A stretch of DNA of 50,381 nucleotides, from positions 1 to 50,381 of the IMG/VR virus record IMGVR_UViG_3300046007_011930; one strand, 5' to 3'. The notes under the pieces are model-generated. The model did not search any database, had not been told where the DNA came from, and worked only from the letters and a program-made list of their open reading frames with translations. The stretch comes from a virus. The position numbers and the translations under genes are program-made. Shown here piece by piece: positions 1-50,381 of this stretch. How positions within the stretch are numbered: position 1 is the first letter of the stretch; each line of letters starts with the position of its first letter.

Positions 1-1
1 A

Positions 2-592
2 AAACTACAGTCAACTGATATTGTTACTGCATTGTTCGAGGCAAGAAAAGCTGGCATTTTTACTTGGAATGAAAGTATTTCTACATATCTCGATAAGATC
101 AATTTGAATCAAGTGGTACGAACCTTTCTTTCTAATGAAAATCCACATTTCTTAGAAATTGATAGCTCTACAAACTCGATAGATTGCTTAGCCGATATAA
201 TTAAATTTACAAAACCAATCTTGTTTGTCATACCTGGTGGAAGTGAACTGCAAAAAACTGAAATGATTTTTGATTTTTTAATCAAATTAGGATATAGTAA
301 TGACGAAATGAGTGTAATGTTTAGATTACCCAATAAAGACAGTAAAAATTTCAATGATTTTGTGAGGTCTAATAAATTGAATAATCCAATTTCTGAAAAA
401 ACAAAATTCGTCTTAGTGAGTATAAAACTACCTAAACCAATCATCAGCAGTAAAATGAAATTTAACAGTGTAATTAGTCTTGGAAGAATAAATGTCCACT
501 ACACGATACGAGATTTTTTCAAAAATAGAGAAAATTTGATATTTTTTTGCGAACCTAATAAACAAAAGGAATTGAATTTTGTCAACCTGTAA
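2..592 (+). CDS. Hypothetical protein, 5'-truncated by the window edge
   Basis: The frame is open from the first base, so the gene starts upstream; the first possible internal start is a TTG at 32. The visible 197 residues end 14 nt inside uvsW, suggesting translational coupling. A segment near residue 70 (KPILFVIPGGSELQ) looks like a beta-strand plus loop of an alpha/beta domain, followed by another such unit (FVLVSIKLPKP). I do not recognise the family. It may work with the downstream helicase, but only position suggests this. Confidence 0.75.
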   Translation, partial: KLQSTDIVTALFEARKAGIFTWNESISTYLDKINLNQVVRTFLSNENPHFLEIDSSTNSIDCLADIIKFTKPILFVIPGGSELQKTEMIFDFLIKLGYSNDEMSVMFRLPNKDSKNFNDFVRSNKLNNPISEKTKFVLVSIKLPKPIISSKMKFNSVISLGRINVHYTIRDFFKNRENLIFFCEPNKQKELNFVNL

Positions 593-2033
593 AATTGTTA
601 TCAAAGATGAAGTCAACATCAAAATTGAAAATTTAGATCTTGATGCAAGAAAAGCTTTGGTACGAAAATTCAAGTATGAAGACCCCACTGCAAGGTATCG
701 ACCGGCCTATAAATTGGGTCGATGGGACGGTACTGTGAGTTTTTTTGGTCTCGGCGGAACTTCCTACATTTCCATGCTGCCACAAATTCTTGAATATCTT
801 GAAGAAAAAAATTACTATATAGAAGTTGACGATCGACGTAATAACGTATCCTTAAAATTTGACCAAATTTCTGGTGATTTTTGGGGAGAAAAATGCTGGC
901 CTAAAGGTCATCGGTTTGAAAGTCAACCAATTAGATTACGTGACGATCAAGTTATAGTAATCAATAAATTTTTAGAAAACCCTCAATGTATACAGGAAAT
1001 TGCAACTGGGTTTGGAAAAACTATTACCACCGCAACTTTAGCAAAAATATGTGAAAAATATGGAAGAACTATTACGATTGTCCCAAACAAAAGTCTTGTC
1101 GAACAAACAGAAGAAGATTTTATTAACTGCGGTCTTGACGTCGGAGTCTATTACGGAGACAGAAAAGATATTGGTAAAACACATACTATTGCAACTTGGC
1201 AAAGTTTGAATATTTTAGAGAAAAAATCTAAAAATGACGAAGAATTACTGTCATTAGCTGAGTTTTTAGATGGTGTTCAATGTGTCATGGTTGATGAAGT
1301 ACATATGGCTAAAGCCGAGGTTCTAAAAAAATTATTGACACAAAATCTTTCAAATGCTTGCATTCGTTGGGGACTAACAGGCACAGTTCCTAAACAAGAT
1401 TTTGAGTTCCAAAGTCTTCGTGCAAGCTTAGGCGAAGTTATAAATCGTGTAGCTGCACACGAATTACAAGAAAAGGGTGTACTGGCTAATTGCCATGTAA
1501 ATATAATTCAAACATCAGAATGGAAAGAATTCGGTAGCTATGCTGAAGAACTTAAATTTCTAGTGACTGATAATACTAGAATGACCTGGATCGCTAACCG
1601 TATAGCTAATATTTCATTAACTGGTAATACACTTGTTCTTGTTGATAGAATCGAGTCGGGTGACTTTTTATCACAAAAATTATCTAATAGTGTTTTCATA
1701 TCGGGCAAAGTAAAAACCAAAGATCGAAAAGAAGAATATGACGAAATTAAAACTAGTAACGACAAGATTATTGTGGCGACTTATGGTGTGGCCGCTGTGG
1801 GTATTAATATCCCTCGTATTTTTAATTTGGTTCTTTTGGAACCCGGAAAAAGCTTTGTTAGGGTTATACAATCAATTGGACGAGGTATTAGAAAGGCTGA
1901 AGATAAAGACTTCGTCCAAATCTGGGATCTTACCGCAGCAACAAAATACGCTAAACGACACTTGACAGAACGTAAAAAATTTTATAAAGAAGCCAAATAT
2001 CCATTTGAAATACAAAAACTTAGTTACGTTTAA
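579..2033 (+). CDS. uvsW: UvsW-like DEXH-box helicase (recombination, replication restart)
   Basis: A 484-residue superfamily 2 helicase, close to T4 UvsW (about 500 residues), which remodels recombination intermediates and R-loops. An N-terminal UvsW-type substrate domain covers about residues 1-110. Walker A ATGFGKT lies at 142-148, DEVH at 239-242, motif III as LTGT near 278, and a C-terminal motif VI QSIGRGIRK with the arginine finger. TTG at 579 is chosen because AAAGGA sits 8 nt upstream and because translation from there gives the full N-terminal domain. It overlaps the preceding gene by 14 nt. Homology is clear by motif order and length; T4-like function is inferred from the family. 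Confidence 0.93.
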   Translation: MSTCKIVIKDEVNIKIENLDLDARKALVRKFKYEDPTARYRPAYKLGRWDGTVSFFGLGGTSYISMLPQILEYLEEKNYYIEVDDRRNNVSLKFDQISGDFWGEKCWPKGHRFESQPIRLRDDQVIVINKFLENPQCIQEIATGFGKTITTATLAKICEKYGRTITIVPNKSLVEQTEEDFINCGLDVGVYYGDRKDIGKTHTIATWQSLNILEKKSKNDEELLSLAEFLDGVQCVMVDEVHMAKAEVLKKLLTQNLSNACIRWGLTGTVPKQDFEFQSLRASLGEVINRVAAHELQEKGVLANCHVNIIQTSEWKEFGSYAEELKFLVTDNTRMTWIANRIANISLTGNTLVLVDRIESGDFLSQKLSNSVFISGKVKTKDRKEEYDEIKTSNDKIIVATYGVAAVGINIPRIFNLVLLEPGKSFVRVIQSIGRGIRKAEDKDFVQIWDLTAATKYAKRHLTERKKFYKEAKYPFEIQKLSYV

Positions 2034-2094
2034 ATTTGCAAACAATTGGCTTATGAGTGTAAACTATTAATAAATTAAAAAAGAAAGACTTTCA

Positions 2095-2598
2095 ATGCAG
2101 ATTTTAACACTAGAAAACAATGCATTTTATCTAAACGATCTTCCTGAAGAAATAGAAGATGATATTAGATTTGCAATTTTAGACAATAGCGATAATCAAA
2201 ATCCGGATCATTTTTTTATTCCTTTGATATTTTTAGAAAGTTTCACAGGACCAGCCGTTGTACTTAAGATAGGTTCGCATGAAATTACTATGCCATTGGA
2301 TTGGTGTACAATAGTCGGCGATCCTGAAGGACCTGATATGGAGGTACTACCTCTTACCAGTTTAAACGATAGAGGATTCAAAACATTTTGTTTTAACCCA
2401 CTGTCAAGTTTTAAACCTGAATTTTATGAAATTGATATTTTAGATATATATCAAGATGTTAAATGGTATTTTCCTAAAATGAGACAAGGTCAACTACTTT
2501 GTACACCATTACATTCAGGACCAAAACCTATTTGTGCTTACTTTGTTAAAGAAGTCAGTAGACAAAGTGAAATTGTTGACTATACAAAATGTTGGTAA
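2095..2598 (+). CDS. Hypothetical protein, acidic
   Basis: A 167-residue soluble acidic protein, family not recognised. The N-terminus is acidic (LPEEIEDDIRF), and the C-terminal half contains several Trp/Phe/Pro-rich segments (DVKWYFPKMRQGQ). It is preceded by a 61-bp A/T-rich gap with GAAAG before the ATG and overlaps the next reading frame's upstream ATG. It has no membrane segment or metal-binding motif. It lies between uvsW and a group of small virion-like and glycan-modifying genes, so the context does not settle its role. Confidence 0.8.
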   Translation: MQILTLENNAFYLNDLPEEIEDDIRFAILDNSDNQNPDHFFIPLIFLESFTGPAVVLKIGSHEITMPLDWCTIVGDPEGPDMEVLPLTSLNDRGFKTFCFNPLSSFKPEFYEIDILDIYQDVKWYFPKMRQGQLLCTPLHSGPKPICAYFVKEVSRQSEIVDYTKCW

Positions 2599-2600
2599 TT

Positions 2601-2876
2601 ATGAAAAACGATAATTCAAAAGACAATGAAGATATTACAGGAAAAATTATTCTAGAAGATCTTAATTTAAATTTCGACTTTACTTTAAATCCACCTATTA
2701 ACTACACAAATTATGTTTCATATCCATCATTAGAAATTGATCATTTGGAATGGCTTAAAGATCAAAAAGAACAAGCAGAAATAATTGAAATTTTTAAAGC
2801 ATCTAAAAATAATCCAGCATTGCAAATTGAAATAGAAAAATTGAAATCAATTTATTATTTGAGCAAAGAAAATTAA
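2601..2876 (+). CDS. Small protein with conserved C-terminal helical tail
   Basis: About 91 residues from ATG 2601; an ATG at 2589 inside the previous gene would add four residues, and neither start has a strong ribosome binding site. The C-terminus (NPALQIEIEKLKSIYYLSKEN) resembles the end of the 64-residue protein at 4291 and, more distantly, of the protein at 6105. These tails look like a shared helical module. The middle has alternating hydrophobic residues (KIILEDLNLNFDF) suggesting beta-structure. It starts 2 nt after the previous stop and ends 1 nt before the glycosyltransferase start, so it is probably in one operon. Function unknown. Confidence 0.75.
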   Translation: MKNDNSKDNEDITGKIILEDLNLNFDFTLNPPINYTNYVSYPSLEIDHLEWLKDQKEQAEIIEIFKASKNNPALQIEIEKLKSIYYLSKEN

Positions 2877-2877
2877 C

Positions 2878-4287
2878 ATGAAATATAGCATCGTAGTCCC
2901 AACTTATAACCATTGTGATGATTTGTTGAAGCCATGCATTGACGCAATTTTAAAATATACCAATATGAGTCAAGTTGAATTAATTGTTTCTGCAAACGGG
3001 TGTGTAGATAATACTTTAGAATTTCTTGGTAATTTAAAAACAAAGTTTACTGAGTTAGGATTTGAAGATCATTTGAAAATTACATGGCACGAAAAACCAC
3101 TAGGATATAGTCGAGCTACTAATGAAGGAATTAAATTGGCTACTAGCGATTATATTATCCTAATGAGCAATGATTCAATTTTGCTACCTCAACCTAAACA
3201 TCGCTGGATTGAACAATTAGTTCAACCTTTTCAACAAAATGAGAATTGCGGAATTACTTGCCCCTTAAAAATTAAATCTGAAGCAGCAAATACTACATTT
3301 GGTGTATTTTTTTGTGTAATGGTGTCCAGGAAAGTGTTTGATCGAATCGGACTAATTAATGAAGAATATGGAGTAGGCGGTGGCGAAGATATTGAATTTT
3401 GTATAGAAGCAGAAAAAGCCGGTTTTGAAGTCTGCGAAATAGTTTCAAAAGAATTTTTGAGTAATATGTTAGTACATGTTGGCAATTTTCCAATCTATCA
3501 TAAAGGAGAAGGCACTGTACATGATACTACTTTGATTAAAGATTGGCCGAAAACATTGTTTAGAAATTACCTAAGGTTAGCAAAAAAATATAATAAAGAA
3601 TGGTACTATGCTAATGCAAAAAATATACCTGTAGATCACAAATCCTTAGAAGAACAAAATAAATTTATCTATGATGAAATTTTTAAAACAAATGCCTATA
3701 ATGTCGAGAAACATGAAATTGAGAACAAAATTGTAATTGATATAGGCGCTAACGTGGGTATGTTTTCGTTACTGTGTCATGAACTATCTGCACAAAAAAT
3801 TTATGCTATAGAAGCTCAACCTACTATCTATAAAATTGATCTGATTAATAATACGATTTCTCATTCAAATATTGATTGTTTTAATTTTGCTGTACTTGAC
3901 GATTTTGGAAAATTTGTCAAAATTATTGATCAGGGTGGATTGAGTAAAATAAGTGATCAAGGAGAATCAACTCCTACAATTACACTAGAAAAATTCTTAG
4001 TTGATAATAGAATTAATCATAATAATATGGTTTTAAAAATAGACTGCGAAGGTTCAGAATTTGATATACTTTTATCAACAAGAAACGATATTTTACAAAG
4101 ATTCGAAACTATCTATATAGAACTACATGGAGATACTCATCAAGTTTATAAAGATCCAAACATTGTAAGGAATAAACTTGTAGAAGCTGGATTTGTTTTA
4201 AGTAAACAAATGCCACTTCTAGGAAAAAATGAATTTGGAGAATGGATATCTTTGAATATATTTTGTGAAAAATGGAAAAGAGTTTAA
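2878..4287 (+). CDS. Fusion of family 2 glycosyltransferase and FkbM methyltransferase
   Basis: A 469-residue two-domain enzyme. Residues 1 to about 240 form a GT-A fold family 2 glycosyltransferase: MKYSIVVPTYNH at the N-terminus, LMSNDS as the DXD-like metal site, and GGGEDIEF as the acceptor-site acid. Residues about 270-469 are an FkbM-type S-adenosylmethionine methyltransferase: IVIDIGANVGMFS binds SAM, followed by AIEAQP and KIDCEGSEFDIL. Fusions of this kind usually build and O-methylate surface glycans. Both catalytic signatures are intact. A glycan on the virion, the host surface or phage DNA could be the target; the sequence does not say which. Confidence 0.9.
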   Translation: MKYSIVVPTYNHCDDLLKPCIDAILKYTNMSQVELIVSANGCVDNTLEFLGNLKTKFTELGFEDHLKITWHEKPLGYSRATNEGIKLATSDYIILMSNDSILLPQPKHRWIEQLVQPFQQNENCGITCPLKIKSEAANTTFGVFFCVMVSRKVFDRIGLINEEYGVGGGEDIEFCIEAEKAGFEVCEIVSKEFLSNMLVHVGNFPIYHKGEGTVHDTTLIKDWPKTLFRNYLRLAKKYNKEWYYANAKNIPVDHKSLEEQNKFIYDEIFKTNAYNVEKHEIENKIVIDIGANVGMFSLLCHELSAQKIYAIEAQPTIYKIDLINNTISHSNIDCFNFAVLDDFGKFVKIIDQGGLSKISDQGESTPTITLEKFLVDNRINHNNMVLKIDCEGSEFDILLSTRNDILQRFETIYIELHGDTHQVYKDPNIVRNKLVEAGFVLSKQMPLLGKNEFGEWISLNIFCEKWKRV

Positions 4288-4290
4288 ACT

Positions 4291-4485
4291 ATGAACTACT
4301 ATCAACCAAAAATGACATTGGATTCGAGCGGAAATTTAGGGATAGGAACTTCTAATTCTGGTTTTGCAATCGGACCATATGGCGAATGGCAAAAAATTTT
4401 AAAACTTGCAGAAACTAATCCTGCTGTAAAATCTGCTCTCGATAAATTAATGACCACATATCATTTATCTAAAGATCATGAATAA
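4291..4485 (+). CDS. Small protein with tail-fibre-like N-terminus
   Basis: A 64-residue protein. The N-terminal part MTLDSSGNLGIGTSNSG matches the DSSGNLGIGT pattern that is very common in trimeric phage fibre shafts. The C-terminal part (NPAVKSALDKLMTTYHLSKD) is helical and resembles the end of the protein at 2601. Small phage proteins pairing a fibre-like head with a helical tail are common in T4-like phages of aquatic bacteria, with no firm function. It starts 3 nt after the glycosyltransferase stop and overlaps the next start by 8 nt. Confidence 0.8.
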   Translation: MNYYQPKMTLDSSGNLGIGTSNSGFAIGPYGEWQKILKLAETNPAVKSALDKLMTTYHLSKDHE

Positions 4486-4942
4486 ACCTAAATTAGATAT
4501 TAAGCGAGAACTATCGGCTGTTGATTTAAGAAATAAAGACTTTTATGATAATTTAACCGAACAGGAGAAAAAACTGTTTAGTCCTTTTATCTTAATGCGT
4601 TATACTAGTAATGCACAGGGAGATAGAGAAATTCAAGAATGGTTTCTAGAAAGAACCAATGAACTAGTAAATAAAAATCATTGGGATCTCAGTAAAAATC
4701 ATAAATCTTTACTTTGGAAATTGTTTTCATCTGTGGGCATTGGTCAACCATTTTATCATCCTTATCTTGCAGCAGGAAAAAAGACAAAAGAAAATAAAAT
4801 TGAAAAATTAATTGCTAATATATATCCGTCTATGAAGTTAGATGATATCAAAATTATGGCTAAAATGATGACTAAAGAAGATAAAGAAAAATTGTTCGAT
4901 GATGTAGGATTTGATAAAAAACAACGTAAAGAATATGAATGA
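4478..4942 (+). CDS. 62: Probable clamp-loader small subunit (gp62-like)
   Basis: A 154-residue protein. The pattern SPFILMRYTSN, then NELVNKNHWDL, then a Tyr/Lys-rich stretch (FYHPYLAAGKKTKENKIEKL) resembles gp62 of T4-like cyanophages. There a PF-x-x-R motif is followed by E-x-N and a KKR-rich segment. gp62 pairs with gp44 to load the gp45 sliding clamp. The assignment rests on a pattern remembered from the family, not on an alignment; gp44 and gp45 are not in this window. The start overlaps the previous gene by 8 nt and the end overlaps the next by 8 nt. Confidence 0.55.
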   Translation: MNKPKLDIKRELSAVDLRNKDFYDNLTEQEKKLFSPFILMRYTSNAQGDREIQEWFLERTNELVNKNHWDLSKNHKSLLWKLFSSVGIGQPFYHPYLAAGKKTKENKIEKLIANIYPSMKLDDIKIMAKMMTKEDKEKLFDDVGFDKKQRKEYE

Positions 4943-5198
4943 TTGTTGGTGTTATGAATGTAAGAAAAATATTCCTATTCTACAAGAAGATGGAAATCCT
5001 TTATCGGGTATGATGCTTAATTTAGCATTAGTTACAATGATAGTCTGTAATACTTGCGGCAATAAAAGATGCCCTCGAGCAACTGATCATAGACTTGCAT
5101 GTACTAATAGCAATGATCCTCACCAATTGGGCAGTAGATACGGAATTTATCCTCACCCTCTATTACCTTTATTGGATTTTGTGAATAGTAAAAAATGA
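4935..5198 (+). CDS. Zinc-ribbon protein, conserved in phages
   Basis: An 87-residue protein with cysteine pairs CWCYEC near the N-terminus and CNTCGNKRCP in the middle, followed by ATDHRLACTNSNDPHQLGS. This looks like a zinc ribbon with additional His/Cys ligands, a layout I recognise from many aquatic phages without a known function. ATG 4935 is chosen because it overlaps the gp62-like stop codon and gives the compact MNDCWCYEC start; an upstream TTG at 4911 is less likely. Confidence 0.8.
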   Translation: MNDCWCYECKKNIPILQEDGNPLSGMMLNLALVTMIVCNTCGNKRCPRATDHRLACTNSNDPHQLGSRYGIYPHPLLPLLDFVNSKK

Positions 5199-5890
5199 TT
5201 GATTTAGTGGCACAACCTTATAAATGTGTTCATTGCGATAAAAGTTTTATGAAAGATAAGACTTTAATTGCACATATGTGTGAAAGAAAACGTCGTCATC
5301 TTCAACGAGATGAAAAACGTGTTCAAGCCGGATTTATGGCATTTAATAGATTCTGGCAACTGACACAGAATTTAAAAAAGAATAAAACATACGATGAATT
5401 TGCAGATAGTAGTTATTACAATGCTTTTGTAAAATTTGGTAGCTTTATTAATAATGTTAATCCTATCTATCCAGATAAATTTATTGATTACGTAATTAAA
5501 AGTGGTGCTAAATTAGACAATTGGTGTAAAGATAGTCTATACGAGAAATATCTATATGATGTATTAAAGACAGAACCTGTTGAATCTGCTGTTCAACGTT
5601 CTCTTCAAACTATGATGGAATGGGCTGATGACCACAATTCAACTTTTGCACATTATTTTTTTTATGTTAGCCTAAACAAGGCAGTTCACGATATCGTTAA
5701 TGGTAAAATTAGTTTATGGCTAGTTTTAAACTGTAACGGTGGACAAAAAATGTTAAAAAATATGAGCGATGAACAGTTAAATATTATCGCCCCTGCGTTT
5801 GATTTACCTCATTGGTTGAAAAAGTTTAAAGAGCATCCTGCAGATGTTGTTCTTGTTAAGGAAATTTGTAAAGAAACCGGTATTGAATGA
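5195..5890 (+). CDS. C2H2-type zinc-finger protein of T4-like phages
   Basis: A 231-residue protein. The N-terminus has a zinc-finger-like element (YKCVHCDKSFMKDKTLIAHMC), with C-x2-C and H-x-C spaced by 12 residues. It is followed by a basic patch (ERKRRHLQRDEKR). The rest is helical with conserved aromatic residues (YYNAFVKFG, KLDNWCKDSLYEKYL). A protein of this layout recurs in T4-like aquatic phages with unknown function; the finger and basic patch suggest nucleic-acid binding. ATGA overlaps at both ends place it in a tight operon. Confidence 0.85.
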   Translation: MIDLVAQPYKCVHCDKSFMKDKTLIAHMCERKRRHLQRDEKRVQAGFMAFNRFWQLTQNLKKNKTYDEFADSSYYNAFVKFGSFINNVNPIYPDKFIDYVIKSGAKLDNWCKDSLYEKYLYDVLKTEPVESAVQRSLQTMMEWADDHNSTFAHYFFYVSLNKAVHDIVNGKISLWLVLNCNGGQKMLKNMSDEQLNIIAPAFDLPHWLKKFKEHPADVVLVKEICKETGIE

Positions 5891-6102
5891 TTGTAATTAC
5901 AATATACGGAAAAAATACGTTTGAAATAAGCGATATCGTGAATTCTTTAAAAAATAAAGGATTGCAAGTAGGAAAAGATTTTGACTTTGCGTTTTCAACA
6001 GGAAGATTCGATTGGAATGAGCGAAAACAAATCCCTAGTCAAACTGTGTTTTCATTTTATAACGAAAAGGAAGGCACATGGTTTGCATTGAAATGGATGT
6101 AA
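5887..6102 (+). CDS. Hypothetical protein, small
   Basis: A 71-residue protein starting at the ATGA overlap with the previous gene. It begins with a hydrophobic strand (MIVITIYGKN) and a short helix (FEISDIVNSLKNKGL), then FDFAFSTGRFDWNERK, like a small alpha/beta domain. I do not recognise the family. Confidence 0.75.
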   Translation: MIVITIYGKNTFEISDIVNSLKNKGLQVGKDFDFAFSTGRFDWNERKQIPSQTVFSFYNEKEGTWFALKWM

Positions 6103-6104
6103 TT

Positions 6105-6491
6105 ATGAAAGAAAAAGATATACTCAAAAAATTTTGTTATGATCATAACATAAAGATCCTTGATACAAACAAACGAGCATACACATATACTAAACTGAAT
6201 ACCTCATATTTCCAATATCCGAACGATCTAAATATTGTTGATAGTCATACAGTACAGGACACTGAACCACTATATACTATTGAAATCGCATTCAGTGAAT
6301 TAGAAAAAATTGCCGAGTTCGAATCACAGGTTTTTAATCATATGCGAGCTAAAGGGCATTATGATATGTTCAACATGATCATGGAACAAAAAGAACGTGA
6401 AAAAAAACTAAGAAATAATTATCCTGCTGTTCAAAAGGCTTACGAACAGTATAGTATGATGCTAAAATTAGCAGAAGGCGGTGATTTATGA
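6105..6491 (+). CDS. Small protein with conserved helical C-terminus
   Basis: A 128-residue protein from ATG 6105. An alternative ATG at 6078 has a better ribosome binding site (AAGGAAGG) but would overlap the previous gene by 25 nt. The C-terminal third is helical (HMRAKGHYDMFNMIMEQKER, then YPAVQKAYEQYSMMLKLAEG). The PAVQKAYEQY...L tail is a pattern seen in many phage proteins and echoes the tails of the proteins at 2601 and 4291. It overlaps the cupin start by 4 nt. Function unknown. Confidence 0.75.
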   Translation: MKEKDILKKFCYDHNIKILDTNKRAYTYTKLNTSYFQYPNDLNIVDSHTVQDTEPLYTIEIAFSELEKIAEFESQVFNHMRAKGHYDMFNMIMEQKEREKKLRNNYPAVQKAYEQYSMMLKLAEGGDL

Positions 6492-6844
6492 GATTAGAAG
6501 GATTTGTTGAAAAGGGTTGGGGACATGAACTTATTTGGGCTACTAATGACAAATATTGTGGCAAACTTTTGAAATTTAATAAAGGTGCTAAATTCAGTAT
6601 GCACTTCCATGCTACAAAAGACGAGACATGGTATATCTTGTCTGGTAAATTTCTTGTTAGACATATTGATACTAAAACAGCTACAATACACGAAAACGAA
6701 TTAAATGAAGGCAATGTTTGGAGAAATACTCCACTGTTACCTCATCAAATTATTTGTATAGCAGAAGGAACTATTATTGAAGTTAGTACACCAGATAGTG
6801 TTGAGGACAACTATCGTGTTATGAAAGGTGATAGTCAAAAATGA
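6488..6844 (+). CDS. Cupin-fold protein, sugar-isomerase-like
   Basis: A 118-residue single-domain cupin. Motif 1 has metal ligands H39, H41 and E46 (MHFHATKDETWYILSG), and motif 2 supplies H86 (TPLLPHQIIC). Small cupins of this type resemble the C-terminal domain of mannose-6-phosphate isomerases and sugar epimerases. It overlaps hldD by ATGA and precedes the ADP-heptose genes, so a role in nucleotide-sugar metabolism is plausible but not shown. Confidence 0.85.
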   Translation: MRLEGFVEKGWGHELIWATNDKYCGKLLKFNKGAKFSMHFHATKDETWYILSGKFLVRHIDTKTATIHENELNEGNVWRNTPLLPHQIICIAEGTIIEVSTPDSVEDNYRVMKGDSQK

Positions 6845-7623
6845 AAATTTTGATCACAGGATATAAAGGATTTATTGGTCAAAACATAGTTAACGCTCTA
6901 AAAGATAAACATGAATTAACATTGTATGAATGGGGAGACGATACTCCGGAATTTGAGGGGTTAGATTGGTGTATCCATCTGGGCGCAATTAGTTCTACAG
7001 CTGAAAAAGATGTTGAAAAGATCATGAAACAAAATCATGATTTTAGTTGCGTGATATTAATGGCATGTCAAATGGCTGGAGTTAATCTGCAATATGCCAG
7101 TAGTGCTAGTGTGTATGGTCTTAATAAAAATTTCAAAGAAGACGCTGCTAAAAGTCCTCAAAGTCCATATGCATGGAGCAAATATCTTTTTGATAGACAT
7201 GTAGAAACACATAAATTTAAAAATATATATGTTCAGGGATTCAGGTATTTTAACGTATACGGCCCTCATGAAGATCATAAGGATCAACCGAGTCCATATC
7301 ATATGTTTTCTAAACAGGCCCAAGAAACTGGGGTCATTAAGTTATTTGAAAACAGTGATAGATATCTGAGAGATTTTGTACCTGTTGAACTTGTTGTTGA
7401 TATTCATGAAAAATTTTTTAATATTAAGAAAACGGGAATCTGGAATGTAGGTACAGGAAAACCAACTAGTTTTGAAACTGTGGCTAAAACTATTGCAGAA
7501 AAATATAATGCAAAAATTGAATATATCTCTATGCCTGAGCACCTAAGAGCACAATATCAAGAATATACCTGTGCTGATTTAACAAAACTCCATAGTACAT
7601 TGAATGAAAAAAATTATAGTTAA
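6841..7623 (+). CDS. hldD: ADP-L-glycero-D-manno-heptose 6-epimerase
   Basis: A 260-residue short-chain dehydrogenase/reductase family epimerase, shorter than E. coli HldD (310). It should convert ADP-D-glycero- to ADP-L-glycero-D-manno-heptose. The NAD(P) motif GYKGFIG is at 7-13. HldD-specific segments follow: HLGAISSTAEKD, YASSASVYG, the catalytic Y-x3-K in YAWSKYLFD, GFRYFNVYGPHEDHK, LRDFVPVE, NVGTGKPTSF and IEYISMP. These agree with my memory of E. coli HldD much better than with generic epimerases. It overlaps the heptose adenylyltransferase gene by 20 nt, which fits a shared pathway. Confidence 0.93.
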   Translation: MKILITGYKGFIGQNIVNALKDKHELTLYEWGDDTPEFEGLDWCIHLGAISSTAEKDVEKIMKQNHDFSCVILMACQMAGVNLQYASSASVYGLNKNFKEDAAKSPQSPYAWSKYLFDRHVETHKFKNIYVQGFRYFNVYGPHEDHKDQPSPYHMFSKQAQETGVIKLFENSDRYLRDFVPVELVVDIHEKFFNIKKTGIWNVGTGKPTSFETVAKTIAEKYNAKIEYISMPEHLRAQYQEYTCADLTKLHSTLNEKNYS

Positions 7624-8005
7624 TGGAACCTTTGATATTTTGCATAGGGGTCATATAAACTTACTTAACTATGCTAAAAGCCTAGGTAATCAATTATTAG
7701 TTGCTATAGACACTGACAACAGGGTAAAACAATTAAAAGGAAATTCTAGACCTATCAATAACCAAGACGATAGACAATTATTATTATATAATTTAAAATC
7801 TGTAGATATTGTTATGACGTTTGATAACGAAAAGGACCTAGTTAATATCATAAAAGAATACAATCCTGATATTATGGTAAAAGGATCTGATTATCAAGGT
7901 AAACGAATCGTAGGACAAGAATTAATTCCCCAAATTATCTTTTTTGATTTAGTAAATGGATGCTCAACAACAAATATCATTCAACGTATTACTGATAGGC
8001 GATAG
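7604..8005 (+). CDS. hldE2: D-beta-D-heptose 1-phosphate adenylyltransferase (HldE C-terminal domain, stand-alone)
   Basis: A 133-residue nucleotidyltransferase. It has the cytidylyltransferase-fold signature NGTFDILHRGH, then AIDTDNRVKQLKG, DIMVKGSDYQG and the C-terminal GCSTTNIIQRI, all diagnostic of the HldE/RfaE adenylyltransferase domain. It transfers AMP to D-beta-D-heptose 1-phosphate, giving ADP-heptose. In E. coli this domain is fused behind the kinase. Here it is a separate gene placed before the kinase, the reverse order. It overlaps hldD by 20 nt and the kinase gene by 50 nt. Confidence 0.93.
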   Translation: MKKIIVNGTFDILHRGHINLLNYAKSLGNQLLVAIDTDNRVKQLKGNSRPINNQDDRQLLLYNLKSVDIVMTFDNEKDLVNIIKEYNPDIMVKGSDYQGKRIVGQELIPQIIFFDLVNGCSTTNIIQRITDRR

Positions 8006-8735
8006 TTGCATTGACGAATACAAGATTGGAACTGTGGACAGACTTAGTCCAGAAGCACCAGTACCTGTCATTAAACTTATAGAAGAATATACCCTACCGG
8101 GTATGGCCAGTAACGTATATTTGAATTTAAGGAATTTAGGATTATCTGTAGATTTTATTCATAATGAAGAAAAAGTAACCAAGACAAGATTTATTGATAA
8201 AAGATCCGGTCAACATTTATTAAGAGTCGATAATGAACCTAAAGTTTGTAATTGGAGCGGTAAAACTCCCGGTGCAATAAAAGAATATGATGCAGTAATA
8301 ATTTCAGATTATAACAAGGGATTTTTAACATATGAAAATATTGAAAATATAATTAAACAATCCTCTGGTCCAGTTTTCATAGACACTAAAAAAATCCAGT
8401 TAGCTGATATTAGCAGCAGGAATGTTTTTATTAAAATAAATGAATTGGAATATAAAACCGCTCGTAGTTTGCCTAGTAACTTGATTGTTACATTAGGTGA
8501 TAAAGGTGCTATGTTTAAAAATAATCTAGAAGAAATCATTGTACCTACAAAGTCTGTGGACGTAGTCGATGTTTGCGGCTGCGGTGATACCTTTTTGGCG
8601 GCCTTAGCATATCAGTTTTTAATTACTAAAGACATTACTAAATCAATAGAATTTGCCAATATAGCAGCAGGACTAACTGTTCAAAAACAAGGTAACTACG
8701 CTCCTACACTAGAAGAAATAGAAAATGGATATTGA
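7956..8735 (+). CDS. hldE1: D-beta-D-heptose 7-phosphate kinase (HldE N-terminal domain, stand-alone)
   Basis: A 259-residue PfkB-family kinase. HldE landmarks are GDSCIDEY, VDRLSPEAPVPVIK and SDYNKGFL. The second PfkB signature is DVVDVCGCGDTFLAAL, where most relatives have GAGD, so the Ala-to-Cys change before the catalytic Asp is unusual. It phosphorylates heptose 7-phosphate at C1. The ATG at 7956 lies 50 nt inside the adenylyltransferase gene; no closer start keeps the first strand (VLLIGD) intact. It is shorter than the E. coli domain (about 318 residues) and may be a compact version. Confidence 0.9.
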   Translation: MDAQQQISFNVLLIGDSCIDEYKIGTVDRLSPEAPVPVIKLIEEYTLPGMASNVYLNLRNLGLSVDFIHNEEKVTKTRFIDKRSGQHLLRVDNEPKVCNWSGKTPGAIKEYDAVIISDYNKGFLTYENIENIIKQSSGPVFIDTKKIQLADISSRNVFIKINELEYKTARSLPSNLIVTLGDKGAMFKNNLEEIIVPTKSVDVVDVCGCGDTFLAALAYQFLITKDITKSIEFANIAAGLTVQKQGNYAPTLEEIENGY

Positions 8736-9297
8736 TATTGATTTTCCAGATAGAACTTTAATCCTTAAAAAATTAAAGCATATCCCGGCTGCAATTATAG
8801 AAAATAACACAGTCAAAAAACATAATACTGGTGTATACTTTCACAATATACCTTTTAATCCATTAACCGGAACAGCATCTATCGATTATAAAGAAGCAGA
8901 AACAAGAGGATATTTCAAAATAGATCTTTTGAATGTTTCTATATATCAAAACGTAAAATCACCTGAACATCTAGATCATCTATTGAACACAGAACCTATT
9001 TGGGAATTGTTATTAGAAGATGAATTTACTGATAATCTCTTTCATGTAAATGGCCATGGACAGATATTACGTCAAATGAAACCTAAAACTATTGAACAAT
9101 TGGCTATGGTTTTAGCATTGATAAGACCAGCTAAAAGATATTTGATTGGACAGGATTGGTCTACAATAGAAAAAGAAATTTGGCTTAAACCCTCTAACAA
9201 CGATTATTATTTTAAGAAAAGTCATGGAATTGCCTATGCAACTTTGGTCACAGTACACATGAATCTACTATGCGAAAAATTTTTAACTGAGATTTAA
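8725..9297 (+). CDS. Miniature DnaE-like (family C DNA polymerase palm) protein
   Basis: A 190-residue protein that reads like an abridged bacterial DNA polymerase III alpha subunit. MDIDIDF (D2, D4, D6) matches the PDFDVDF catalytic motif of E. coli DnaE. KKHNTGVYF matches the NAGKHAGGVV region. YFKIDLLN (D67) matches KFDFLGL with the third catalytic Asp. LFHVNGHGQILRQMKP through ALIRPAK matches VFQLESRGM through ALFRPGP, and FKKSHGIAYA matches FNKSHSAAYA. The order is fully collinear but the fingers, PHP, beta-binding and C-terminal domains are absent. The activity is unknown. The start overlaps the kinase gene by 11 nt. Confidence 0.75.
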   Translation: MDIDIDFPDRTLILKKLKHIPAAIIENNTVKKHNTGVYFHNIPFNPLTGTASIDYKEAETRGYFKIDLLNVSIYQNVKSPEHLDHLLNTEPIWELLLEDEFTDNLFHVNGHGQILRQMKPKTIEQLAMVLALIRPAKRYLIGQDWSTIEKEIWLKPSNNDYYFKKSHGIAYATLVTVHMNLLCEKFLTEI

Positions 9298-9674
9298 TTT
9301 TTTGACCGAACAGCTCGAACTAATTGAATACTTTTTCTTTTAATTCTTTTTTCAGCAATTTCACTAAGATTGACCACTGGTCCAAATATTACATCTATAT
9401 CTTTGCTATTAAAGGTTTTGATTGCAAACTTGAAAATCTGCATTTCGTTTTTTAAAAAAATATTAATAGGTATTTTTCTATTGCTTTCCCACCACCAAAT
9501 TTCACCCATTTCTAAGAAAAATTTTCTATCTTCTCTATCCTTTATTACACTGATATCATATAAACTAGCAACATTTTCGTCAAGGTTGATGATTATACCA
9601 ACGTATTCTGTCTCGTTACTTTTTAAACAACTGATAAAAGGATAATTTTTTTGGAACTCTAATGGTGTAGACAT
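9294..9674 (-). CDS. Hypothetical protein
   Basis: A 126-residue soluble protein on the opposite strand, convergent with the DnaE-like gene (4-nt overlap of the ends). It alternates short strands and helices (YVGIIINLDENVASLYDISVI) and ends with a very basic segment (EKRIKRKSIQLVRAVRSKN) that could bind nucleic acid. I do not recognise the family. Its 5' end shares an A/T-rich intergenic region with the structural gene at 9693. Confidence 0.75.
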   Translation of the reverse strand: MSTPLEFQKNYPFISCLKSNETEYVGIIINLDENVASLYDISVIKDREDRKFFLEMGEIWWWESNRKIPINIFLKNEMQIFKFAIKTFNSKDIDVIFGPVVNLSEIAEKRIKRKSIQLVRAVRSKN

Positions 9675-9679
9675 CTTCT

Positions 9680-9687
9680 AATAAATA
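9680..9687 (+). promoter_or_regulatory. Late promoter motif AATAAATA
   Basis: AATAAATA differs at one base from the T4 late consensus TATAAATA. It ends 5 nt before the ATG of the structural gene at 9693, so the transcript would start about at the start codon. Confidence 0.5.
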
Positions 9688-9692
9688 TATGT

Positions 9693-10532
9693 ATGCAAAA
9701 TTTACCAGTCTATTTATACCAAAATATTTTGAATGTAATATTAGATTTGGATCCAACAGTTTTTGGAGTCAATAACGTTATGTATCAACGAGACTTAAAA
9801 GTTCAAAAAGGATTGAAAAATTCAATTCGAGTACAATTTAAAAACAGTGACCAGAAACGCATTAGAGTTTATTCAACCGAAACTTATGTCTTTAGCATGT
9901 TTGATGCAATTAATCAGAGATTATTAATAGAAAAACAATTAGAAATTATTGATCAGGGCACAACTAGTACAAAAGGACTAGCAGTATTGACTCTGAGTGA
10001 AAGTGATACACTGGATTTAGACAAGTCTAGCTATACTTACAGTATTAAAAAATTAGAATCTGATAATTCATATATCCCAACTTATTCAAATACCTACTAT
10101 GGTATAAACGGTACCTTGTACTTGAGTGACGATGTTTATCCCGTTTTACAACCCAGTACTGAGATAAGCAATTTTCCGTATAGTTTTAATGCGTCTACAA
10201 ACTTGTATGAATACAAGAGTCGAGCTATCTATGCAGAACCTCAATATAACGGTAATACAGCTTTGCATACCGCAGCAATTTATATGACAGGGTTTAAAGG
10301 TTCTTTGAAAATTATGGGAACTTTAAACAATAACCCAAATGATACTGCTTACTATGCTACACTCAACACTATTACCTATTCTGGTTATACTGGTATTGAC
10401 TATGTAAATTTTAATGGCATATACTCATATGTGATGTTCGTTTATATACCGGCGTTAGGTCCCGGGGATTTGAATAATAAAGATAATCAAAGCTATAGAG
10501 GCACACTAGACAAAATTCTTTATAGAAGCTAA
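9693..10532 (+). CDS. Virion structural protein, BppU/neck-like
   Basis: A 279-residue beta-rich protein. The N-terminal half (VYQRDLKVQKGLKNSIRVQF, then RIRVYSTETYVFSMFD) resembles BppU-type N-terminal domains of phage baseplates. The C-terminal half (NTALHTAAIYMTGFKGSLKI to GTLDKILYRS) looks like a jelly-roll module. A protein with this start and this GTLDKILYR ending is a recurrent virion component of T4-like aquatic phages. A late promoter motif lies directly upstream. The exact position in the virion is unknown. Confidence 0.7.
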   Translation: MQNLPVYLYQNILNVILDLDPTVFGVNNVMYQRDLKVQKGLKNSIRVQFKNSDQKRIRVYSTETYVFSMFDAINQRLLIEKQLEIIDQGTTSTKGLAVLTLSESDTLDLDKSSYTYSIKKLESDNSYIPTYSNTYYGINGTLYLSDDVYPVLQPSTEISNFPYSFNASTNLYEYKSRAIYAEPQYNGNTALHTAAIYMTGFKGSLKIMGTLNNNPNDTAYYATLNTITYSGYTGIDYVNFNGIYSYVMFVYIPALGPGDLNNKDNQSYRGTLDKILYRS

Positions 10533-10541
10533 AATCAAAGT

Positions 10542-11543
10542 GTGAACGATATTCTAATTACACTTTTAAATCTGTTACCGCCTAAAAGAAAAATCACACC
10601 CAGCGGTTGGACTAGTTTCAACGCGGTCTGTTGTCATCATAACGGACAAACACGCGATACACGAAAACGTGGAGGTATAAAACAGATCGGCAATGATAGC
10701 TTTCAATATCACTGTTTTAACTGTAATTTCAAAGCAGGATGGACACCTGGAAAACAGATCAGTAGAAATACTAAAAAACTATTTTTATGGTTAGGTCTAT
10801 CCGAATCTGATGTTGGAAAACTTAATTTAATAGCTTTAAAAATAAAAGAAAAAGCAGCAGTTACAACACCACAATCTATCAATTTAGATTTACATGAAAT
10901 ATCATTACCTGATAATACAAAATCTATAGACCAATGGGTGTTGGAACAAAAACCCCATGATGATTTATTAGATGTAATCGACTATGTGATAGAACAAAGA
11001 AAAATGAATTGGGAGTGGTATGATTGGCATTGGAGTGAAATGCCTGGGTATCGAGATAGAGTTATTGTACCATTCTATCAAAATCATAAAATTGTAGGTT
11101 ATACTGCAAGGAAAATCTCTTCGGGTAATCCTAAATATCTAACTGAAAGCCAATCTGGATACGTATTCAATATTGATAAACAAAATCTTGATAAACAATT
11201 TGTAATACTAACCGAAGGACCTTTTGATGCTATTTCTATCGACGGGATAGCATTACTGACTAATGAACCTAATAACGCACAGATAGTGAGAATTAATTCA
11301 TTGAATAGAGAAGTTATTTGTGTACCCGATAGAGATCGAGCAGGTTCTAAATTGTTGAACTATTGTATTTCAAATAATTGGTCAGTAAGTTTACCACCAT
11401 GGGGTGAAGAAATTAAAGATGTTGCAGATGCAGTAAAAAAATTTGGTAGACTTTATACCTTGATAACTATTTTACATTACAAAATTCAAGGCGAAATTAA
11501 AATTCAACTATTAAAGAAGAAACTTCAAAATCAAAATGCCTAA
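10542..11543 (+). CDS. 61: DNA primase, gp61-like
   Basis: A 333-residue DnaG-type phage primase that makes RNA primers for lagging-strand synthesis with the gp41 helicase. Zinc-binding candidates lie at C30, C31, H32, H33, C58 and C61 (CHHNGQ, then YHCFNCNFKAGW). The Toprim core has LTEGPFDAISI with the catalytic Glu and VPDRDRAG with the metal-binding Asp pair. The start is GTG at 10542, and the end overlaps the helicase gene by 8 nt. Length and order match T4 gp61. Confidence 0.93.
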   Translation: MNDILITLLNLLPPKRKITPSGWTSFNAVCCHHNGQTRDTRKRGGIKQIGNDSFQYHCFNCNFKAGWTPGKQISRNTKKLFLWLGLSESDVGKLNLIALKIKEKAAVTTPQSINLDLHEISLPDNTKSIDQWVLEQKPHDDLLDVIDYVIEQRKMNWEWYDWHWSEMPGYRDRVIVPFYQNHKIVGYTARKISSGNPKYLTESQSGYVFNIDKQNLDKQFVILTEGPFDAISIDGIALLTNEPNNAQIVRINSLNREVICVPDRDRAGSKLLNYCISNNWSVSLPPWGEEIKDVADAVKKFGRLYTLITILHYKIQGEIKIQLLKKKLQNQNA

Positions 11544-12954
11544 TACAAACTACTCGTATGATATGCAGAAATTATATCTAGAAATGTTTCTTTCAGATGC
11601 AGAAACCTTTATTCGCTGTCAGAACATTTTTGATTTTAAAAACTTCGATCAAAGATTACAAAATACTGCAGAATTTATTAGCGACTACGTTGATCAATAC
11701 AAGATCATGCCCGAACCACAAATTGTTAATGCTGCTTGTAAAATAGATCTGCAACAACTACAACTACCAAAAGAAAACTTTGATTGGTTGATGAACGAAT
11801 TTGAAAATTTCAGTAGACATAAAGGATTGGAAAGAGCTATTGTGACCAGCGCAGATCTTCTGGAAAAGGGCGAGTACGGCCCCGTAGAAAAATTGATTAA
11901 AGACGCTATTCAAATCAGTTTGAATAAAGATATGGGCACAAACTATTTTGAAGATCCTCGAGGTCGATTAGAAAAACTAAAAAGTAATAATGGCCAAATT
12001 AGTACAGGATGGCCCAGTGTGGACAAAAAGCTGTATGGCGGATTTAATAGAGGAGAATTGAATATCTTTGCTGCTGCTTCCGGGGGCGGTAAATCATTGT
12101 TCTTGGCCAATTTGGCCGTAAATTGGGCATTGAACGGTCTGAACGTTATCTATCTAACTTTTGAACTTTCTGAAGGATTAGTCAGTATGAGACTGGATAG
12201 TATGGTTACTGGTATTGGCACTAGAGAAATTTTTAGAAGCATCGACGACGTAGAACTTAAGGTAAAAATGTTGGAAAAACGCTCGGGACATATACAGATT
12301 AAATATATGCCCTCAGGTAAAAATGTTAATGATTTAAAGGCCTATTTGAAGGAATATCAGGTCAAAACAGGTCAAAAACCCGACGTTTTGTTAATAGATT
12401 ATCTAGATTTAATGATGCCTTTAAGTGTGAAGGTATCGCCCAGCGATCTGTTTGTAAAAGACAAATATGTCAGTGAAGAACTAAGAAATTTAGCAATGGA
12501 AACACAATGTATCACAGTTACAGCTAGTCAGCTGAATAGATCAGCAGTGGAAGAAATTGAATTTGATCACAGTCATATTTCCGGCGGTCTGAGTAAAATT
12601 CAAACAGCAGATAATGTTATTGGTATTTTTACTAGTAGAGCAATGAAAGAACGAGGACGCTATCAAATTCAATTTATGAAAACAAGATCCAGTAGCGGTG
12701 TTGGACAAAAGGTAGACTTGGAATTCAATATCGATACCCTGAGAATTTCAGACCTTAATGAACAGGATGAACAAAGTTTCAAAGAACAATACCATTCAAA
12801 TTCTACCCAATCCGTAATCTCTACTCTAAAAAGAACTAGTCAGGTTACTACTAGCAGCGACAACTCAGATAATAAAAATAAACAGACAAAAATAACTAAT
12901 AATGCTCCTATGATAAGAAGCATTTTGAATCAACTTAATCCGGAAAAAGATTAG
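11536..12954 (+). CDS. 41: Replicative DNA helicase, gp41/DnaB-like
   Basis: A 472-residue hexameric helicase of the DnaB family. The N-terminal helical domain spans about 1-130. Walker A is ASGGGKS at 181-187, Walker B is LLIDYLDL at 285-292, and TASQLNRSA is the polar H3 motif; a basic MKTRSSSG loop follows. The last 60 residues are Ser/Asn/Thr-rich and likely flexible. It overlaps gp61 by 8 nt, the standard T4-like arrangement, and unwinds the fork 5' to 3' on the lagging strand. Confidence 0.95.
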   Translation: MPNTNYSYDMQKLYLEMFLSDAETFIRCQNIFDFKNFDQRLQNTAEFISDYVDQYKIMPEPQIVNAACKIDLQQLQLPKENFDWLMNEFENFSRHKGLERAIVTSADLLEKGEYGPVEKLIKDAIQISLNKDMGTNYFEDPRGRLEKLKSNNGQISTGWPSVDKKLYGGFNRGELNIFAAASGGGKSLFLANLAVNWALNGLNVIYLTFELSEGLVSMRLDSMVTGIGTREIFRSIDDVELKVKMLEKRSGHIQIKYMPSGKNVNDLKAYLKEYQVKTGQKPDVLLIDYLDLMMPLSVKVSPSDLFVKDKYVSEELRNLAMETQCITVTASQLNRSAVEEIEFDHSHISGGLSKIQTADNVIGIFTSRAMKERGRYQIQFMKTRSSSGVGQKVDLEFNIDTLRISDLNEQDEQSFKEQYHSNSTQSVISTLKRTSQVTTSSDNSDNKNKQTKITNNAPMIRSILNQLNPEKD

Positions 12955-13505
12955 AACCAACTGCTAATTTTGTGTTTAGCTGCAATCTGCATAGCCGTAT
13001 GCCAGTGATCTAATTCTGTATTGAATACAAGATCACTGGATGCTTTTACTAATTCCCATCTGTATTTTACTTTACTATTTTTATTATCTAATTGATTTTC
13101 CAGTTGCATGGGCTCCCATGCCCAAAATCCAGCACAGGCTTTGAAATACTCCGGCCCCTCATTGGCCGCTATGGCCGCTAATACACTGAGATCATTGGTG
13201 AGACTGAGATCCTTGCTAATTTTGACAGATGTTAATCCGGTCCAATCATTACTGTGTATGACATGTATCTTGTTATTGTTTAGAGTACCACCAAAATAGA
13301 TAGGATCATCTACATCAAGAAACACTCCGATTTGTTCACTGACCGCTCGGAGATCTATATCGATCATGGGACGATTAATCTGTAGACCTAATGTCATATC
13401 ACTGTTGTGAGTTACTATTAAAATTACACTACCTTCTAAACTGTCTTTGGGATTAGAAGGATTGGCAATTAATAATTGACCCACAAGTGATTTTGTCATA
13501 TGCAT
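12951..13505 (-). CDS. AlgH/YqgE (UPF0301) family protein
   Basis: A 184-residue homologue of bacterial YqgE/AlgH. Family landmarks are GQLLIANP, SVILIVTHNSDMTLGLQINRPM, IYFGGTL, then FKACAGFWAWEPMQLE and the C-terminal VFNTELDHWHTAMQIAA. The biochemical role of the bacterial family is not settled; it has been linked to regulation. It is read against gp41 and converges with it with a 4-nt overlap. Its presence in a phage suggests capture from a host. Confidence 0.88.
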   Translation of the reverse strand: MHMTKSLVGQLLIANPSNPKDSLEGSVILIVTHNSDMTLGLQINRPMIDIDLRAVSEQIGVFLDVDDPIYFGGTLNNNKIHVIHSNDWTGLTSVKISKDLSLTNDLSVLAAIAANEGPEYFKACAGFWAWEPMQLENQLDNKNSKVKYRWELVKASSDLVFNTELDHWHTAMQIAAKHKISSWF

Positions 13506-13528
13506 AGATAATTTAAAATATTTAACAT

Positions 13529-13536
13529 TATAAATA
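13529..13536 (+). promoter_or_regulatory. Late promoter motif TATAAATA (exact)
   Basis: An exact match to the T4 late consensus. It ends 6 nt before the ATG at 13543, which puts the expected transcription start at the start codon itself. Confidence 0.6.
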
Positions 13537-13542
13537 ACAATT

Positions 13543-14241
13543 ATGAAATTTATCGAACTGGCTGTAGAACCTATTGGATATAATAATCAGCTCAACCCTA
13601 AAATCTGGCATGACGGTAAAATAAAACCAGAGGTTAGATCACATCTACTGAAAATTGCAAAACATTTTCGACAATTTTTAGATGTTCCTACCCAAGTTCA
13701 AGATGTGATCATAGCCGGGGCACAGGCTAACTATACATATACCAAATACAGCGACTTAGATCTGCATCTGGTAGTAGACTACAGTAAGATTGATTGTGAT
13801 CGAGAAGTTGCTGAACTTTTTGATAGCAAACGTTTACTATACAAAAAAGATCATGATATCAAAATTTACGGTATACCAGTAGAACCAGGAGTAGAGGATT
13901 CAATTACCCCCACTGTGGGTGCAGCCTACAGCATCTTAAATCAACAATGGATTAGACAACCAAATAAAACACCTCCTAAATATGATCCCGAAGAACTGAA
14001 TCATATGGTCAACGTTTGGACTAAAATTATTCAACAAAGTATCCAAACTAGTGATTTATCAATAATGAGAACTGTGCTAAAATTACTACGTAAATATCGT
14101 AAACTAGGCTTGGCCACAGATCAAGGTGAATTCCATGTGGCTAACTTGGTATACAAAAGTTTGAGAAATAGCGATTCTGTTAAAGCTCTACAGATATTGA
14201 TAGATAAACTTTATGATCAAAAACTTAGCATAGGTGATTAA
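13543..14241 (+). CDS. Nucleotidyltransferase-fold protein
   Basis: A 232-residue protein with a DNA polymerase beta-type nucleotidyltransferase motif: GAQANYTYTKYSDLDLHLVVD, with metal ligands D71 and D73. The usual GS is replaced by GA. The family in T4-like phages has no firm substrate. The N-terminus MKFIELAVEP resembles the MK-x-x-EFI leader of T4 internal head proteins, so it may be packaged. It overlaps the phosphatase gene by 1 nt. Confidence 0.8.
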   Translation: MKFIELAVEPIGYNNQLNPKIWHDGKIKPEVRSHLLKIAKHFRQFLDVPTQVQDVIIAGAQANYTYTKYSDLDLHLVVDYSKIDCDREVAELFDSKRLLYKKDHDIKIYGIPVEPGVEDSITPTVGAAYSILNQQWIRQPNKTPPKYDPEELNHMVNVWTKIIQQSIQTSDLSIMRTVLKLLRKYRKLGLATDQGEFHVANLVYKSLRNSDSVKALQILIDKLYDQKLSIGD

Positions 14242-14786
14242 TGCCAACAATTTATTTAGATATGGATGGAGTTTTAGCAGATTTTAACTCCAAGGCTGCT
14301 CTGATACTCCAAGCATCAAAACAGGAAAAACTACAGGCTCAACAGTCAGGACATTGGAAAGAACAGGATTGGGAAAAACTTAAAAAATATCCGAATCTTT
14401 TTAGATCATTAGATAAAACTGAAATTGCCGACGATTTGGTCAATTTGGCAAAAAAATTTAAATCAGAATTAGGATGGGATCTGTTTATTTTGACCGCTGT
14501 ACCCAGAAATAACGATGTGCCAGATTCATTTCAAGATAAATTTGAATGGATTCAAGAACATTACCCCGATATTAGAATACGATTCGGTCCCTACAGTGCA
14601 GATAAATTTAAACATGCAAAACCTGGTGATATCCTGGTAGATGATCGAAAAGATAATTGCAACCAATGGGCTGCTGCTAAAGGTATTGCGGTTAGAGTGA
14701 TCGAGTCAGATAGATCTGCTGCGGTGGATGAACTGCTTGAATTATATAATCAAAAAATTAGTCTAAAACGTTTAGCTAGTCTGTAA
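14241..14786 (+). CDS. HAD-superfamily phosphatase, 5'(3')-deoxyribonucleotidase-like
   Basis: A 181-residue HAD hydrolase. Motif I is YLDMDGVLADF with D7 and D9, motif II is LFILTAVPR, and the motif IV acids are in ILVDDRKDN. The DMDGVLADF form is typical of mitochondrial-type and phage 5'(3')-deoxyribonucleotidases. It is therefore more likely a nucleotidase than the missing heptose phosphatase GmhB. Stop and start overlap the nucleotidyltransferase gene by one base. The 3' end overlaps the convergent superoxide dismutase gene by 15 nt. Confidence 0.85.
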   Translation: MPTIYLDMDGVLADFNSKAALILQASKQEKLQAQQSGHWKEQDWEKLKKYPNLFRSLDKTEIADDLVNLAKKFKSELGWDLFILTAVPRNNDVPDSFQDKFEWIQEHYPDIRIRFGPYSADKFKHAKPGDILVDDRKDNCNQWAAAKGIAVRVIESDRSAAVDELLELYNQKISLKRLASL

Positions 14787-15329
14787 TCTATGCTGAATTA
14801 CTGCCCAATTGATTATACGCCATTGGTTTTCTAGGTACTTGGCCTTGTCATGCTGATAGTCTAAGGCCCACGCATGTTCCCACCAATCAACGAGCAAAAG
14901 TATATCATTTTTTATTTGATGATTTACTATAGTTTTAATTTGCCCACTCTTGCTTAAATATACCCACCCACTACCCTGAATACCCATGGCTACTTTGGCA
15001 AATTCTTCTTGAAAACTTTTGAAATTGCCGAAAAGATCTTCAATGAAATCATGAACAGAATCTTTTGGTTTATTGCCGGTAGAATACTGTTTGTATTGTG
15101 AAAATAAAATATTGTGTAAAAATGCACCTGCTCGATTGAAATCGCGATCACCTTGATTACTGTTGAATCGCTCTACATAACCTTTGGCTAAATGCCCATA
15201 ATGATAGTCTAAAGTGTCTTGACTGATAGCAGGCAATAACTCAGTTTTCTTATAGGGCAAAGAATCTAATACTAATGATTCTTTTTTACCTTCTATTAGT
15301 AATCTCCAATTTCTTAAATCTTCATACAT
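14772..15329 (-). CDS. sod: Fe/Mn superoxide dismutase
   Basis: A 185-residue Fe/Mn superoxide dismutase. The four predicted metal ligands are H43 (DYHYGHLAKGYV), H72 (AFLHNILF), D148 and H152 (VDWWEHAWALDY). GSGWVYL and the C-terminal NQWRIINW are also family marks. ATG 15329 (MYEDLRN) is chosen because upstream sequence in frame overlaps the divergent gene and lacks family features, and a GATAAATA motif lies 5 nt upstream. Such enzymes occur in other T4-like phages, where they may protect infected cells or be virion parts. Confidence 0.92.
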   Translation of the reverse strand: MYEDLRNWRLLIEGKKESLVLDSLPYKKTELLPAISQDTLDYHYGHLAKGYVERFNSNQGDRDFNRAGAFLHNILFSQYKQYSTGNKPKDSVHDFIEDLFGNFKSFQEEFAKVAMGIQGSGWVYLSKSGQIKTIVNHQIKNDILLLVDWWEHAWALDYQHDKAKYLENQWRIINWAVIQHRLQTS

Positions 15330-15334
15330 AAAAT

Positions 15335-15342
15335 TATTTATC
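15335..15342 (-). promoter_or_regulatory. Late promoter motif GATAAATA
   Basis: One mismatch from TATAAATA on the minus strand. It ends 5 nt before the superoxide dismutase ATG at 15329, again predicting a leaderless transcript. Confidence 0.5.
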
Positions 15343-15375
15343 AGAACTAAATAATCTAAAATAGGATCTACAACT

Positions 15376-16728
15376 ATGAAAATTTTAGATGTGATAGTTA
15401 ATGAACAGGGAGTTATTGGTGCAGTAAGAAACATTTTTTCTAAACCCGCAACTCGAGGTACCGCTACTAAAGCCGATGATGCTGCTGCTGCTTCAAAAGC
15501 CGCTGCGGACAATCCAGAAACTACTATGGGTGCAGGCGATGCGGTACGTGCTTACCAACAGAGAGGAGCTCCTCCATCAGGTAGCGGCCCAGCTCCAAAA
15601 CCCGGTGATTTAACTGTCGATGTACCTGGAGCAGGTAGTCCTAATCGAGGTGCCGCAACAGGCGCTAATGTAACCGGTGGAAGTGCAGCTAGTAGCGGAG
15701 CAGCTAGACCAGCAGCCGCAGCAGGAGGAGCTACAGCGGCCACAGCAGGAGCACCAAAACCTATGCCAGCAGCTAGTACAGCCAGCAAGGCACAAGATGC
15801 TGCCCGTTTAGCAGCCGGAGCAGGTGCCGTGGGAGCCGTGGCCTACCAAGCAGGTCAAGCTGGCAGTAGTGATCAGAATGCTGATCAGAAAGCTGATAAC
15901 AAACCAAATGCAGCAGCCGCAGGCGGTTCATTTGACGATATGAGTTTTGGACAAGCATTTGCTGCTGCTCGTAAGTCTGCAGGCGGTGCAGGCGGGGTAT
16001 TCACTTGGAAAGGCAAAGAATATCAAACTAATATTAAAGGAGAGCCCTATGCTCCCGCAAATCAATTAAAACGAGTCAGTGCTCCCGCAGCATCGGCAGC
16101 AACACCCGCAGCAGCAGCACCATCAGAACCATCACCAGAAAGAGTAGGTCAACTTGCTGGAACTAGATCTCCATCTACCTCAGCAGCAGACGATAACCCA
16201 GAAGCTAGTATGGGAGCCGGACAATCAATATCTGCACCACAGGCTCAACCTGCACCTACAGCAGCAGACGATAGCCCCGAAGCTAGCATGGGAGCTGGAC
16301 AATCAACACCTGCACCAACTGCTGCCGCACAACCTAGATCTAGATCTTTTACTGGATCACAATCTGCTCCACAAACTGCATCACAACCAGCCGCTGCTGC
16401 ACCTGGCACAACAACTACTCAATCAAATACCTCAGTTCAAGGTACTCTAAAAATGGGTCGAGCAGATGGTCCGATTACTTTTAATGGCCAAACTGTGAAT
16501 CCCGGCGACCCAGATTATGCACAGGCTGAACAGGCTTTGATAGCCAGTCAAAGAAATACTCAGGCAACCAGGGCGCAGATGAGAAGAGAATTTGCAGCTC
16601 AACGGGCAGCACAACAAGGCGCAGCCAGCGGCACCCTGTATCAAAGCCCTACACCATCCGCTGTTAGAACTGCTGATTTCGAAGAAAGTTTGATTAGACT
16701 AAAACAATTGGCACGAATTAAAATCTAA
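15376..16728 (+). CDS. Ala/Pro/Gly-rich low-complexity protein with repeats
   Basis: A 450-residue protein dominated by Ala, Pro, Gly, Ser and Gln. The unit DDNPEASMGAGQS occurs three times (AADNPETTMGAGD near 55; ADDNPEASMGAGQS and ADDSPEASMGAGQS near 275 and 300). The N-terminus MKILDVIVNEQGVIG resembles a capsid-targeting leader. The C-terminus FEESLIRLKQLARIKI is an amphipathic helix. A TAAATA motif lies at 15348-15353 with TAGGAT as a ribosome binding site. It is probably an internal or decorating virion protein; the function is unknown. Confidence 0.7.
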   Translation: MKILDVIVNEQGVIGAVRNIFSKPATRGTATKADDAAAASKAAADNPETTMGAGDAVRAYQQRGAPPSGSGPAPKPGDLTVDVPGAGSPNRGAATGANVTGGSAASSGAARPAAAAGGATAATAGAPKPMPAASTASKAQDAARLAAGAGAVGAVAYQAGQAGSSDQNADQKADNKPNAAAAGGSFDDMSFGQAFAAARKSAGGAGGVFTWKGKEYQTNIKGEPYAPANQLKRVSAPAASAATPAAAAPSEPSPERVGQLAGTRSPSTSAADDNPEASMGAGQSISAPQAQPAPTAADDSPEASMGAGQSTPAPTAAAQPRSRSFTGSQSAPQTASQPAAAAPGTTTTQSNTSVQGTLKMGRADGPITFNGQTVNPGDPDYAQAEQALIASQRNTQATRAQMRREFAAQRAAQQGAASGTLYQSPTPSAVRTADFEESLIRLKQLARIKI

Positions 16729-17165
16729 ATATACTGATAATTCACTGAATCTCGATTTATCCTGTATATACCAGCACCATTACTGGTGTGAAACACTCGA
16801 GCTAATTCTGTAGGCGGACTTAATGTCATAAACTGAACGATTTGAGGTTTCCTTTCCTCAATCCACGATCTACTGCGAAATATAACTTCCCTCCCATACC
16901 CACGAGTGTAACTCCATACTGTATAATAAACGGCAACTGAACTACTATCCGAAACTCCCCCGGTTAATTCATCCACATCAGCAGGTACACGATCTAAATA
17001 GGCACAACATACTACACTTAAAGGCTGATCACCTTGATGTAATACAAATACATTATTTCCCCCTCCTACTCGAAATTCCCAGGGGATTTCCGGACGAACT
17101 GGATCATCACTACAGAGCTTGATCCATTTGCTGGCGAGATTGTCTACTACAGTAAATTCTATCAC
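16725..17165 (-). CDS. GNAT acetyltransferase-like protein
   Basis: A 146-residue protein starting at GTG with AGGAG upstream. The order of segments (VYYTVWSYTRGYGREVIFRS, then ERKPQIVQFMTLSPPTELAR and FHTSNGAGIYRINRDSVNYQY) is a pattern I associate with GNAT-like proteins of T4-like phages. The acetyl-CoA loop (TRGYGREV) is degenerate. It converges with the Ala-rich gene, overlapping by 4 nt. The substrate is unknown. Confidence 0.65.
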   Translation of the reverse strand: MIEFTVVDNLASKWIKLCSDDPVRPEIPWEFRVGGGNNVFVLHQGDQPLSVVCCAYLDRVPADVDELTGGVSDSSSVAVYYTVWSYTRGYGREVIFRSRSWIEERKPQIVQFMTLSPPTELARVFHTSNGAGIYRINRDSVNYQYI

Positions 17166-17243
17166 AGTATGCTCCTAAGCCCCGATTACTGTGCGCGAAG
17201 CGCCAGATCGGAAAATACTTTTATTAAATGATTAACTACTTAC

Positions 17244-17645
17244 TTAATTATTTAACCGATTATTTAACCAACCAGTAATGGGAATACTGAATAATAGAAT
17301 GATCCACACTGAACAGATCTTGAATATGGCTGACCAACTGGCTTCACGAACTACTCGAAGCCGCAGTCCTAATGCAGCAAGTTCTAACTCAAAACTATCT
17401 TCAACAGTGACCTTAGAATCCTGTGTGGATGAACTCCTGGCTTGAGCACTGCTGGCCCTACTCTGCTGCTCAATTAAGGCATGTGCTGATTGAATTTCAG
17501 ACTGTATGACCAGCAGAGATTGCTGTGCAGTACGGTAGTCTGACAGCCAATATACTGTACATAATAATCCTAAAGTGACTACAGTGGGCCAACTCCAAAG
17601 CTTGAGAAACATACGTAATAGCAAACGACTTAACGAAATTGACAT
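17244..17645 (-). CDS. Membrane protein with two transmembrane segments
   Basis: A 133-residue protein. A basic start (MSISLSRLLLRMFLKLW) leads into a first hydrophobic segment (TVVTLGLLCTVYWL). A Ser/Gln-rich helical region follows that could be periplasmic or coiled coil, then a second segment (ICSVWIILLFSIPITGWL). The topology could fit a holin or another lysis accessory, but no family is recognised. A TAAATA motif on the minus strand at 17653-17658 lies 7 nt before the ATG. Confidence 0.65.
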   Translation of the reverse strand: MSISLSRLLLRMFLKLWSWPTVVTLGLLCTVYWLSDYRTAQQSLLVIQSEIQSAHALIEQQSRASSAQARSSSTQDSKVTVEDSFELELAALGLRLRVVREASWSAIFKICSVWIILLFSIPITGWLNNRLNN

Positions 17646-17849
17646 GGTCCCATATTTAAGCAGACCGGTCTATATATACAATAAAAAAATTGTAAAAAAA
17701 ATTTCGCAGGCCTTGGAGATCTCTACCCCTGGTGATCTAGTCTAACTCAAGGTTTTTAGAGTGGGGTTTTTGAGAACTTTTGACATGCGGCTGTTGCAAG
17801 TGCGCAACAGCTTGACAAATTACGCCCCTGGTGCCCCCACCCCCCAGTG
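17646..17849. other. Non-coding boundary between late-type genes and the early cassette block
   Basis: About 200 bp with no convincing gene. It contains A/T tracts (17685-17705) and a strong inverted repeat with arms GCTGTTGC and GCAACAGC near 17790-17812. It also has C-rich runs. Read leftward, it is the 3' flank of the whole early block and could hold its terminator, though no hairpin is followed by a clean T-run. Confidence 0.45.
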
Positions 17850-18179
17850 TCAATCGCCCCTTACATCAGTGTTTAACGTGGGCTTGACAGTGCGTCGTAT
17901 CTCTACTTCGCGCTTGTGCGCTTGTGCTTTACCGCGTACAATCTCGTGCACTAGTATCTCAATGTCTTCTTTGCATTGTACAGCACGAAGCGCATCGCAC
18001 AGCAGCCATGCTCGTGTTTCAGTCTTAGCTCTGTAGAAGTGTTTAGCAGCACGGGCACGAACGCTTTTCAGTACAGTGCTCTCTGTCTTAGCAGTAACGC
18101 CAATATAGTTGCCTTGCGGTACACGCAGTTCGTAAATGATATGATTGCGATCTGTGCGCTTCTTACGAGTTGCTTCCAC
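17850..18179 (-). CDS. GIY-YIG-like nuclease-fold protein
   Basis: A 109-residue protein. HIIYELRVPQGNYIGVT carries the GIY-YIG pair in relaxed form, followed by a His/Arg-rich helix and HKREVEIRRTVKPTLN with the conserved Glu and terminal Asn. Such proteins recur in T4-like phages. GTG 18179 is chosen because the standard early leader (ACACAACGGAGC) ends just upstream, with GGAG placed 8 nt before it. An ATG at 18203 would translate the leader itself. It is the most distal gene of the early block. Confidence 0.75.
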   Translation of the reverse strand: MEATRKKRTDRNHIIYELRVPQGNYIGVTAKTESTVLKSVRARAAKHFYRAKTETRAWLLCDALRAVQCKEDIEILVHEIVRGKAQAHKREVEIRRTVKPTLNTDVRGD

Positions 18180-18209
18180 GTTGTGCTCCGTTGTGTTCAT
18201 CATGTTCGT

Positions 18210-18238
18210 ATTATATGATGAATGGGCGGGGGTGTCAA
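18210..18238 (-). promoter_or_regulatory. Early sigma70 promoter
   Basis: TTGACA-17 bp-TATAAT, perfect consensus on the minus strand. The -10 is flanked by inverted ATCATC/GATGAT-like arms, shared with the promoters at 20559 and 21988. Confidence 0.85.
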
Positions 18239-18277
18239 CTGTGGCTTTTGTGCCACAGTTGACTATGTGTGTTGTTG

Positions 18278-18532
18278 TTACTTTACAATTTGAATGTTGT
18301 CCGTACGCAACACCTGTTGCGCTTGTTGCAGTGTGCGTTGCAAGTCCTGTTGTAATGTTGCGTAGTTTAAGTCCCCGCTAACAAAGTTGCATTTTTGCTG
18401 TACAGGAAACTTAAAGTTACCGTTGTTATCTCTCTCTGTTACATTAAACGCAACAAGCAATTTGTATACTTGCTTTTGCTTGTTGTAACGCAGTACAGCG
18501 CGGGCTAGCGTGTTACGTGCAGTTGCAAACAT
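18278..18532 (-). CDS. Hypothetical early protein
   Basis: An 84-residue Gln- and Asn-rich basic protein. The central part (KLLVAFNVTERDNNGNFKF) looks like two beta-strands, then a Gln-rich helix (LQQDLQRTLQQAQQVL). ATG 18532 follows the standard leader with GGAGC 7-8 nt upstream. The family is not recognised. Confidence 0.75.
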   Translation of the reverse strand: MFATARNTLARAVLRYNKQKQVYKLLVAFNVTERDNNGNFKFPVQQKCNFVSGDLNYATLQQDLQRTLQQAQQVLRTDNIQIVK

Positions 18533-18563
18533 TTGTTTAGCTCCGTTGTGTTAATGTGTAAGC

Positions 18564-18592
18564 ATTATGCACTACAACAGAGGGGTTGTCAA
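18564..18592 (-). promoter_or_regulatory. Early sigma70 promoter
   Basis: TTGACA-17 bp-CATAAT on the minus strand, followed by the leader and the gene at 18278. A GTGGC/GCCAC hairpin (18595-18611) lies just upstream of the -35. Confidence 0.8.
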
Positions 18593-18618
18593 GTGTGGCG
18601 AAAATGCCACACTGTTGT

Positions 18619-18729
18619 TTAGCCCCAAATCAGTTGCCCAACAAACACAAACAAGCCCAGTGCCAGCAAGCCAAATTGTATAGCCCGCAGCATCAAGTAC
18701 AATCCAGCATCAGCAAAGTCTTTGCTCAT
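18619..18729 (-). CDS. Tiny membrane protein (36 residues)
   Basis: A 36-residue protein, MSKDFADAGLYLMLRAIQ continuing into a single hydrophobic segment (FGLLALGLFVFVGQLIW). The ATG overlaps the stop of the gene at 18726 as ATGA, a typical coupled pair. The stop lies next to the GTGGC/GCCAC hairpin that closes the cassette. A one-span membrane peptide expressed early could act on the host envelope, but no homologue is recognised. Confidence 0.6.
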   Translation of the reverse strand: MSKDFADAGLYLMLRAIQFGLLALGLFVFVGQLIWG

Positions 18730-18836
18730 CGCAGCACCTCTGCAATCACTGCCACTACCACGCAAACCGCACAACCAATTGCAATCACTGTAGCGGGCCC
18801 CATCAGTTGCAATGCTACCTTAATGTTGTCAATCAT
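18726..18836 (-). CDS. Tiny membrane protein (36 residues)
   Basis: A 36-residue protein starting MIDNIKVALQLMGPATVIAI and continuing as one long hydrophobic segment that ends in AEVLR. AGAGGAAAC lies 4-10 nt before the ATG and the cassette promoter is at 18871-18899. It overlaps the second tiny membrane gene by 4 nt, so the two are probably made together in similar amounts. Confidence 0.6.
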   Translation of the reverse strand: MIDNIKVALQLMGPATVIAIGCAVCVVVAVIAEVLR

Positions 18837-18870
18837 TTTGTTTCCTCTGTTGTGTTGTTGCAGTGTCAGT

Positions 18871-18899
18871 ATTATTGCACAGCACCTGCGTTCCGTCAA
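18871..18899 (-). promoter_or_regulatory. Early sigma70-like promoter with 9-bp inverted repeat
   Basis: TTGACG-17 bp-AATAAT on the minus strand. Perfect 9-bp arms GCACAGCAC (18877-18885) and GTGCTGTGC (18900-18908) enclose the -35 box. The same arrangement recurs at 19191-19228. Confidence 0.75.
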
Positions 18900-18920
18900 G
18901 TGCTGTGCTGTGTGTTGTTT

Positions 18921-19148
18921 TTATGCCACTGTCACGTGCAGCCGCACTTCGTTATACTTGTTCAGTTGCCGTGTTACAGTGTAACCCTCAGCCTCCAGTG
19001 CCGTTTGCACCGCGTCGTAGTCCTTGTTCGTCCAGCCGTACTTTTCAACCTTAATGCTTCGTGTTCCGTTCGCCAACTTATCGTTGTACACCGTACCGCC
19101 TTTGCCCACCACACCGCGCACAATTTGTCCAAGTTGTTTGTTAGCCAT
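18921..19148 (-). CDS. Hypothetical early protein, related to proteins at 19241 and 34419
   Basis: A 75-residue basic protein. The C-terminal half (DAVQTALEAEGYTVTRQLNK, then EVRLHVTVA) has the same strand-helix-strand layout and -VA/-LA ending as the proteins at 19241 and 34419. AGGAGC lies upstream of ATG 19148. The stop codon sits beside a closing hairpin. Function unknown. Confidence 0.8.
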   Translation of the reverse strand: MANKQLGQIVRGVVGKGGTVYNDKLANGTRSIKVEKYGWTNKDYDAVQTALEAEGYTVTRQLNKYNEVRLHVTVA

Positions 19149-19190
19149 TTTGCTTGCTCCTGTGTGTTACTGCGTTGTTGCAGTGTTAGT

Positions 19191-19219
19191 ATTATTGCAC
19201 AGCACCTGCATTCCGTCAA
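19191..19219 (-). promoter_or_regulatory. Early sigma70-like promoter with 9-bp inverted repeat
   Basis: TTGACG-17 bp-AATAAT. Arms at 19197-19205 and 19220-19228 repeat the GCACAGCAC/GTGCTGTGC arrangement of the previous cassette almost base for base. Confidence 0.75.
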
Positions 19220-19240
19220 GTGCTGTGCTGTGTGTTGTTT

Positions 19241-19528
19241 TTATGCCAAAGTTGCAACCACACGCACGTATTCCCCGCCGCCCGTGTTGTAAGCTTGTCC
19301 TTTGCTGCTAGTACGCTTTACCTTGTTAGTGTAGCCCGCTGCAAACAATGCAAACTCCAATTCCTCCGCCAGTTTGTCTGCCCGTGCTTTGCTGTGCAAC
19401 CTAAATGTAACATGCCGCAAGCCCTCGTCCCGCTTGCACTTGTCCGTAAAAGTGTTAGCGTAGCCCCAGCCCTCTCCGCCGTTGTAAAAACGTGCAAACA
19501 TACGTACAAGTTTAGTTGTTGCAAGCAT
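19241..19528 (-). CDS. Hypothetical early protein, paralogue of 34419
   Basis: A 95-residue protein. MLATTKLVRMF at the start and GYTNKVKRTSSK...YVRVVATLA at the end match the protein at 34419 (MLANTKQVRSVF, GYTNKVYRTSNYIRVKTHLA). This indicates duplication within the block. AGGAGC precedes ATG 19528. The structure is probably a small alpha/beta domain; no function is known. Confidence 0.8.
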   Translation of the reverse strand: MLATTKLVRMFARFYNGGEGWGYANTFTDKCKRDEGLRHVTFRLHSKARADKLAEELEFALFAAGYTNKVKRTSSKGQAYNTGGGEYVRVVATLA

Positions 19529-19568
19529 TTACTGCTCCTGTGTGTTACTGCGTTATTGCAGTGTTTGT

Positions 19569-19597
19569 ATTATGCAGCAAAGCGGGCGGGCTGTCAA
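19569..19597 (-). promoter_or_regulatory. Early sigma70 promoter
   Basis: TTGACA-17 bp-CATAAT on the minus strand, upstream of the gene at 19241. Confidence 0.8.
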
Positions 19598-19616
19598 CTG
19601 TTGTGTTTATGCCACA

Positions 19617-19799
19617 TCAATCATGGATCATGCTAATGCCAAGTAGTCCCAGGATGAATGCTGTGGTGCTGGCCCCCAGTAGAGTGATCCATTCTTTGAT
19701 ACCTGCCTCTGGGGGGAGATGTTCTACACCTCCCGCGATCGCAGCAAAGCCCAGGATACTAAGGATCATAGCCACTGCGCCGATCTTACGTGAGTTCAT
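19617..19799 (-). CDS. Small membrane protein, two transmembrane segments
   Basis: A 60-residue protein from ATG 19799, where AAGGAGC lies 7 nt upstream. Two hydrophobic segments (IGAVAMILSILGFAAIAGG and LLGASTTAFILGLLGISM) flank a short polar loop. It is co-transcribed with the gene at 19811. Possibly an inner-membrane protein; no family recognised. Confidence 0.75.
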   Translation of the reverse strand: MNSRKIGAVAMILSILGFAAIAGGVEHLPPEAGIKEWITLLGASTTAFILGLLGISMIHD

Positions 19800-19810
19800 T
19801 TGCTTGCTCC

Positions 19811-20056
19811 TTAGTACCACTGCTTCTTATCGCCAAACTGTTCGTTCCAATCGTAGCCTGCTTGGTAAGCATCATAGGCAGGGCCACTCTCAAGTAGGAT
19901 CTTTTGGCTTGAATACGTATCGCCTGTGAAGTAGTGAGGATTACGTGGGCGATTGTAGTAGGAATCAGCAGCACCGCGATCGAATGCACCACCGTGGCGT
20001 TGATCGTAAAGTTTACCCTGGAACTCAATGGGCTCGTTCATAGTTGCTTGAATCAT
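19811..20056 (-). CDS. Conserved early phage protein
   Basis: An 81-residue protein. The sequence FQGKLYDQRHGGAFDRGAAD followed by SYYNRPRNPHYF and AYQAGYDWNEQFGDKK is a pattern I recognise from many phages, annotated as hypothetical. AGGAAAC lies before ATG 20056. It is the first gene of a two-gene cassette with the membrane protein at 19617. Confidence 0.8.
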   Translation of the reverse strand: MIQATMNEPIEFQGKLYDQRHGGAFDRGAADSYYNRPRNPHYFTGDTYSSQKILLESGPAYDAYQAGYDWNEQFGDKKQWY

Positions 20057-20088
20057 TTTGTTTCCTATCTGTGTGTTTCAGTGTTAGT

Positions 20089-20117
20089 ATTATATGTTCA
20101 ACGGGAGGGTTTGTCAA
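20089..20117 (-). promoter_or_regulatory. Early sigma70 promoter
   Basis: Perfect TTGACA-17 bp-TATAAT on the minus strand for the genes at 19811 and 19617. The -35 lies inside the 3' end of the neighbouring gene at 20098. Confidence 0.85.
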
Positions 20118-20325
20118 TGTTGCGTTCTTGCAACTCTTCTTTGGCCTGTGACAGGTTCATGTTATACAGCATCTTGGCCATGAAGATCGTCATCACCGAA
20201 GCCACTGCAATCAGTAGATAGTCAAAGGGAACATAGTTCAGTAGAACAGCGACGATGATACCCAGTCCAAAGCCGGACACGATCATCTTCGTGGTTTTGA
20301 TCAATGCAAGTTTATGTGCGGTCAT
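20098..20325 (-). CDS. Membrane protein, two transmembrane segments
   Basis: A 75-residue protein. Two hydrophobic stretches (MIVSGFGLGIIVAVLLNYV and YLLIAVASVMTIFMAKML) are followed by a charged tail (QAKEELQERNIDK). AAGGAG lies upstream of ATG 20325. Its 3' end carries the -35 box of the next promoter. Confidence 0.75.
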   Translation of the reverse strand: MTAHKLALIKTTKMIVSGFGLGIIVAVLLNYVPFDYLLIAVASVMTIFMAKMLYNMNLSQAKEELQERNIDKPSR

Positions 20326-20351
20326 GTTTACTACTCCTTGTGAAAAATCTG

Positions 20352-20528
20352 TTAACGTTCTTCCTGGATAACTTTTTCCAGGAATTCAATTCGGATCCGA
20401 TAGTCTTCTTCGGTCCAGTCCCGGGTATCAATCCCACGTGGGCGAACACCATAGGCATCCTTATACATATCCCAGTAGATGCAAGCGTATTGTTCCAGCA
20501 GAGTCATTTCTTCCCAGGTCTTGTTCAT
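20352..20528 (-). CDS. Conserved small early protein
   Basis: A 58-residue acidic helical protein (MNKTWEEMTLLEQYACIYWD, later DTRDWTEEDYRIRIEFLEKV). ATG 20528 follows the leader GCAACGGAGCACAAG; upstream in-frame ATGs belong to the untranslated leader. It heads a cassette with the gene at 20098. Function unknown. Confidence 0.75.
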   Translation of the reverse strand: MNKTWEEMTLLEQYACIYWDMYKDAYGVRPRGIDTRDWTEEDYRIRIEFLEKVIQEER

Positions 20529-20558
20529 CTTGTGCTCCGTTGCGTTCATCATGTTCGT

Positions 20559-20587
20559 ATTATATGATGGGTAGATGGGGTTGTCAA
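20559..20587 (-). promoter_or_regulatory. Early sigma70 promoter
   Basis: Perfect TTGACA-17 bp-TATAAT on the minus strand. The -10 flanks (CATCA and TGATG) form the same dyad as at 18210. Confidence 0.85.
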
Positions 20588-20778
20588 CGATCACGCAACC
20601 GTTGCATTACAGCCACAACCTCAGGATCCTGCATGATCCTATCAAACTTCTCCAGGGCGAACTCCTGAACGAACTGCTCTTCCTCTTCGGTCAGAGCCCG
20701 CTGTGGGATCCTGGGGTTGTCCCCACGCTTGAAAGCACAGAGCAACTCGTATCTTTCTTTGCGACTAAGGAAACTCAT
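20584..20778 (-). CDS. Hypothetical early protein
   Basis: A 64-residue, highly charged helical protein (MSFLSRKERYELLCAFKRGD, then EEEEQFVQEFALEKFDRIM). AAGGAG lies upstream of the ATG. Its 3' end overlaps the -35 of the next promoter. It is the third gene after 20984 and 20790 in a leftward operon. Confidence 0.75.
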   Translation of the reverse strand: MSFLSRKERYELLCAFKRGDNPRIPQRALTEEEEQFVQEFALEKFDRIMQDPEVVAVMQRLRDR

Positions 20779-20789
20779 TTCACTACTCC

Positions 20790-20978
20790 TTACTTGCCAA
20801 TCTGTTCAGCAATACGCCGCTTCAACTCTTGGCGATACAGATTGTGCCAACCATACTCAAATTGAGGATGGTCTTGGGCGAACTTCTCTGCTTCCACCAA
20901 CCGATCCTGAAGTTCCCTGAGAGTTTTACCTTCGAAGTGCTTTGGATCAGTGGGTGACCATTTCTTACCGGAACTCAT
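20790..20978 (-). CDS. Hypothetical early protein
   Basis: A 62-residue protein from ATG 20978 (GGGGGT upstream). The start MSSGKKWSPTDPKHFEGKT is followed by a long charged helix (LRELQDRLVEAEKFAQDH). An upstream in-frame ATG at 21002 overlaps the preceding gene and is less likely. Function unknown. Confidence 0.75.
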   Translation of the reverse strand: MSSGKKWSPTDPKHFEGKTLRELQDRLVEAEKFAQDHPQFEYGWHNLYRQELKRRIAEQIGK

Positions 20979-20983
20979 TTTGT

Positions 20984-21139
20984 TTACCCCCAACGGCTGC
21001 AAAACTGCTCAATCTCACGTATCTCTGCAAGAATCTCTTTGCGGCGAGCATCGATCTTTGCATTGCTCTCCTCATCCAACTCACCTGCAATCTCATCCAA
21101 GTAGATCAGTTCTTCGTAGAGGAAGTCTGTAGTGTTCAT
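20984..21139 (-). CDS. Small acidic helical early protein
   Basis: A 51-residue protein (MNTTDFLYEELIYLDEIAGE, then a helix ending EIEQFCSRWG). ATG 21139 lies 8 nt after GGAGC of the standard leader. It is the promoter-proximal gene of a three-gene cassette with 20790 and 20584. Confidence 0.7.
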   Translation of the reverse strand: MNTTDFLYEELIYLDEIAGELDEESNAKIDARRKEILAEIREIEQFCSRWG

Positions 21140-21169
21140 CGTCTGCTCCGTTGCGTTCATCATGTTCGT

Positions 21170-21198
21170 ATTATATGACAGGGATTGCTCCCTGTCAA
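21170..21198 (-). promoter_or_regulatory. Early sigma70 promoter with palindromic spacer
   Basis: TTGACA-17 bp-TATAAT. The spacer plus the end of the -35 forms an inverted repeat with arms GACAGGG and CCCTGTC. Confidence 0.85.
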
Positions 21199-21206
21199 GT
21201 GTGGCT

Positions 21207-21605
21207 TTATGACAACTTGATGTGGCATAGATCCACACCTTCTCCATAGTAGCCATTAGACTCACCCAACCAACGAACATCCACATAACCTTTCCGGGTG
21301 GCGAACTTGTAGAAGGTAAAGGTGTAGGATTCCGTGTACTCGTCATCCCAGTCAGCCGGCACTTCTCCATCAACTTGCTCTGCGATTAGAAGTGGTTCAC
21401 CTACCAAATCCTGCAGATCACCTACAATGTCGTTGATGTCCACACTCTCGCAACAATCCTGAAAGTGAGTGAATAGGAACTTCTCACCATTGTCTGCGAC
21501 GAACAACATCTCTTGATCACCTACTGATCCCTCGACTCGGACGAAGGTGCGGCCGACCATGGACCGAAGACCTTCCCGCATATCCACCGCATGATTCCAA
21601 TCCAT
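21207..21605 (-). CDS. Conserved phage protein (DUF7448-like)
   Basis: A 132-residue protein. The pattern VGRTFVRVEGSVGDQEMLF, then FTHFQDCCESVDINDIVGDL, YTFTFYKFATRKGYVDVRW and SNGYYGEGVDL is well known in phages and in some bacterial genomes, usually named DUF7448. Its function is unknown. The family name is from memory, the pattern from sequence. It is a single-gene cassette with its own palindromic promoter. Confidence 0.82.
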   Translation of the reverse strand: MDWNHAVDMREGLRSMVGRTFVRVEGSVGDQEMLFVADNGEKFLFTHFQDCCESVDINDIVGDLQDLVGEPLLIAEQVDGEVPADWDDEYTESYTFTFYKFATRKGYVDVRWLGESNGYYGEGVDLCHIKLS

Positions 21606-21634
21606 AATCTGCTCCGTTGTTTTAATGTGTTAGT

Positions 21635-21663
21635 ATTGTATGACGGGCATTTCAGCCCGTCAA
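21635..21663 (-). promoter_or_regulatory. Early promoter with palindromic spacer
   Basis: TTGACG-17 bp-TACAAT on the minus strand. Inverted-repeat arms GACGGGC and GCCCGTC fill the spacer. Confidence 0.8.
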
Positions 21664-21672
21664 CCGTTACTA

Positions 21673-21954
21673 TTATGCTACAGCCAGTTCCTTAGCAGCC
21701 TTAGCCGCTGCCCGTTTCTCACGCTTGCGGATTGCGTCTTTGCTCATGCTCAACTCTTTAGCGGGTTTGGTCTCCTCAACCTTAACCTCTGCCACCACCT
21801 TGTTCCAGTTGTTTTTAATGTAGGTGCGTGCCAACTGCCGCCCAAACCCCAGTTGCTCCATCACTTGGCCAATCAGCACATCAGCTGTCTGCCCTTGCGA
21901 CTTAGCACCAAAAATCATTGCACGGACGAGTTCTGCTTTGGTCATCTTTTCCAT
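21673..21954 (-). CDS. Early protein with helix-turn-helix-like core and basic tail
   Basis: A 93-residue protein from ATG 21954. The core TADVLIGQVMEQLGFGRQLA has helix-turn-helix-like spacing. The C-terminus is strongly basic and Ala-rich (AIRKREKRAAAKAAKEL). A DNA- or RNA-binding role is likely from charge and shape only. Upstream ATG codons lie in the leader. Confidence 0.75.
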   Translation of the reverse strand: MEKMTKAELVRAMIFGAKSQGQTADVLIGQVMEQLGFGRQLARTYIKNNWNKVVAEVKVEETKPAKELSMSKDAIRKREKRAAAKAAKELAVA

Positions 21955-21987
21955 TTGTTGCTCCTGGTTTGTGTTCATCATGTTCGT

Positions 21988-22016
21988 ATTATATGATGAT
22001 CGAGTTGAGCTGTCAA
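21988..22016 (-). promoter_or_regulatory. Early sigma70 promoter
   Basis: TTGACA-17 bp-TATAAT on the minus strand, with CATCA/TGATG arms around the -10 as at 18210 and 20559. Confidence 0.85.
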
Positions 22017-22092
22017 CCGTGGCCCAAATACAACAGTTGACAAAGACAGATTTTGACCGTTTAATTGAGGCTCAACAGCGGTGCTGACGCGG

Positions 22093-22407
22093 TTAGGTGT
22101 GACTGATGAACTGTATACCAGCAGCATCAATAGCACTCTTGCAGACCGCACAGGGCGCGGCCAACATCGGCCTACCTTGCCTATCCCATCTACTGACCAA
22201 GATCCTATATGCTCTACTTAGATCAGGGCAGCGAGTGATCGCATGGATCTCCGCATGTAAGTAGATCTTCTCAGGCTCACCAACCTTCTGTGCATGAGTG
22301 GCCTGCATAGGGTGAGTCTTGATGTATGAGTTCTGCCCTACACTCAAAACCCGTCCACGCTTATCATAGATCACAGCAGTGATCTGCTGACGGCTCTTAC
22401 TGCCCAT
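22093..22407 (-). CDS. Cytidine/deoxycytidylate deaminase-family protein
   Basis: A 104-residue zinc deaminase of the CDA fold. The HAE motif lies at H51-E53 (YLHAEIHAI) and PCAVC at 85-89 gives the cysteine ligands C86 and C89. The substrate could be a free base, nucleoside, nucleotide or RNA; the short length fits a minimal CDA domain. It is the last gene of a cassette with 22408 and 22476, and its ATG abuts the preceding stop. Confidence 0.85.
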   Translation of the reverse strand: MGSKSRQQITAVIYDKRGRVLSVGQNSYIKTHPMQATHAQKVGEPEKIYLHAEIHAITRCPDLSRAYRILVSRWDRQGRPMLAAPCAVCKSAIDAAGIQFISHT

Positions 22408-22479
22408 TTAGATCAAATAGTTGATGATTAAGGTTACAAGGATAAAGCTTATCAAGAAGCTTAGAATATTAACTATCAA
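22408..22479 (-). CDS. Possible 23-residue membrane peptide
   Basis: The TTG at 22479 overlaps the preceding stop as TTGA, and the frame encodes a fully hydrophobic peptide (IVNILSFLISFILVTLIINY). The stop TAA is directly followed by the ATG of the deaminase gene, so the peptide exactly fills the gap. There is no ribosome binding site of its own, so coupling would be needed. Confidence 0.35.
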   Translation of the reverse strand: MIVNILSFLISFILVTLIINYLI

Positions 22480-22721
22480 TCTTTAATCTTTTCAATTGAG
22501 CGAGCAATAAGTCGATGCTCGGCTTTTTGGGTCTCGCGGATCATATCTTCAATGAATTGTTTCTGATACTTCTTAGGCATAAAGTCCAGCATACGGGTGG
22601 ATAGACTTTGCAGGAACCCAGCTTCATATGCATGTCCACCAAACAGATCGTAGTTGGCTTCTGAGAACGCTTTAAGAATATCTTTAAAAGTATCCTGGTT
22701 TTCGGTAGTGAAGGTGCCCAT
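22476..22721 (-). CDS. Hypothetical early protein
   Basis: An 81-residue helical protein. MGTFTTENQDTFKDILKAFS is followed by YDLFGGHAYEAGFLQSLSTR and a charged C-terminal helix. The leader before ATG 22721 is unusual: it contains TACAGCGGGGTATT, which recurs three times near 36.9 kb on the opposite strand. Function unknown. Confidence 0.8.
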   Translation of the reverse strand: MGTFTTENQDTFKDILKAFSEANYDLFGGHAYEAGFLQSLSTRMLDFMPKKYQKQFIEDMIRETQKAEHRLIARSIEKIKD

Positions 22722-22755
22722 TTCAAATACCCCGCTGTACGTTTAAGTTGTTTGT

Positions 22756-22784
22756 ATTATACGATCAATCTATTTGGATGTCAA
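22756..22784 (-). promoter_or_regulatory. Early sigma70 promoter
   Basis: Perfect TTGACA-17 bp-TATAAT on the minus strand, leading into a leader that lacks the usual ACAACGGAGC core. Confidence 0.85.
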
Positions 22785-22965
22785 CCAACTGTCCTTGATT
22801 GAAGATAAAGTATTCGTCAATTGGACGACCGGCACTCCCTGTGGCCACCCAGACACAACCATTACCTTTGTAGATTGAGGCCCATTCGGTACCACGCTTT
22901 TGGAGATGGTCGATGACCACAAGTAGTTCGAGCTCATTGATATCCTTGTCTACAACTCTAATCAT
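22765..22965 (-). CDS. Hypothetical early protein
   Basis: A 66-residue protein (MIRVVDKDINELELLVVIDH, then ASIYKGNGCVWVATGSAG), probably a small alpha/beta fold. It overlaps the upstream gene by ATGA, and its 3' end contains the next promoter. Function unknown. Confidence 0.75.
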   Translation of the reverse strand: MIRVVDKDINELELLVVIDHLQKRGTEWASIYKGNGCVWVATGSAGRPIDEYFIFNQGQLVDIQID

Positions 22966-23177
22966 GCCCGCTCCAACATCCGCATCAGTTCGTTGTGCCA
23001 GTAACCCATCTCATCGTGCTCCACGTAGAAGTCCGTAGTCGGGTCCCAGTAGCGGCCTTCTTTGGGATCGTAGTAGAGGATCTTACGACCGCCGAAGATA
23101 TAGGGACCTTCAAGTCCTTTACGGGGACCGTAGTTCTTAAACAGTTCTTCGGTCTTGCCCAGTACCTTGTAGCCCAT
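22962..23177 (-). CDS. Conserved early phage protein, paralogue of 25436
   Basis: A 71-residue protein. KGLEGPYIFGGRKILYYDPK and YWDPTTDFYVEHDE match KGLQGPFKFNQRIVYFDPL and YWDPASDHYLTDEE of the protein at 25436. The motif recurs in T4-like aquatic phages; function unknown. AGGAGC lies upstream of ATG 23177. Confidence 0.8.
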   Translation of the reverse strand: MGYKVLGKTEELFKNYGPRKGLEGPYIFGGRKILYYDPKEGRYWDPTTDFYVEHDEMGYWHNELMRMLERA

Positions 23178-23207
23178 TTGCTGCTCCTGTTGTTTCAGTG
23201 TAAACGT

Positions 23208-23236
23208 ATTATATGATCAGTAGAGAGAGTAGTCAA
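23208..23236 (-). promoter_or_regulatory. Early sigma70 promoter
   Basis: TTGACT-17 bp-TATAAT on the minus strand. A GTGGC/GCCAC hairpin at about 23240-23254 lies just upstream. Confidence 0.82.
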
Positions 23237-23255
23237 CCGTGGCGTTTATGCCACA

Positions 23256-23390
23256 CTACTTGACCAATTGGAACTTGCGCAATACTTCTCGAGCCTGAGA
23301 GAGATCTGGAACATCATTGTGGATAACTTGGATAGGTTTAGCCAGTAGATCCAAGTTCCATCTAATAATAGTTTTAGTATCAGTGTTCAT
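23256..23390 (-). CDS. Small hypothetical early protein (44 residues)
   Basis: A 44-residue protein (MNTDTKTIIRWNLDLLAKPI, ending REVLRKFQLVK). The ATG overlaps the stop of the gene at 23387 as ATGA, with AAGG upstream. It is the last of five coupled genes behind the promoter at 24967. The stop lies at the start of the closing GTGGC/GCCAC hairpin. Confidence 0.65.
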   Translation of the reverse strand: MNTDTKTIIRWNLDLLAKPIQVIHNDVPDLSQAREVLRKFQLVK

Positions 23391-23617
23391 AGTATGACCT
23401 TATCAATATCTAGAGGGCAGAGAATCAAAGGTTGTAATTTCATTGTGATCGCATCTTGATAGGTAAAAGAGTATTGCTCACCGGTCTCATCATGTCTAAC
23501 ACCGAATTGATCGGAGTGACGCCACATGACTCTAAAATCTCTGCCATCAGGTAGTTTAACGTATTGGCATGCCCTAAGACCAGTCCGCCACTTATTCAGG
23601 AATACAGGATCAATCAT
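23387..23617 (-). CDS. Hypothetical early protein
   Basis: A 76-residue protein (MIDPVFLNKWRTGLRACQYV, then WRHSDQFGVRHDETGEQYSF), a likely small beta-barrel. It is coupled by ATGA overlaps at both ends. No family recognised. Confidence 0.78.
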   Translation of the reverse strand: MIDPVFLNKWRTGLRACQYVKLPDGRDFRVMWRHSDQFGVRHDETGEQYSFTYQDAITMKLQPLILCPLDIDKVIL

Positions 23618-23829
23618 AGATATCCTTCTGCTTCAAGTTCTTGAACTGCTTCATCTATCAGTTGTGATAGCAATCGAATATTGTCTACTGATCTTAGATC
23701 CTTCTTACGCTTACCTAAGGCAGTACCTTTTTGATAGACCAACCAAATATGGTCTTCACAATAACTACGATCTTTGACTGCGTCTTTGCTACATCGTTCG
23801 CCCTGCCCGATCCATCGGCACCCTGTCAT
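23614..23829 (-). CDS. Small zinc-binding early protein, conserved in phages
   Basis: A 71-residue protein. C-x7-C followed by SYCEDH (CRWIGQGERCSK...RSYCEDHIW) is a likely zinc site. VYQKGTALGKRKKDLRSVD is a stretch I recognise from many aquatic phages. Function unknown. ATGA overlaps link it to both neighbours. Confidence 0.82.
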   Translation of the reverse strand: MTGCRWIGQGERCSKDAVKDRSYCEDHIWLVYQKGTALGKRKKDLRSVDNIRLLSQLIDEAVQELEAEGYL

Positions 23830-24056
23830 TTTGTCTCACCCTTTAAAGCTTTGATTTCTTGTTTCAGTCTCCTTTGGTCTTGTTCACTTAGCTCAACGAA
23901 ATCAATAATTCCTTGAACCTTACCTACTGTTCTACCAACTTCTTTCATAGCCCAATAGGTCCCTAAGAAACACCAAAACTGCCATGAGTCTGGTGGATAA
24001 CCTACTGCACTGAGTAGGTACACCACCGTGATCCAAAGTACTGTATGAACTACCAC
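23826..24056 (-). CDS. Membrane-anchored early protein
   Basis: A 76-residue protein with hydrophobic segments at the start (VLWITVVYLLSAVGY and FWCFLGTYWAM) and a charged helical tail (LSEQDQRRLKQEIKALKGE). The start is GTG 24056, immediately after the TAA of the ATPase gene, so translation is probably coupled. Confidence 0.7.
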   Translation of the reverse strand: MVVHTVLWITVVYLLSAVGYPPDSWQFWCFLGTYWAMKEVGRTVGKVQGIIDFVELSEQDQRRLKQEIKALKGETK

Positions 24057-24935
24057 TTAAGCTCGTTTCATACAAGTAGTCTTCGACATTGCGATCCAAG
24101 TCGTAGGAAAACTTTTACGCAGATCGGCCAACTTCAACACCATGCGCAGACTTAACTCGCGTAGTCTCGTAGCATTGTCCTCAACAAACTTAATCAGTTC
24201 ATCTTTAACAGACTGATCAAAATCGTAGCGATCCAGCATACCAGCATCACGTATAACTTGTTTGATTCGAAGAATTTTTTCACGATCAGTATCCATCTGT
24301 AGATCAATGTAGTGGCAGCGACTTTCCAGTGCATCCAAATGATCACGCAGTTTCTTACTACGTACATGCTCAAACTTGATATTAGTGATAAAGATCGCGG
24401 CACCCTTAAACTCAAAACGATCTGGGATACCTTCACTACGCAGCAAACGGCTATCAGTGTTCCAACTGATGAAACGACGCTCGCTACTATCCAAAGCACC
24501 CTTGAGGATGTTCAGTGACAGGTCCTCCATAAGGATTGAATCGCAGTCATCAAACACTACGACATTGCCTTTGTTGCTGAACTCGTAGAGCTTGGCGTAG
24601 AGGCCGATGGCTGACATCGCACCCTTAACGACTTCAAATTTGGGCTTGCGATCTGCAAGCTGATCGAAGAGTCCGTCCTTTTGTAGAACAGCCTCTACGC
24701 CGTAGCTCTTGCCCACACCAGGCGGGCCACTGACAATCATTGCACGTACATCGCCGCTTTTAACCGCACGAGTCATCTCAGTGAGAATATTAAATCGTTC
24801 GTTGAGACGAAGATAAATCTCGTCATCGGTTTCTTGTTCTACTTCACGCTCACGACGTTTGATCGCATCCTGATCAAGATCGAAGCTAATAACTTCACCT
24901 TTGCTGGGTTTTTTAGCAGCAGCGGTACGGGCCAT
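24057..24935 (-). CDS. AAA+ ATPase
   Basis: A 292-residue P-loop ATPase, the largest protein of the early block. Walker A is GPPGVGKS at 70-77 and Walker B is VVVFDDCDS near 125-133. ITNIKFEHVRSKKLRDHL supplies sensor 1 and the region before the arginine finger. The N-terminus is basic and Ala/Lys-rich. Similar ATPases occur in T4-like phages without an assigned role; remodelling of a host or replication complex is possible. Its promoter has a perfect palindrome over the -10. Confidence 0.88.
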   Translation of the reverse strand: MARTAAAKKPSKGEVISFDLDQDAIKRREREVEQETDDEIYLRLNERFNILTEMTRAVKSGDVRAMIVSGPPGVGKSYGVEAVLQKDGLFDQLADRKPKFEVVKGAMSAIGLYAKLYEFSNKGNVVVFDDCDSILMEDLSLNILKGALDSSERRFISWNTDSRLLRSEGIPDRFEFKGAAIFITNIKFEHVRSKKLRDHLDALESRCHYIDLQMDTDREKILRIKQVIRDAGMLDRYDFDQSVKDELIKFVEDNATRLRELSLRMVLKLADLRKSFPTTWIAMSKTTCMKRA

Positions 24936-24959
24936 GTCTAACTCCTTCTGTTGTGTTAA

Positions 24960-24978
24960 AGACTGTACTATACAGTCT
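24960..24978. promoter_or_regulatory. 19-bp palindrome overlapping the AAA+ promoter -10 (possible operator)
   Basis: The perfect dyad AGACTGTA-CTA-TACAGTCT covers the -10 of the promoter at 24967-24995. Its ACTGTA/TACAGT half-sites also occur in the larger dyad at 26103-26144. Confidence 0.5.
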
Positions 24979-24995
24979 AACTATTTACTTGTCAA
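24967..24995 (-). promoter_or_regulatory. Early sigma70 promoter
   Basis: TTGACA-17 bp-TATAGT on the minus strand, driving five coupled genes from the ATPase to 23256. The -35 overlaps the 3' end of the gene at 24992. Confidence 0.8.
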
Positions 24996-25162
24996 GTCTT
25001 TTTGGATTTCTTAGCGGTACGTTGTTCACGACCTTCCATCTCGGCCATACGACCTGAGAAGTTCTTACCCGCTTGGTGGATGACCTTAACTCGGTTACCA
25101 TCAGCATCGAAAAACTCTTGAATCAGGCCACCACTGGAACTCTGGGTCTCTTTGATCTTCAT
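24992..25162 (-). CDS. Small basic early protein (56 residues)
   Basis: A 56-residue protein (MKIKETQSSSGGLIQEFFDA, ending in a basic tail REQRTAKKSKKT). It starts 1 nt after the stop of the gene at 25164, with AAAGGACTG upstream. The stop codon lies inside the -35 of the ATPase promoter. A nucleic-acid-binding role is possible from charge only. Confidence 0.7.
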   Translation of the reverse strand: MKIKETQSSSGGLIQEFFDADGNRVKVIHQAGKNFSGRMAEMEGREQRTAKKSKKT

Positions 25163-25163
25163 T

Positions 25164-25361
25164 TCACAGTCCTTTCAAAACTTGTTGAGCAAGGTCAACA
25201 TCAGTAACATCATCGAGATATGCAGCTACCATCATATCATGCACCACTTGTGCATCACGCCCAAACTTAGCAAGAATTGCATTAACTTCGTCGGTGGATT
25301 TAGCATTCCAAAGCAAGTTAGCAATCACATGTTGCAGTTTGTTCTTAAGTACTAGTTCCAT
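25164..25361 (-). CDS. Hypothetical early helical protein
   Basis: A 65-residue all-helical protein (MELVLKNKLQHVIANLLWNA, then DAQVVHDMMVAAYLDDVTDV). AGGAGC precedes the ATG. It is the first gene of a two-gene cassette with 24992. Function unknown. Confidence 0.78.
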   Translation of the reverse strand: MELVLKNKLQHVIANLLWNAKSTDEVNAILAKFGRDAQVVHDMMVAAYLDDVTDVDLAQQVLKGL

Positions 25362-25392
25362 TTATTGCTCCTGTGTGTTTCAGTGTAAAAGT

Positions 25393-25421
25393 ATTATAGC
25401 AAGTTTTGGGTGGGTTGTCAA
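25393..25421 (-). promoter_or_regulatory. Early sigma70 promoter
   Basis: Perfect TTGACA-17 bp-TATAAT on the minus strand for the genes at 25164 and 24992. Confidence 0.85.
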
Positions 25422-25435
25422 CTGTGGCAGATAGA

Positions 25436-25645
25436 CTACAGATGTTGAACGCGGAGTTTTCCGTTTACAAAGGAAATCAATTGATAGGTTTCTTCATCTG
25501 TAAGATAGTGATCGCTAGCGGGATCCCAGTATTGATTATTCAATGGATCAAAGTATACTATTCGTTGATTAAATTTAAAAGGACCTTGTAGACCTTTGAG
25601 AGGCAAAAGTTGTTCTTGTTTAGGAAGTTCAAACTTAAATTGCAT
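25436..25645 (-). CDS. Conserved early phage protein, paralogue of 22962
   Basis: A 69-residue protein sharing KGLQGPFKFNQRIVYFDPL and YWDPASDHYLTDEE with the protein at 22962. AAGGAGAACTGCT precedes the ATG. It is separated from its upstream neighbour (25812) by a 166-nt tract made of five hairpins. Confidence 0.8.
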   Translation of the reverse strand: MQFKFELPKQEQLLPLKGLQGPFKFNQRIVYFDPLNNQYWDPASDHYLTDEETYQLISFVNGKLRVQHL

Positions 25646-25659
25646 AGCAGTTCTCCTTT

Positions 25660-25794
25660 GATATAGTATATATCACAAAAGGGGGAAACCCGTAATGCTT
25701 CACAGCAAACGGGTTTCCGGACCTCGGACACTACCCCGAGGTAGAACAGCACAGGGGGAGCGGACCCTGTGACCTAGAAATTAGTATTTCTAGG
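25660..25794 (-). ncRNA. Five-hairpin intercistronic RNA element (candidate structured RNA)
   Basis: Five stems follow one another with little sequence between them. P0 is GATATA/TATATC (25660-25674). P1 is GGAAACCCGT/ACGGGTTTCC (25684-25693 with 25709-25718), with an inner TGC/GCA. P2 is ACCTCGG/CCGAGGT (25721-25727 with 25736-25742). P3 is CACAGGG/CCCTGTG (25750-25756 with 25765-25771). P4 is CCTAGAAAT/ATTTCTAGG (25773-25781 with 25786-25794). P2 and P3 both have 8-nt loops. It lies between the genes at 25812 and 25436 on their presumed transcript. No hairpin is followed by a U-run, so a plain terminator is unlikely. The strand is inferred from the flanking genes. Confidence 0.5.
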
Positions 25795-25811
25795 ATTTGC
25801 GGAGCGATCTA

Positions 25812-26084
25812 TTAGATCAAACCCATTTGAATTGCACGATAACCAGCAGCAACTACACGGCGGCTTGGTTTGCCCAATTCATACTCAGTTACTTGAATAC
25901 CATTACCAGCTTTACGAGTATTGGCATAAACAGCATAACCAGCTTGGCGAATACGTGTTGCTTCAGCTGAGATATTCTTAATACCAAAACGTTTTTCAGC
26001 TTGACTAGCAGTGAACTTTTCACCATTCTGTAGTGCAGTAAAAAGTTTATGAGTTTTCGTATCTTTGTTAATTCTCTGTAGCAT
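25812..26084 (-). CDS. Helix-turn-helix DNA-binding protein
   Basis: A 90-residue winged-helix-like protein: FTASQAEKRFGIKNISAEAT gives the helix-turn-helix, and RQAGYAVYANTRK plus EYELGKPSRRVVAAGYRA give the wing and a C-terminal helix. The family occurs in T4-like phages. The promoter contains a long dyad (26103-26144), so it could regulate itself. GGAAAAG precedes the ATG. Confidence 0.8.
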   Translation of the reverse strand: MLQRINKDTKTHKLFTALQNGEKFTASQAEKRFGIKNISAEATRIRQAGYAVYANTRKAGNGIQVTEYELGKPSRRVVAAGYRAIQMGLI

Positions 26085-26102
26085 TTTCTTTTCCTTATTT
26101 TT

Positions 26103-26144
26103 TTACTGTATATTGCAACAGTTAACAACTATTATATACAGTAA
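26103..26144. promoter_or_regulatory. 42-bp dyad overlapping the promoter of the helix-turn-helix gene (possible operator)
   Basis: Perfect 11-bp arms TTACTGTATAT (26103-26113) and ATATACAGTAA (26134-26144). A GTTAAC palindrome at 26121-26126 sits exactly on the same centre. The right arm overlaps the -10 at 26131-26136. This is a typical layout for an autorepressor site. Confidence 0.6.
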
Positions 26145-26159
26145 TTACTCTAAGGTCAA
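26131..26159 (-). promoter_or_regulatory. Early sigma70 promoter
   Basis: TTGACC-17 bp-TATAAT on the minus strand, driving the helix-turn-helix gene. The -35 overlaps the 3' end of the gene at 26156. Confidence 0.8.
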
Positions 26160-26401
26160 ATAATAATTTTACCATTTTCTGTAGTAAAATCACCGGTCCG
26201 GAACTCTTGATCAACATAGTATTGAATCAATCGACGTTGAATCATAGTGATCAGATCACCATGCTCATCGGGAATGATGAACCTTACTGGACAACGACTC
26301 CAAGTGCGAAACTTATTAAATTCAGCAAAATATTGTCGATGGTCCGAATTGGCTGCATCAAATGATACAAAAGGTCGACCAAAAAATGCTAGTCTCGACA
26401 T
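26156..26401 (-). CDS. Hypothetical early protein
   Basis: An 81-residue protein (MSRLAFFGRPFVSFDAANSD, then RCPVRFIIPDEHGDLITMIQ). Strands and helices alternate and it ends with GDFTTENGKIII. It is the last gene of the 26645-26413-26156 operon. No family recognised. Confidence 0.78.
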   Translation of the reverse strand: MSRLAFFGRPFVSFDAANSDHRQYFAEFNKFRTWSRCPVRFIIPDEHGDLITMIQRRLIQYYVDQEFRTGDFTTENGKIII

Positions 26402-26412
26402 GTCTATCCCAC

Positions 26413-26634
26413 TTAGATAATAATAGGTTTGAAGATCATAGTATTACCACGAGCAAGCACAGCTTCACCGATGGATTTGCGGTCCTTACCCCAACCTTTC
26501 ATACCATTGGCAAACTGCCCAGCAACCTGCTCAGCTCGCTTGATAGGGTTGTCACTGACTGAATAAAAGCTAACCCCAGTTTCCAGAATATCACCACTAG
26601 GTGAAGCTTCTAGTGCAATTACAAGTCCTTGCAT
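26413..26634 (-). CDS. Hypothetical early protein
   Basis: A 73-residue protein from ATG 26634 (MQGLVIALEASPSGDILETG), chosen because AAGGATAAAATC lies just upstream. The region VAGQFANGMKGWGKDRKSIG is Gly/Lys-rich. Function unknown. Confidence 0.78.
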   Translation of the reverse strand: MQGLVIALEASPSGDILETGVSFYSVSDNPIKRAEQVAGQFANGMKGWGKDRKSIGEAVLARGNTMIFKPIII

Positions 26635-26644
26635 GATTTTATCC

Positions 26645-27052
26645 TTAAAAAGGTGCATCTTCAGTATTTTTGACCTGTGAATAAGCTTCAGCTTTGCTCA
26701 CAGTGCTCTTAGGTGCGGCTTTCTTTGCAGCAACCTTGGCCTCAATACCCGCCATCGTGGGCTTAGTGGCTTTGGGAGCCTTGGGCTGCTTGACTGTCTC
26801 ATTACGCTTATCCTGTTCAGATTCAAGTGCAGCACGAACCTCTTGATTGGTAACACCATCACGAGTGGCAAAGTCGATACTGAGCAAATATGCCACAGCT
26901 TCTTCTTTGGTCATAGCATGTTTTAGCTCGATGATGTCAATATCTTTGTGACCATTCTTTGCTAGCACTTTGACTCGCAGACCATCATTAGCGAAACGAA
27001 CTTTGAACTCACCGTTAAGACGGCTAACACCTGCATGGGTAAAAGTAGACAT
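26645..27052 (-). CDS. Conserved early phage protein with Lys/Ala-rich tail
   Basis: A 135-residue protein. The N-terminal domain (GVSRLNGEFKVRFANDGLRV, then LKHAMTKEEAVAYLLSIDFA) looks like a compact alpha/beta unit. The C-terminal third is basic and low-complexity (KQPKAPKATKPTMAG, AAKKAAPKSTVSKAEAY). It is common in aquatic T4-like phages, function unknown; the tail suggests nucleic-acid contact. Confidence 0.82.
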   Translation of the reverse strand: MSTFTHAGVSRLNGEFKVRFANDGLRVKVLAKNGHKDIDIIELKHAMTKEEAVAYLLSIDFATRDGVTNQEVRAALESEQDKRNETVKQPKAPKATKPTMAGIEAKVAAKKAAPKSTVSKAEAYSQVKNTEDAPF

Positions 27053-27115
27053 ATATAACTCCTTTCTGTGTATGTGTGTTTTAATGTCTGCTGCGGATTG
27101 TCCGCATTAGTTACT

Positions 27116-27144
27116 ACTATACGGAATTTTTTCCAACTTGTCAA
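27116..27144 (-). promoter_or_regulatory. Early sigma70 promoter
   Basis: TTGACA-17 bp-TATAGT on the minus strand. The leader contains a small hairpin with arms TGCGGA and TCCGCA around 27092-27106. Confidence 0.8.
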
Positions 27145-27338
27145 GCCAAATCGTAGGCCAACTTGTCCAAAATTTCCTGTACCGGTAGATCTGGATAGTC
27201 CCAAGATTGGGCACTTAACTCTTGTTGGAAACTGAGAAACGTTCCATCACTTTGCTTAAATGCCACACTGACTGGGATCCGGAACTCCCGCTCAATTGTG
27301 GGCATAAGTTCATGTAGACGAAATTGTAGTGCGTTCAT
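27141..27338 (-). CDS. Hypothetical early protein
   Basis: A 65-residue protein (MNALQFRLHELMPTIEREFR, then VSVAFKQSDGTFLSFQQEL). Its stop codon overlaps the -35 of the next promoter. The ATG at 27338 is shared with the end of the upstream gene. Function unknown. Confidence 0.78.
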   Translation of the reverse strand: MNALQFRLHELMPTIEREFRIPVSVAFKQSDGTFLSFQQELSAQSWDYPDLPVQEILDKLAYDLA

Positions 27339-27523
27339 TAGTATGATCCCTCTTCAAGTTCTTCATCAGTGAGTTCAACAAAATCAGTTTCGAGTCCCAA
27401 TTGCTCTAGAATACTAAGCAGTTCCATTGGTGTAATACGGTGACCGGAAAACAGTTCGCTGCCGTTTTGTTTAACAACGATCCAATCACCTGAGCCCATA
27501 CCATTAGTGATAACCTTAATCAT
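27338..27523 (-). CDS. Hypothetical early protein, acidic
   Basis: A 61-residue protein (MIKVITNGMGSGDWIVVKQN, ending ELTDEELEEGSY). A possible small beta-hairpin domain with an acidic tail. It overlaps the upstream gene by ATGA. Confidence 0.78.
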   Translation of the reverse strand: MIKVITNGMGSGDWIVVKQNGSELFSGHRITPMELLSILEQLGLETDFVELTDEELEEGSY

Positions 27524-28008
27524 TCTACTTCCTCATTCTCTTTACGTTCTTCAGCAATCGCTGATTCAAGTTTAACAAATCGATCATTGGTCTTGTAGTA
27601 TGCTACAAACCAAACCGTCTTACCATCAATCTGACGCAGAATATAGTTGTATTCCTCCTGCTGACCTGTTTTCAAATATTGCTGATAGTTTTCGTACTTG
27701 CGCTTCTCAACACCTTCTTCGCCGCGATCACGACCATAAAAAAAACACCAATTAGCATGTTGTCTACGCCAATTGTCGTATTCCTCTGTGCCCCACTTAT
27801 TTGGGTTGTCAAAGTCATGCTTCTCACCAATCTCGTTGCTGAGAATACTGAGATCGCCCAAGTCCATCAGTTGTTGCAGTTTGAACGGGTCTGACCAATG
27901 CTTAAGCAAGATACGACCATTGTTATCTAAGTAGCCATCCCAGTGGCAGTAGACCTGCTCAACTATACCATCAGCATACTCAAGTGCGATAGTGCTGCGA
28001 GTTGCCAT
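27520..28008 (-). CDS. Conserved phage protein
   Basis: A 162-residue protein. MATRSTIALEYADGIVEQVY, then CHWDGYLDNNGRILLKHW and QQLMDLGDLSILSNEIGEKH form a pattern I know from many tailed phages and prophages, annotated as hypothetical. The compact N-terminal domain is followed by charged helices (EEEYNYIL, KENEEVE). GGAGC precedes ATG 28008. Confidence 0.85.
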   Translation of the reverse strand: MATRSTIALEYADGIVEQVYCHWDGYLDNNGRILLKHWSDPFKLQQLMDLGDLSILSNEIGEKHDFDNPNKWGTEEYDNWRRQHANWCFFYGRDRGEEGVEKRKYENYQQYLKTGQQEEYNYILRQIDGKTVWFVAYYKTNDRFVKLESAIAEERKENEEVE

Positions 28009-28038
28009 TTCGTTGCTCCGTTGTGTTAGTGTAGAACA

Positions 28039-28067
28039 ATTATAACTGGATTGGACTCTGTTGTCAA
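28039..28067 (-). promoter_or_regulatory. Early sigma70 promoter
   Basis: Perfect TTGACA-17 bp-TATAAT on the minus strand; GTGGC/GCCAC arms lie upstream at 28071-28086. Confidence 0.85.
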
Positions 28068-28074
28068 CTGTGGC

Positions 28075-28641
28075 TTATTCGCCACGCGACTCTTCTTCCC
28101 ACTGTGCCATATTCTCACTGATGCAGAACTGCTCATCAATGTCTGAATCAATCGTATTAACAACTTCATCAGCAGTCATACCAGTGATCTCAACGCAGTC
28201 ATCAACCCCATCAATCCAACGACCACAGAAGCCCATACCGGGTTCGTAATACATCGCATCCACTTGATACCCTTGCTCAACCAGAGCAGCATATACACCA
28301 GTGGGGGGTGACCAGGCACTGTCAAACCCAAACGATAACAATTCATTCTCAACTGTTACATCAGCATCAGTATCAATATCCCATTTAGTGCCCCAATTCT
28401 TCACAGACCAATCATACCAGTCTGCGGCACCGAAGTATTTCTTATTCAGTTCCCGTTTGAACTGATTAAGTTCCTCAGCATAACTATCGCCCAAATGGCC
28501 TGCCACTGTATCCACCAGTTCTTGCGGTAGAGGTAGAACAAAGCGACAGAACTTGCCCTCACGCACCGCTTCGGCCAGTGCCGTGAGTTTAGTGGGATCT
28601 GTATGACGGATCTGAACAAAATTATTGCACCAGTTTGGAAT
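28075..28641 (-). CDS. YubB/DUF1281-like protein, apparent ATT start codon
   Basis: A 188-residue protein if started at ATT 28641. The family (ferredoxin-like YubB domain) begins MPNWC(N/S)NF. Here the codons for PNWCNNFVQIRHTDPTKL are intact and in frame, but the first codon reads ATT. AGGA lies 8 nt upstream and an in-frame TAG 12 nt upstream, so no normal start upstream is possible. The next usual start is GTG at 28566, which would delete the family N-terminus. Later features are WYDWSVKNWGTKWD and a C-terminal acidic helix. AUU starts are known for infC. A sequence error is the alternative. Confidence 0.75.
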   Translation of the reverse strand: MPNWCNNFVQIRHTDPTKLTALAEAVREGKFCRFVLPLPQELVDTVAGHLGDSYAEELNQFKRELNKKYFGAADWYDWSVKNWGTKWDIDTDADVTVENELLSFGFDSAWSPPTGVYAALVEQGYQVDAMYYEPGMGFCGRWIDGVDDCVEITGMTADEVVNTIDSDIDEQFCISENMAQWEEESRGE

Positions 28642-28659
28642 TTTGGGTTCCTACCTTTC

Positions 28660-28734
28660 TTACTTACTGTTGAACAAGTGTGTAGTATAGCACCGAATTT
28701 CTACGTTGTCAACTGGCTTACACCAGTTAGGCAT
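28660..28734 (-). pseudogene. 24-codon remnant of a YubB-like gene start (MPNWC)
   Basis: ATG 28734, with a strong GAGGAG upstream, begins MPNWC, the same start as the gene at 28075. It then runs through a promoter (28684-28712) and stops. This looks like an original gene start cut off when a promoter cassette was inserted or duplicated into it. Confidence 0.5.
28684..28712 (-). promoter_or_regulatory. Early sigma70 promoter, inserted after a gene start
   Basis: TTGACA-17 bp-TATACT on the minus strand, located within the 24-codon MPNWC remnant and upstream of the ATT-start gene. Confidence 0.8.
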
Positions 28735-28736
28735 GA

Positions 28737-28898
28737 TCACTCCTCAGGTAGATATTCGATTAGATGGGAAACAGGTGTGGCCATCAATAGTTGCTCAATT
28801 GCAGTGAAGTCCTTATTCTTAACATCTACGGCCAATTGCTTAATGACCTGATCAATTAGGTCCTGACGATCCACAAAATCATTGATAGTCTTGAACAT
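28737..28898 (-). CDS. Small early protein (53 residues)
   Basis: A 53-residue helical protein (MFKTINDFVDRQDLIDQVIK, ending VSHLIEYLPEE). Its stop overlaps the ribosome binding site of the MPNWC remnant. It lies 2 nt after the stop of the gene at 28901. A similar small protein exists in other phages. Confidence 0.7.
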   Translation of the reverse strand: MFKTINDFVDRQDLIDQVIKQLAVDVKNKDFTAIEQLLMATPVSHLIEYLPEE

Positions 28899-28900
28899 GA

Positions 28901-29155
28901 TTATTCACCCCCAACCATTTTGTAAAAACGATCTTCAACCCACTTCCAAATAATTTGTTCTGAACCCCAGCAACCTGAAGGCAGTTCGTTGTAGACATAC
29001 TTAACAATGTCACCAAGTGCAGCCAAGTTCTGTGAATCAGCACGACCCACAGCCCCGAACAGATCATTGCTGAGAACTGCAATGAGGAACCCGCCGGGCA
29101 GGATGCGATCATTTACGTAACGATCCAGTGCCGCTTTAGTGTGATCGGGAATCAT
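28901..29155 (-). CDS. Conserved early phage protein
   Basis: An 84-residue protein. The sequence MIPDHTKAALDRYVNDRILP, then GGFLIAVLSNDLFGAVGRAD and IVKYVYNELPSGCWGSEQ is a very common phage and plasmid protein of unknown function. ATG 29155 follows the standard leader with ACGGAGC. Confidence 0.85.
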   Translation of the reverse strand: MIPDHTKAALDRYVNDRILPGGFLIAVLSNDLFGAVGRADSQNLAALGDIVKYVYNELPSGCWGSEQIIWKWVEDRFYKMVGGE

Positions 29156-29185
29156 TTGTTTGCTCCGTTGTGTTAGTGTAGAAGT

Positions 29186-29214
29186 ATTATATGACGGGCT
29201 TTGCAGCCCGTCAA
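29186..29214 (-). promoter_or_regulatory. Early sigma70 promoter with palindromic spacer
   Basis: TTGACG-17 bp-TATAAT. Arms GACGGGC and GCCCGTC fill the spacer. Confidence 0.85.
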
Positions 29215-29237
29215 GTGTGGCTTTTAAGTCACAAATT

Positions 29238-29441
29238 TTATGCAGGGAGAAGTTCAGCGTCAGACATTGCTGAGTGGGACATAAACAAAATTTGCCCCAC
29301 TACGTAATAGTTACGCTGGCGTGATGGCAGGACCTTCGTTATCTTAATGAGCCATCCCGCTTCGCTTATCTCAGTTACATGAGCAACATATAACTCCGTG
29401 CTGACTTTGTTGCCTTCAAACAACGCTTTTAATTGCTGCAT
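29238..29441 (-). CDS. Hypothetical early protein
   Basis: A 67-residue beta-rich protein (LKALFEGNKVSTELYVAHVT, then RQRNYYVVGQILFMSH), possibly a small barrel. Single-gene cassette with a standard leader. Confidence 0.78.
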   Translation of the reverse strand: MQQLKALFEGNKVSTELYVAHVTEISEAGWLIKITKVLPSRQRNYYVVGQILFMSHSAMSDAELLPA

Positions 29442-29471
29442 TTGCTTGCTCCGTTGTGTTAGTGTTCAAGT

Positions 29472-29500
29472 ATTATAGCGGAGTCAGCGTATGCTGTCAA
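29472..29500 (-). promoter_or_regulatory. Early sigma70 promoter
   Basis: Perfect TTGACA-17 bp-TATAAT on the minus strand. A short CAGC/GCTG palindrome straddles the -35 and spacer. Confidence 0.85.
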
Positions 29501-29711
29501 CCGCTGCTTCCACTGTGGCAAAAGTGCCACATTTAGTGCGTATCTCAAACACATTCAGTCTGTCGCAATAATGCACTTCAACTAAGCCCTCAGGCAGTTT
29601 ATGCTTTTTGCGTGCACCTGGGCGATAAGACTGTATAATGTAATCGCCCCTGCTGCCACTTAGCCCACTATCTACATAGCCCAACTTGCGCAATTCCGCG
29701 TCGTAGTTCAT
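29484..29711 (-). CDS. Hypothetical early protein
   Basis: A 75-residue basic protein from ATG 29711 (MNYDAELRKLGYVDSGLSGS, then RGDYIIQSYRPGARKKHKLP). Upstream ATG codons are in the leader. The 3' end contains the -35 of the next promoter. Function unknown. Confidence 0.78.
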   Translation of the reverse strand: MNYDAELRKLGYVDSGLSGSRGDYIIQSYRPGARKKHKLPEGLVEVHYCDRLNVFEIRTKCGTFATVEAAVDSIR

Positions 29712-29740
29712 TTGCTGCTCCGTTGTGTTAGTGTGCAAGC

Positions 29741-29769
29741 ATTATAGCGGGTCTATGCCCGCCCGTCAA
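29741..29769 (-). promoter_or_regulatory. Early sigma70 promoter with palindromic spacer
   Basis: TTGACG-17 bp-TATAAT. Spacer arms GCGGG and CCCGC. Confidence 0.85.
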
Positions 29770-29770
29770 G

Positions 29771-30007
29771 TCAGTACTCTGCTACAAGCTCACCGTTGCC
29801 TTTTTCCCACACAAATACTTTGACCATCTGCTCCATGCCCTCATTAGAGTCAAAGTAGTGGCACTTATAAGCGAACTCACCTGTATTGGTGATCCCTACG
29901 AACTTGCTGGTTCGAATTGAGTCTTTGGGATAGTTCTTCTTTAGAGCTTGTTCTACTTCTTGAGTAGTTAGTCCAGAACAACGAACGATAGAATCTACTG
30001 TGATCAT
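29771..30007 (-). CDS. Hypothetical early protein
   Basis: A 78-residue protein from ATG 30007 with AGGAG upstream (MITVDSIVRCSGLTTQEVEQ, then NTGEFAYKCHYFDSNEGMEQ). The N-terminus looks like a helix-turn-helix-type bundle, the rest beta. Function unknown. Confidence 0.78.
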   Translation of the reverse strand: MITVDSIVRCSGLTTQEVEQALKKNYPKDSIRTSKFVGITNTGEFAYKCHYFDSNEGMEQMVKVFVWEKGNGELVAEY

Positions 30008-30036
30008 TTTTACTCCTATTTGTTTAGTGTTCAAGT

Positions 30037-30065
30037 ATTATAGCGGTCTTTGATTGGGTTGTCAA
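30037..30065 (-). promoter_or_regulatory. Early sigma70 promoter
   Basis: Perfect TTGACA-17 bp-TATAAT on the minus strand for the gene at 29771. Confidence 0.85.
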
Positions 30066-30093
30066 CTGTTGTATTTGGGCAACATTCTGGCAC

Positions 30094-30315
30094 TTAGGCC
30101 AACCACCTCCATAGTCCCAATGCGCATACTGTAATGGCAACAACGTTAACAGTCAATTGTGGCTTATTTGCTACACGTATAGTCCAGATCAAGAACGCAA
30201 TAGTACCTAGAGTGAATGCTAAGATGTTCCACCCATCAGCACCAATTGCGTTCAGTGTATGACCTAGAATGATAAAGACTGCTCCAACCCACTGTAGTAC
30301 TTCATTTGATTTCAT
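30094..30315 (-). CDS. Small membrane protein, three transmembrane segments
   Basis: A 73-residue protein with three hydrophobic segments (VLQWVGAVFIILGHTLNAIG, NILAFTLGTIAFLIWTI and LTVNVVAITVCALGLW). It shares its start base with the end of the upstream gene. Likely inner membrane; no family recognised. Confidence 0.75.
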   Translation of the reverse strand: MKSNEVLQWVGAVFIILGHTLNAIGADGWNILAFTLGTIAFLIWTIRVANKPQLTVNVVAITVCALGLWRWLA

Positions 30316-30572
30316 TAAGCAGCAAACCTTGCATAGCGACGGATGGGTGTTGGATCTTGATAGACCTCATCCAACTCATAATTAATATTTTGTTTCTTAA
30401 GCTCTTGCAGCAAGAGATAAGCATCGCAGTCCTCTTCCAAGTAGGCCATATCACCTTTGAGGTAACTGTATTGAGATACCTTACTGGCAATGCCCATTGC
30501 ACGAACAAAACTGATCGGCACTTCAAGCCAACCATGCCCGGGATCACTGATAAAGCGGAACTTGATATCCAT
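30315..30572 (-). CDS. Conserved early phage protein
   Basis: An 85-residue protein. FISDPGHGWLEVPISFVRAM and YSYLKGDMAYLEEDCDAYL form a pattern familiar from T4-like and other phages, where the conserved SDPGHGWL and LEEDCD are typical. Function unknown. Confidence 0.82.
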   Translation of the reverse strand: MDIKFRFISDPGHGWLEVPISFVRAMGIASKVSQYSYLKGDMAYLEEDCDAYLLLQELKKQNINYELDEVYQDPTPIRRYARFAA

Positions 30573-30574
30573 GT

Positions 30575-30730
30575 TTAGATCTCCGTGATAATGTCGCGAA
30601 TCTCACTGTCATAAATCTTTTCATGCCGGAACCCGTAATCCATCTCCTGCACTACTTGATGCACATCGGCACCCTCGTCAATCCACAGTGTAACAACAAT
30701 TTGAACTGGGATCTTGTCATCGTGATACAT
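30575..30730 (-). CDS. Small early protein (51 residues)
   Basis: A 51-residue protein (MYHDDKIPVQIVVTLWIDEG, ending YDSEIRDIITEI), acidic. AAAGGACTTAGC precedes the ATG. It starts 11 nt after the stop of the gene at 30742. Function unknown. Confidence 0.7.
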   Translation of the reverse strand: MYHDDKIPVQIVVTLWIDEGADVHQVVQEMDYGFRHEKIYDSEIRDIITEI

Positions 30731-30741
30731 GCTAAGTCCTT

Positions 30742-30993
30742 TCAATAGTGATGGCGTGAGCCAACGTAGTTGAAGTCATCCAGTGCATCTTCAACTTCTT
30801 CGTCAGTGAGTTCATCTTCATCATCTTCTGAGAAGCGTGGGCTGAGTTCGTTGCTGTCCAGCATATCACGCACCTCATCAGTGCTCATGTACACCAGTGC
30901 CGCAGTGAGCAAACTCTCTGCAGAGATAAGCCCGTCGTTTACAAGACCCAATGCAAAGTCTCTGGGATCTTTGCGGAATAAATCTTTGTCCAT
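30742..30993 (-). CDS. Conserved acidic early protein
   Basis: An 83-residue very acidic protein (SEDDEDELTDEEVEDALDDF) with an N-terminal helical part (DFALGLVNDGLISAESLLTA). The acidic C-terminus could mimic DNA, an idea from charge only. It heads a four-gene operon with 30575, 30315 and 30094. Confidence 0.8.
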   Translation of the reverse strand: MDKDLFRKDPRDFALGLVNDGLISAESLLTAALVYMSTDEVRDMLDSNELSPRFSEDDEDELTDEEVEDALDDFNYVGSRHHY

Positions 30994-31023
30994 CTTGTTG
31001 CTCCGTTGTGTTAGTGTAGAAGT

Positions 31024-31052
31024 ATTATAGCGAGCTTTGAGCCCGCTGTCAA
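31024..31052 (-). promoter_or_regulatory. Early sigma70 promoter with near-palindromic spacer
   Basis: TTGACA-17 bp-TATAAT. Arms AGCGGGC and GCTCGCT pair with one mismatch. Confidence 0.85.
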
Positions 31053-31061
31053 GTGTGGCAC

Positions 31062-31421
31062 TTACGCCGCATACCGATAACCGCGATAGTCACCGTTACG
31101 ACGACCTTTCTCGCTGTGACAAGTTTCGCACAACTCTTCACAATTGCTGGGGTGATTATTGTAATAGTCACCGTCTTTGTGATCAATATGAGTTTTGATT
31201 TTAAAACCGTCCCGCACCACTGATTCCCAATTGATATAGCAACGAAAACCCAAATGCCCGTCAACATTGCTACAAAGACCTTTTCTGAACGGAACAATAC
31301 CTTGATCAAACGGGCGAGCACCATAACCTGCCTTATGGCAAGCCCAGCAAACCGGACGAAGACGGTGACCACTGTTAGCCACCGGACGCAGACAACCGTT
31401 GTTGATGCATGTGGGCAGCAT
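31062..31421 (-). CDS. HNH endonuclease
   Basis: A 119-residue zinc-binding HNH nuclease. C-x2-C-type pairs (CWACHKAG near 25-30; CEELCETCHSEKG near the end) surround the active-site stretch HIDHKDGDYYNNHPSN. The size and single domain fit a phage homing or genome-processing nuclease. It ends in the GTGGC/GCCGC hairpin region. The leader has AAGGAGC. Confidence 0.85.
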   Translation of the reverse strand: MLPTCINNGCLRPVANSGHRLRPVCWACHKAGYGARPFDQGIVPFRKGLCSNVDGHLGFRCYINWESVVRDGFKIKTHIDHKDGDYYNNHPSNCEELCETCHSEKGRRNGDYRGYRYAA

Positions 31422-31447
31422 CTTGTTCGCTCCTTCAAAGTTAGAAG

Positions 31448-31476
31448 ATTATAGCAGTGATCTATGTCACTGTCAT
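31448..31476 (-). promoter_or_regulatory. Early promoter with palindromic spacer
   Basis: ATGACA-17 bp-TATAAT. Arms CAGTGA and TCACTG form a palindrome across the spacer. Confidence 0.75.
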
Positions 31477-31504
31477 CTATGGCGAAAAAGCAACAACTAG
31501 GAAC

Positions 31505-31572
31505 TCTGCTTAGGGGCGCCTTGTTTGGTCGTTTAAGCCACCCGGTACACCCGGGTGAATCCCCCTTCTTGT
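31505..31572. other. Hairpin-containing gap between cassettes
   Basis: Contains a strong inverted repeat, CACCCGG (near 31539) with CCGGGTG, and a 5-nt loop. It lies 3' of the gene at 31573 on the minus strand; no T-run follows. Possibly a transcript-end stem. Confidence 0.45.
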
Positions 31573-31914
31573 TTAATCCAACCGCGATCCAGCGTAAGCA
31601 TTGAAGCCATACTTCTTGAACACTTGGGCAGCTGCCTCAGCACCCGCTTCCAAAGTATCCACATTCTGTACAGGGAACTTGCTGGGATTCCACATCTGCA
31701 ATCCACCACCATACGCTTTTCGGATACCAGCGGCACTCAGCGCCTTACCAATCCGCGTATTGCCTTTGATGCCGTAGATGTTAACCCAAGCAAAACCACA
31801 GGCAAACTGATCGCGCCCACCCAAACGCTCTTGGAAGAACTTGGCCGCGGCACTGTGGGCTGCTTCTTGTGCTTCACGAACAATCCCGGGAATCATTTCT
31901 GCTGTAACGTTCAT
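31573..31914 (-). CDS. Conserved early phage protein
   Basis: A 113-residue protein from ATG 31914 (MNVTAEMIPGIVREAQEAAH, then QFACGFAWVNIYGIKGNTRI). Ala-rich helices surround a Gly/Trp-rich core (GLQMWNPSKFPVQNVDTLEA). The pattern is common in phages as a hypothetical protein. The leader ATGs upstream are untranslated. Confidence 0.82.
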   Translation of the reverse strand: MNVTAEMIPGIVREAQEAAHSAAAKFFQERLGGRDQFACGFAWVNIYGIKGNTRIGKALSAAGIRKAYGGGLQMWNPSKFPVQNVDTLEAGAEAAAQVFKKYGFNAYAGSRLD

Positions 31915-31943
31915 CTTCAACTCCGTTGTGTTAGTGTTCAAGT

Positions 31944-31972
31944 ATTATATGACAGGGACTAAGCCCTGTCAA
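31944..31972 (-). promoter_or_regulatory. Early sigma70 promoter with palindromic spacer
   Basis: TTGACA-17 bp-TATAAT. Arms GACAGGG and CCCTGTC, with a different loop from the promoter at 21170. Confidence 0.85.
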
Positions 31973-31986
31973 CTGTGGCACTTTGA

Positions 31987-32358
31987 CTACACCGTGATCT
32001 TGTAACCGCGGGCTTTGAGTCGCTTGATCGCCGCTTGATCTTCTTCTTCACGTGCACGCTCACGGTCAATGGTGTTCTTCTCGTCAAAGGTATCCTCAAC
32101 CTTATCGAATACAGGGCGGATCACATGAATGCTCTCAGCCACAGCATCCAGCATAAGATCGCGATCAATATATTGCATCAGGAACTTGGTGAATTCTTTT
32201 TGGAACTTAGCATCAGACATGGTCTGTTCGATCAGAGCCTTACGGGTAGGAATACCCGAAGCCTTGATCACTGCCGCGTCATAGTAGTTGAACAATTGCT
32301 CATCGAGAAAGTCACCAATTACTTTACGAACTTCTGCGTCTTTAAGGGTAAGTTCCAT
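31987..32358 (-). CDS. Conserved helical early protein
   Basis: A 123-residue helical, highly charged protein (MELTLKDAEVRKVIGDFLDE, ending RAREEEDQAAIKRLKARGYK). Standard leader with GGAGC before the ATG. Probably a coiled-coil or helical bundle; function unknown. Confidence 0.8.
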   Translation of the reverse strand: MELTLKDAEVRKVIGDFLDEQLFNYYDAAVIKASGIPTRKALIEQTMSDAKFQKEFTKFLMQYIDRDLMLDAVAESIHVIRPVFDKVEDTFDEKNTIDRERAREEEDQAAIKRLKARGYKITV

Positions 32359-32388
32359 TTCGTTGCTCCGTTGTGTTAGTGTTCAATG

Positions 32389-32417
32389 ATTATAACTAAG
32401 TTCTACTACGTCGTCAA
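32389..32417 (-). promoter_or_regulatory. Early sigma70 promoter
   Basis: TTGACG-17 bp-TATAAT on the minus strand. The GTGGC/GCCAC hairpin upstream holds the stop codon of the gene at 32427 in its loop. Confidence 0.83.
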
Positions 32418-32426
32418 GTGTGGCTT

Positions 32427-32651
32427 TTATGCCACCCAATCATAAGACTTCTCAAAGATCTCGCGATCGCAGATGTATAGTTCGCCTTCAATACCACGCA
32501 TGAGGTAATCACCTGCTTTACCCTGCTTGAAGTTTCCTTCCAGCGTATTGACTCGAAAATCTTCTGTGATCTGTTTAGCATGAACAATGATAGGCCGCTT
32601 GCGGCACCCTGCCATACCATCCACCACTTCAAAAGTATCAAAAGTTTTCAT
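32427..32651 (-). CDS. Conserved phage protein
   Basis: A 74-residue protein from ATG 32651, with GGAGTTCC upstream. KTFDTFEVVDGMAGCRKRPI, then VNTLEGNFKQGKAGDYLMRG and EGELYICDREIFEKSYDWVA resemble a widespread phage family with TLEG and GDY(L/I)-x-G signatures. Function unknown. The last codons and stop form the loop of the cassette-closing hairpin. Confidence 0.82.
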   Translation of the reverse strand: MKTFDTFEVVDGMAGCRKRPIIVHAKQITEDFRVNTLEGNFKQGKAGDYLMRGIEGELYICDREIFEKSYDWVA

Positions 32652-32818
32652 TGGAACTCCAGTAGATCTGCTACTTCGTTTGAATATAGATAACTCAAGG
32701 TCTTCCATACTGAGTCTGTGACACTATTAAAATCACGAAACTGAGTATACAAGTTCTTAAACCAAAACTCGTCACCGCGAGCCTCTGCATACCGCTCTGC
32801 TCGCTTTAGGTATTCCAT
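32648..32818 (-). CDS. Small early protein
   Basis: A 56-residue protein from ATG 32818 (MEYLKRAERYAEARGDEFWF, ending YLYSNEVADLLEFQ), all helical. Overlaps the downstream gene by ATGA. Function unknown. Confidence 0.75.
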   Translation of the reverse strand: MEYLKRAERYAEARGDEFWFKNLYTQFRDFNSVTDSVWKTLSYLYSNEVADLLEFQ

Positions 32819-32847
32819 TTTGGACTCCGTTGTGTTAGTGTCCAAGT

Positions 32848-32876
32848 ATTATAGCGGGCATTGAGCCCGCTGTCAA
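32848..32876 (-). promoter_or_regulatory. Early sigma70 promoter with palindromic spacer
   Basis: Perfect TTGACA-17 bp-TATAAT. Arms AGCGGGC and GCCCGCT pair completely. Confidence 0.87.
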
Positions 32877-32882
32877 CCGTTG

Positions 32883-33158
32883 TTAAGATGCCACACTAAG
32901 CATGTTAGCCGGCACTCGCCACCGCATGGAGCCAGTATTCACTGTGATGAACTTACGTCCGATCTTCTCTACACGACCTTTCTGCCCCATAGGGTTACGA
33001 CCACTATGCCAACTTACCTGATCACCCAGTTGAATTGCACGGATCTTCTGCCGCTGTAGATTACCACGAACGAACTTGACCGCATTGACGATAGTGTCCA
33101 ACTCGTCGTTTGACCAGTGCCCGCGAATGATCTGCTGTGTAATATCTTGAACTGACAT
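32883..33158 (-). CDS. KOW/SH3-like small protein
   Basis: A 91-residue protein from ATG 33158, where GGGGGATTACTGAA lies upstream. An N-terminal helical part (MSVQDITQQIIRGHWSNDEL) is followed by a KOW-like barrel (LGDQVSWHSGRNPMGQKGRV, then RKFITVNTGSMRWRVPANML). KOW barrels often bind RNA or ribosomal proteins. Coupled to the gene at 33160. Confidence 0.75.
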   Translation of the reverse strand: MSVQDITQQIIRGHWSNDELDTIVNAVKFVRGNLQRQKIRAIQLGDQVSWHSGRNPMGQKGRVEKIGRKFITVNTGSMRWRVPANMLSVAS

Positions 33159-33159
33159 T

Positions 33160-33402
33160 TCAGTAATCCCCCAAGTCATATTGATCTTCATACCAGGAAT
33201 CCGGATCTGGAATGTATTCCTCATCACTATCACGCTCGATGTGATCGTAATCCGCTGTCTCAGCCAGCAGCTCCTGCTCGCAAAGCATATCCCACGCTTC
33301 GTTAACCCAACTCACTGGCACTTCATGCTTGTGAGCAATCTCCGCAAAACTCAAAAACCCATCGCGGATATCGTTTTGAATCGCTGTAGTCAAATCACGC
33401 AT
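33160..33402 (-). CDS. Early protein with helix-turn-helix-like start and acidic tail
   Basis: An 80-residue protein from ATG 33402 (MRDLTTAIQNDIRDGFLSFA, then EIAHKHEVPVSWVNEAWDML). FAEIAHKHEVPVSWVNEAW fits a helix-turn-helix. The tail is acidic (DYDHIERDSDEEYIPDPD). Function unknown. Confidence 0.75.
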   Translation of the reverse strand: MRDLTTAIQNDIRDGFLSFAEIAHKHEVPVSWVNEAWDMLCEQELLAETADYDHIERDSDEEYIPDPDSWYEDQYDLGDY

Positions 33403-33431
33403 CTCAGGCTCCGTTGTGTTAGTGTTCAAGT

Positions 33432-33460
33432 ATTATAGCGAACAGTGAAGAACTTGTCAA
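33432..33460 (-). promoter_or_regulatory. Early sigma70 promoter
   Basis: Perfect TTGACA-17 bp-TATAAT on the minus strand. Confidence 0.85.
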
Positions 33461-33639
33461 TTGTGGCTACGTTGCCACGACCGGAACTCTCGCCGCAACC
33501 ACCACTTGTACCTACCAAAGTACTCAGCACTCAGGTAGAGCGGACTGCGACCAGTCCAAGCCTCAACTTCGTCGCAGTGCTCATACCACTTCTGCTGGCA
33601 CCACATCCTGAACGGCTTAGCAGTCCGGGTCATAATCAT
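33457..33639 (-). CDS. Conserved small early protein, Trp/Arg-rich
   Basis: A 60-residue protein (MIMTRTAKPFRMWCQQKWYE, then VEAWTGRSPLYLSAEYFGRY). WYEH...EAWTG...YF-x2-YKWWL is a pattern recalled from other phages. ATG 33639 or 33633 could be used. It overlaps the end of the gene at 33617 and closes at a GTGGC/GCCAC hairpin. Confidence 0.75.
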   Translation of the reverse strand: MIMTRTAKPFRMWCQQKWYEHCDEVEAWTGRSPLYLSAEYFGRYKWWLRREFRSWQRSHN

Positions 33640-33886
33640 ACCACTCCTGCGCTTCACTGGGCTGACCGTCTCCCTGCTCCATCTGCTCAACTTGCTCTTG
33701 CAAGTCATCGCTCAAGTTCATAAAGTCCTCGCACATGTTAAACAGTTCCTGGAACGCACGCCGCTCGTGCTGTGTCATATCAAGCAGGAACTCTACACCT
33801 TCCTCTTGCATTGCTTCTACTACTTGCCGCATAGCAGCAAGAGTGTTCTCGCACATGCAATACGACATATTTGGGTAGTTACTCAT
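33617..33886 (-). CDS. Conserved acidic early protein
   Basis: An 89-residue protein (MSNYPNMSYCMCENTLAAMR, then LDMTQHERRAFQELFNMCED). MSYCM-x-ENT at the start and ERxAFxxLxxxCxxF are typical of a common aquatic-phage family. The C-terminus is acidic and Gln-rich. Function unknown. Confidence 0.82.
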   Translation of the reverse strand: MSNYPNMSYCMCENTLAAMRQVVEAMQEEGVEFLLDMTQHERRAFQELFNMCEDFMNLSDDLQEQVEQMEQGDGQPSEAQEWYDYDPDC

Positions 33887-33916
33887 TTGCTTGCTCCTTT
33901 GTGTTAGTGTTCAAGT

Positions 33917-33944
33917 ATTATAGCACTACTACAGACTCTGTCAA
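33917..33944 (-). promoter_or_regulatory. Early sigma70 promoter inside a coding end
   Basis: TTGACA-16 bp-TATAAT. The whole promoter lies within the last codons of the gene at 33918, whose TAA stop is part of the -10. Confidence 0.8.
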
Positions 33945-34067
33945 CTGTTGCTCAAAAGCCACAATCTGGCACTCCAAGTTGATCTCCTCCAACTCGTCAA
34001 GCCACCTATTGTACTCGTACTCGAACTCCATGATATCTTCCGCAGTCATGTACTCTGGATAACGCAT
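33918..34067 (-). CDS. Small early protein, paralogue of 35911
   Basis: A 49-residue protein (MRYPEYMTAEDIMEFEYEYN, then LEEINLECQIVAFEQQLTES). It matches the protein at 35911 over its full length. ATG 34067 follows ACGGAGTC of the leader. The 3' codons double as the promoter of the next gene. Confidence 0.8.
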   Translation of the reverse strand: MRYPEYMTAEDIMEFEYEYNRWLDELEEINLECQIVAFEQQLTESVVVL

Positions 34068-34097
34068 CTTTGACTCCGTTTTGTTTACTGTACCAAT

Positions 34098-34126
34098 ATT
34101 ATAGCGAAAATGAATATTCTTGTCAA
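34098..34126 (-). promoter_or_regulatory. Early sigma70 promoter
   Basis: Perfect TTGACA-17 bp-TATAAT on the minus strand. Confidence 0.85.
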
Positions 34127-34134
34127 CCGAATTT

Positions 34135-34407
34135 TTAATGCAGATCAACTTGAACTTGACGGAAACCTTGGGCACCGACTACGACACCAGTGGGCAGAGT
34201 TTCCCCACGCACACTGGCAACACTGCGATCATGAGCCAACTTTGCCAATGCTGACCAAACACTTACTCGGGCATCACTTGTGGCAAATTGTTCTGACATT
34301 TGTTGGATCGTGATCACCATCCCGATACCCTCACCACTGTTAGAGGTAAGGATGAAGCGAAACTTCTGACTATTCTTGAAACCTTCGATGATAGTTTTGG
34401 TACGCAT
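34135..34407 (-). CDS. Hypothetical early protein
   Basis: A 90-residue protein (MRTKTIIEGFKNSQKFRFIL, then EGIGMVITIQQMSEQFATSD). A strand-rich start leads into an Ala/Ser helix (VWSALAKLAHDRSVASV). AAGGAAG precedes the ATG. Function unknown. Confidence 0.8.
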   Translation of the reverse strand: MRTKTIIEGFKNSQKFRFILTSNSGEGIGMVITIQQMSEQFATSDARVSVWSALAKLAHDRSVASVRGETLPTGVVVGAQGFRQVQVDLH

Positions 34408-34418
34408 AACAGACTTCC

Positions 34419-34646
34419 TTAGGCCAGATGGGTTTTAACACGAATATAATTAGAGGTACGATAAACTTTATTAGTGTACCCGTTGAGGATAAAGGTGCTC
34501 AGTGCGTGACCGTATTGGTCGCTAGTTGCATACCCTACTACAATACGAACAGATTTGTCTTTATTTCCTCGGCTTTTATCTGTTGCAACAGGAATGATGC
34601 CGCAAGATTGAAAGACACTACGAACTTGTTTTGTATTGGCAAGCAT
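34419..34646 (-). CDS. Hypothetical early protein, paralogue of 19241
   Basis: A 75-residue protein sharing MLA-x-TK-x-VR at the start and GYTNKV-x-RTS...YIRV at the end with the protein at 19241. The middle differs (GNKDKSVRIVVGYATSDQ). Two copies 15 kb apart indicate expansion by duplication. Confidence 0.8.
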   Translation of the reverse strand: MLANTKQVRSVFQSCGIIPVATDKSRGNKDKSVRIVVGYATSDQYGHALSTFILNGYTNKVYRTSNYIRVKTHLA

Positions 34647-34677
34647 TTGATGTTCCGTTTTGTGTTAGTGTAGAAGT

Positions 34678-34706
34678 ATTATAAGGTCTTTTGACCTCTC
34701 GGTCAA
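34678..34706 (-). promoter_or_regulatory. Early sigma70 promoter with palindromic spacer
   Basis: TTGACC-17 bp-TATAAT. Spacer arms AGGTC and GACCT with an AAAA loop. Confidence 0.83.
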
Positions 34707-34930
34707 CCAATAAGAACAACAGATTTGGAGTCAGAATCCATTTCATCACAGTCATACTCTACAACCTTGTGCATACGGTGGTAGTCGCTGTAATTGACTT
34801 GGCCTTCGTAGATCTCGCTGACTTGAGGTGCAACCTGAGTGCGCCAGTGATCGCCGTAGCGGTAAGAGAAGTGAACTTCCGCATCCTGAGGCATCTGCTT
34901 GAGCGCATCAATTAGATCTGCTACATTCAT
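34703..34930 (-). CDS. Conserved early phage protein
   Basis: A 75-residue protein (MNVADLIDALKQMPQDAEVH, then FSYRYGDHWRTQVAPQVSEI). The MPQDAEV...Y-x-Y-G-D-H-W-x-T pattern is frequent among phage hypothetical proteins. Its stop is next to the -35 of the next promoter. Confidence 0.82.
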   Translation of the reverse strand: MNVADLIDALKQMPQDAEVHFSYRYGDHWRTQVAPQVSEIYEGQVNYSDYHRMHKVVEYDCDEMDSDSKSVVLIG

Positions 34931-34961
34931 CGCCTGCTCCGTTTTGTGTTAGTGTTCAAGT

Positions 34962-34990
34962 ATTATACTGTTATCCCACCACGCCGTCAA
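34962..34990 (-). promoter_or_regulatory. Early sigma70 promoter inside a coding end
   Basis: TTGACG-17 bp-TATAAT. The -35 and most of the spacer are the last codons of the gene at 34971. Confidence 0.8.
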
Positions 34991-35141
34991 CTGTGGCAAG
35001 ATCGCAACGAATCACAATATCATAACCTAGACCACCCCAATTGATGAAACTTGTCCGCACTAAACGGGCTTCCTCCAGAGATTCGCAGACCAAACGAACT
35101 ACTTCGCCCCCATGCTTGATGATCACAAACCACTGTTCCAT
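34971..35141 (-). CDS. Small early protein (56 residues)
   Basis: A 56-residue protein (MEQWFVIIKHGGEVVRLVCE, ending IRCDLATVDGVVG). A likely small alpha/beta fold (VIRCDLATV). AAGGAGC precedes the ATG. The C-terminal codons form the next promoter. Confidence 0.7.
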   Translation of the reverse strand: MEQWFVIIKHGGEVVRLVCESLEEARLVRTSFINWGGLGYDIVIRCDLATVDGVVG

Positions 35142-35163
35142 GATCGCTCCTTACAGTTCAAGT

Positions 35164-35191
35164 ATTATAGCACCACAGTCAACACAGTCAA
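35164..35191 (-). promoter_or_regulatory. Early sigma70 promoter
   Basis: TTGACT-16 bp-TATAAT on the minus strand. TTGACTGTG is tandemly repeated at the -35. Confidence 0.78.
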
Positions 35192-35212
35192 CTGTGGCAC
35201 TACTACAACAGA

Positions 35213-35497
35213 TCACATAGTCCAATAACGTTCAGTCGAGGGATCAGCGCAGTGGGGAGTATCAGCTGCAATCTCAATCATCTCCCCAGTCATCAAGTTC
35301 CGTACCATCTTTGTAGCAGGGTGGAACTCAATACGGAAACCTTTGCTTACGGGCCAAAGCTCATACTGTAGTTCACGCACCTCCCGCAGCATCTCCGCTT
35401 CATCCCTATGCTGCCAAGTTGATACACTTACAAGACGTTCGCCCACTTTGTAACGAGCATCTCGCTTGTAGATGTAAAGTGTCCATTTCTGCTTCAT
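35213..35497 (-). CDS. Hypothetical early protein
   Basis: A 94-residue protein (MKQKWTLYIYKRDARYKVGE, then LVSVSTWQHRDEAEMLREVR). Strand-helix-strand start, then Pro/Thr-rich end (IEIAADTPHCADPSTERYW). Standard leader with GGAGC. Function unknown. Confidence 0.8.
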   Translation of the reverse strand: MKQKWTLYIYKRDARYKVGERLVSVSTWQHRDEAEMLREVRELQYELWPVSKGFRIEFHPATKMVRNLMTGEMIEIAADTPHCADPSTERYWTM

Positions 35498-35527
35498 TTG
35501 CTTGCTCCGTTGTGTTAGTGTCTCATA

Positions 35528-35555
35528 ATTATACAGCCATAGCCCAAACAGTCAA
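35528..35555 (-). promoter_or_regulatory. Early sigma70 promoter
   Basis: TTGACT-16 bp-TATAAT on the minus strand. Confidence 0.8.
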
Positions 35556-35562
35556 CTGTGGC

Positions 35563-35889
35563 TTATTGCATACGAAAACGATAGATCACACCCTGTGCAC
35601 TGACCTTCTTAGTTACACCCGCACGGGCCCATCCCGCTTCCATAAGCCCAAGTTCCTTGCGATCGCGTACTTGTGCACCATCTACTTTGAGACTAACACC
35701 CGTTTTACCATATGCAATATAAACACTCTTAGCCGCATATACCATTTCTAAAACCAACTTCATGCGCTCTGCTGCAATCTTTTGCTGCTCAGTATACAGT
35801 GTGGAATTTGCATAGTTCCGCATACGGGCATCACGTGCAGCCCACCACTTGACTGCGGCTTCTTTAGTGTCCAGAGTCCGTGTCTGCAT
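35563..35889 (-). CDS. Hypothetical early protein
   Basis: A 108-residue protein. Helical N-terminal half (KEAAVKWWAARDARMRNYAN, then AAERMKLVLEMVYAAKSVYI), then GVSLKVDGAQVRDRKELGLM and a basic end. AGGAGAG precedes the ATG. Function unknown. Confidence 0.8.
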   Translation of the reverse strand: MQTRTLDTKEAAVKWWAARDARMRNYANSTLYTEQQKIAAERMKLVLEMVYAAKSVYIAYGKTGVSLKVDGAQVRDRKELGLMEAGWARAGVTKKVSAQGVIYRFRMQ

Positions 35890-35909
35890 GTTCGCTCTCC
35901 TTAGCCAGT

Positions 35910-35937
35910 ATTATACTACCACTACAGCTTCAATCAA
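35910..35937 (-). promoter_or_regulatory. Early promoter inside a coding end
   Basis: TTGATT-16 bp-TATAAT. It lies in the last codons of the gene at 35911, with the TAA stop inside the -10, exactly as at 33917. Confidence 0.72.
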
Positions 35938-36060
35938 CCGTTGCTCAACTGCCACAACCTGGCACTCCAAGTTGATCTGCTCTAACTGATCATCCCACAG
36001 TGCATATTCATACTCAAATTGCTCAATATCTTCTGCTGTCATGTATTCGGGATAACGCAT
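35911..36060 (-). CDS. Small early protein, paralogue of 33918
   Basis: A 49-residue protein (MRYPEYMTAEDIEQFEYEYA, then LEQINLECQVVAVEQRLIEA), nearly collinear with the protein at 33918. It is the first gene of the leftward block. Its 3' end provides the promoter of the next gene. Confidence 0.78.
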   Translation of the reverse strand: MRYPEYMTAEDIEQFEYEYALWDDQLEQINLECQVVAVEQRLIEAVVVV

Positions 36061-36093
36061 TTCCAGTACTCCATAATTCGTTGCAGTCTCAGT

Positions 36094-36121
36094 ATTATAT
36101 ACTCGCTGCTCAAATTGTCAA
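36094..36121 (-). promoter_or_regulatory. Early sigma70 promoter, start of the leftward block
   Basis: TTGACA-16 bp-TATAAT on the minus strand, the first leftward promoter. It is divergent from the promoter at 36159. Confidence 0.82.
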
Positions 36122-36158
36122 CTGTGGCGAAAATACTACTGTGGCAGATATACTACGA

Positions 36159-36187
36159 TTGACAGCACAGCACCGGACTGCTATAAT
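36159..36187 (+). promoter_or_regulatory. Rightward sigma70 promoter with no gene downstream
   Basis: Perfect TTGACA-17 bp-TATAAT on the plus strand. It is followed by about 270 bp without an open reading frame, then by an antisense tRNA. Confidence 0.8.
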
Positions 36188-36192
36188 ACTGA

Positions 36193-36460
36193 AACACTGC
36201 TAGAAAAGGACAAGCCCTTTTACAGGGCCTGTACAGTTCGCTAGTTCCGCAAGTTTCAGTCTAGCGACCCGCGACACTTGTTCCTGGATCAATCCTTAGC
36301 GGGGATGTCCGAGCCTTAGCCACTTCTAGTCTGCGGCCGTGTCTTCAAACAGTTAATCGTATGCACTAGGTGCCCTTACTCAACTGTGCTAGATCAACAT
36401 CAAGCTAGAAGACTTTGTTGACATAATCACAGTGTATATCTAACTGCTTTACGGTTTGAA
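36193..36460 (+). ncRNA. Candidate structured non-coding RNA behind a consensus promoter
   Basis: There is no coding frame. Possible stems are GCCCT/AGGGC (36214-36218 with 36224-36228), CGCTAG/CTAGCG (36239-36244 with 36261-36266), CCCGC/GCGGG (36268-36272 with 36299-36303) and a long-range GGACA/TGTCC (36208-36212 with 36306-36310). The last encloses the others. The 3' end is not clear, because no rho-independent terminator is visible before the tRNA. The region could instead be the 3' trailer of the leftward tRNA transcript. I do not recognise a known RNA class. Confidence 0.4.
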
Positions 36461-36464
36461 AACT

Positions 36465-36542
36465 TGGTGGGCCCCCCGAGAGTCGAACTCGGCACCAATG
36501 GATTATGAGTCCACTGCTCTAACCAACATGAGCTAGAGGCCC
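36465..36542 (-). tRNA. tRNA with CAU anticodon (elongator Met, or Ile2 if lysidine-modified)
   Basis: A 78-nt cloverleaf with CCA encoded. The acceptor pairs GGGCCTC with GGGGCCC, the D stem GCTC/GAGC, the anticodon stem GTGGA/TCCAT around CTCATAA, and the T stem CCGAG/CTCGG around TTCGACT. The discriminator is A, then CCA. The anticodon CAU could read AUG or, after lysidine modification, AUA; sequence alone does not decide. It has its own promoter at 36561. Confidence 0.95.
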
Positions 36543-36560
36543 GCTTACATAACAATACTT

Positions 36561-36589
36561 ATTATACTTGATCTCGGCATTTTGGTCAA
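36561..36589 (-). promoter_or_regulatory. Promoter of the tRNA
   Basis: TTGACC-17 bp-TATAAT on the minus strand; the tRNA 5' end lies about 19 bp downstream of the -10. Confidence 0.8.
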
Positions 36590-37011
36590 TTTGAACAGGA
36601 TTTTGCCCGGGATTTTCCAGCTTTTTGCCACTTTTCTGCCACAGTTTAGACCAGTTTTGGATCAAGTTGGGGCAGATTTTTCTAGTATAGTTTTCTATGG
36701 TGGTTCACGGTGGAGAGAGGCTATGCAAAAATACTTTTTCACACAATCCCACCAATCTTCCCACCAATCTTCCCACCTTAAACCATAATGATCCACTAAG
36801 ATCCCACAATGATCACAAGATCGTCCACAGTGGTCTATCAGTCTATCACTGTTCTAACAGATCTCAGCTATCTCTGCAGACCGTTACAGCGGGGTATTTC
36901 AGTAGTTGAACAAAGTGCTACAGCGGGGTATTAGTGTGGATACAGTAAGTATAAGCAGTGGAAAGTAGAGAGTGCTACAGCGGGGTATTTGTACACCCGA
37001 GTAAATATTAT
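36590..37011. other. Non-coding switch region with repeats (possible origin)
   Basis: No convincing gene. It contains a 12-bp tandem repeat TCCCACCAATCT (36747-36758 and 36759-36770 plus a partial third). It also holds many GATC-containing words between 36788 and 36870 and three copies of a 14-bp direct repeat (see next entry). It lies where leftward early transcription meets rightward late transcription. Such positions often carry phage origins. Confidence 0.4.
36885..36989 (+). repeat. Three direct repeats TACAGCGGGGTATT
   Basis: Exact copies at 36885-36898, 36919-36932 and 36976-36989; the second and third share the longer AGTGCTACAGCGGGGTATT. A fourth copy, on the minus strand at 22726-22739, forms the leader of an early gene just before its ATG. 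Confidence 0.75.
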
Positions 37012-37236
37012 ATGCTCATAATCTATCATAGCACATTAAGTATCAGTGATCAAGAGCGATTGCGTAAGTATGATAGTGGTGTAGTGTATTGGCCGTTCAG
37101 TCGGGTCTATGTACGGGATCTTGAGATAGTCACGGATTGGTGGATCAGTTTCAGTAATGCGCAGCGTGGATTAATATGGTCTATTCAGTACAGTGATCTC
37201 ATAGAAGTTCGATACAGTTTTTCAGTTGATAAATAG
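37012..37236 (+). CDS. Hypothetical protein
   Basis: A 74-residue protein from ATG 37012 (MLIIYHSTLSISDQERLRKY, then DLEIVTDWWISFSNAQRGLI). A TAAATA motif at 37002-37007 lies 4 nt before the ATG. The stop overlaps the late promoter motif of the next gene. Family not recognised; position suggests a late gene. Confidence 0.65.
   Translation: MLIIYHSTLSISDQERLRKYDSGVVYWPFSRVYVRDLEIVTDWWISFSNAQRGLIWSIQYSDLIEVRYSFSVDK
37228..37235 (+). promoter_or_regulatory. Late promoter motif GATAAATA
   Basis: One mismatch from TATAAATA. It overlaps the stop codon of the gene at 37012 and precedes the glycine-rich gene, which has a normal leader with GGGGAGGAAG. Confidence 0.5.
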
Positions 37237-37262
37237 CAATACAGTATTTTGGGGAGGAAGTT

Positions 37263-38816
37263 GTGGCAGTAGTCAGTTCGGGAGCAATCAGTTCGCTCAA
37301 TATACAGTTAGAGTTTAGTAGTAGTGCGCTGAGTAGTATATGGGCAGCACCTACCTTACAAGCTGGTTTTTCAAGTAGATACGTTATACCTTTAGTGCCC
37401 GACAGTGCCATTGATCAGCAGCCTGGTATCGGTGAATTAGTCATGGTTGATGATCAAAATCTAGTCCGCACACATTGGGGGGTAGTAGTAGCACAGAATA
37501 ATATCATAGGTCCTTCCAGTCCCGGAAACACCAATCGTGCTATCACTGTTGATTGGAACACGGCCAGTGTACCTCAAGTAGGTCAAGTATTACGCAGCAG
37601 TCGTGGTACGGGCAGTATGGGTCTTTCGGAGTATTATCGTGGAGGCAGTTATGTGCCCGATACTCCCACAAACTCGGGAATTGCCGCCAGTGGTTCAATA
37701 GGTTATGGTCAATTTTATAGTTCAGCGCGGGCGTTCAGTTATACTGTCAGTACCGTAGATGGTAAACAGCGTAATCTGGTGATCTATGATGATGCCATCA
37801 GTAGGGGATGGAATGGAGTTGATCTATTACAGGTCACATTATTAGATGCCTTTTACAGTGGAGATCCAGGAGTAGCAGCAGTACGAACTGGCACAGGGGT
37901 TGATAATAGATTTCCCGGGGGATTACGTATCATCAATTCGGGACACATCATGGGTCGTGGGGGTGATGGTGATGAACCGCAGGCCGGATTCAGTAAGAAT
38001 GGTAGTACAGCCTTATTAATCAATGATCCCAATGTCACTGTGATCAATGCTGCAGATGGTTGGATCACTGGAGGGGGCGGTGGTGGAGCCAACGGTTATA
38101 TTACAACTGCTCAGGGATTAATTGGAAGGGGTGGTGGTGGAGGAGGAGGAGCGGGCAGTGCCGGTTTAGATTCAGGATACGCAGCTTCTGGTGGAGGCAA
38201 GGGAGGTATGATCTGGGATCAACCTACTGGTAATACACAACAGGGCGGAGTAGGTCGAAATCCTCCCAGTCTGGCACAACGCACATTGAGTTTGGCTGAA
38301 TTACAGGCTCAAAAAAGTGGAGCAAATGGAAATTGGTTAACCACAACTGTAAATGTTAATATTTTCGGTCCTCCCCAATATCAATCGTACTGGTGGGGAT
38401 CTGGAGGTGGAGGTGGTAGTCCATGGAAATATAATGGAGTAACTCCGGCATTCACTCAGGCTCAACTACAACAGGATATTAATAATGTGGTAGGTCGAGG
38501 TGGCTATGGTCCCGGAAGTGGAGGTGGCATAATTGAAAATCTGGGCAGTGGAGGGCTTTACCACAAGACCGGAGGTGGAGGCGGTACTGGAGCAAACAGA
38601 GAAGGTGAGAACACAATATGGGCTTATACGGGCAATGGTTGGGGTACAGGGGGCGGCGGAGGTGGATGGGGAGCCCGGGGTGGTAGTTCCACTTTTTTCA
38701 CAGGGGGTAATCCGGCTTTAGTCAATGCTGGAGGTATAGCTGGCAGAGCTATTGAAACGGCTTCGGGAATCAGTTATTCTCTGCAGAACTCGGGCACAAT
38801 ATATGGACTTATTTAG
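37263..38816 (+). CDS. Glycine-rich tail-fibre/adhesin protein
   Basis: A 517-residue protein starting at GTG 37263 behind GGGGAGGAAG. From about residue 225 it has repeated polyglycine runs (GGGGGGANGYI, GRGGGGGGGAG, GGGGGSPW, GGGGGGWGARGG) separated by short loops. This is the layout of T-even gp38-type adhesins, whose glycine-rich sandwich displays receptor-binding loops. The N-terminal third (SSGAISSLNIQLE) is a typical virion attachment region. A receptor-binding role is inferred. Confidence 0.8.
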   Translation: MAVVSSGAISSLNIQLEFSSSALSSIWAAPTLQAGFSSRYVIPLVPDSAIDQQPGIGELVMVDDQNLVRTHWGVVVAQNNIIGPSSPGNTNRAITVDWNTASVPQVGQVLRSSRGTGSMGLSEYYRGGSYVPDTPTNSGIAASGSIGYGQFYSSARAFSYTVSTVDGKQRNLVIYDDAISRGWNGVDLLQVTLLDAFYSGDPGVAAVRTGTGVDNRFPGGLRIINSGHIMGRGGDGDEPQAGFSKNGSTALLINDPNVTVINAADGWITGGGGGGANGYITTAQGLIGRGGGGGGGAGSAGLDSGYAASGGGKGGMIWDQPTGNTQQGGVGRNPPSLAQRTLSLAELQAQKSGANGNWLTTTVNVNIFGPPQYQSYWWGSGGGGGSPWKYNGVTPAFTQAQLQQDINNVVGRGGYGPGSGGGIIENLGSGGLYHKTGGGGGTGANREGENTIWAYTGNGWGTGGGGGGWGARGGSSTFFTGGNPALVNAGGIAGRAIETASGISYSLQNSGTIYGLI

Positions 38817-38824
38817 GAGACAAG

Positions 38825-39142
38825 ATGACAGTTGAATACAGAGTTTTTAATCCCATGACTGGAGTACAAGAGCCAGTGGAATTTGATCAACTAGCCGAAC
38901 GTATGAGCCAGTGGGCTTGGCAGTTTTATATGCAAAGCTGCTATGATAGACCCATGATCAAAGTAGAAAATAACCCTGACGGATCACAGACAATTACTAA
39001 CTGGGATGCTTCACAGACACAGTTAGACGAGGCTGCAAAGGCTCTAATGGCAGAATTAATCAATAATCATTTGGCCTCATTAAGCACATCAACTAATACC
39101 GTGAACGAGGGCACTACTGCTACAAATACTGTAGAGGGCTAA
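38825..39142 (+). CDS. Small protein downstream of the adhesin
   Basis: A 105-residue acidic protein (MTVEYRVFNPMTGVQEPVEF, then QLAERMSQWAWQFYMQSCYD), ending in a Thr/Asn-rich tail. AGGAGAC precedes the ATG, 8 nt after the glycine-rich gene. It could be a chaperone or a partner of the adhesin, from position only. Confidence 0.75.
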   Translation: MTVEYRVFNPMTGVQEPVEFDQLAERMSQWAWQFYMQSCYDRPMIKVENNPDGSQTITNWDASQTQLDEAAKALMAELINNHLASLSTSTNTVNEGTTATNTVEG

Positions 39143-39919
39143 TCAGCTGGATCTAAAGATACGAATACGATCTTTCACAGTTTTTCCTGGATCTAGCACG
39201 GTCCAATGGCCCCCCAACACCGGGGTCAACTGAATATGACTGCGGGGAATAAAATAGCAATCAGTTTGCTCAGTGAGATTCATTTGATCTATCAAATTAC
39301 TAAAAACACTGTCCACTGCGATCACTACCTGTGCTTGTTCAATTGCAGCTAACCAGTCAAACACACAGTCAGTTTCTGCTGTGATTTCAATTATGTTCCA
39401 ATCTGCTGGGATAATTTCGCTATCATAGACCGCTCTATGATCACTGCCATCGAGATGTACTAGTACATAGGGGCTATGGGGTTCAATATTCAGTTTATCG
39501 AGTAGGTCCTGTTCGCGCTGTGGATTTCTAGTAATACAGCGATCCAAGGTCCACTTGCGTAGGAATGGAACCCCAGCGGCATGATATTTTACCTGATCAA
39601 ATTTAGTAATTTGAAATTCTTCACGGTTTATCAGTTCTGGGTGCCCAGTTAGGGATTGATAAAGACACAGGGCAGAATCCACACCTGCGGCCTTTAGTTT
39701 AGCCATAGGGATATCGTAAAAAAATGAACCTTGGTCTGTTTTTATGGGTATCCAATTTATCCAGGGTGCAGTTTCTAGAAAATGTGATAAAAATTCTTCA
39801 CAGATTGGCCAGTATATTTGATAGCCTTCGTCGGTGTAATACCGTGCAATTGGTAGGGCGATAATAATATCGCCCAGTCCTCTAGATTGTATAAATCCTA
39901 ATTTTTTTTGTTCAGTCAT
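39143..39919 (-). CDS. GT9-like glycosyltransferase (heptosyltransferase-type GT-B)
   Basis: A 258-residue protein from ATG 39919. FIQSRGLGDIIIALPIARYY matches the N-terminal R-x-x-GD-x5-P motif of family 9 heptosyltransferases. YVLVHLDGSDHRAVYD is at the place of the nucleotide-binding loop, and VIAVDSVFSNLIDQMNL matches their V-x-VDS-x4-L element. Family 9 enzymes transfer heptose from ADP-heptose, which the phage can apparently make. The ATG overlaps the stop of the gene at 39912; a TTG at 39970 would overlap more. Confidence 0.75.
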   Translation of the reverse strand: MTEQKKLGFIQSRGLGDIIIALPIARYYTDEGYQIYWPICEEFLSHFLETAPWINWIPIKTDQGSFFYDIPMAKLKAAGVDSALCLYQSLTGHPELINREEFQITKFDQVKYHAAGVPFLRKWTLDRCITRNPQREQDLLDKLNIEPHSPYVLVHLDGSDHRAVYDSEIIPADWNIIEITAETDCVFDWLAAIEQAQVVIAVDSVFSNLIDQMNLTEQTDCYFIPRSHIQLTPVLGGHWTVLDPGKTVKDRIRIFRSS

Positions 39920-40061
39920 AGACCATTGTGATATTAATAATATTGCCCGATCCAAATTGTGATTCAGCAATTAGACGTGCACTATCCCAATCTGTGGCCT
40001 GTATGCGAGTTTGAGCAGTTCGGAATTGATTAATTTTAAACCAAACATCAAAAGTATACAT
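39912..40061 (-). CDS. Small protein upstream of the GT9-like gene
   Basis: A 49-residue protein (MYTFDVWFKINQFRTAQTRI, then ARLIAESQFGSGNIINIT). AGGAGATACTAG precedes the ATG and a sigma70 promoter lies upstream. The stop and the next start overlap (ATGACTGA). The A-x-x-x-AE-x-Q-(F/Y)G-x-GN pattern recurs in phage small proteins of unknown function. Confidence 0.75.
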   Translation of the reverse strand: MYTFDVWFKINQFRTAQTRIQATDWDSARLIAESQFGSGNIINITMVYD

Positions 40062-40087
40062 TCTAGTATCTCCTGTTAAGTTCAACT

Positions 40088-40116
40088 ATTATACAGTCAA
40101 AATTGATCCAAGTCAA
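40088..40116 (-). promoter_or_regulatory. Early sigma70 promoter for 39912 and the GT9-like gene
   Basis: TTGACT-17 bp-TATAAT on the minus strand, so the glycosyltransferase is probably expressed early although it sits among late genes. Confidence 0.8.
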
Positions 40117-40162
40117 TATGGGATATTTACATCTGCATTCTAGCTCTATGGTAAAATGTGAC

Positions 40163-40168
40163 TAAATA
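40163..40168 (+). promoter_or_regulatory. Late promoter core TAAATA
   Basis: CTAAATA context, 24 nt before the ATG of the 1222-residue structural gene, with AGGAAAC as its ribosome binding site. Confidence 0.4.
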
Positions 40169-40192
40169 TTTCACAAGATAGGAAACCAGTTC

Positions 40193-43100
40193 ATGACAAT
40201 CAGCGCGGGATCAACTATAACGTCGGTCAGTTATAATGATGTACAGTCAATTATAAAGAAAATTCTAAATCCAAGCAGCACCGGATATGGGCCCAACTTG
40301 TTAAGCAGTACCACTGCCAGTAACAGGATAGTAGCATCACGTGATCATTTCTTTACCTTATATGACGATGTAAATCGCGCTATTATACATCAAACTGGTG
40401 CATCCATGGTCAATGTTGATGTACCAACCGTGGGTGCGGTCATATCGGCTACGTTTATCAATAATCTAGCTACCAGTGCTACTATTGCCATTCTAAACAG
40501 CAGCACAGTTCATCCTAGTCAGTTAGCACAATATTTAGACAGCAGTATAGTAACTGCCACAAATTGGGGATCATCGGATATTGCTATAGCAAGGAATTAT
40601 ACTTGGGACACAGTATTAGAAGCTGATTATCATTTCAATTTGGGTGGCTCAATATTAACCACTTTTGGTTATAATGGCACAGCGACCAGTTCTGAAGATA
40701 CTGCATTTAAAAACTTCGTGGATCAAGTCAATACCAGTAGTATATTTCTCAGTGCCTATAATAGATCAAATTGGTTAGGTTATGGTAGCAAGACCACTGA
40801 GTTTAGCACACTAACAGCGGCTGGTGTATTCACTGCCACAGTCAGTTATTCAGCCGCTGGTAGCACTGTATCACTTGAAAGTAGAATAAAACCACCTTCG
40901 GGATTAAGTGATGTAATCACACTTGATGTGATCAGCAGCAGTACCTTGTATGTATCGACAGGTTCGATCAAAGCCGAATTACCCACACTAGTTGTGAACA
41001 GGAAAATTTTATCAGTTTCTGGTCTAAGTCTGTTTACTTTTCAGGCAGGTGATCGAAGTAATCCTCAAACGTTGACCATTGATAGTATTGGTTCAGATCC
41101 TGTGACTATCAGTTCGATCGCTGCCAGCAACAATGGTGTATTTGGTTTTGTGGCATCTACATCCACAGGATTTGTGGGTGATTTTGTAAATCCTGTGCCT
41201 ATTGCCTATCCAGTAGTAATACCTGCGGGTGATAGTTTTCAAGCCACAGTTTACTATCTTTCTGACCCTAATAGCAGTTTAGGACAGATAGGGCAGTTTG
41301 ACAACACAATTACAATTAACAGTGATGCTACAAGATCATCAATTGTAGTTCCTACCACACAGGTATTGACCAACCCAGATTTTGATTTTGATTTAAGATT
41401 TGTGAATAATGCTGCATTATATACAGTTCAGAGTTGGGCTAATGAATATGGTATTACATTAACTGCTGGAAATTTAGCTGTAGTAAACGGAATCAGAGCC
41501 TATTATACCAGTAACACTGATTATGGTATAATAAATGGTAAACGTCGTTATGGTCTATATAGACAACCAGATGCTCAAGGTTTATACAATTGGTACACCT
41601 ATACCCAGACCAGTAAGGGTGGTGATTGGACACAGATTCTAACTGATTTTTTCACATCTGTAGATGTTAGTTCACAGGATTATCCCAGATCTCTAACCCT
41701 AAACAAGGCATTTGATCAGGGGTATGGGTTTGGTGATTTTTATGATAAGACACTTGTTGATACCAATATAAATTCCGCATTACCAGTATCCTTTACGTAT
41801 AGAGTATTTCCAAAGTTTGGTTCAGTAATCAGTTTTGGTAGTCCGGTACTGTCTAATTGGCAGTATGAAGGAACTAGTAGTGCACAAGCACAGGCAGCTT
41901 TTTCTGCTGATTTTGGTGGATCTATAGCTATAGGAGACTATAGATTACAGTTTAATCCGGTGTTAATCAATACCACAGGTACATATAGTGTAGATCTAGC
42001 TGTGAGTGTTACTGCGTTTGATTTAAATGGTGCTACTGTTACCAAATCCAAAACAGTGGATTTTACCACAGAAGTACTTAGTCTACCAGATGTTAATCTA
42101 GCTCAATGGCGTAGTCCCATAGGTCAGGAAAATGCCATAATGGGTCTCAGTTATGATAGAATAGGTGGTACCAGATATCTCACAGTGGGTATTGGTCAAG
42201 GTTGTGATGGGGCGGTGCCATTATACCTAACAAATTATTTTGTCTATAGTAATGTCAATTATTTAGGATTGCAGGGTGATCCTCAATTTGTGCCCTATTC
42301 AACTCATATAACCAATACCGAAGTGCCCTTTTGGCAATCTGGTTACAGTTCGTATGCACATCAATTTTATTATCCACTATACAAGGTCTCTTCACCTGAT
42401 CAGCAATGGGGGTCATTTCTAAATACCTATGGTGTATGGTTTCGTTACCGCAATTTTTTTAATGGATTTGAAAGTGAATACCCAGATTTTTCAACTCAGA
42501 GTTATACTGGTAGCTATATATTTTCTGTTGGAACAACTGGTTCATATACTATTGAATTTAGTTCTTCGGTCACGGGCACTTACCTGATTTTTAACCAGAA
42601 AGGTGCTCAAATTGATGGTATTGATTATTTTTCTGGACCCGGGTCATCCTACATCAAAACAGGTCTACAGTTGACCCAAGGCGAAAAATATGTAGTAAAG
42701 TTACAAGCTCGAGAATTAGCTAAAAATATCAGTTTTGGTATAGCCTTAACTGTTCGATCTGATACAGGGAATCTAATTTGGAGTACCTTAAATCCTGTAA
42801 GACCTACAAATTTACCGGCCTATGTATTTTGGCAAGAAGTCTACAGAATTCCTATTTTAACTAACGGGACCATTAGTGATATATCAAAATATCGAGTTAA
42901 AAAGGATACTGATCTCTATTTTAGATTCAGTGGTTTTGGTGACAGTTGGGCAAATCAATTTGAAAATGGGTTCCCATTCAATGTCATACATGACGGGCAA
43001 GGAAATTTATCTTTTACATGGAACAGACCAACAAGATTTCCTACCAGTTGGAGTTCAATTAACGGAAGGTACCCAAATGAATATGCAGATTATGTAGCAA

Positions 43101-43861
43101 GAACAGTGGGTGAATTGGAACACGGTCAATATCTAGTTAGTAATCTAAAAGGTCGAATAAGCAATCTGTCTGATCCCGGTTTACCAGCTGGTCAAACACG
43201 CAGATTAATAGGATTAAAAGCACAGGGTGGTCCAACCTATGATGTGGTCACAACGCCGGGGACACTGGTCACCCCCGGTCTTGCTGATAATGTATATATT
43301 GAAGGAGTTCCTGCCGGTGGCAGAGGACCTACCATTAATCCAGGTAGACAATATAATTTCAGCAGAACTGCCTATTGGGATGTAAATATCGCTCCTATAA
43401 CTCAAAATTATTATTCAAATGAAAGTGGTAATTTTGTTTTCAGTGGTAATAAACCATTGGTCATGTTAAATCCCAAACATGTATTCACAAAATCTCAAAT
43501 AGAACAATTCGGAATCAGCAATCTCCCCGGTTATGGAAATATCTTGGTAGGAGAACAATTGACCATTACACAAATCAATGTTAGAGTTGACTATGATCTT
43601 GTAATTTTGTATGGTTATAGAAAAATTTGGGAAAAGTGGAATGACGCAAGTTCCAAAACAGGAGATGTAATTTATCAAATTCAGGATCGAGTGCCCAATA
43701 GACAGTTTTATACACAGAATTTTAATTTCACTCTTCCTGAACCCAGTATTAATGAGATCTTAGTTGTCGAAGTAGCCGATTCTCAGGGAGGTCTAGGAGA
43801 TACACCTAGAGGCTTTGACAGCTTGCAAATTTATTATACCTATAATAAAATAGTTTTTTGA
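40193..43861 (+). CDS. Large virion structural protein (fibre or baseplate)
   Basis: A 1222-residue Ser/Thr/Tyr-rich beta-protein without enzymatic motifs. The N-terminal 100 residues (MTISAGSTITSVSYNDVQSI, then NRIVASRDHFFTLYDDVNRA) look like an assembly domain. Around 275-390 there is an Ig-like module (FQAGDRSNPQTLTIDSIGSD, IPAGDSFQATVYY). The rest has several putative jelly-roll or Ig repeats. The length and composition are typical of T4-like long structural proteins; the exact position is unknown. A late motif lies at 40163. Confidence 0.8.
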   Translation: MTISAGSTITSVSYNDVQSIIKKILNPSSTGYGPNLLSSTTASNRIVASRDHFFTLYDDVNRAIIHQTGASMVNVDVPTVGAVISATFINNLATSATIAILNSSTVHPSQLAQYLDSSIVTATNWGSSDIAIARNYTWDTVLEADYHFNLGGSILTTFGYNGTATSSEDTAFKNFVDQVNTSSIFLSAYNRSNWLGYGSKTTEFSTLTAAGVFTATVSYSAAGSTVSLESRIKPPSGLSDVITLDVISSSTLYVSTGSIKAELPTLVVNRKILSVSGLSLFTFQAGDRSNPQTLTIDSIGSDPVTISSIAASNNGVFGFVASTSTGFVGDFVNPVPIAYPVVIPAGDSFQATVYYLSDPNSSLGQIGQFDNTITINSDATRSSIVVPTTQVLTNPDFDFDLRFVNNAALYTVQSWANEYGITLTAGNLAVVNGIRAYYTSNTDYGIINGKRRYGLYRQPDAQGLYNWYTYTQTSKGGDWTQILTDFFTSVDVSSQDYPRSLTLNKAFDQGYGFGDFYDKTLVDTNINSALPVSFTYRVFPKFGSVISFGSPVLSNWQYEGTSSAQAQAAFSADFGGSIAIGDYRLQFNPVLINTTGTYSVDLAVSVTAFDLNGATVTKSKTVDFTTEVLSLPDVNLAQWRSPIGQENAIMGLSYDRIGGTRYLTVGIGQGCDGAVPLYLTNYFVYSNVNYLGLQGDPQFVPYSTHITNTEVPFWQSGYSSYAHQFYYPLYKVSSPDQQWGSFLNTYGVWFRYRNFFNGFESEYPDFSTQSYTGSYIFSVGTTGSYTIEFSSSVTGTYLIFNQKGAQIDGIDYFSGPGSSYIKTGLQLTQGEKYVVKLQARELAKNISFGIALTVRSDTGNLIWSTLNPVRPTNLPAYVFWQEVYRIPILTNGTISDISKYRVKKDTDLYFRFSGFGDSWANQFENGFPFNVIHDGQGNLSFTWNRPTRFPTSWSSINGRYPNEYADYVARTVGELEHGQYLVSNLKGRISNLSDPGLPAGQTRRLIGLKAQGGPTYDVVTTPGTLVTPGLADNVYIEGVPAGGRGPTINPGRQYNFSRTAYWDVNIAPITQNYYSNESGNFVFSGNKPLVMLNPKHVFTKSQIEQFGISNLPGYGNILVGEQLTITQINVRVDYDLVILYGYRKIWEKWNDASSKTGDVIYQIQDRVPNRQFYTQNFNFTLPEPSINEILVVEVADSQGGLGDTPRGFDSLQIYYTYNKIVF

Positions 43862-43871
43862 GGAGTAACAT

Positions 43872-44531
43872 ATGATTTATCATTCTTATGAGAATCCCAC
43901 CAACAAAATTATGGTTCTTTTATTGGCAGTATTTTTAGCCACATCACTTGGTTGGAATATCAAGCAATTGTTTGATATTACAAACTATAAAAGATTGTTG
44001 ACTGAAACTGCGTTACTTGTGGAAAATGCTATAGCCTATAATCCTGTGACCACGATCGGTACGGCTATTTTAAATGCTGCTAACTTCGATATAGCTACAC
44101 CTACACAAACTCAAGATGCCAAAACTATTCAATTAAAAGAAGTTAAAAAAGTGGATCTACAATGCCTTACAGAAAATATCTATTTTGAGGCAGGTAATCA
44201 AAGTCTTGCTGGCAAAGTTGCCGTGGGACAAGTTACTCTTAATAGAATGAATAGATTTGGTTATCCCAAAACAGTTTGTGGTGTGATTAATCATAAAATT
44301 GGCGATACCTGTATGTTTAGTTGGAAATGTGCCCCACCACAACCCATTAATACTAATAGTGCAGCATGGAAACAAAGTCATCAGGTTGCTTATGAATTAC
44401 TGAGTAAAGATAGAAAAGATATTCTAGATATTACAGAAGGGGCTACTCACTTCCATAACAATTCAGTAAGACCGGGCTGGAAAATGCGTCAAGTAGCTCG
44501 TATAGGTGATCATACTTTCTATCGACAATAA
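43872..44531 (+). CDS. SleB-family cell wall hydrolase (endolysin-like), membrane-anchored
   Basis: A 219-residue protein. An N-terminal hydrophobic segment (IMVLLLAVFLATSLGWNI) may act as a signal-anchor. The C-terminal domain from about residue 95 is a SleB/Hydrolase_2 domain: CLTENIYFEAGNQSLAGKVA, then VGQVTLNRM, KTVCGVINHK and ATHFHNNSVRPGW. The Glu in TENIYFEA is the expected catalytic residue. It cleaves peptidoglycan, probably for host lysis. GAGGAG precedes the ATG. Confidence 0.88.
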   Translation: MIYHSYENPTNKIMVLLLAVFLATSLGWNIKQLFDITNYKRLLTETALLVENAIAYNPVTTIGTAILNAANFDIATPTQTQDAKTIQLKEVKKVDLQCLTENIYFEAGNQSLAGKVAVGQVTLNRMNRFGYPKTVCGVINHKIGDTCMFSWKCAPPQPINTNSAAWKQSHQVAYELLSKDRKDILDITEGATHFHNNSVRPGWKMRQVARIGDHTFYRQ

Positions 44532-44534
44532 ATA
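44527..44534 (+). promoter_or_regulatory. Late promoter motif AATAAATA
   Basis: One mismatch from the consensus, overlapping the hydrolase stop codon and ending 5 nt before the ATG at 44540. Confidence 0.5.
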
Positions 44535-44539
44535 CAGCT

Positions 44540-44785
44540 ATGAGAGCATTTGAATTTATTTCTGAAAAAAAGTTACCTAAACCCACTGCTAGTCAATGTG
44601 CTATCAAGCGTTTAAGTAGAGTTAGATATGGACAATGTGTAAGTCTGGGTCTACGTGCCCATGATTCTGACCATACAGATGGTACTGGGAAACAGGGCGT
44701 CAAAGGCAGTGGTGTACCCCTGAAAGGTAAAAAAGCTAAAAGTGAAATTCATGGTGGTAAGGTAAGAGACTATGATGGAAAGTGA
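44540..44785 (+). CDS. Small basic protein with capsid-targeting-like start
   Basis: An 81-residue basic protein. MRAFEFISEKK resembles the MKTYQEFIAEA leader of T4 internal head proteins. The remainder (KRLSRVRYGQC, then GVPLKGKKAKSEIHGGKVRD) is Lys/Gly-rich and could bind DNA. It overlaps the Fe-S carrier gene by 14 nt. A packaged DNA-binding protein is the best guess. Confidence 0.7.
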   Translation: MRAFEFISEKKLPKPTASQCAIKRLSRVRYGQCVSLGLRAHDSDHTDGTGKQGVKGSGVPLKGKKAKSEIHGGKVRDYDGK

Positions 44786-45110
44786 TCAAATCGAAATCAC
44801 AGAGCGTGCTCAACGTCAAATTCAAAATATTTTGCAAGAAGAAAATAACCCTAATGCCTGTATAAGAACATTTGTTCAAGGTGGCGGCTGTTCTGGATTC
44901 CAATATGGCTTTACTATTGAACAGACCGCGGCATCCGATGATTTTGAATTCAAGGTCGGGGATTTTAAACTGTTAGTGGACGCAATGAGTATGCAATATC
45001 TAACAGGGTCTATTATTGATTACAAAGAACAACTATCAGGCAGTAACTTTGTTATTCAAAATCCTAATAGCACCGGACAATGCGGTTGTGGTTCTAGTTT
45101 TTCAGTCTAA
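44772..45110 (+). CDS. A-type iron-sulfur carrier (ErpA/IscA/HesB family)
   Basis: A 112-residue HesB-like protein. The three cluster-binding cysteines are in place: C40 (GGGCSGFQYGF), C104 and C106 (TGQCGCGSSF). ITERAQRQIQNIL at the start and FKLLVDAMSMQYLTGSIIDY in the middle are family marks. It carries Fe-S clusters to target enzymes; other T4-like phages of aquatic bacteria have similar genes. Confidence 0.92.
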   Translation: MMESDQIEITERAQRQIQNILQEENNPNACIRTFVQGGGCSGFQYGFTIEQTAASDDFEFKVGDFKLLVDAMSMQYLTGSIIDYKEQLSGSNFVIQNPNSTGQCGCGSSFSV

Positions 45111-45139
45111 TTGACTTTCTGATGCAATTAGTCTATAAT
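45111..45139 (+). promoter_or_regulatory. Sigma70 promoter of the ligase-IF-1 operon
   Basis: TTGACT-17 bp-TATAAT on the plus strand, 30 nt before the ligase ATG, indicating early expression within a late region. Confidence 0.82.
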
Positions 45140-45169
45140 TTGTTATCCATAACAATCTTATAGGAAATT

Positions 45170-46471
45170 ATGAAAGACAGTTGCCACTCAGTAATTCGTT
45201 CACTTGAAGAACATCCAAGTCGTCTTAATAAAGAAGCAATTATACAAGCTCAAATTGATAACGAAGAACTTTTTGAAGGTTTTAAGTTAGCTCTAAGTCC
45301 CTATATTACCTTCGGTGTCAAAAAGGTTCCTATTTTTAGTGGTCCGGATGGGCAGGGCTTGCCTTGGGAAGCATTTCGTGAACTTTGCAATCTTCTCAGC
45401 AATCGACAATTAACTGGTGATGATGCTAAAAAAGCTATCGAGTTAGCCATGGGAGCCAGTACTAGGCAACAATGGAACGATTGGTATCGACGTATTCTTA
45501 TTAAAGATCTACGGTGTGGTATCAGTGAAAAAACTATTAATAAAATCAAAAAAGGTTCAGTTCCTGTATTTGAATGCATGTTAGCTCATGATGGGGCCAA
45601 TCATGAATCTAAGATTACAGGAAAAAAACTACTTGAGCCAAAATTGGATGGAGTTAGGGTTCTAACTATTATCAATCCCATAGATAAAACTGTGGTTCAA
45701 TACAGTAGAAATGGAAAGATTTTAGAAAACTTTACCCATATCACCGATAAGATTCTACAAAATATTGAAGATTTTGATCGTGGTTGGGTCTTGGATGGGG
45801 AAATTGTTAGTACAAGTTTTCAAGCTTTGATGAAACAGGTACACAGGAAGGAACAAGTTCAAGCACATGATGCAAGATTGATGCTATTTGATATTCTCCC
45901 ATTATCCGAATTTCAAAGAGGATATAGTTCATTAGGTCAAAAACGTCGTCATGCTCTTTTGAAAACTATGAAACCAAATTTGGATAAAATCGGTTTCATT
46001 GATATTATTGAGCAAACTGAAGTTGACCTTGATAGCTATGTAGGAGAATTACAGTACAAACAATACAATAAAGACATTCTGGCTAAGGGATTTGAGGGTA
46101 TTATGATTAAGGATCCTAATGCAATTTATGAATGTAAACGATCAGTAAGCTGGTTAAAGCAAAAACCATTTATTGAAGTCAGTCTAAGTGTAGTGGATTT
46201 AGAAGAAGGGACTGGACGTAATCAAGGAAGATTGGGAGCTTTGATCTGTGAAGGTGAAGATGACGGTCACAAAATTCGAGTCAGTGTAGGATCTGGGTTT
46301 ACAGATTCTCAACGTAAAGAATATTGGGCCTCTAAAGAAGCAGTTCTAGGACAGGTTGTAGAGATTCGTGCCGATGCAGCTACAATCAGTCAAGACAGCC
46401 AAGATGTGTTTAGTTTACGTTTTCCGCGATTTTTACGATTTCGTGGATTCAAAGTGGGAGAAAAACTTTAA
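45170..46471 (+). CDS. 30: ATP-dependent DNA ligase (gp30-like)
   Basis: A 433-residue ATP-dependent ligase, slightly shorter than T4 gp30 (487). The adenylated lysine is K158 in EPKLDGVR, followed by YSRNGK (motif Ia), DGEIV (motif III), EGIMIKD (motif IV) and WLKQKP (motif V). RNQGRLGALI lies in the OB-fold domain. It seals nicks in replication and repair. TAGGAAAT precedes the ATG. It is followed by IF-1 and a terminator in one transcription unit. Confidence 0.95.
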   Translation: MKDSCHSVIRSLEEHPSRLNKEAIIQAQIDNEELFEGFKLALSPYITFGVKKVPIFSGPDGQGLPWEAFRELCNLLSNRQLTGDDAKKAIELAMGASTRQQWNDWYRRILIKDLRCGISEKTINKIKKGSVPVFECMLAHDGANHESKITGKKLLEPKLDGVRVLTIINPIDKTVVQYSRNGKILENFTHITDKILQNIEDFDRGWVLDGEIVSTSFQALMKQVHRKEQVQAHDARLMLFDILPLSEFQRGYSSLGQKRRHALLKTMKPNLDKIGFIDIIEQTEVDLDSYVGELQYKQYNKDILAKGFEGIMIKDPNAIYECKRSVSWLKQKPFIEVSLSVVDLEEGTGRNQGRLGALICEGEDDGHKIRVSVGSGFTDSQRKEYWASKEAVLGQVVEIRADAATISQDSQDVFSLRFPRFLRFRGFKVGEKL

Positions 46472-46502
46472 TGGATAAATCGAAAGGAGATTATTTTTAA
46501 TC

Positions 46503-46721
46503 GTGTCTAAAGAAGAACAAATTACAGCAGATGGCATCGTCGAGGAGGTATTGCCTAACGCAATGTTTAGAATTAAACTAGATCAAGGATCGACGATTCT
46601 TGGTCATATTTCTGGAAAAATTCGTCAAAATAAAATACAGATTCTAGCAGGGGATTCAGTTAAAGTTGAAATGAGTCCTTACGATTTATCTAAGGGACGT
46701 ATTATATTTAGAGTCAAATAA
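46503..46721 (+). CDS. infA: Translation initiation factor IF-1 homologue
   Basis: A 72-residue protein, exactly the length of E. coli IF-1. [20 protein letters not shown], then [20 protein letters not shown] and [20 protein letters not shown], ending KGRIIFRVK, cover the whole OB-fold with the family's conserved residues. IF-1 occupies the ribosomal A site during initiation. GTG 46503 follows AAAGGAG with a long spacer (about 13 nt). The 31-nt gap to the ligase and the shared promoter and terminator suggest early co-expression. Confidence 0.92.
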
Positions 46722-46725
46722 AACA

Positions 46726-46750
46726 AAGCCCCATTAAGGGGCTTTTTTTA
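46726..46750. terminator. Bidirectional rho-independent terminator
   Basis: Stem AAAGCCCC/GGGGCTTT (46726-46733 with 46739-46746) with T-run 46744-46750. On the other strand it ends with TTTGTTTT, so it could also end the HNH gene transcript. Confidence 0.88.
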
Positions 46751-47266
46751 TATCTCTAGATATTTTTTCCAAGATGGATGCGGTACCCCATTAAAGCCTA
46801 ACTTTTTACGTTTTTCAATTAATTGGAAGTACCCTGGCTTATAAGGTTTACTCTTAGGTACAATTTTTTTGTTGTTACCTTTGTTAGCATTGCAGGGTCC
46901 ACAGGCAGTTGTGGTATTTTCCCATGTACTTCTGCCACCATGACTGATTGGCAAAATGTGATCAAGGGTTGCAGTACCCCGTGTTACCTCACGATCACAA
47001 TACTGGCATTGATACCCATCCCGTAAAAAAACATTGGCTTTTGAATATCTCACGATGGATTTCTTTTTTTGATATTCACTCAGGATCATAACCGCAGGAA
47101 TTTGTGTACTCCAATTCTGACTATGCACTATCCAATTTTCATACCATTCCAGAACAGTGGCTTTTTCTAAAACCATATACTTAATGGCCTCTTGCCAATT
47201 CAATGTACTTAACGGTAACATTGTAATTGGAGATCCATCCGAATTTAATAACAGAGTAGAGTTCAT
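46748..47266 (-). CDS. HNH endonuclease
   Basis: A 172-residue protein with an HNH domain: CQYCDREVTRGTATLDHILP, then SHGGRSTWENTTTACGPCNA. The cysteine pairs CQYC and CGPC bind zinc. The N-terminal part (LLLNSDGSPITMLPLSTLNW) is typical of HNH proteins shared by bacteria and T4-like phages. An exact TATAAATA lies 6 nt before the ATG. It could be a homing or a genome-processing nuclease. Confidence 0.88.
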   Translation of the reverse strand: MNSTLLLNSDGSPITMLPLSTLNWQEAIKYMVLEKATVLEWYENWIVHSQNWSTQIPAVMILSEYQKKKSIVRYSKANVFLRDGYQCQYCDREVTRGTATLDHILPISHGGRSTWENTTTACGPCNANKGNNKKIVPKSKPYKPGYFQLIEKRKKLGFNGVPHPSWKKYLEI

Positions 47267-47272
47267 TTTGGG

Positions 47273-47280
47273 TATTTATA
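47273..47280 (-). promoter_or_regulatory. Late promoter motif TATAAATA (exact)
   Basis: Exact T4 late consensus on the minus strand, ending 6 nt before the HNH ATG at 47266. Confidence 0.6.
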
Positions 47281-47307
47281 TAGGGATTTTTTTTGTTATT
47301 ATAGCAA

Positions 47308-47616
47308 CTATTTTTTATCAGAGCAAGAAAAAATACTGTTTAGCACGCGATCCGAATCTGCTGATAAACTCCATTGTTTTCGTTTTTGTACAGATCTTTT
47401 TTGTGCAAATTTTTTTTGATCACAATCTGAACAGACATGATTATAGTCGTCATGTAATCTAAGTCTTTGCATTTTTGATAAGTCTCTTTGGAATTCTTTA
47501 TCACAACTATCACAGACCAAAATTAGAACTGTTTTTGATCTTTGAAATTGATGTTTTAAACCCAGTTTGCTAGATCTTGTGAAAACTTGATTTAAAGTCA
47601 CTGTTTTAATCAACAT
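47308..47616 (-). CDS. Small zinc-binding protein
   Basis: A 102-residue basic protein with two C-x2-C pairs (VCDSCDKEFQ and VCSDCDQKKF) about 29 residues apart, probably one zinc site. The C-terminal part (QKRSVQKRKQWSLSADSDRV) is basic. A protein of this design occurs in other T4-like phages. A TAAATA motif lies at 47621-47626, 4 nt before the ATG. Confidence 0.72.
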   Translation of the reverse strand: MLIKTVTLNQVFTRSSKLGLKHQFQRSKTVLILVCDSCDKEFQRDLSKMQRLRLHDDYNHVCSDCDQKKFAQKRSVQKRKQWSLSADSDRVLNSIFSCSDKK

Positions 47617-47675
47617 ACTTTATTTACATTAGGTTTATAAAAATTCAAAATAAATATCACAAATGAGGGAATATC

Positions 47676-50381
47676 ATGGCTATACAAATCATCAATACCG
47701 GAACTAGTGCTAACGCAGGAAATGGCGACAGTATTAGAACAGCCTTCCAAAAAGTAAATTTTAATTTTGATTATCTGGAAGGGTTGGCCTTAGGAACCAG
47801 TACAAGTTTAACCAGCTCAGTACAGTCTGTAGTTAGACCAATGTTAGTTCATGATGCTCACAATGGAATCAGTGCCAGCTATAACAGCATTAATAATAGA
47901 GTTATATTAGCATTAGGAAATTTAAATTTATTCACAGCAACAAATATCGTAGTTAATACTCTTACAGTAATAAATTCAGCTGTAATGAATGATGTTGTAA
48001 TGTCTGGTAAGGTATACATGGGATTTGTACAAGGTACAGATGATATCAACGTTGTTAAGTATGCCGATGATGGAAGTCTTACATTAAGTCTAAAAAATAC
48101 CTATGGTTTGGGCGGAAGTGAAATTGAACTTGAGGATAATATTTCAGGATCATTTAGAATTGTTCATCAAAATAGTGGTGCTAATCGTGATCAGTTTCAA
48201 AATGGTCAAAACTATATCTATGATGATTTAGGTAGAGGAATTAATATAGGACGAAACAGCACAGTTAGTATCTTTGCCAAAAACACATTTACCAATTATA
48301 GTGATCCAGAATTAAGAATATCCACTACTGGAACTTTTATTTCAAACAATTTAACGATTGCAGATACATCTATCAATTGGGGAGGCAACAATTTTACCTA
48401 TAATGCAGATAACGAGTTATTATTAGGTAATCAATATGTTCGAGCACGAACAGATAGACTGACTTCTGGATTATATACTGCGTCACTAACCACTGCTGGG
48501 AACCTTTTACTACCGGGTGATATTGTATTAGAATTGGACACAAGAATTCCTAATGGATTAACAGTGACAAATTATGGGTCAACATTTAGTTCCATTGGAC
48601 CTTTTGCTGGAGTGGGTAGTTTTTATTTCGATGGATCATCATATCTTTCTGTTAGTGGAGGGTCACATTTTAATTTATTCACTACCACATCAACCTTAGA
48701 GTGGTTTGAAAGAAGAACTATAGCCAATCCTGTAACAGATCTTACTTCTTGGGCATTAGGGTCTGCTCAACAACCTACTTTAGATTTTACCACATTTACT
48801 GCAGGTACATTTACAAACTCTGGAGTATTTTTTGGAGGTGATATCGGATTAAGTTTCTTGTCAGCCTCTCTCTACAATAATTGGACACATTATGCAGCGG
48901 TAATTTCTACTTCTAGTTTTAAACTATTTGTAAATGGTGCGATACAAATTAATACCACTGACACTAGTTTCTTAAGTACCTTGACCTACAGTGGTGGAAA
49001 TTTCTCTATAGGTGGTATAATAGATGACAACGATCTAGTAGCACCATTCCAAGGTTATATTTCAAACATGCGGTGGGATGCTAGAGAAGTCTATACTGCC
49101 ACATTTGTACCACCCACATCGATACTGACTAGAAATAGTAGTACTCGTATGCTATTACAAACAGAAAAATTTACTAATTTTATATATGATTCTAGTTTAC
49201 CGGGGTTTAGTCAACTTCAACAAGTTCAGTTGGTTATCAGCACATCAAGTTTTATATTCAATGAGCAGGGTCAATTCATTATTAATCAAAATCTTCCTTA
49301 TCAGGGTCAAGAACTTGCAGGAACTTCGATCCGTGTAGATACTGATAGTGATTTTTATACACAGGCAATTATAAAAAATGCCAGTGCGGCCACAACTGCA
49401 ACTAGCGATTTAATTTTTGTTCGAAATGATGGTAATGCAGCTACTGGGATAGGTGTTTTAGATATCGGTATTAATAGTAGCAATTACACTGAACCTGGTC
49501 CATACGGTATTCATACCCCAGGTTCAGCCTATATGTTCAGTAATGATGCTGATTTAATTATTGGTACACAATCTGCAGGAAAAGTAGTTAAGTTTCATGC
49601 TGGAGAAACTACCAGTTCTAATGCAATAGCTGTATTTGCTAGCAATGGTATGACATTTAATAAACAGCTTCTTGTTACAGAAAATTATCCCGGTATATTA
49701 GTAATTCAAACACAGAATACAAATCCTTCAGGGTCAGGTGCTGCATTTAGTGCGATAAATGATAATTCCGGATATATCAATTTTGGTATAAATGGTACCA
49801 CAGCATCAATCAATGCTAATATCGGACCTAGTGATCCTTATATCAATCCGCAGTCTAGCGGAGATACATTGCATATAGGAGCTGGTCTAAATATTGCGTT
49901 CTATTCAGACAATGTTTTTTATAATAACGGAACCGCAACATTATTTTTAAGTAGAGTAGATCAAAGTGCAACCTTCGCTGGGCATGTATTACCAGATTCA
50001 GATTTAGCCTATGATCTAGGTTCTACATCAAGCCAATGGCGTAGTTTATATGTAGGTACAAGCACAGTGTATTTTGGAGGAACACCTTTCACTGTTTCTG
50101 CAGATGGTACTATCAGTGTTGCAGGCAATGAAGTAATTGCCACAACAGGTGTTACTAGTATAACTGCGGGAACTGGTACTGCAATTAGTACTTCTACTGG
50201 AGCAGTAACAATTTGGGCAACAGGTGGCAGCGGTGCAGGTATAGCAACAACATCTACTCTTGTCAACGGAACTTATACTGTATCACTTTCTAATGCTGGT
50301 CAATTAACAGTACCGGGACCAATTAATGGATTAGGAAATTCTAAACTAGACTTTACTACTTACGGTTCTAACAGCGCATAT
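47676..50381 (+). CDS. Tail fibre protein with LamG-like domain, 3'-truncated by the window edge
   Basis: An open frame of 902 codons from ATG 47676 that runs off the right edge. The N-terminus MAIQIINTGTSANAGNGDSI, then RTAFQKVNFNFDYL, is a common start for fibre and structural proteins of T4-like phages. Residues about 315-465 form a LamG/concanavalin-like domain (FYFDGSSYLSV, NWTHYAAVISTSSFKLFVNG). Further on, DLAYDLGSTSSQWRSLYVGT is the typical repeat of trimeric fibre shafts. It probably binds a host surface glycan. AATAAATA (47649-47656) and GAGGGAA lie upstream. Confidence 0.88.
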   Translation, partial: MAIQIINTGTSANAGNGDSIRTAFQKVNFNFDYLEGLALGTSTSLTSSVQSVVRPMLVHDAHNGISASYNSINNRVILALGNLNLFTATNIVVNTLTVINSAVMNDVVMSGKVYMGFVQGTDDINVVKYADDGSLTLSLKNTYGLGGSEIELEDNISGSFRIVHQNSGANRDQFQNGQNYIYDDLGRGINIGRNSTVSIFAKNTFTNYSDPELRISTTGTFISNNLTIADTSINWGGNNFTYNADNELLLGNQYVRARTDRLTSGLYTASLTTAGNLLLPGDIVLELDTRIPNGLTVTNYGSTFSSIGPFAGVGSFYFDGSSYLSVSGGSHFNLFTTTSTLEWFERRTIANPVTDLTSWALGSAQQPTLDFTTFTAGTFTNSGVFFGGDIGLSFLSASLYNNWTHYAAVISTSSFKLFVNGAIQINTTDTSFLSTLTYSGGNFSIGGIIDDNDLVAPFQGYISNMRWDAREVYTATFVPPTSILTRNSSTRMLLQTEKFTNFIYDSSLPGFSQLQQVQLVISTSSFIFNEQGQFIINQNLPYQGQELAGTSIRVDTDSDFYTQAIIKNASAATTATSDLIFVRNDGNAATGIGVLDIGINSSNYTEPGPYGIHTPGSAYMFSNDADLIIGTQSAGKVVKFHAGETTSSNAIAVFASNGMTFNKQLLVTENYPGILVIQTQNTNPSGSGAAFSAINDNSGYINFGINGTTASINANIGPSDPYINPQSSGDTLHIGAGLNIAFYSDNVFYNNGTATLFLSRVDQSATFAGHVLPDSDLAYDLGSTSSQWRSLYVGTSTVYFGGTPFTVSADGTISVAGNEVIATTGVTSITAGTGTAISTSTGAVTIWATGGSGAGIATTSTLVNGTYTVSLSNAGQLTVPGPINGLGNSKLDFTTYGSNSAY

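Follow-up and report, generated by a model that had tools for sequence, protein, structure and literature searches.

A split, minimal form of the DNA polymerase III (Pol III) alpha subunit has been described from sequence in group 2.2 jumbo phages, in which an N-terminal NTP-binding protein and a C-terminal Mg2+- and template-binding protein are encoded by distant genes, with a family B polymerase alongside (Iyer et al., 2021; PMC7824862). Individual phage proteins also carry the annotation 'DNA polymerase III alpha', namely CBB_328 in CBB (PMC5259590) and gp316 in Atu_ph07 (PMC6102473). The available portion of the CBB paper takes CBB_328 as a truncated alpha subunit and draws no link there to a second gene (PMC5259590). 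By our searches, CBB_328 is the N-terminal unit (N-unit; PF07733), and the C-terminal unit (C-unit) of the same phage is gp287. In the literature searched, we found no experimental or biochemical study of the split Pol III proteins.

We analyzed a 50,381-nucleotide stretch of viral DNA (the window; IMG/VR record IMGVR_UViG_3300046007_011930), in which a first-pass annotation, made from the letters alone, had drawn attention to a small DnaE-like protein. In our best explanation, T4-related phages, most of them jumbo phages, have a minimal C-family DNA polymerase made of two subunits, and this gene codes for its C-terminal half, which binds the metal ions. Based on sequence comparison and predicted structure, we give this reading a probability of roughly 0.7. 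A split minimal Pol III is already known; we add here the precise position of the cut, the set of invariant residues, the finding that the steric gate is kept, the surrounding gene cassette and a 141-kb phage with both units.

The gene has an ATG start and 190 codons, and it overlaps the 3' end of an upstream kinase gene. All of the motifs quoted in the first-pass annotation are present in the protein (MDIDIDF, residues 1–7; KIDLLN, 65–70; HVNGHG...IRPAK, 107–137; KKSHGIAYA, 164–172), which matches phrog_11778 ('DNA polymerase') at 2e-70, plus two larger phage DNA polymerase families. The profile search against DnaE that had been proposed as a check came out in favor of the assignment: with the C-unit family profile, DnaE chains were the only matches in the PDB up to E = 10. 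The Pfam finger-domain model matched the window protein alone with an E of 0.003, below the model's cut-off, and matched 70 of 86 homologues at E ≤ 0.1 (best 2.9e-6). Judged from these profiles and from the predicted structure, homology of the C-unit to DnaE is close to certain.

Residues were mapped by profile-profile alignment against 17 bacterial DnaE proteins, that of E. coli among them, using E. coli numbering. We obtained three separate, collinear matches, which align C-unit residues 1–10 with DnaE 400–409 (P 1e-4), residues 54–136 with DnaE 542–641 (P 1.2e-7) and residues 160–174 with DnaE 753–767 (P 1.7e-3). The equivalents of the catalytic triad are D2 (D401), D4 (D403) and D67 (D555), identical in 86 of 86 aligned homologues, bearing out the earlier claim that a 190-residue protein carries collinear DnaE motifs and all three aspartates. 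D401, D403 and D555 are absolutely conserved across the C family, and D405 distinguishes DnaE from PolC, which has Asn at this position (PMC3919608). The C-units are of the DnaE type in this respect, with Asp at the D405 equivalent (D6) in 86/86 homologues; K65 (K553), R134 (R639) and H167 (H760) are likewise each identical in all 86. In E. coli DnaE, H760 of the O-helix has been modelled as the steric gate (PMC8485763). The position equivalent to S759 is Ser, Ala or, once, Gly in the C-units.

In profile comparisons, no segment of the 190 residues matches the PHP, thumb, full fingers, HhH or clamp-binding regions, in agreement with the first-pass annotation as far as the PHP and clamp-binding domains are concerned. 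The parts of DnaE without a counterpart are everything before residue 400, residues ~410–505 (thumb), residues ~643–752, including RRAMGKK at 709–715, and everything after ~775. The DnaE thumb segment preceding the counterpart of H33-x-x-G36 (Table 1) is also absent from the C-unit. The fingers had been called absent as well; most of them are indeed gone, but a stub is retained, consisting of DnaE 594–641 and of the O-helix that bears the steric gate (753–767).

Table 1. Positions in the window of the C-unit gene, its DnaE-like segments and its neighbors.
Feature	Position	Strand	Remark
UvsW-like helicase, conserved upstream neighbor	579..2033	+	
C-terminal unit of split minimal Pol III alpha, phrog_11778	8725..9297	+	190 aa
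First catalytic strand MDIDIDF, D2/D4/D6 = D401/D403/D405; protein begins here	8725..8745	+	profile alignment
H33-x-x-G36 in KHNTGVY, by-eye alignment with E. coli K510-H511...G514	8821..8832	+	H33, G36 invariant 86/86
KID motif, K65 = K553, D67 = D555 (third catalytic aspartate)	8917..8925	+	profile alignment, invariance
Residues 91–137 = DnaE 594–642, palm/fingers junction (PF17657-like); R134-P135 = R639-P640 invariant	8995..9135	+	
Residues 160–174, O-helix motif; H167 = H760 (invariant), S166 = S759, K165 = K758	9202..9246	+	
Convergent 126-aa gene, phrog_11637 (family without assigned function), overlaps C-unit stop	9294..9674	-	
DNA primase, conserved downstream neighbor	10542..11543	+	
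DnaB-type replicative helicase, conserved downstream neighbor	11536..12954	+	

An AlphaFold2 model of the C-unit, built from an 86-row alignment, has a pLDDT of 92.7 and a pTM of 0.77. It places DIDIDF (3–7) and KIDLL (66–70) on strands and forms a long helix from residues 165–189. Comparison of the predicted structure with the DnaE palm had also been proposed as a check, and again the result agreed with the assignment. In a Foldseek search against the PDB, every one of the best 14 matches is a Pol III alpha/C-family entry. The first eight of these have probabilities of 0.99–1.00 and TM-scores of 0.44–0.51 by query length; matches past rank 14 are noise. In BFVD, the top named matches are phage DnaE-type polymerases. 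The Foldseek match suggests that the three aspartates are clustered in the fold.

The start of the C-unit is informative about the cut. In most of 53 homologous ORFs examined, the in-frame stop is just a few codons upstream of DxDxD and the start Met is 1–2 residues ahead of the first catalytic Asp, and thus the gene truly begins at the catalytic strand; the isolate C-units have short N-extensions before DxDxD. Because the protein starts exactly at this strand, at DnaE 400, it is without the preceding nucleotide-binding GS-motif helix, and the GS motif is not in its chain. Instead, the part of the palm with the GS motif is encoded by a separate, co-occurring gene, and the description of the C-unit as a 'free-standing palm' therefore has to be given up. 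The product of this second gene, the N-unit, is a protein of ~175 aa that ends in VWGVGRGSSVASYVLYLIG...FKEFMR and matches E. coli DnaE 319–392. All 58 aligned N-units match PF07733, and GxGRGSS is invariant in 58/58. The next DnaE residue to be matched after 392 is residue 400, by the C-unit family, and in each of the 14 full-length DnaE ORFs hit by both profiles the C-unit match has its first residue exactly 7 positions after the last of the N-unit match. In these alignments, the two units together tile the DnaE palm, without the PHP, thumb, most fingers and clamp-binding domains. The model of the N-unit is less certain (pLDDT 88), and its best PDB matches, which are weak, are again to Pol III alpha. 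Profile comparison detects no DnaE counterpart for residues 1 to ~95 of the N-unit, even though the family has many invariant positions there, and this segment may represent a new domain with an accessory or interaction role.

Both units were found by profile in 8/8 isolates checked (Phosso, Paride, 121Q, Atu_ph07, SCTP-2, Slickus01, Vibrio 2.275.O and CBB), and in every case the two genes share a strand and are separated by 11–224 kb. A PF07733 search detected the N-unit in 5/5 isolate genomes first searched and in 6/9 metagenomic contigs, the three negatives all being <90 kb. The records with one unit only are metagenomic contigs of ≤200 kb. Among 50,697 phage records, the C-unit occurs in 91 and the N-unit in 86 (E ≤ 1e-16), with almost equal genus counts, and scans of IMG/VR yielded at least 596 confirmed stretches for the C-unit and at least 584 for the N-unit. 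The C-unit is a real, widespread small phage gene. As both units are present in the 141.6-kb genome of Alishewanella phage Slickus01 (OQ508957), 11 kb apart, the split system is not confined to genomes >200 kb. Among the loci fetched, there was no natural fusion of the two units, the only ORFs matched by both profiles being cellular full-length DnaE, and in no case did an N-gene lie about 6 kb or less from a C-gene. Among the matches listed for GTDB species, no C-unit was free-standing: at least 16 were confirmed, all within DnaE ORFs of 1034–1535 aa.

The expectation that phages of this T4-like type carry a family B polymerase was confirmed in 18 of 19 related records searched, and it holds in all eight of the isolates above. 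The first-pass annotation had called a DnaE fragment unexpected in such a phage. A split minimal Pol III had already been reported in 2021 (PMC7824862). Within the 50-kb window itself, neither an N-unit nor a family B polymerase was found, and thus the pairing of N- and C-units in the window phage is deduced from its relatives.

The C-unit gene lies in a conserved cassette. In loci with room for the respective neighbor, UvsW is upstream in 81/92, primase downstream in 104/109 and DnaB downstream in 79/88, and the same order is found in 121Q and Paride. A convergent small gene follows the C-unit in 99/125 loci, almost always with stop ends that overlap by 4–29 bp. The phrog_11637 gene of the window encodes a basic C-terminal tail, KRIKRKSIQLVR, and its 126-aa product is a possible partner of the polymerase enzyme. 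A DnaQ-type exonuclease was considered as a constant companion and rejected; PF00929 was found in only 5/13 genomes, which puts this enzyme outside the core.

Other parts of the window have features of their own. Between UvsW and the C-unit, positions 6488–8735 (+) hold a sugar-nucleotide cassette (cupin/mannose-isomerase-like, NAD epimerase, cytidylyltransferase and PfkB kinase), which includes an HldE-like pair spread over two genes; the PfkB kinase was represented by only 18 ORFs across the fetched loci. At 2878–4287 (+), a family 2 glycosyltransferase and an FkbM-type methyltransferase are fused in one ORF. From 15000 to 40000, GC content rises from about 0.29–0.36 to 0.42–0.48 and then returns to about 0.35–0.39, GC skew is reversed, and many small minus-strand ORFs extend to about 37 kb. 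The region could be a second module of the genome, inserted DNA or the mark of a chimeric contig.

If the C-unit were a functionless, decaying remnant of DnaE, its much reduced size would be accounted for. However, the family is under purifying selection, with a median dN/dS of 0.18 (892 pairs), 23 columns are invariant across 86 sequences, and the start and gene order are conserved. We rejected this reading, the chance of which we regard as negligible, as contradicted by selection and conservation. DnaE contacts its partners through its PHP, clamp-binding and C-terminal regions. These are absent from the C-unit, which speaks against a decoy or inhibitor that would take the place of the host Pol III alpha or sequester its partners, a possibility raised in the first-pass annotation and in keeping with the resemblance of the C-unit to host DnaE motifs. 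Moreover, the invariant residues are catalytic, and a decoy would not need them; the proposal was left without support and we rejected it as scarcely credible. As the catalytic and dNTP-contacting residues are invariant and dN/dS is near 0.18, the data argue for an active enzyme, neither decoy nor relic.

The compact, confidently predicted fold with all catalytic aspartates could be taken for a self-sufficient minimal palm polymerase acting alone, the leading idea of the first-pass annotation, but it is without the GS-motif helix, which a separate protein carries in every isolate genome checked, and we hold this to be very improbable. Alternatively, the two units might form a non-templated nucleotidyltransferase on the Pol III palm, such as a terminal transferase or a DNA- or protein-modifying enzyme. 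With no thumb and little left of the fingers, the grip on a template may be lost, and several nucleotidyltransferase-fold enzymes are template-independent (PMC11646218). Even so, such an activity seems unlikely: conservation is complete or almost complete for the steric-gate His and the O-helix, whose tasks in DnaE are to select deoxyribose and to close on the base pair, and the gene adjoins a primase and a helicase.

We therefore favor the two-subunit polymerase, and its parts can be graded separately. The N- and C-units are likely to assemble with each other. On binding, they would restore the DnaE palm: the GS-motif helix would come from the N-unit, and the Mg2+-binding strands and the O-helix with its steric gate from the C-unit. 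The assembled pair would be a low-processivity DNA nucleotidyltransferase and probably carries out templated DNA synthesis. Since the thumb is missing along with most of the fingers (RRAMGKK 709–715 among them), its grip on DNA would be weak, and with the clamp-binding region lost too, synthesis would be short-patch and not processive. The adjacent primase and helicase suggest primer extension or gap filling, and we tentatively propose this as the precise role: an accessory DNA polymerase or nucleotidyltransferase would cooperate with the primase-helicase module, leaving bulk replication to the family B enzyme. In a bolder version, for which the odds are somewhat less than even, the pair would be an obligate heterodimer, smaller than any known C-family enzyme, in which two separately encoded chains form the active site, and it would have a dedicated job, such as primer extension at the fork, beside the family B replicase. 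Counted against the two-subunit polymerase are this weak grip, the distance between the genes (11–224 kb), the first ~95 residues of the N-unit, which match nothing in DnaE, the lack of a natural fusion among the loci fetched, and the absence of an N-unit from the 50-kb window.

If the pair is active, it would set the minimum requirement for C-family catalysis, it would have one active site common to two chains from distant genes, and it would bring a bacterial-type and an archaeo-eukaryotic-type polymerase into one phage replication system. If the heterodimer is real, these phages would employ replicative polymerases of two unrelated families at the same time. With the residues and the cut now named, the 2021 prediction of a split Pol III becomes directly testable.

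Among known systems, the split Pol III of Iyer et al., 2021, comes from the same phage group, and the window protein, a standalone small homologue of the Mg2+-binding part of the DnaE palm, corresponds to its C-terminal unit. The difference is that the window, a metagenomic fragment of 50 kb, does not contain the gene for the partner. African swine fever virus Pol X is also a viral minimal nucleotidyltransferase-fold polymerase, with palm and fingers only (PMC11646218), but it serves as an analogy only: it is a single polypeptide of family X, a different lineage, whereas the split Pol III consists of two chains. Like E. coli DnaE (1160 aa), the C-unit keeps the catalytic aspartates, D405, K553, R639 and the O-helix with H760. 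Unlike bacterial DnaE, it is without the PHP, thumb, most fingers, HhH, clamp-binding, OB and C-terminal domains, and its palm is split over two genes.
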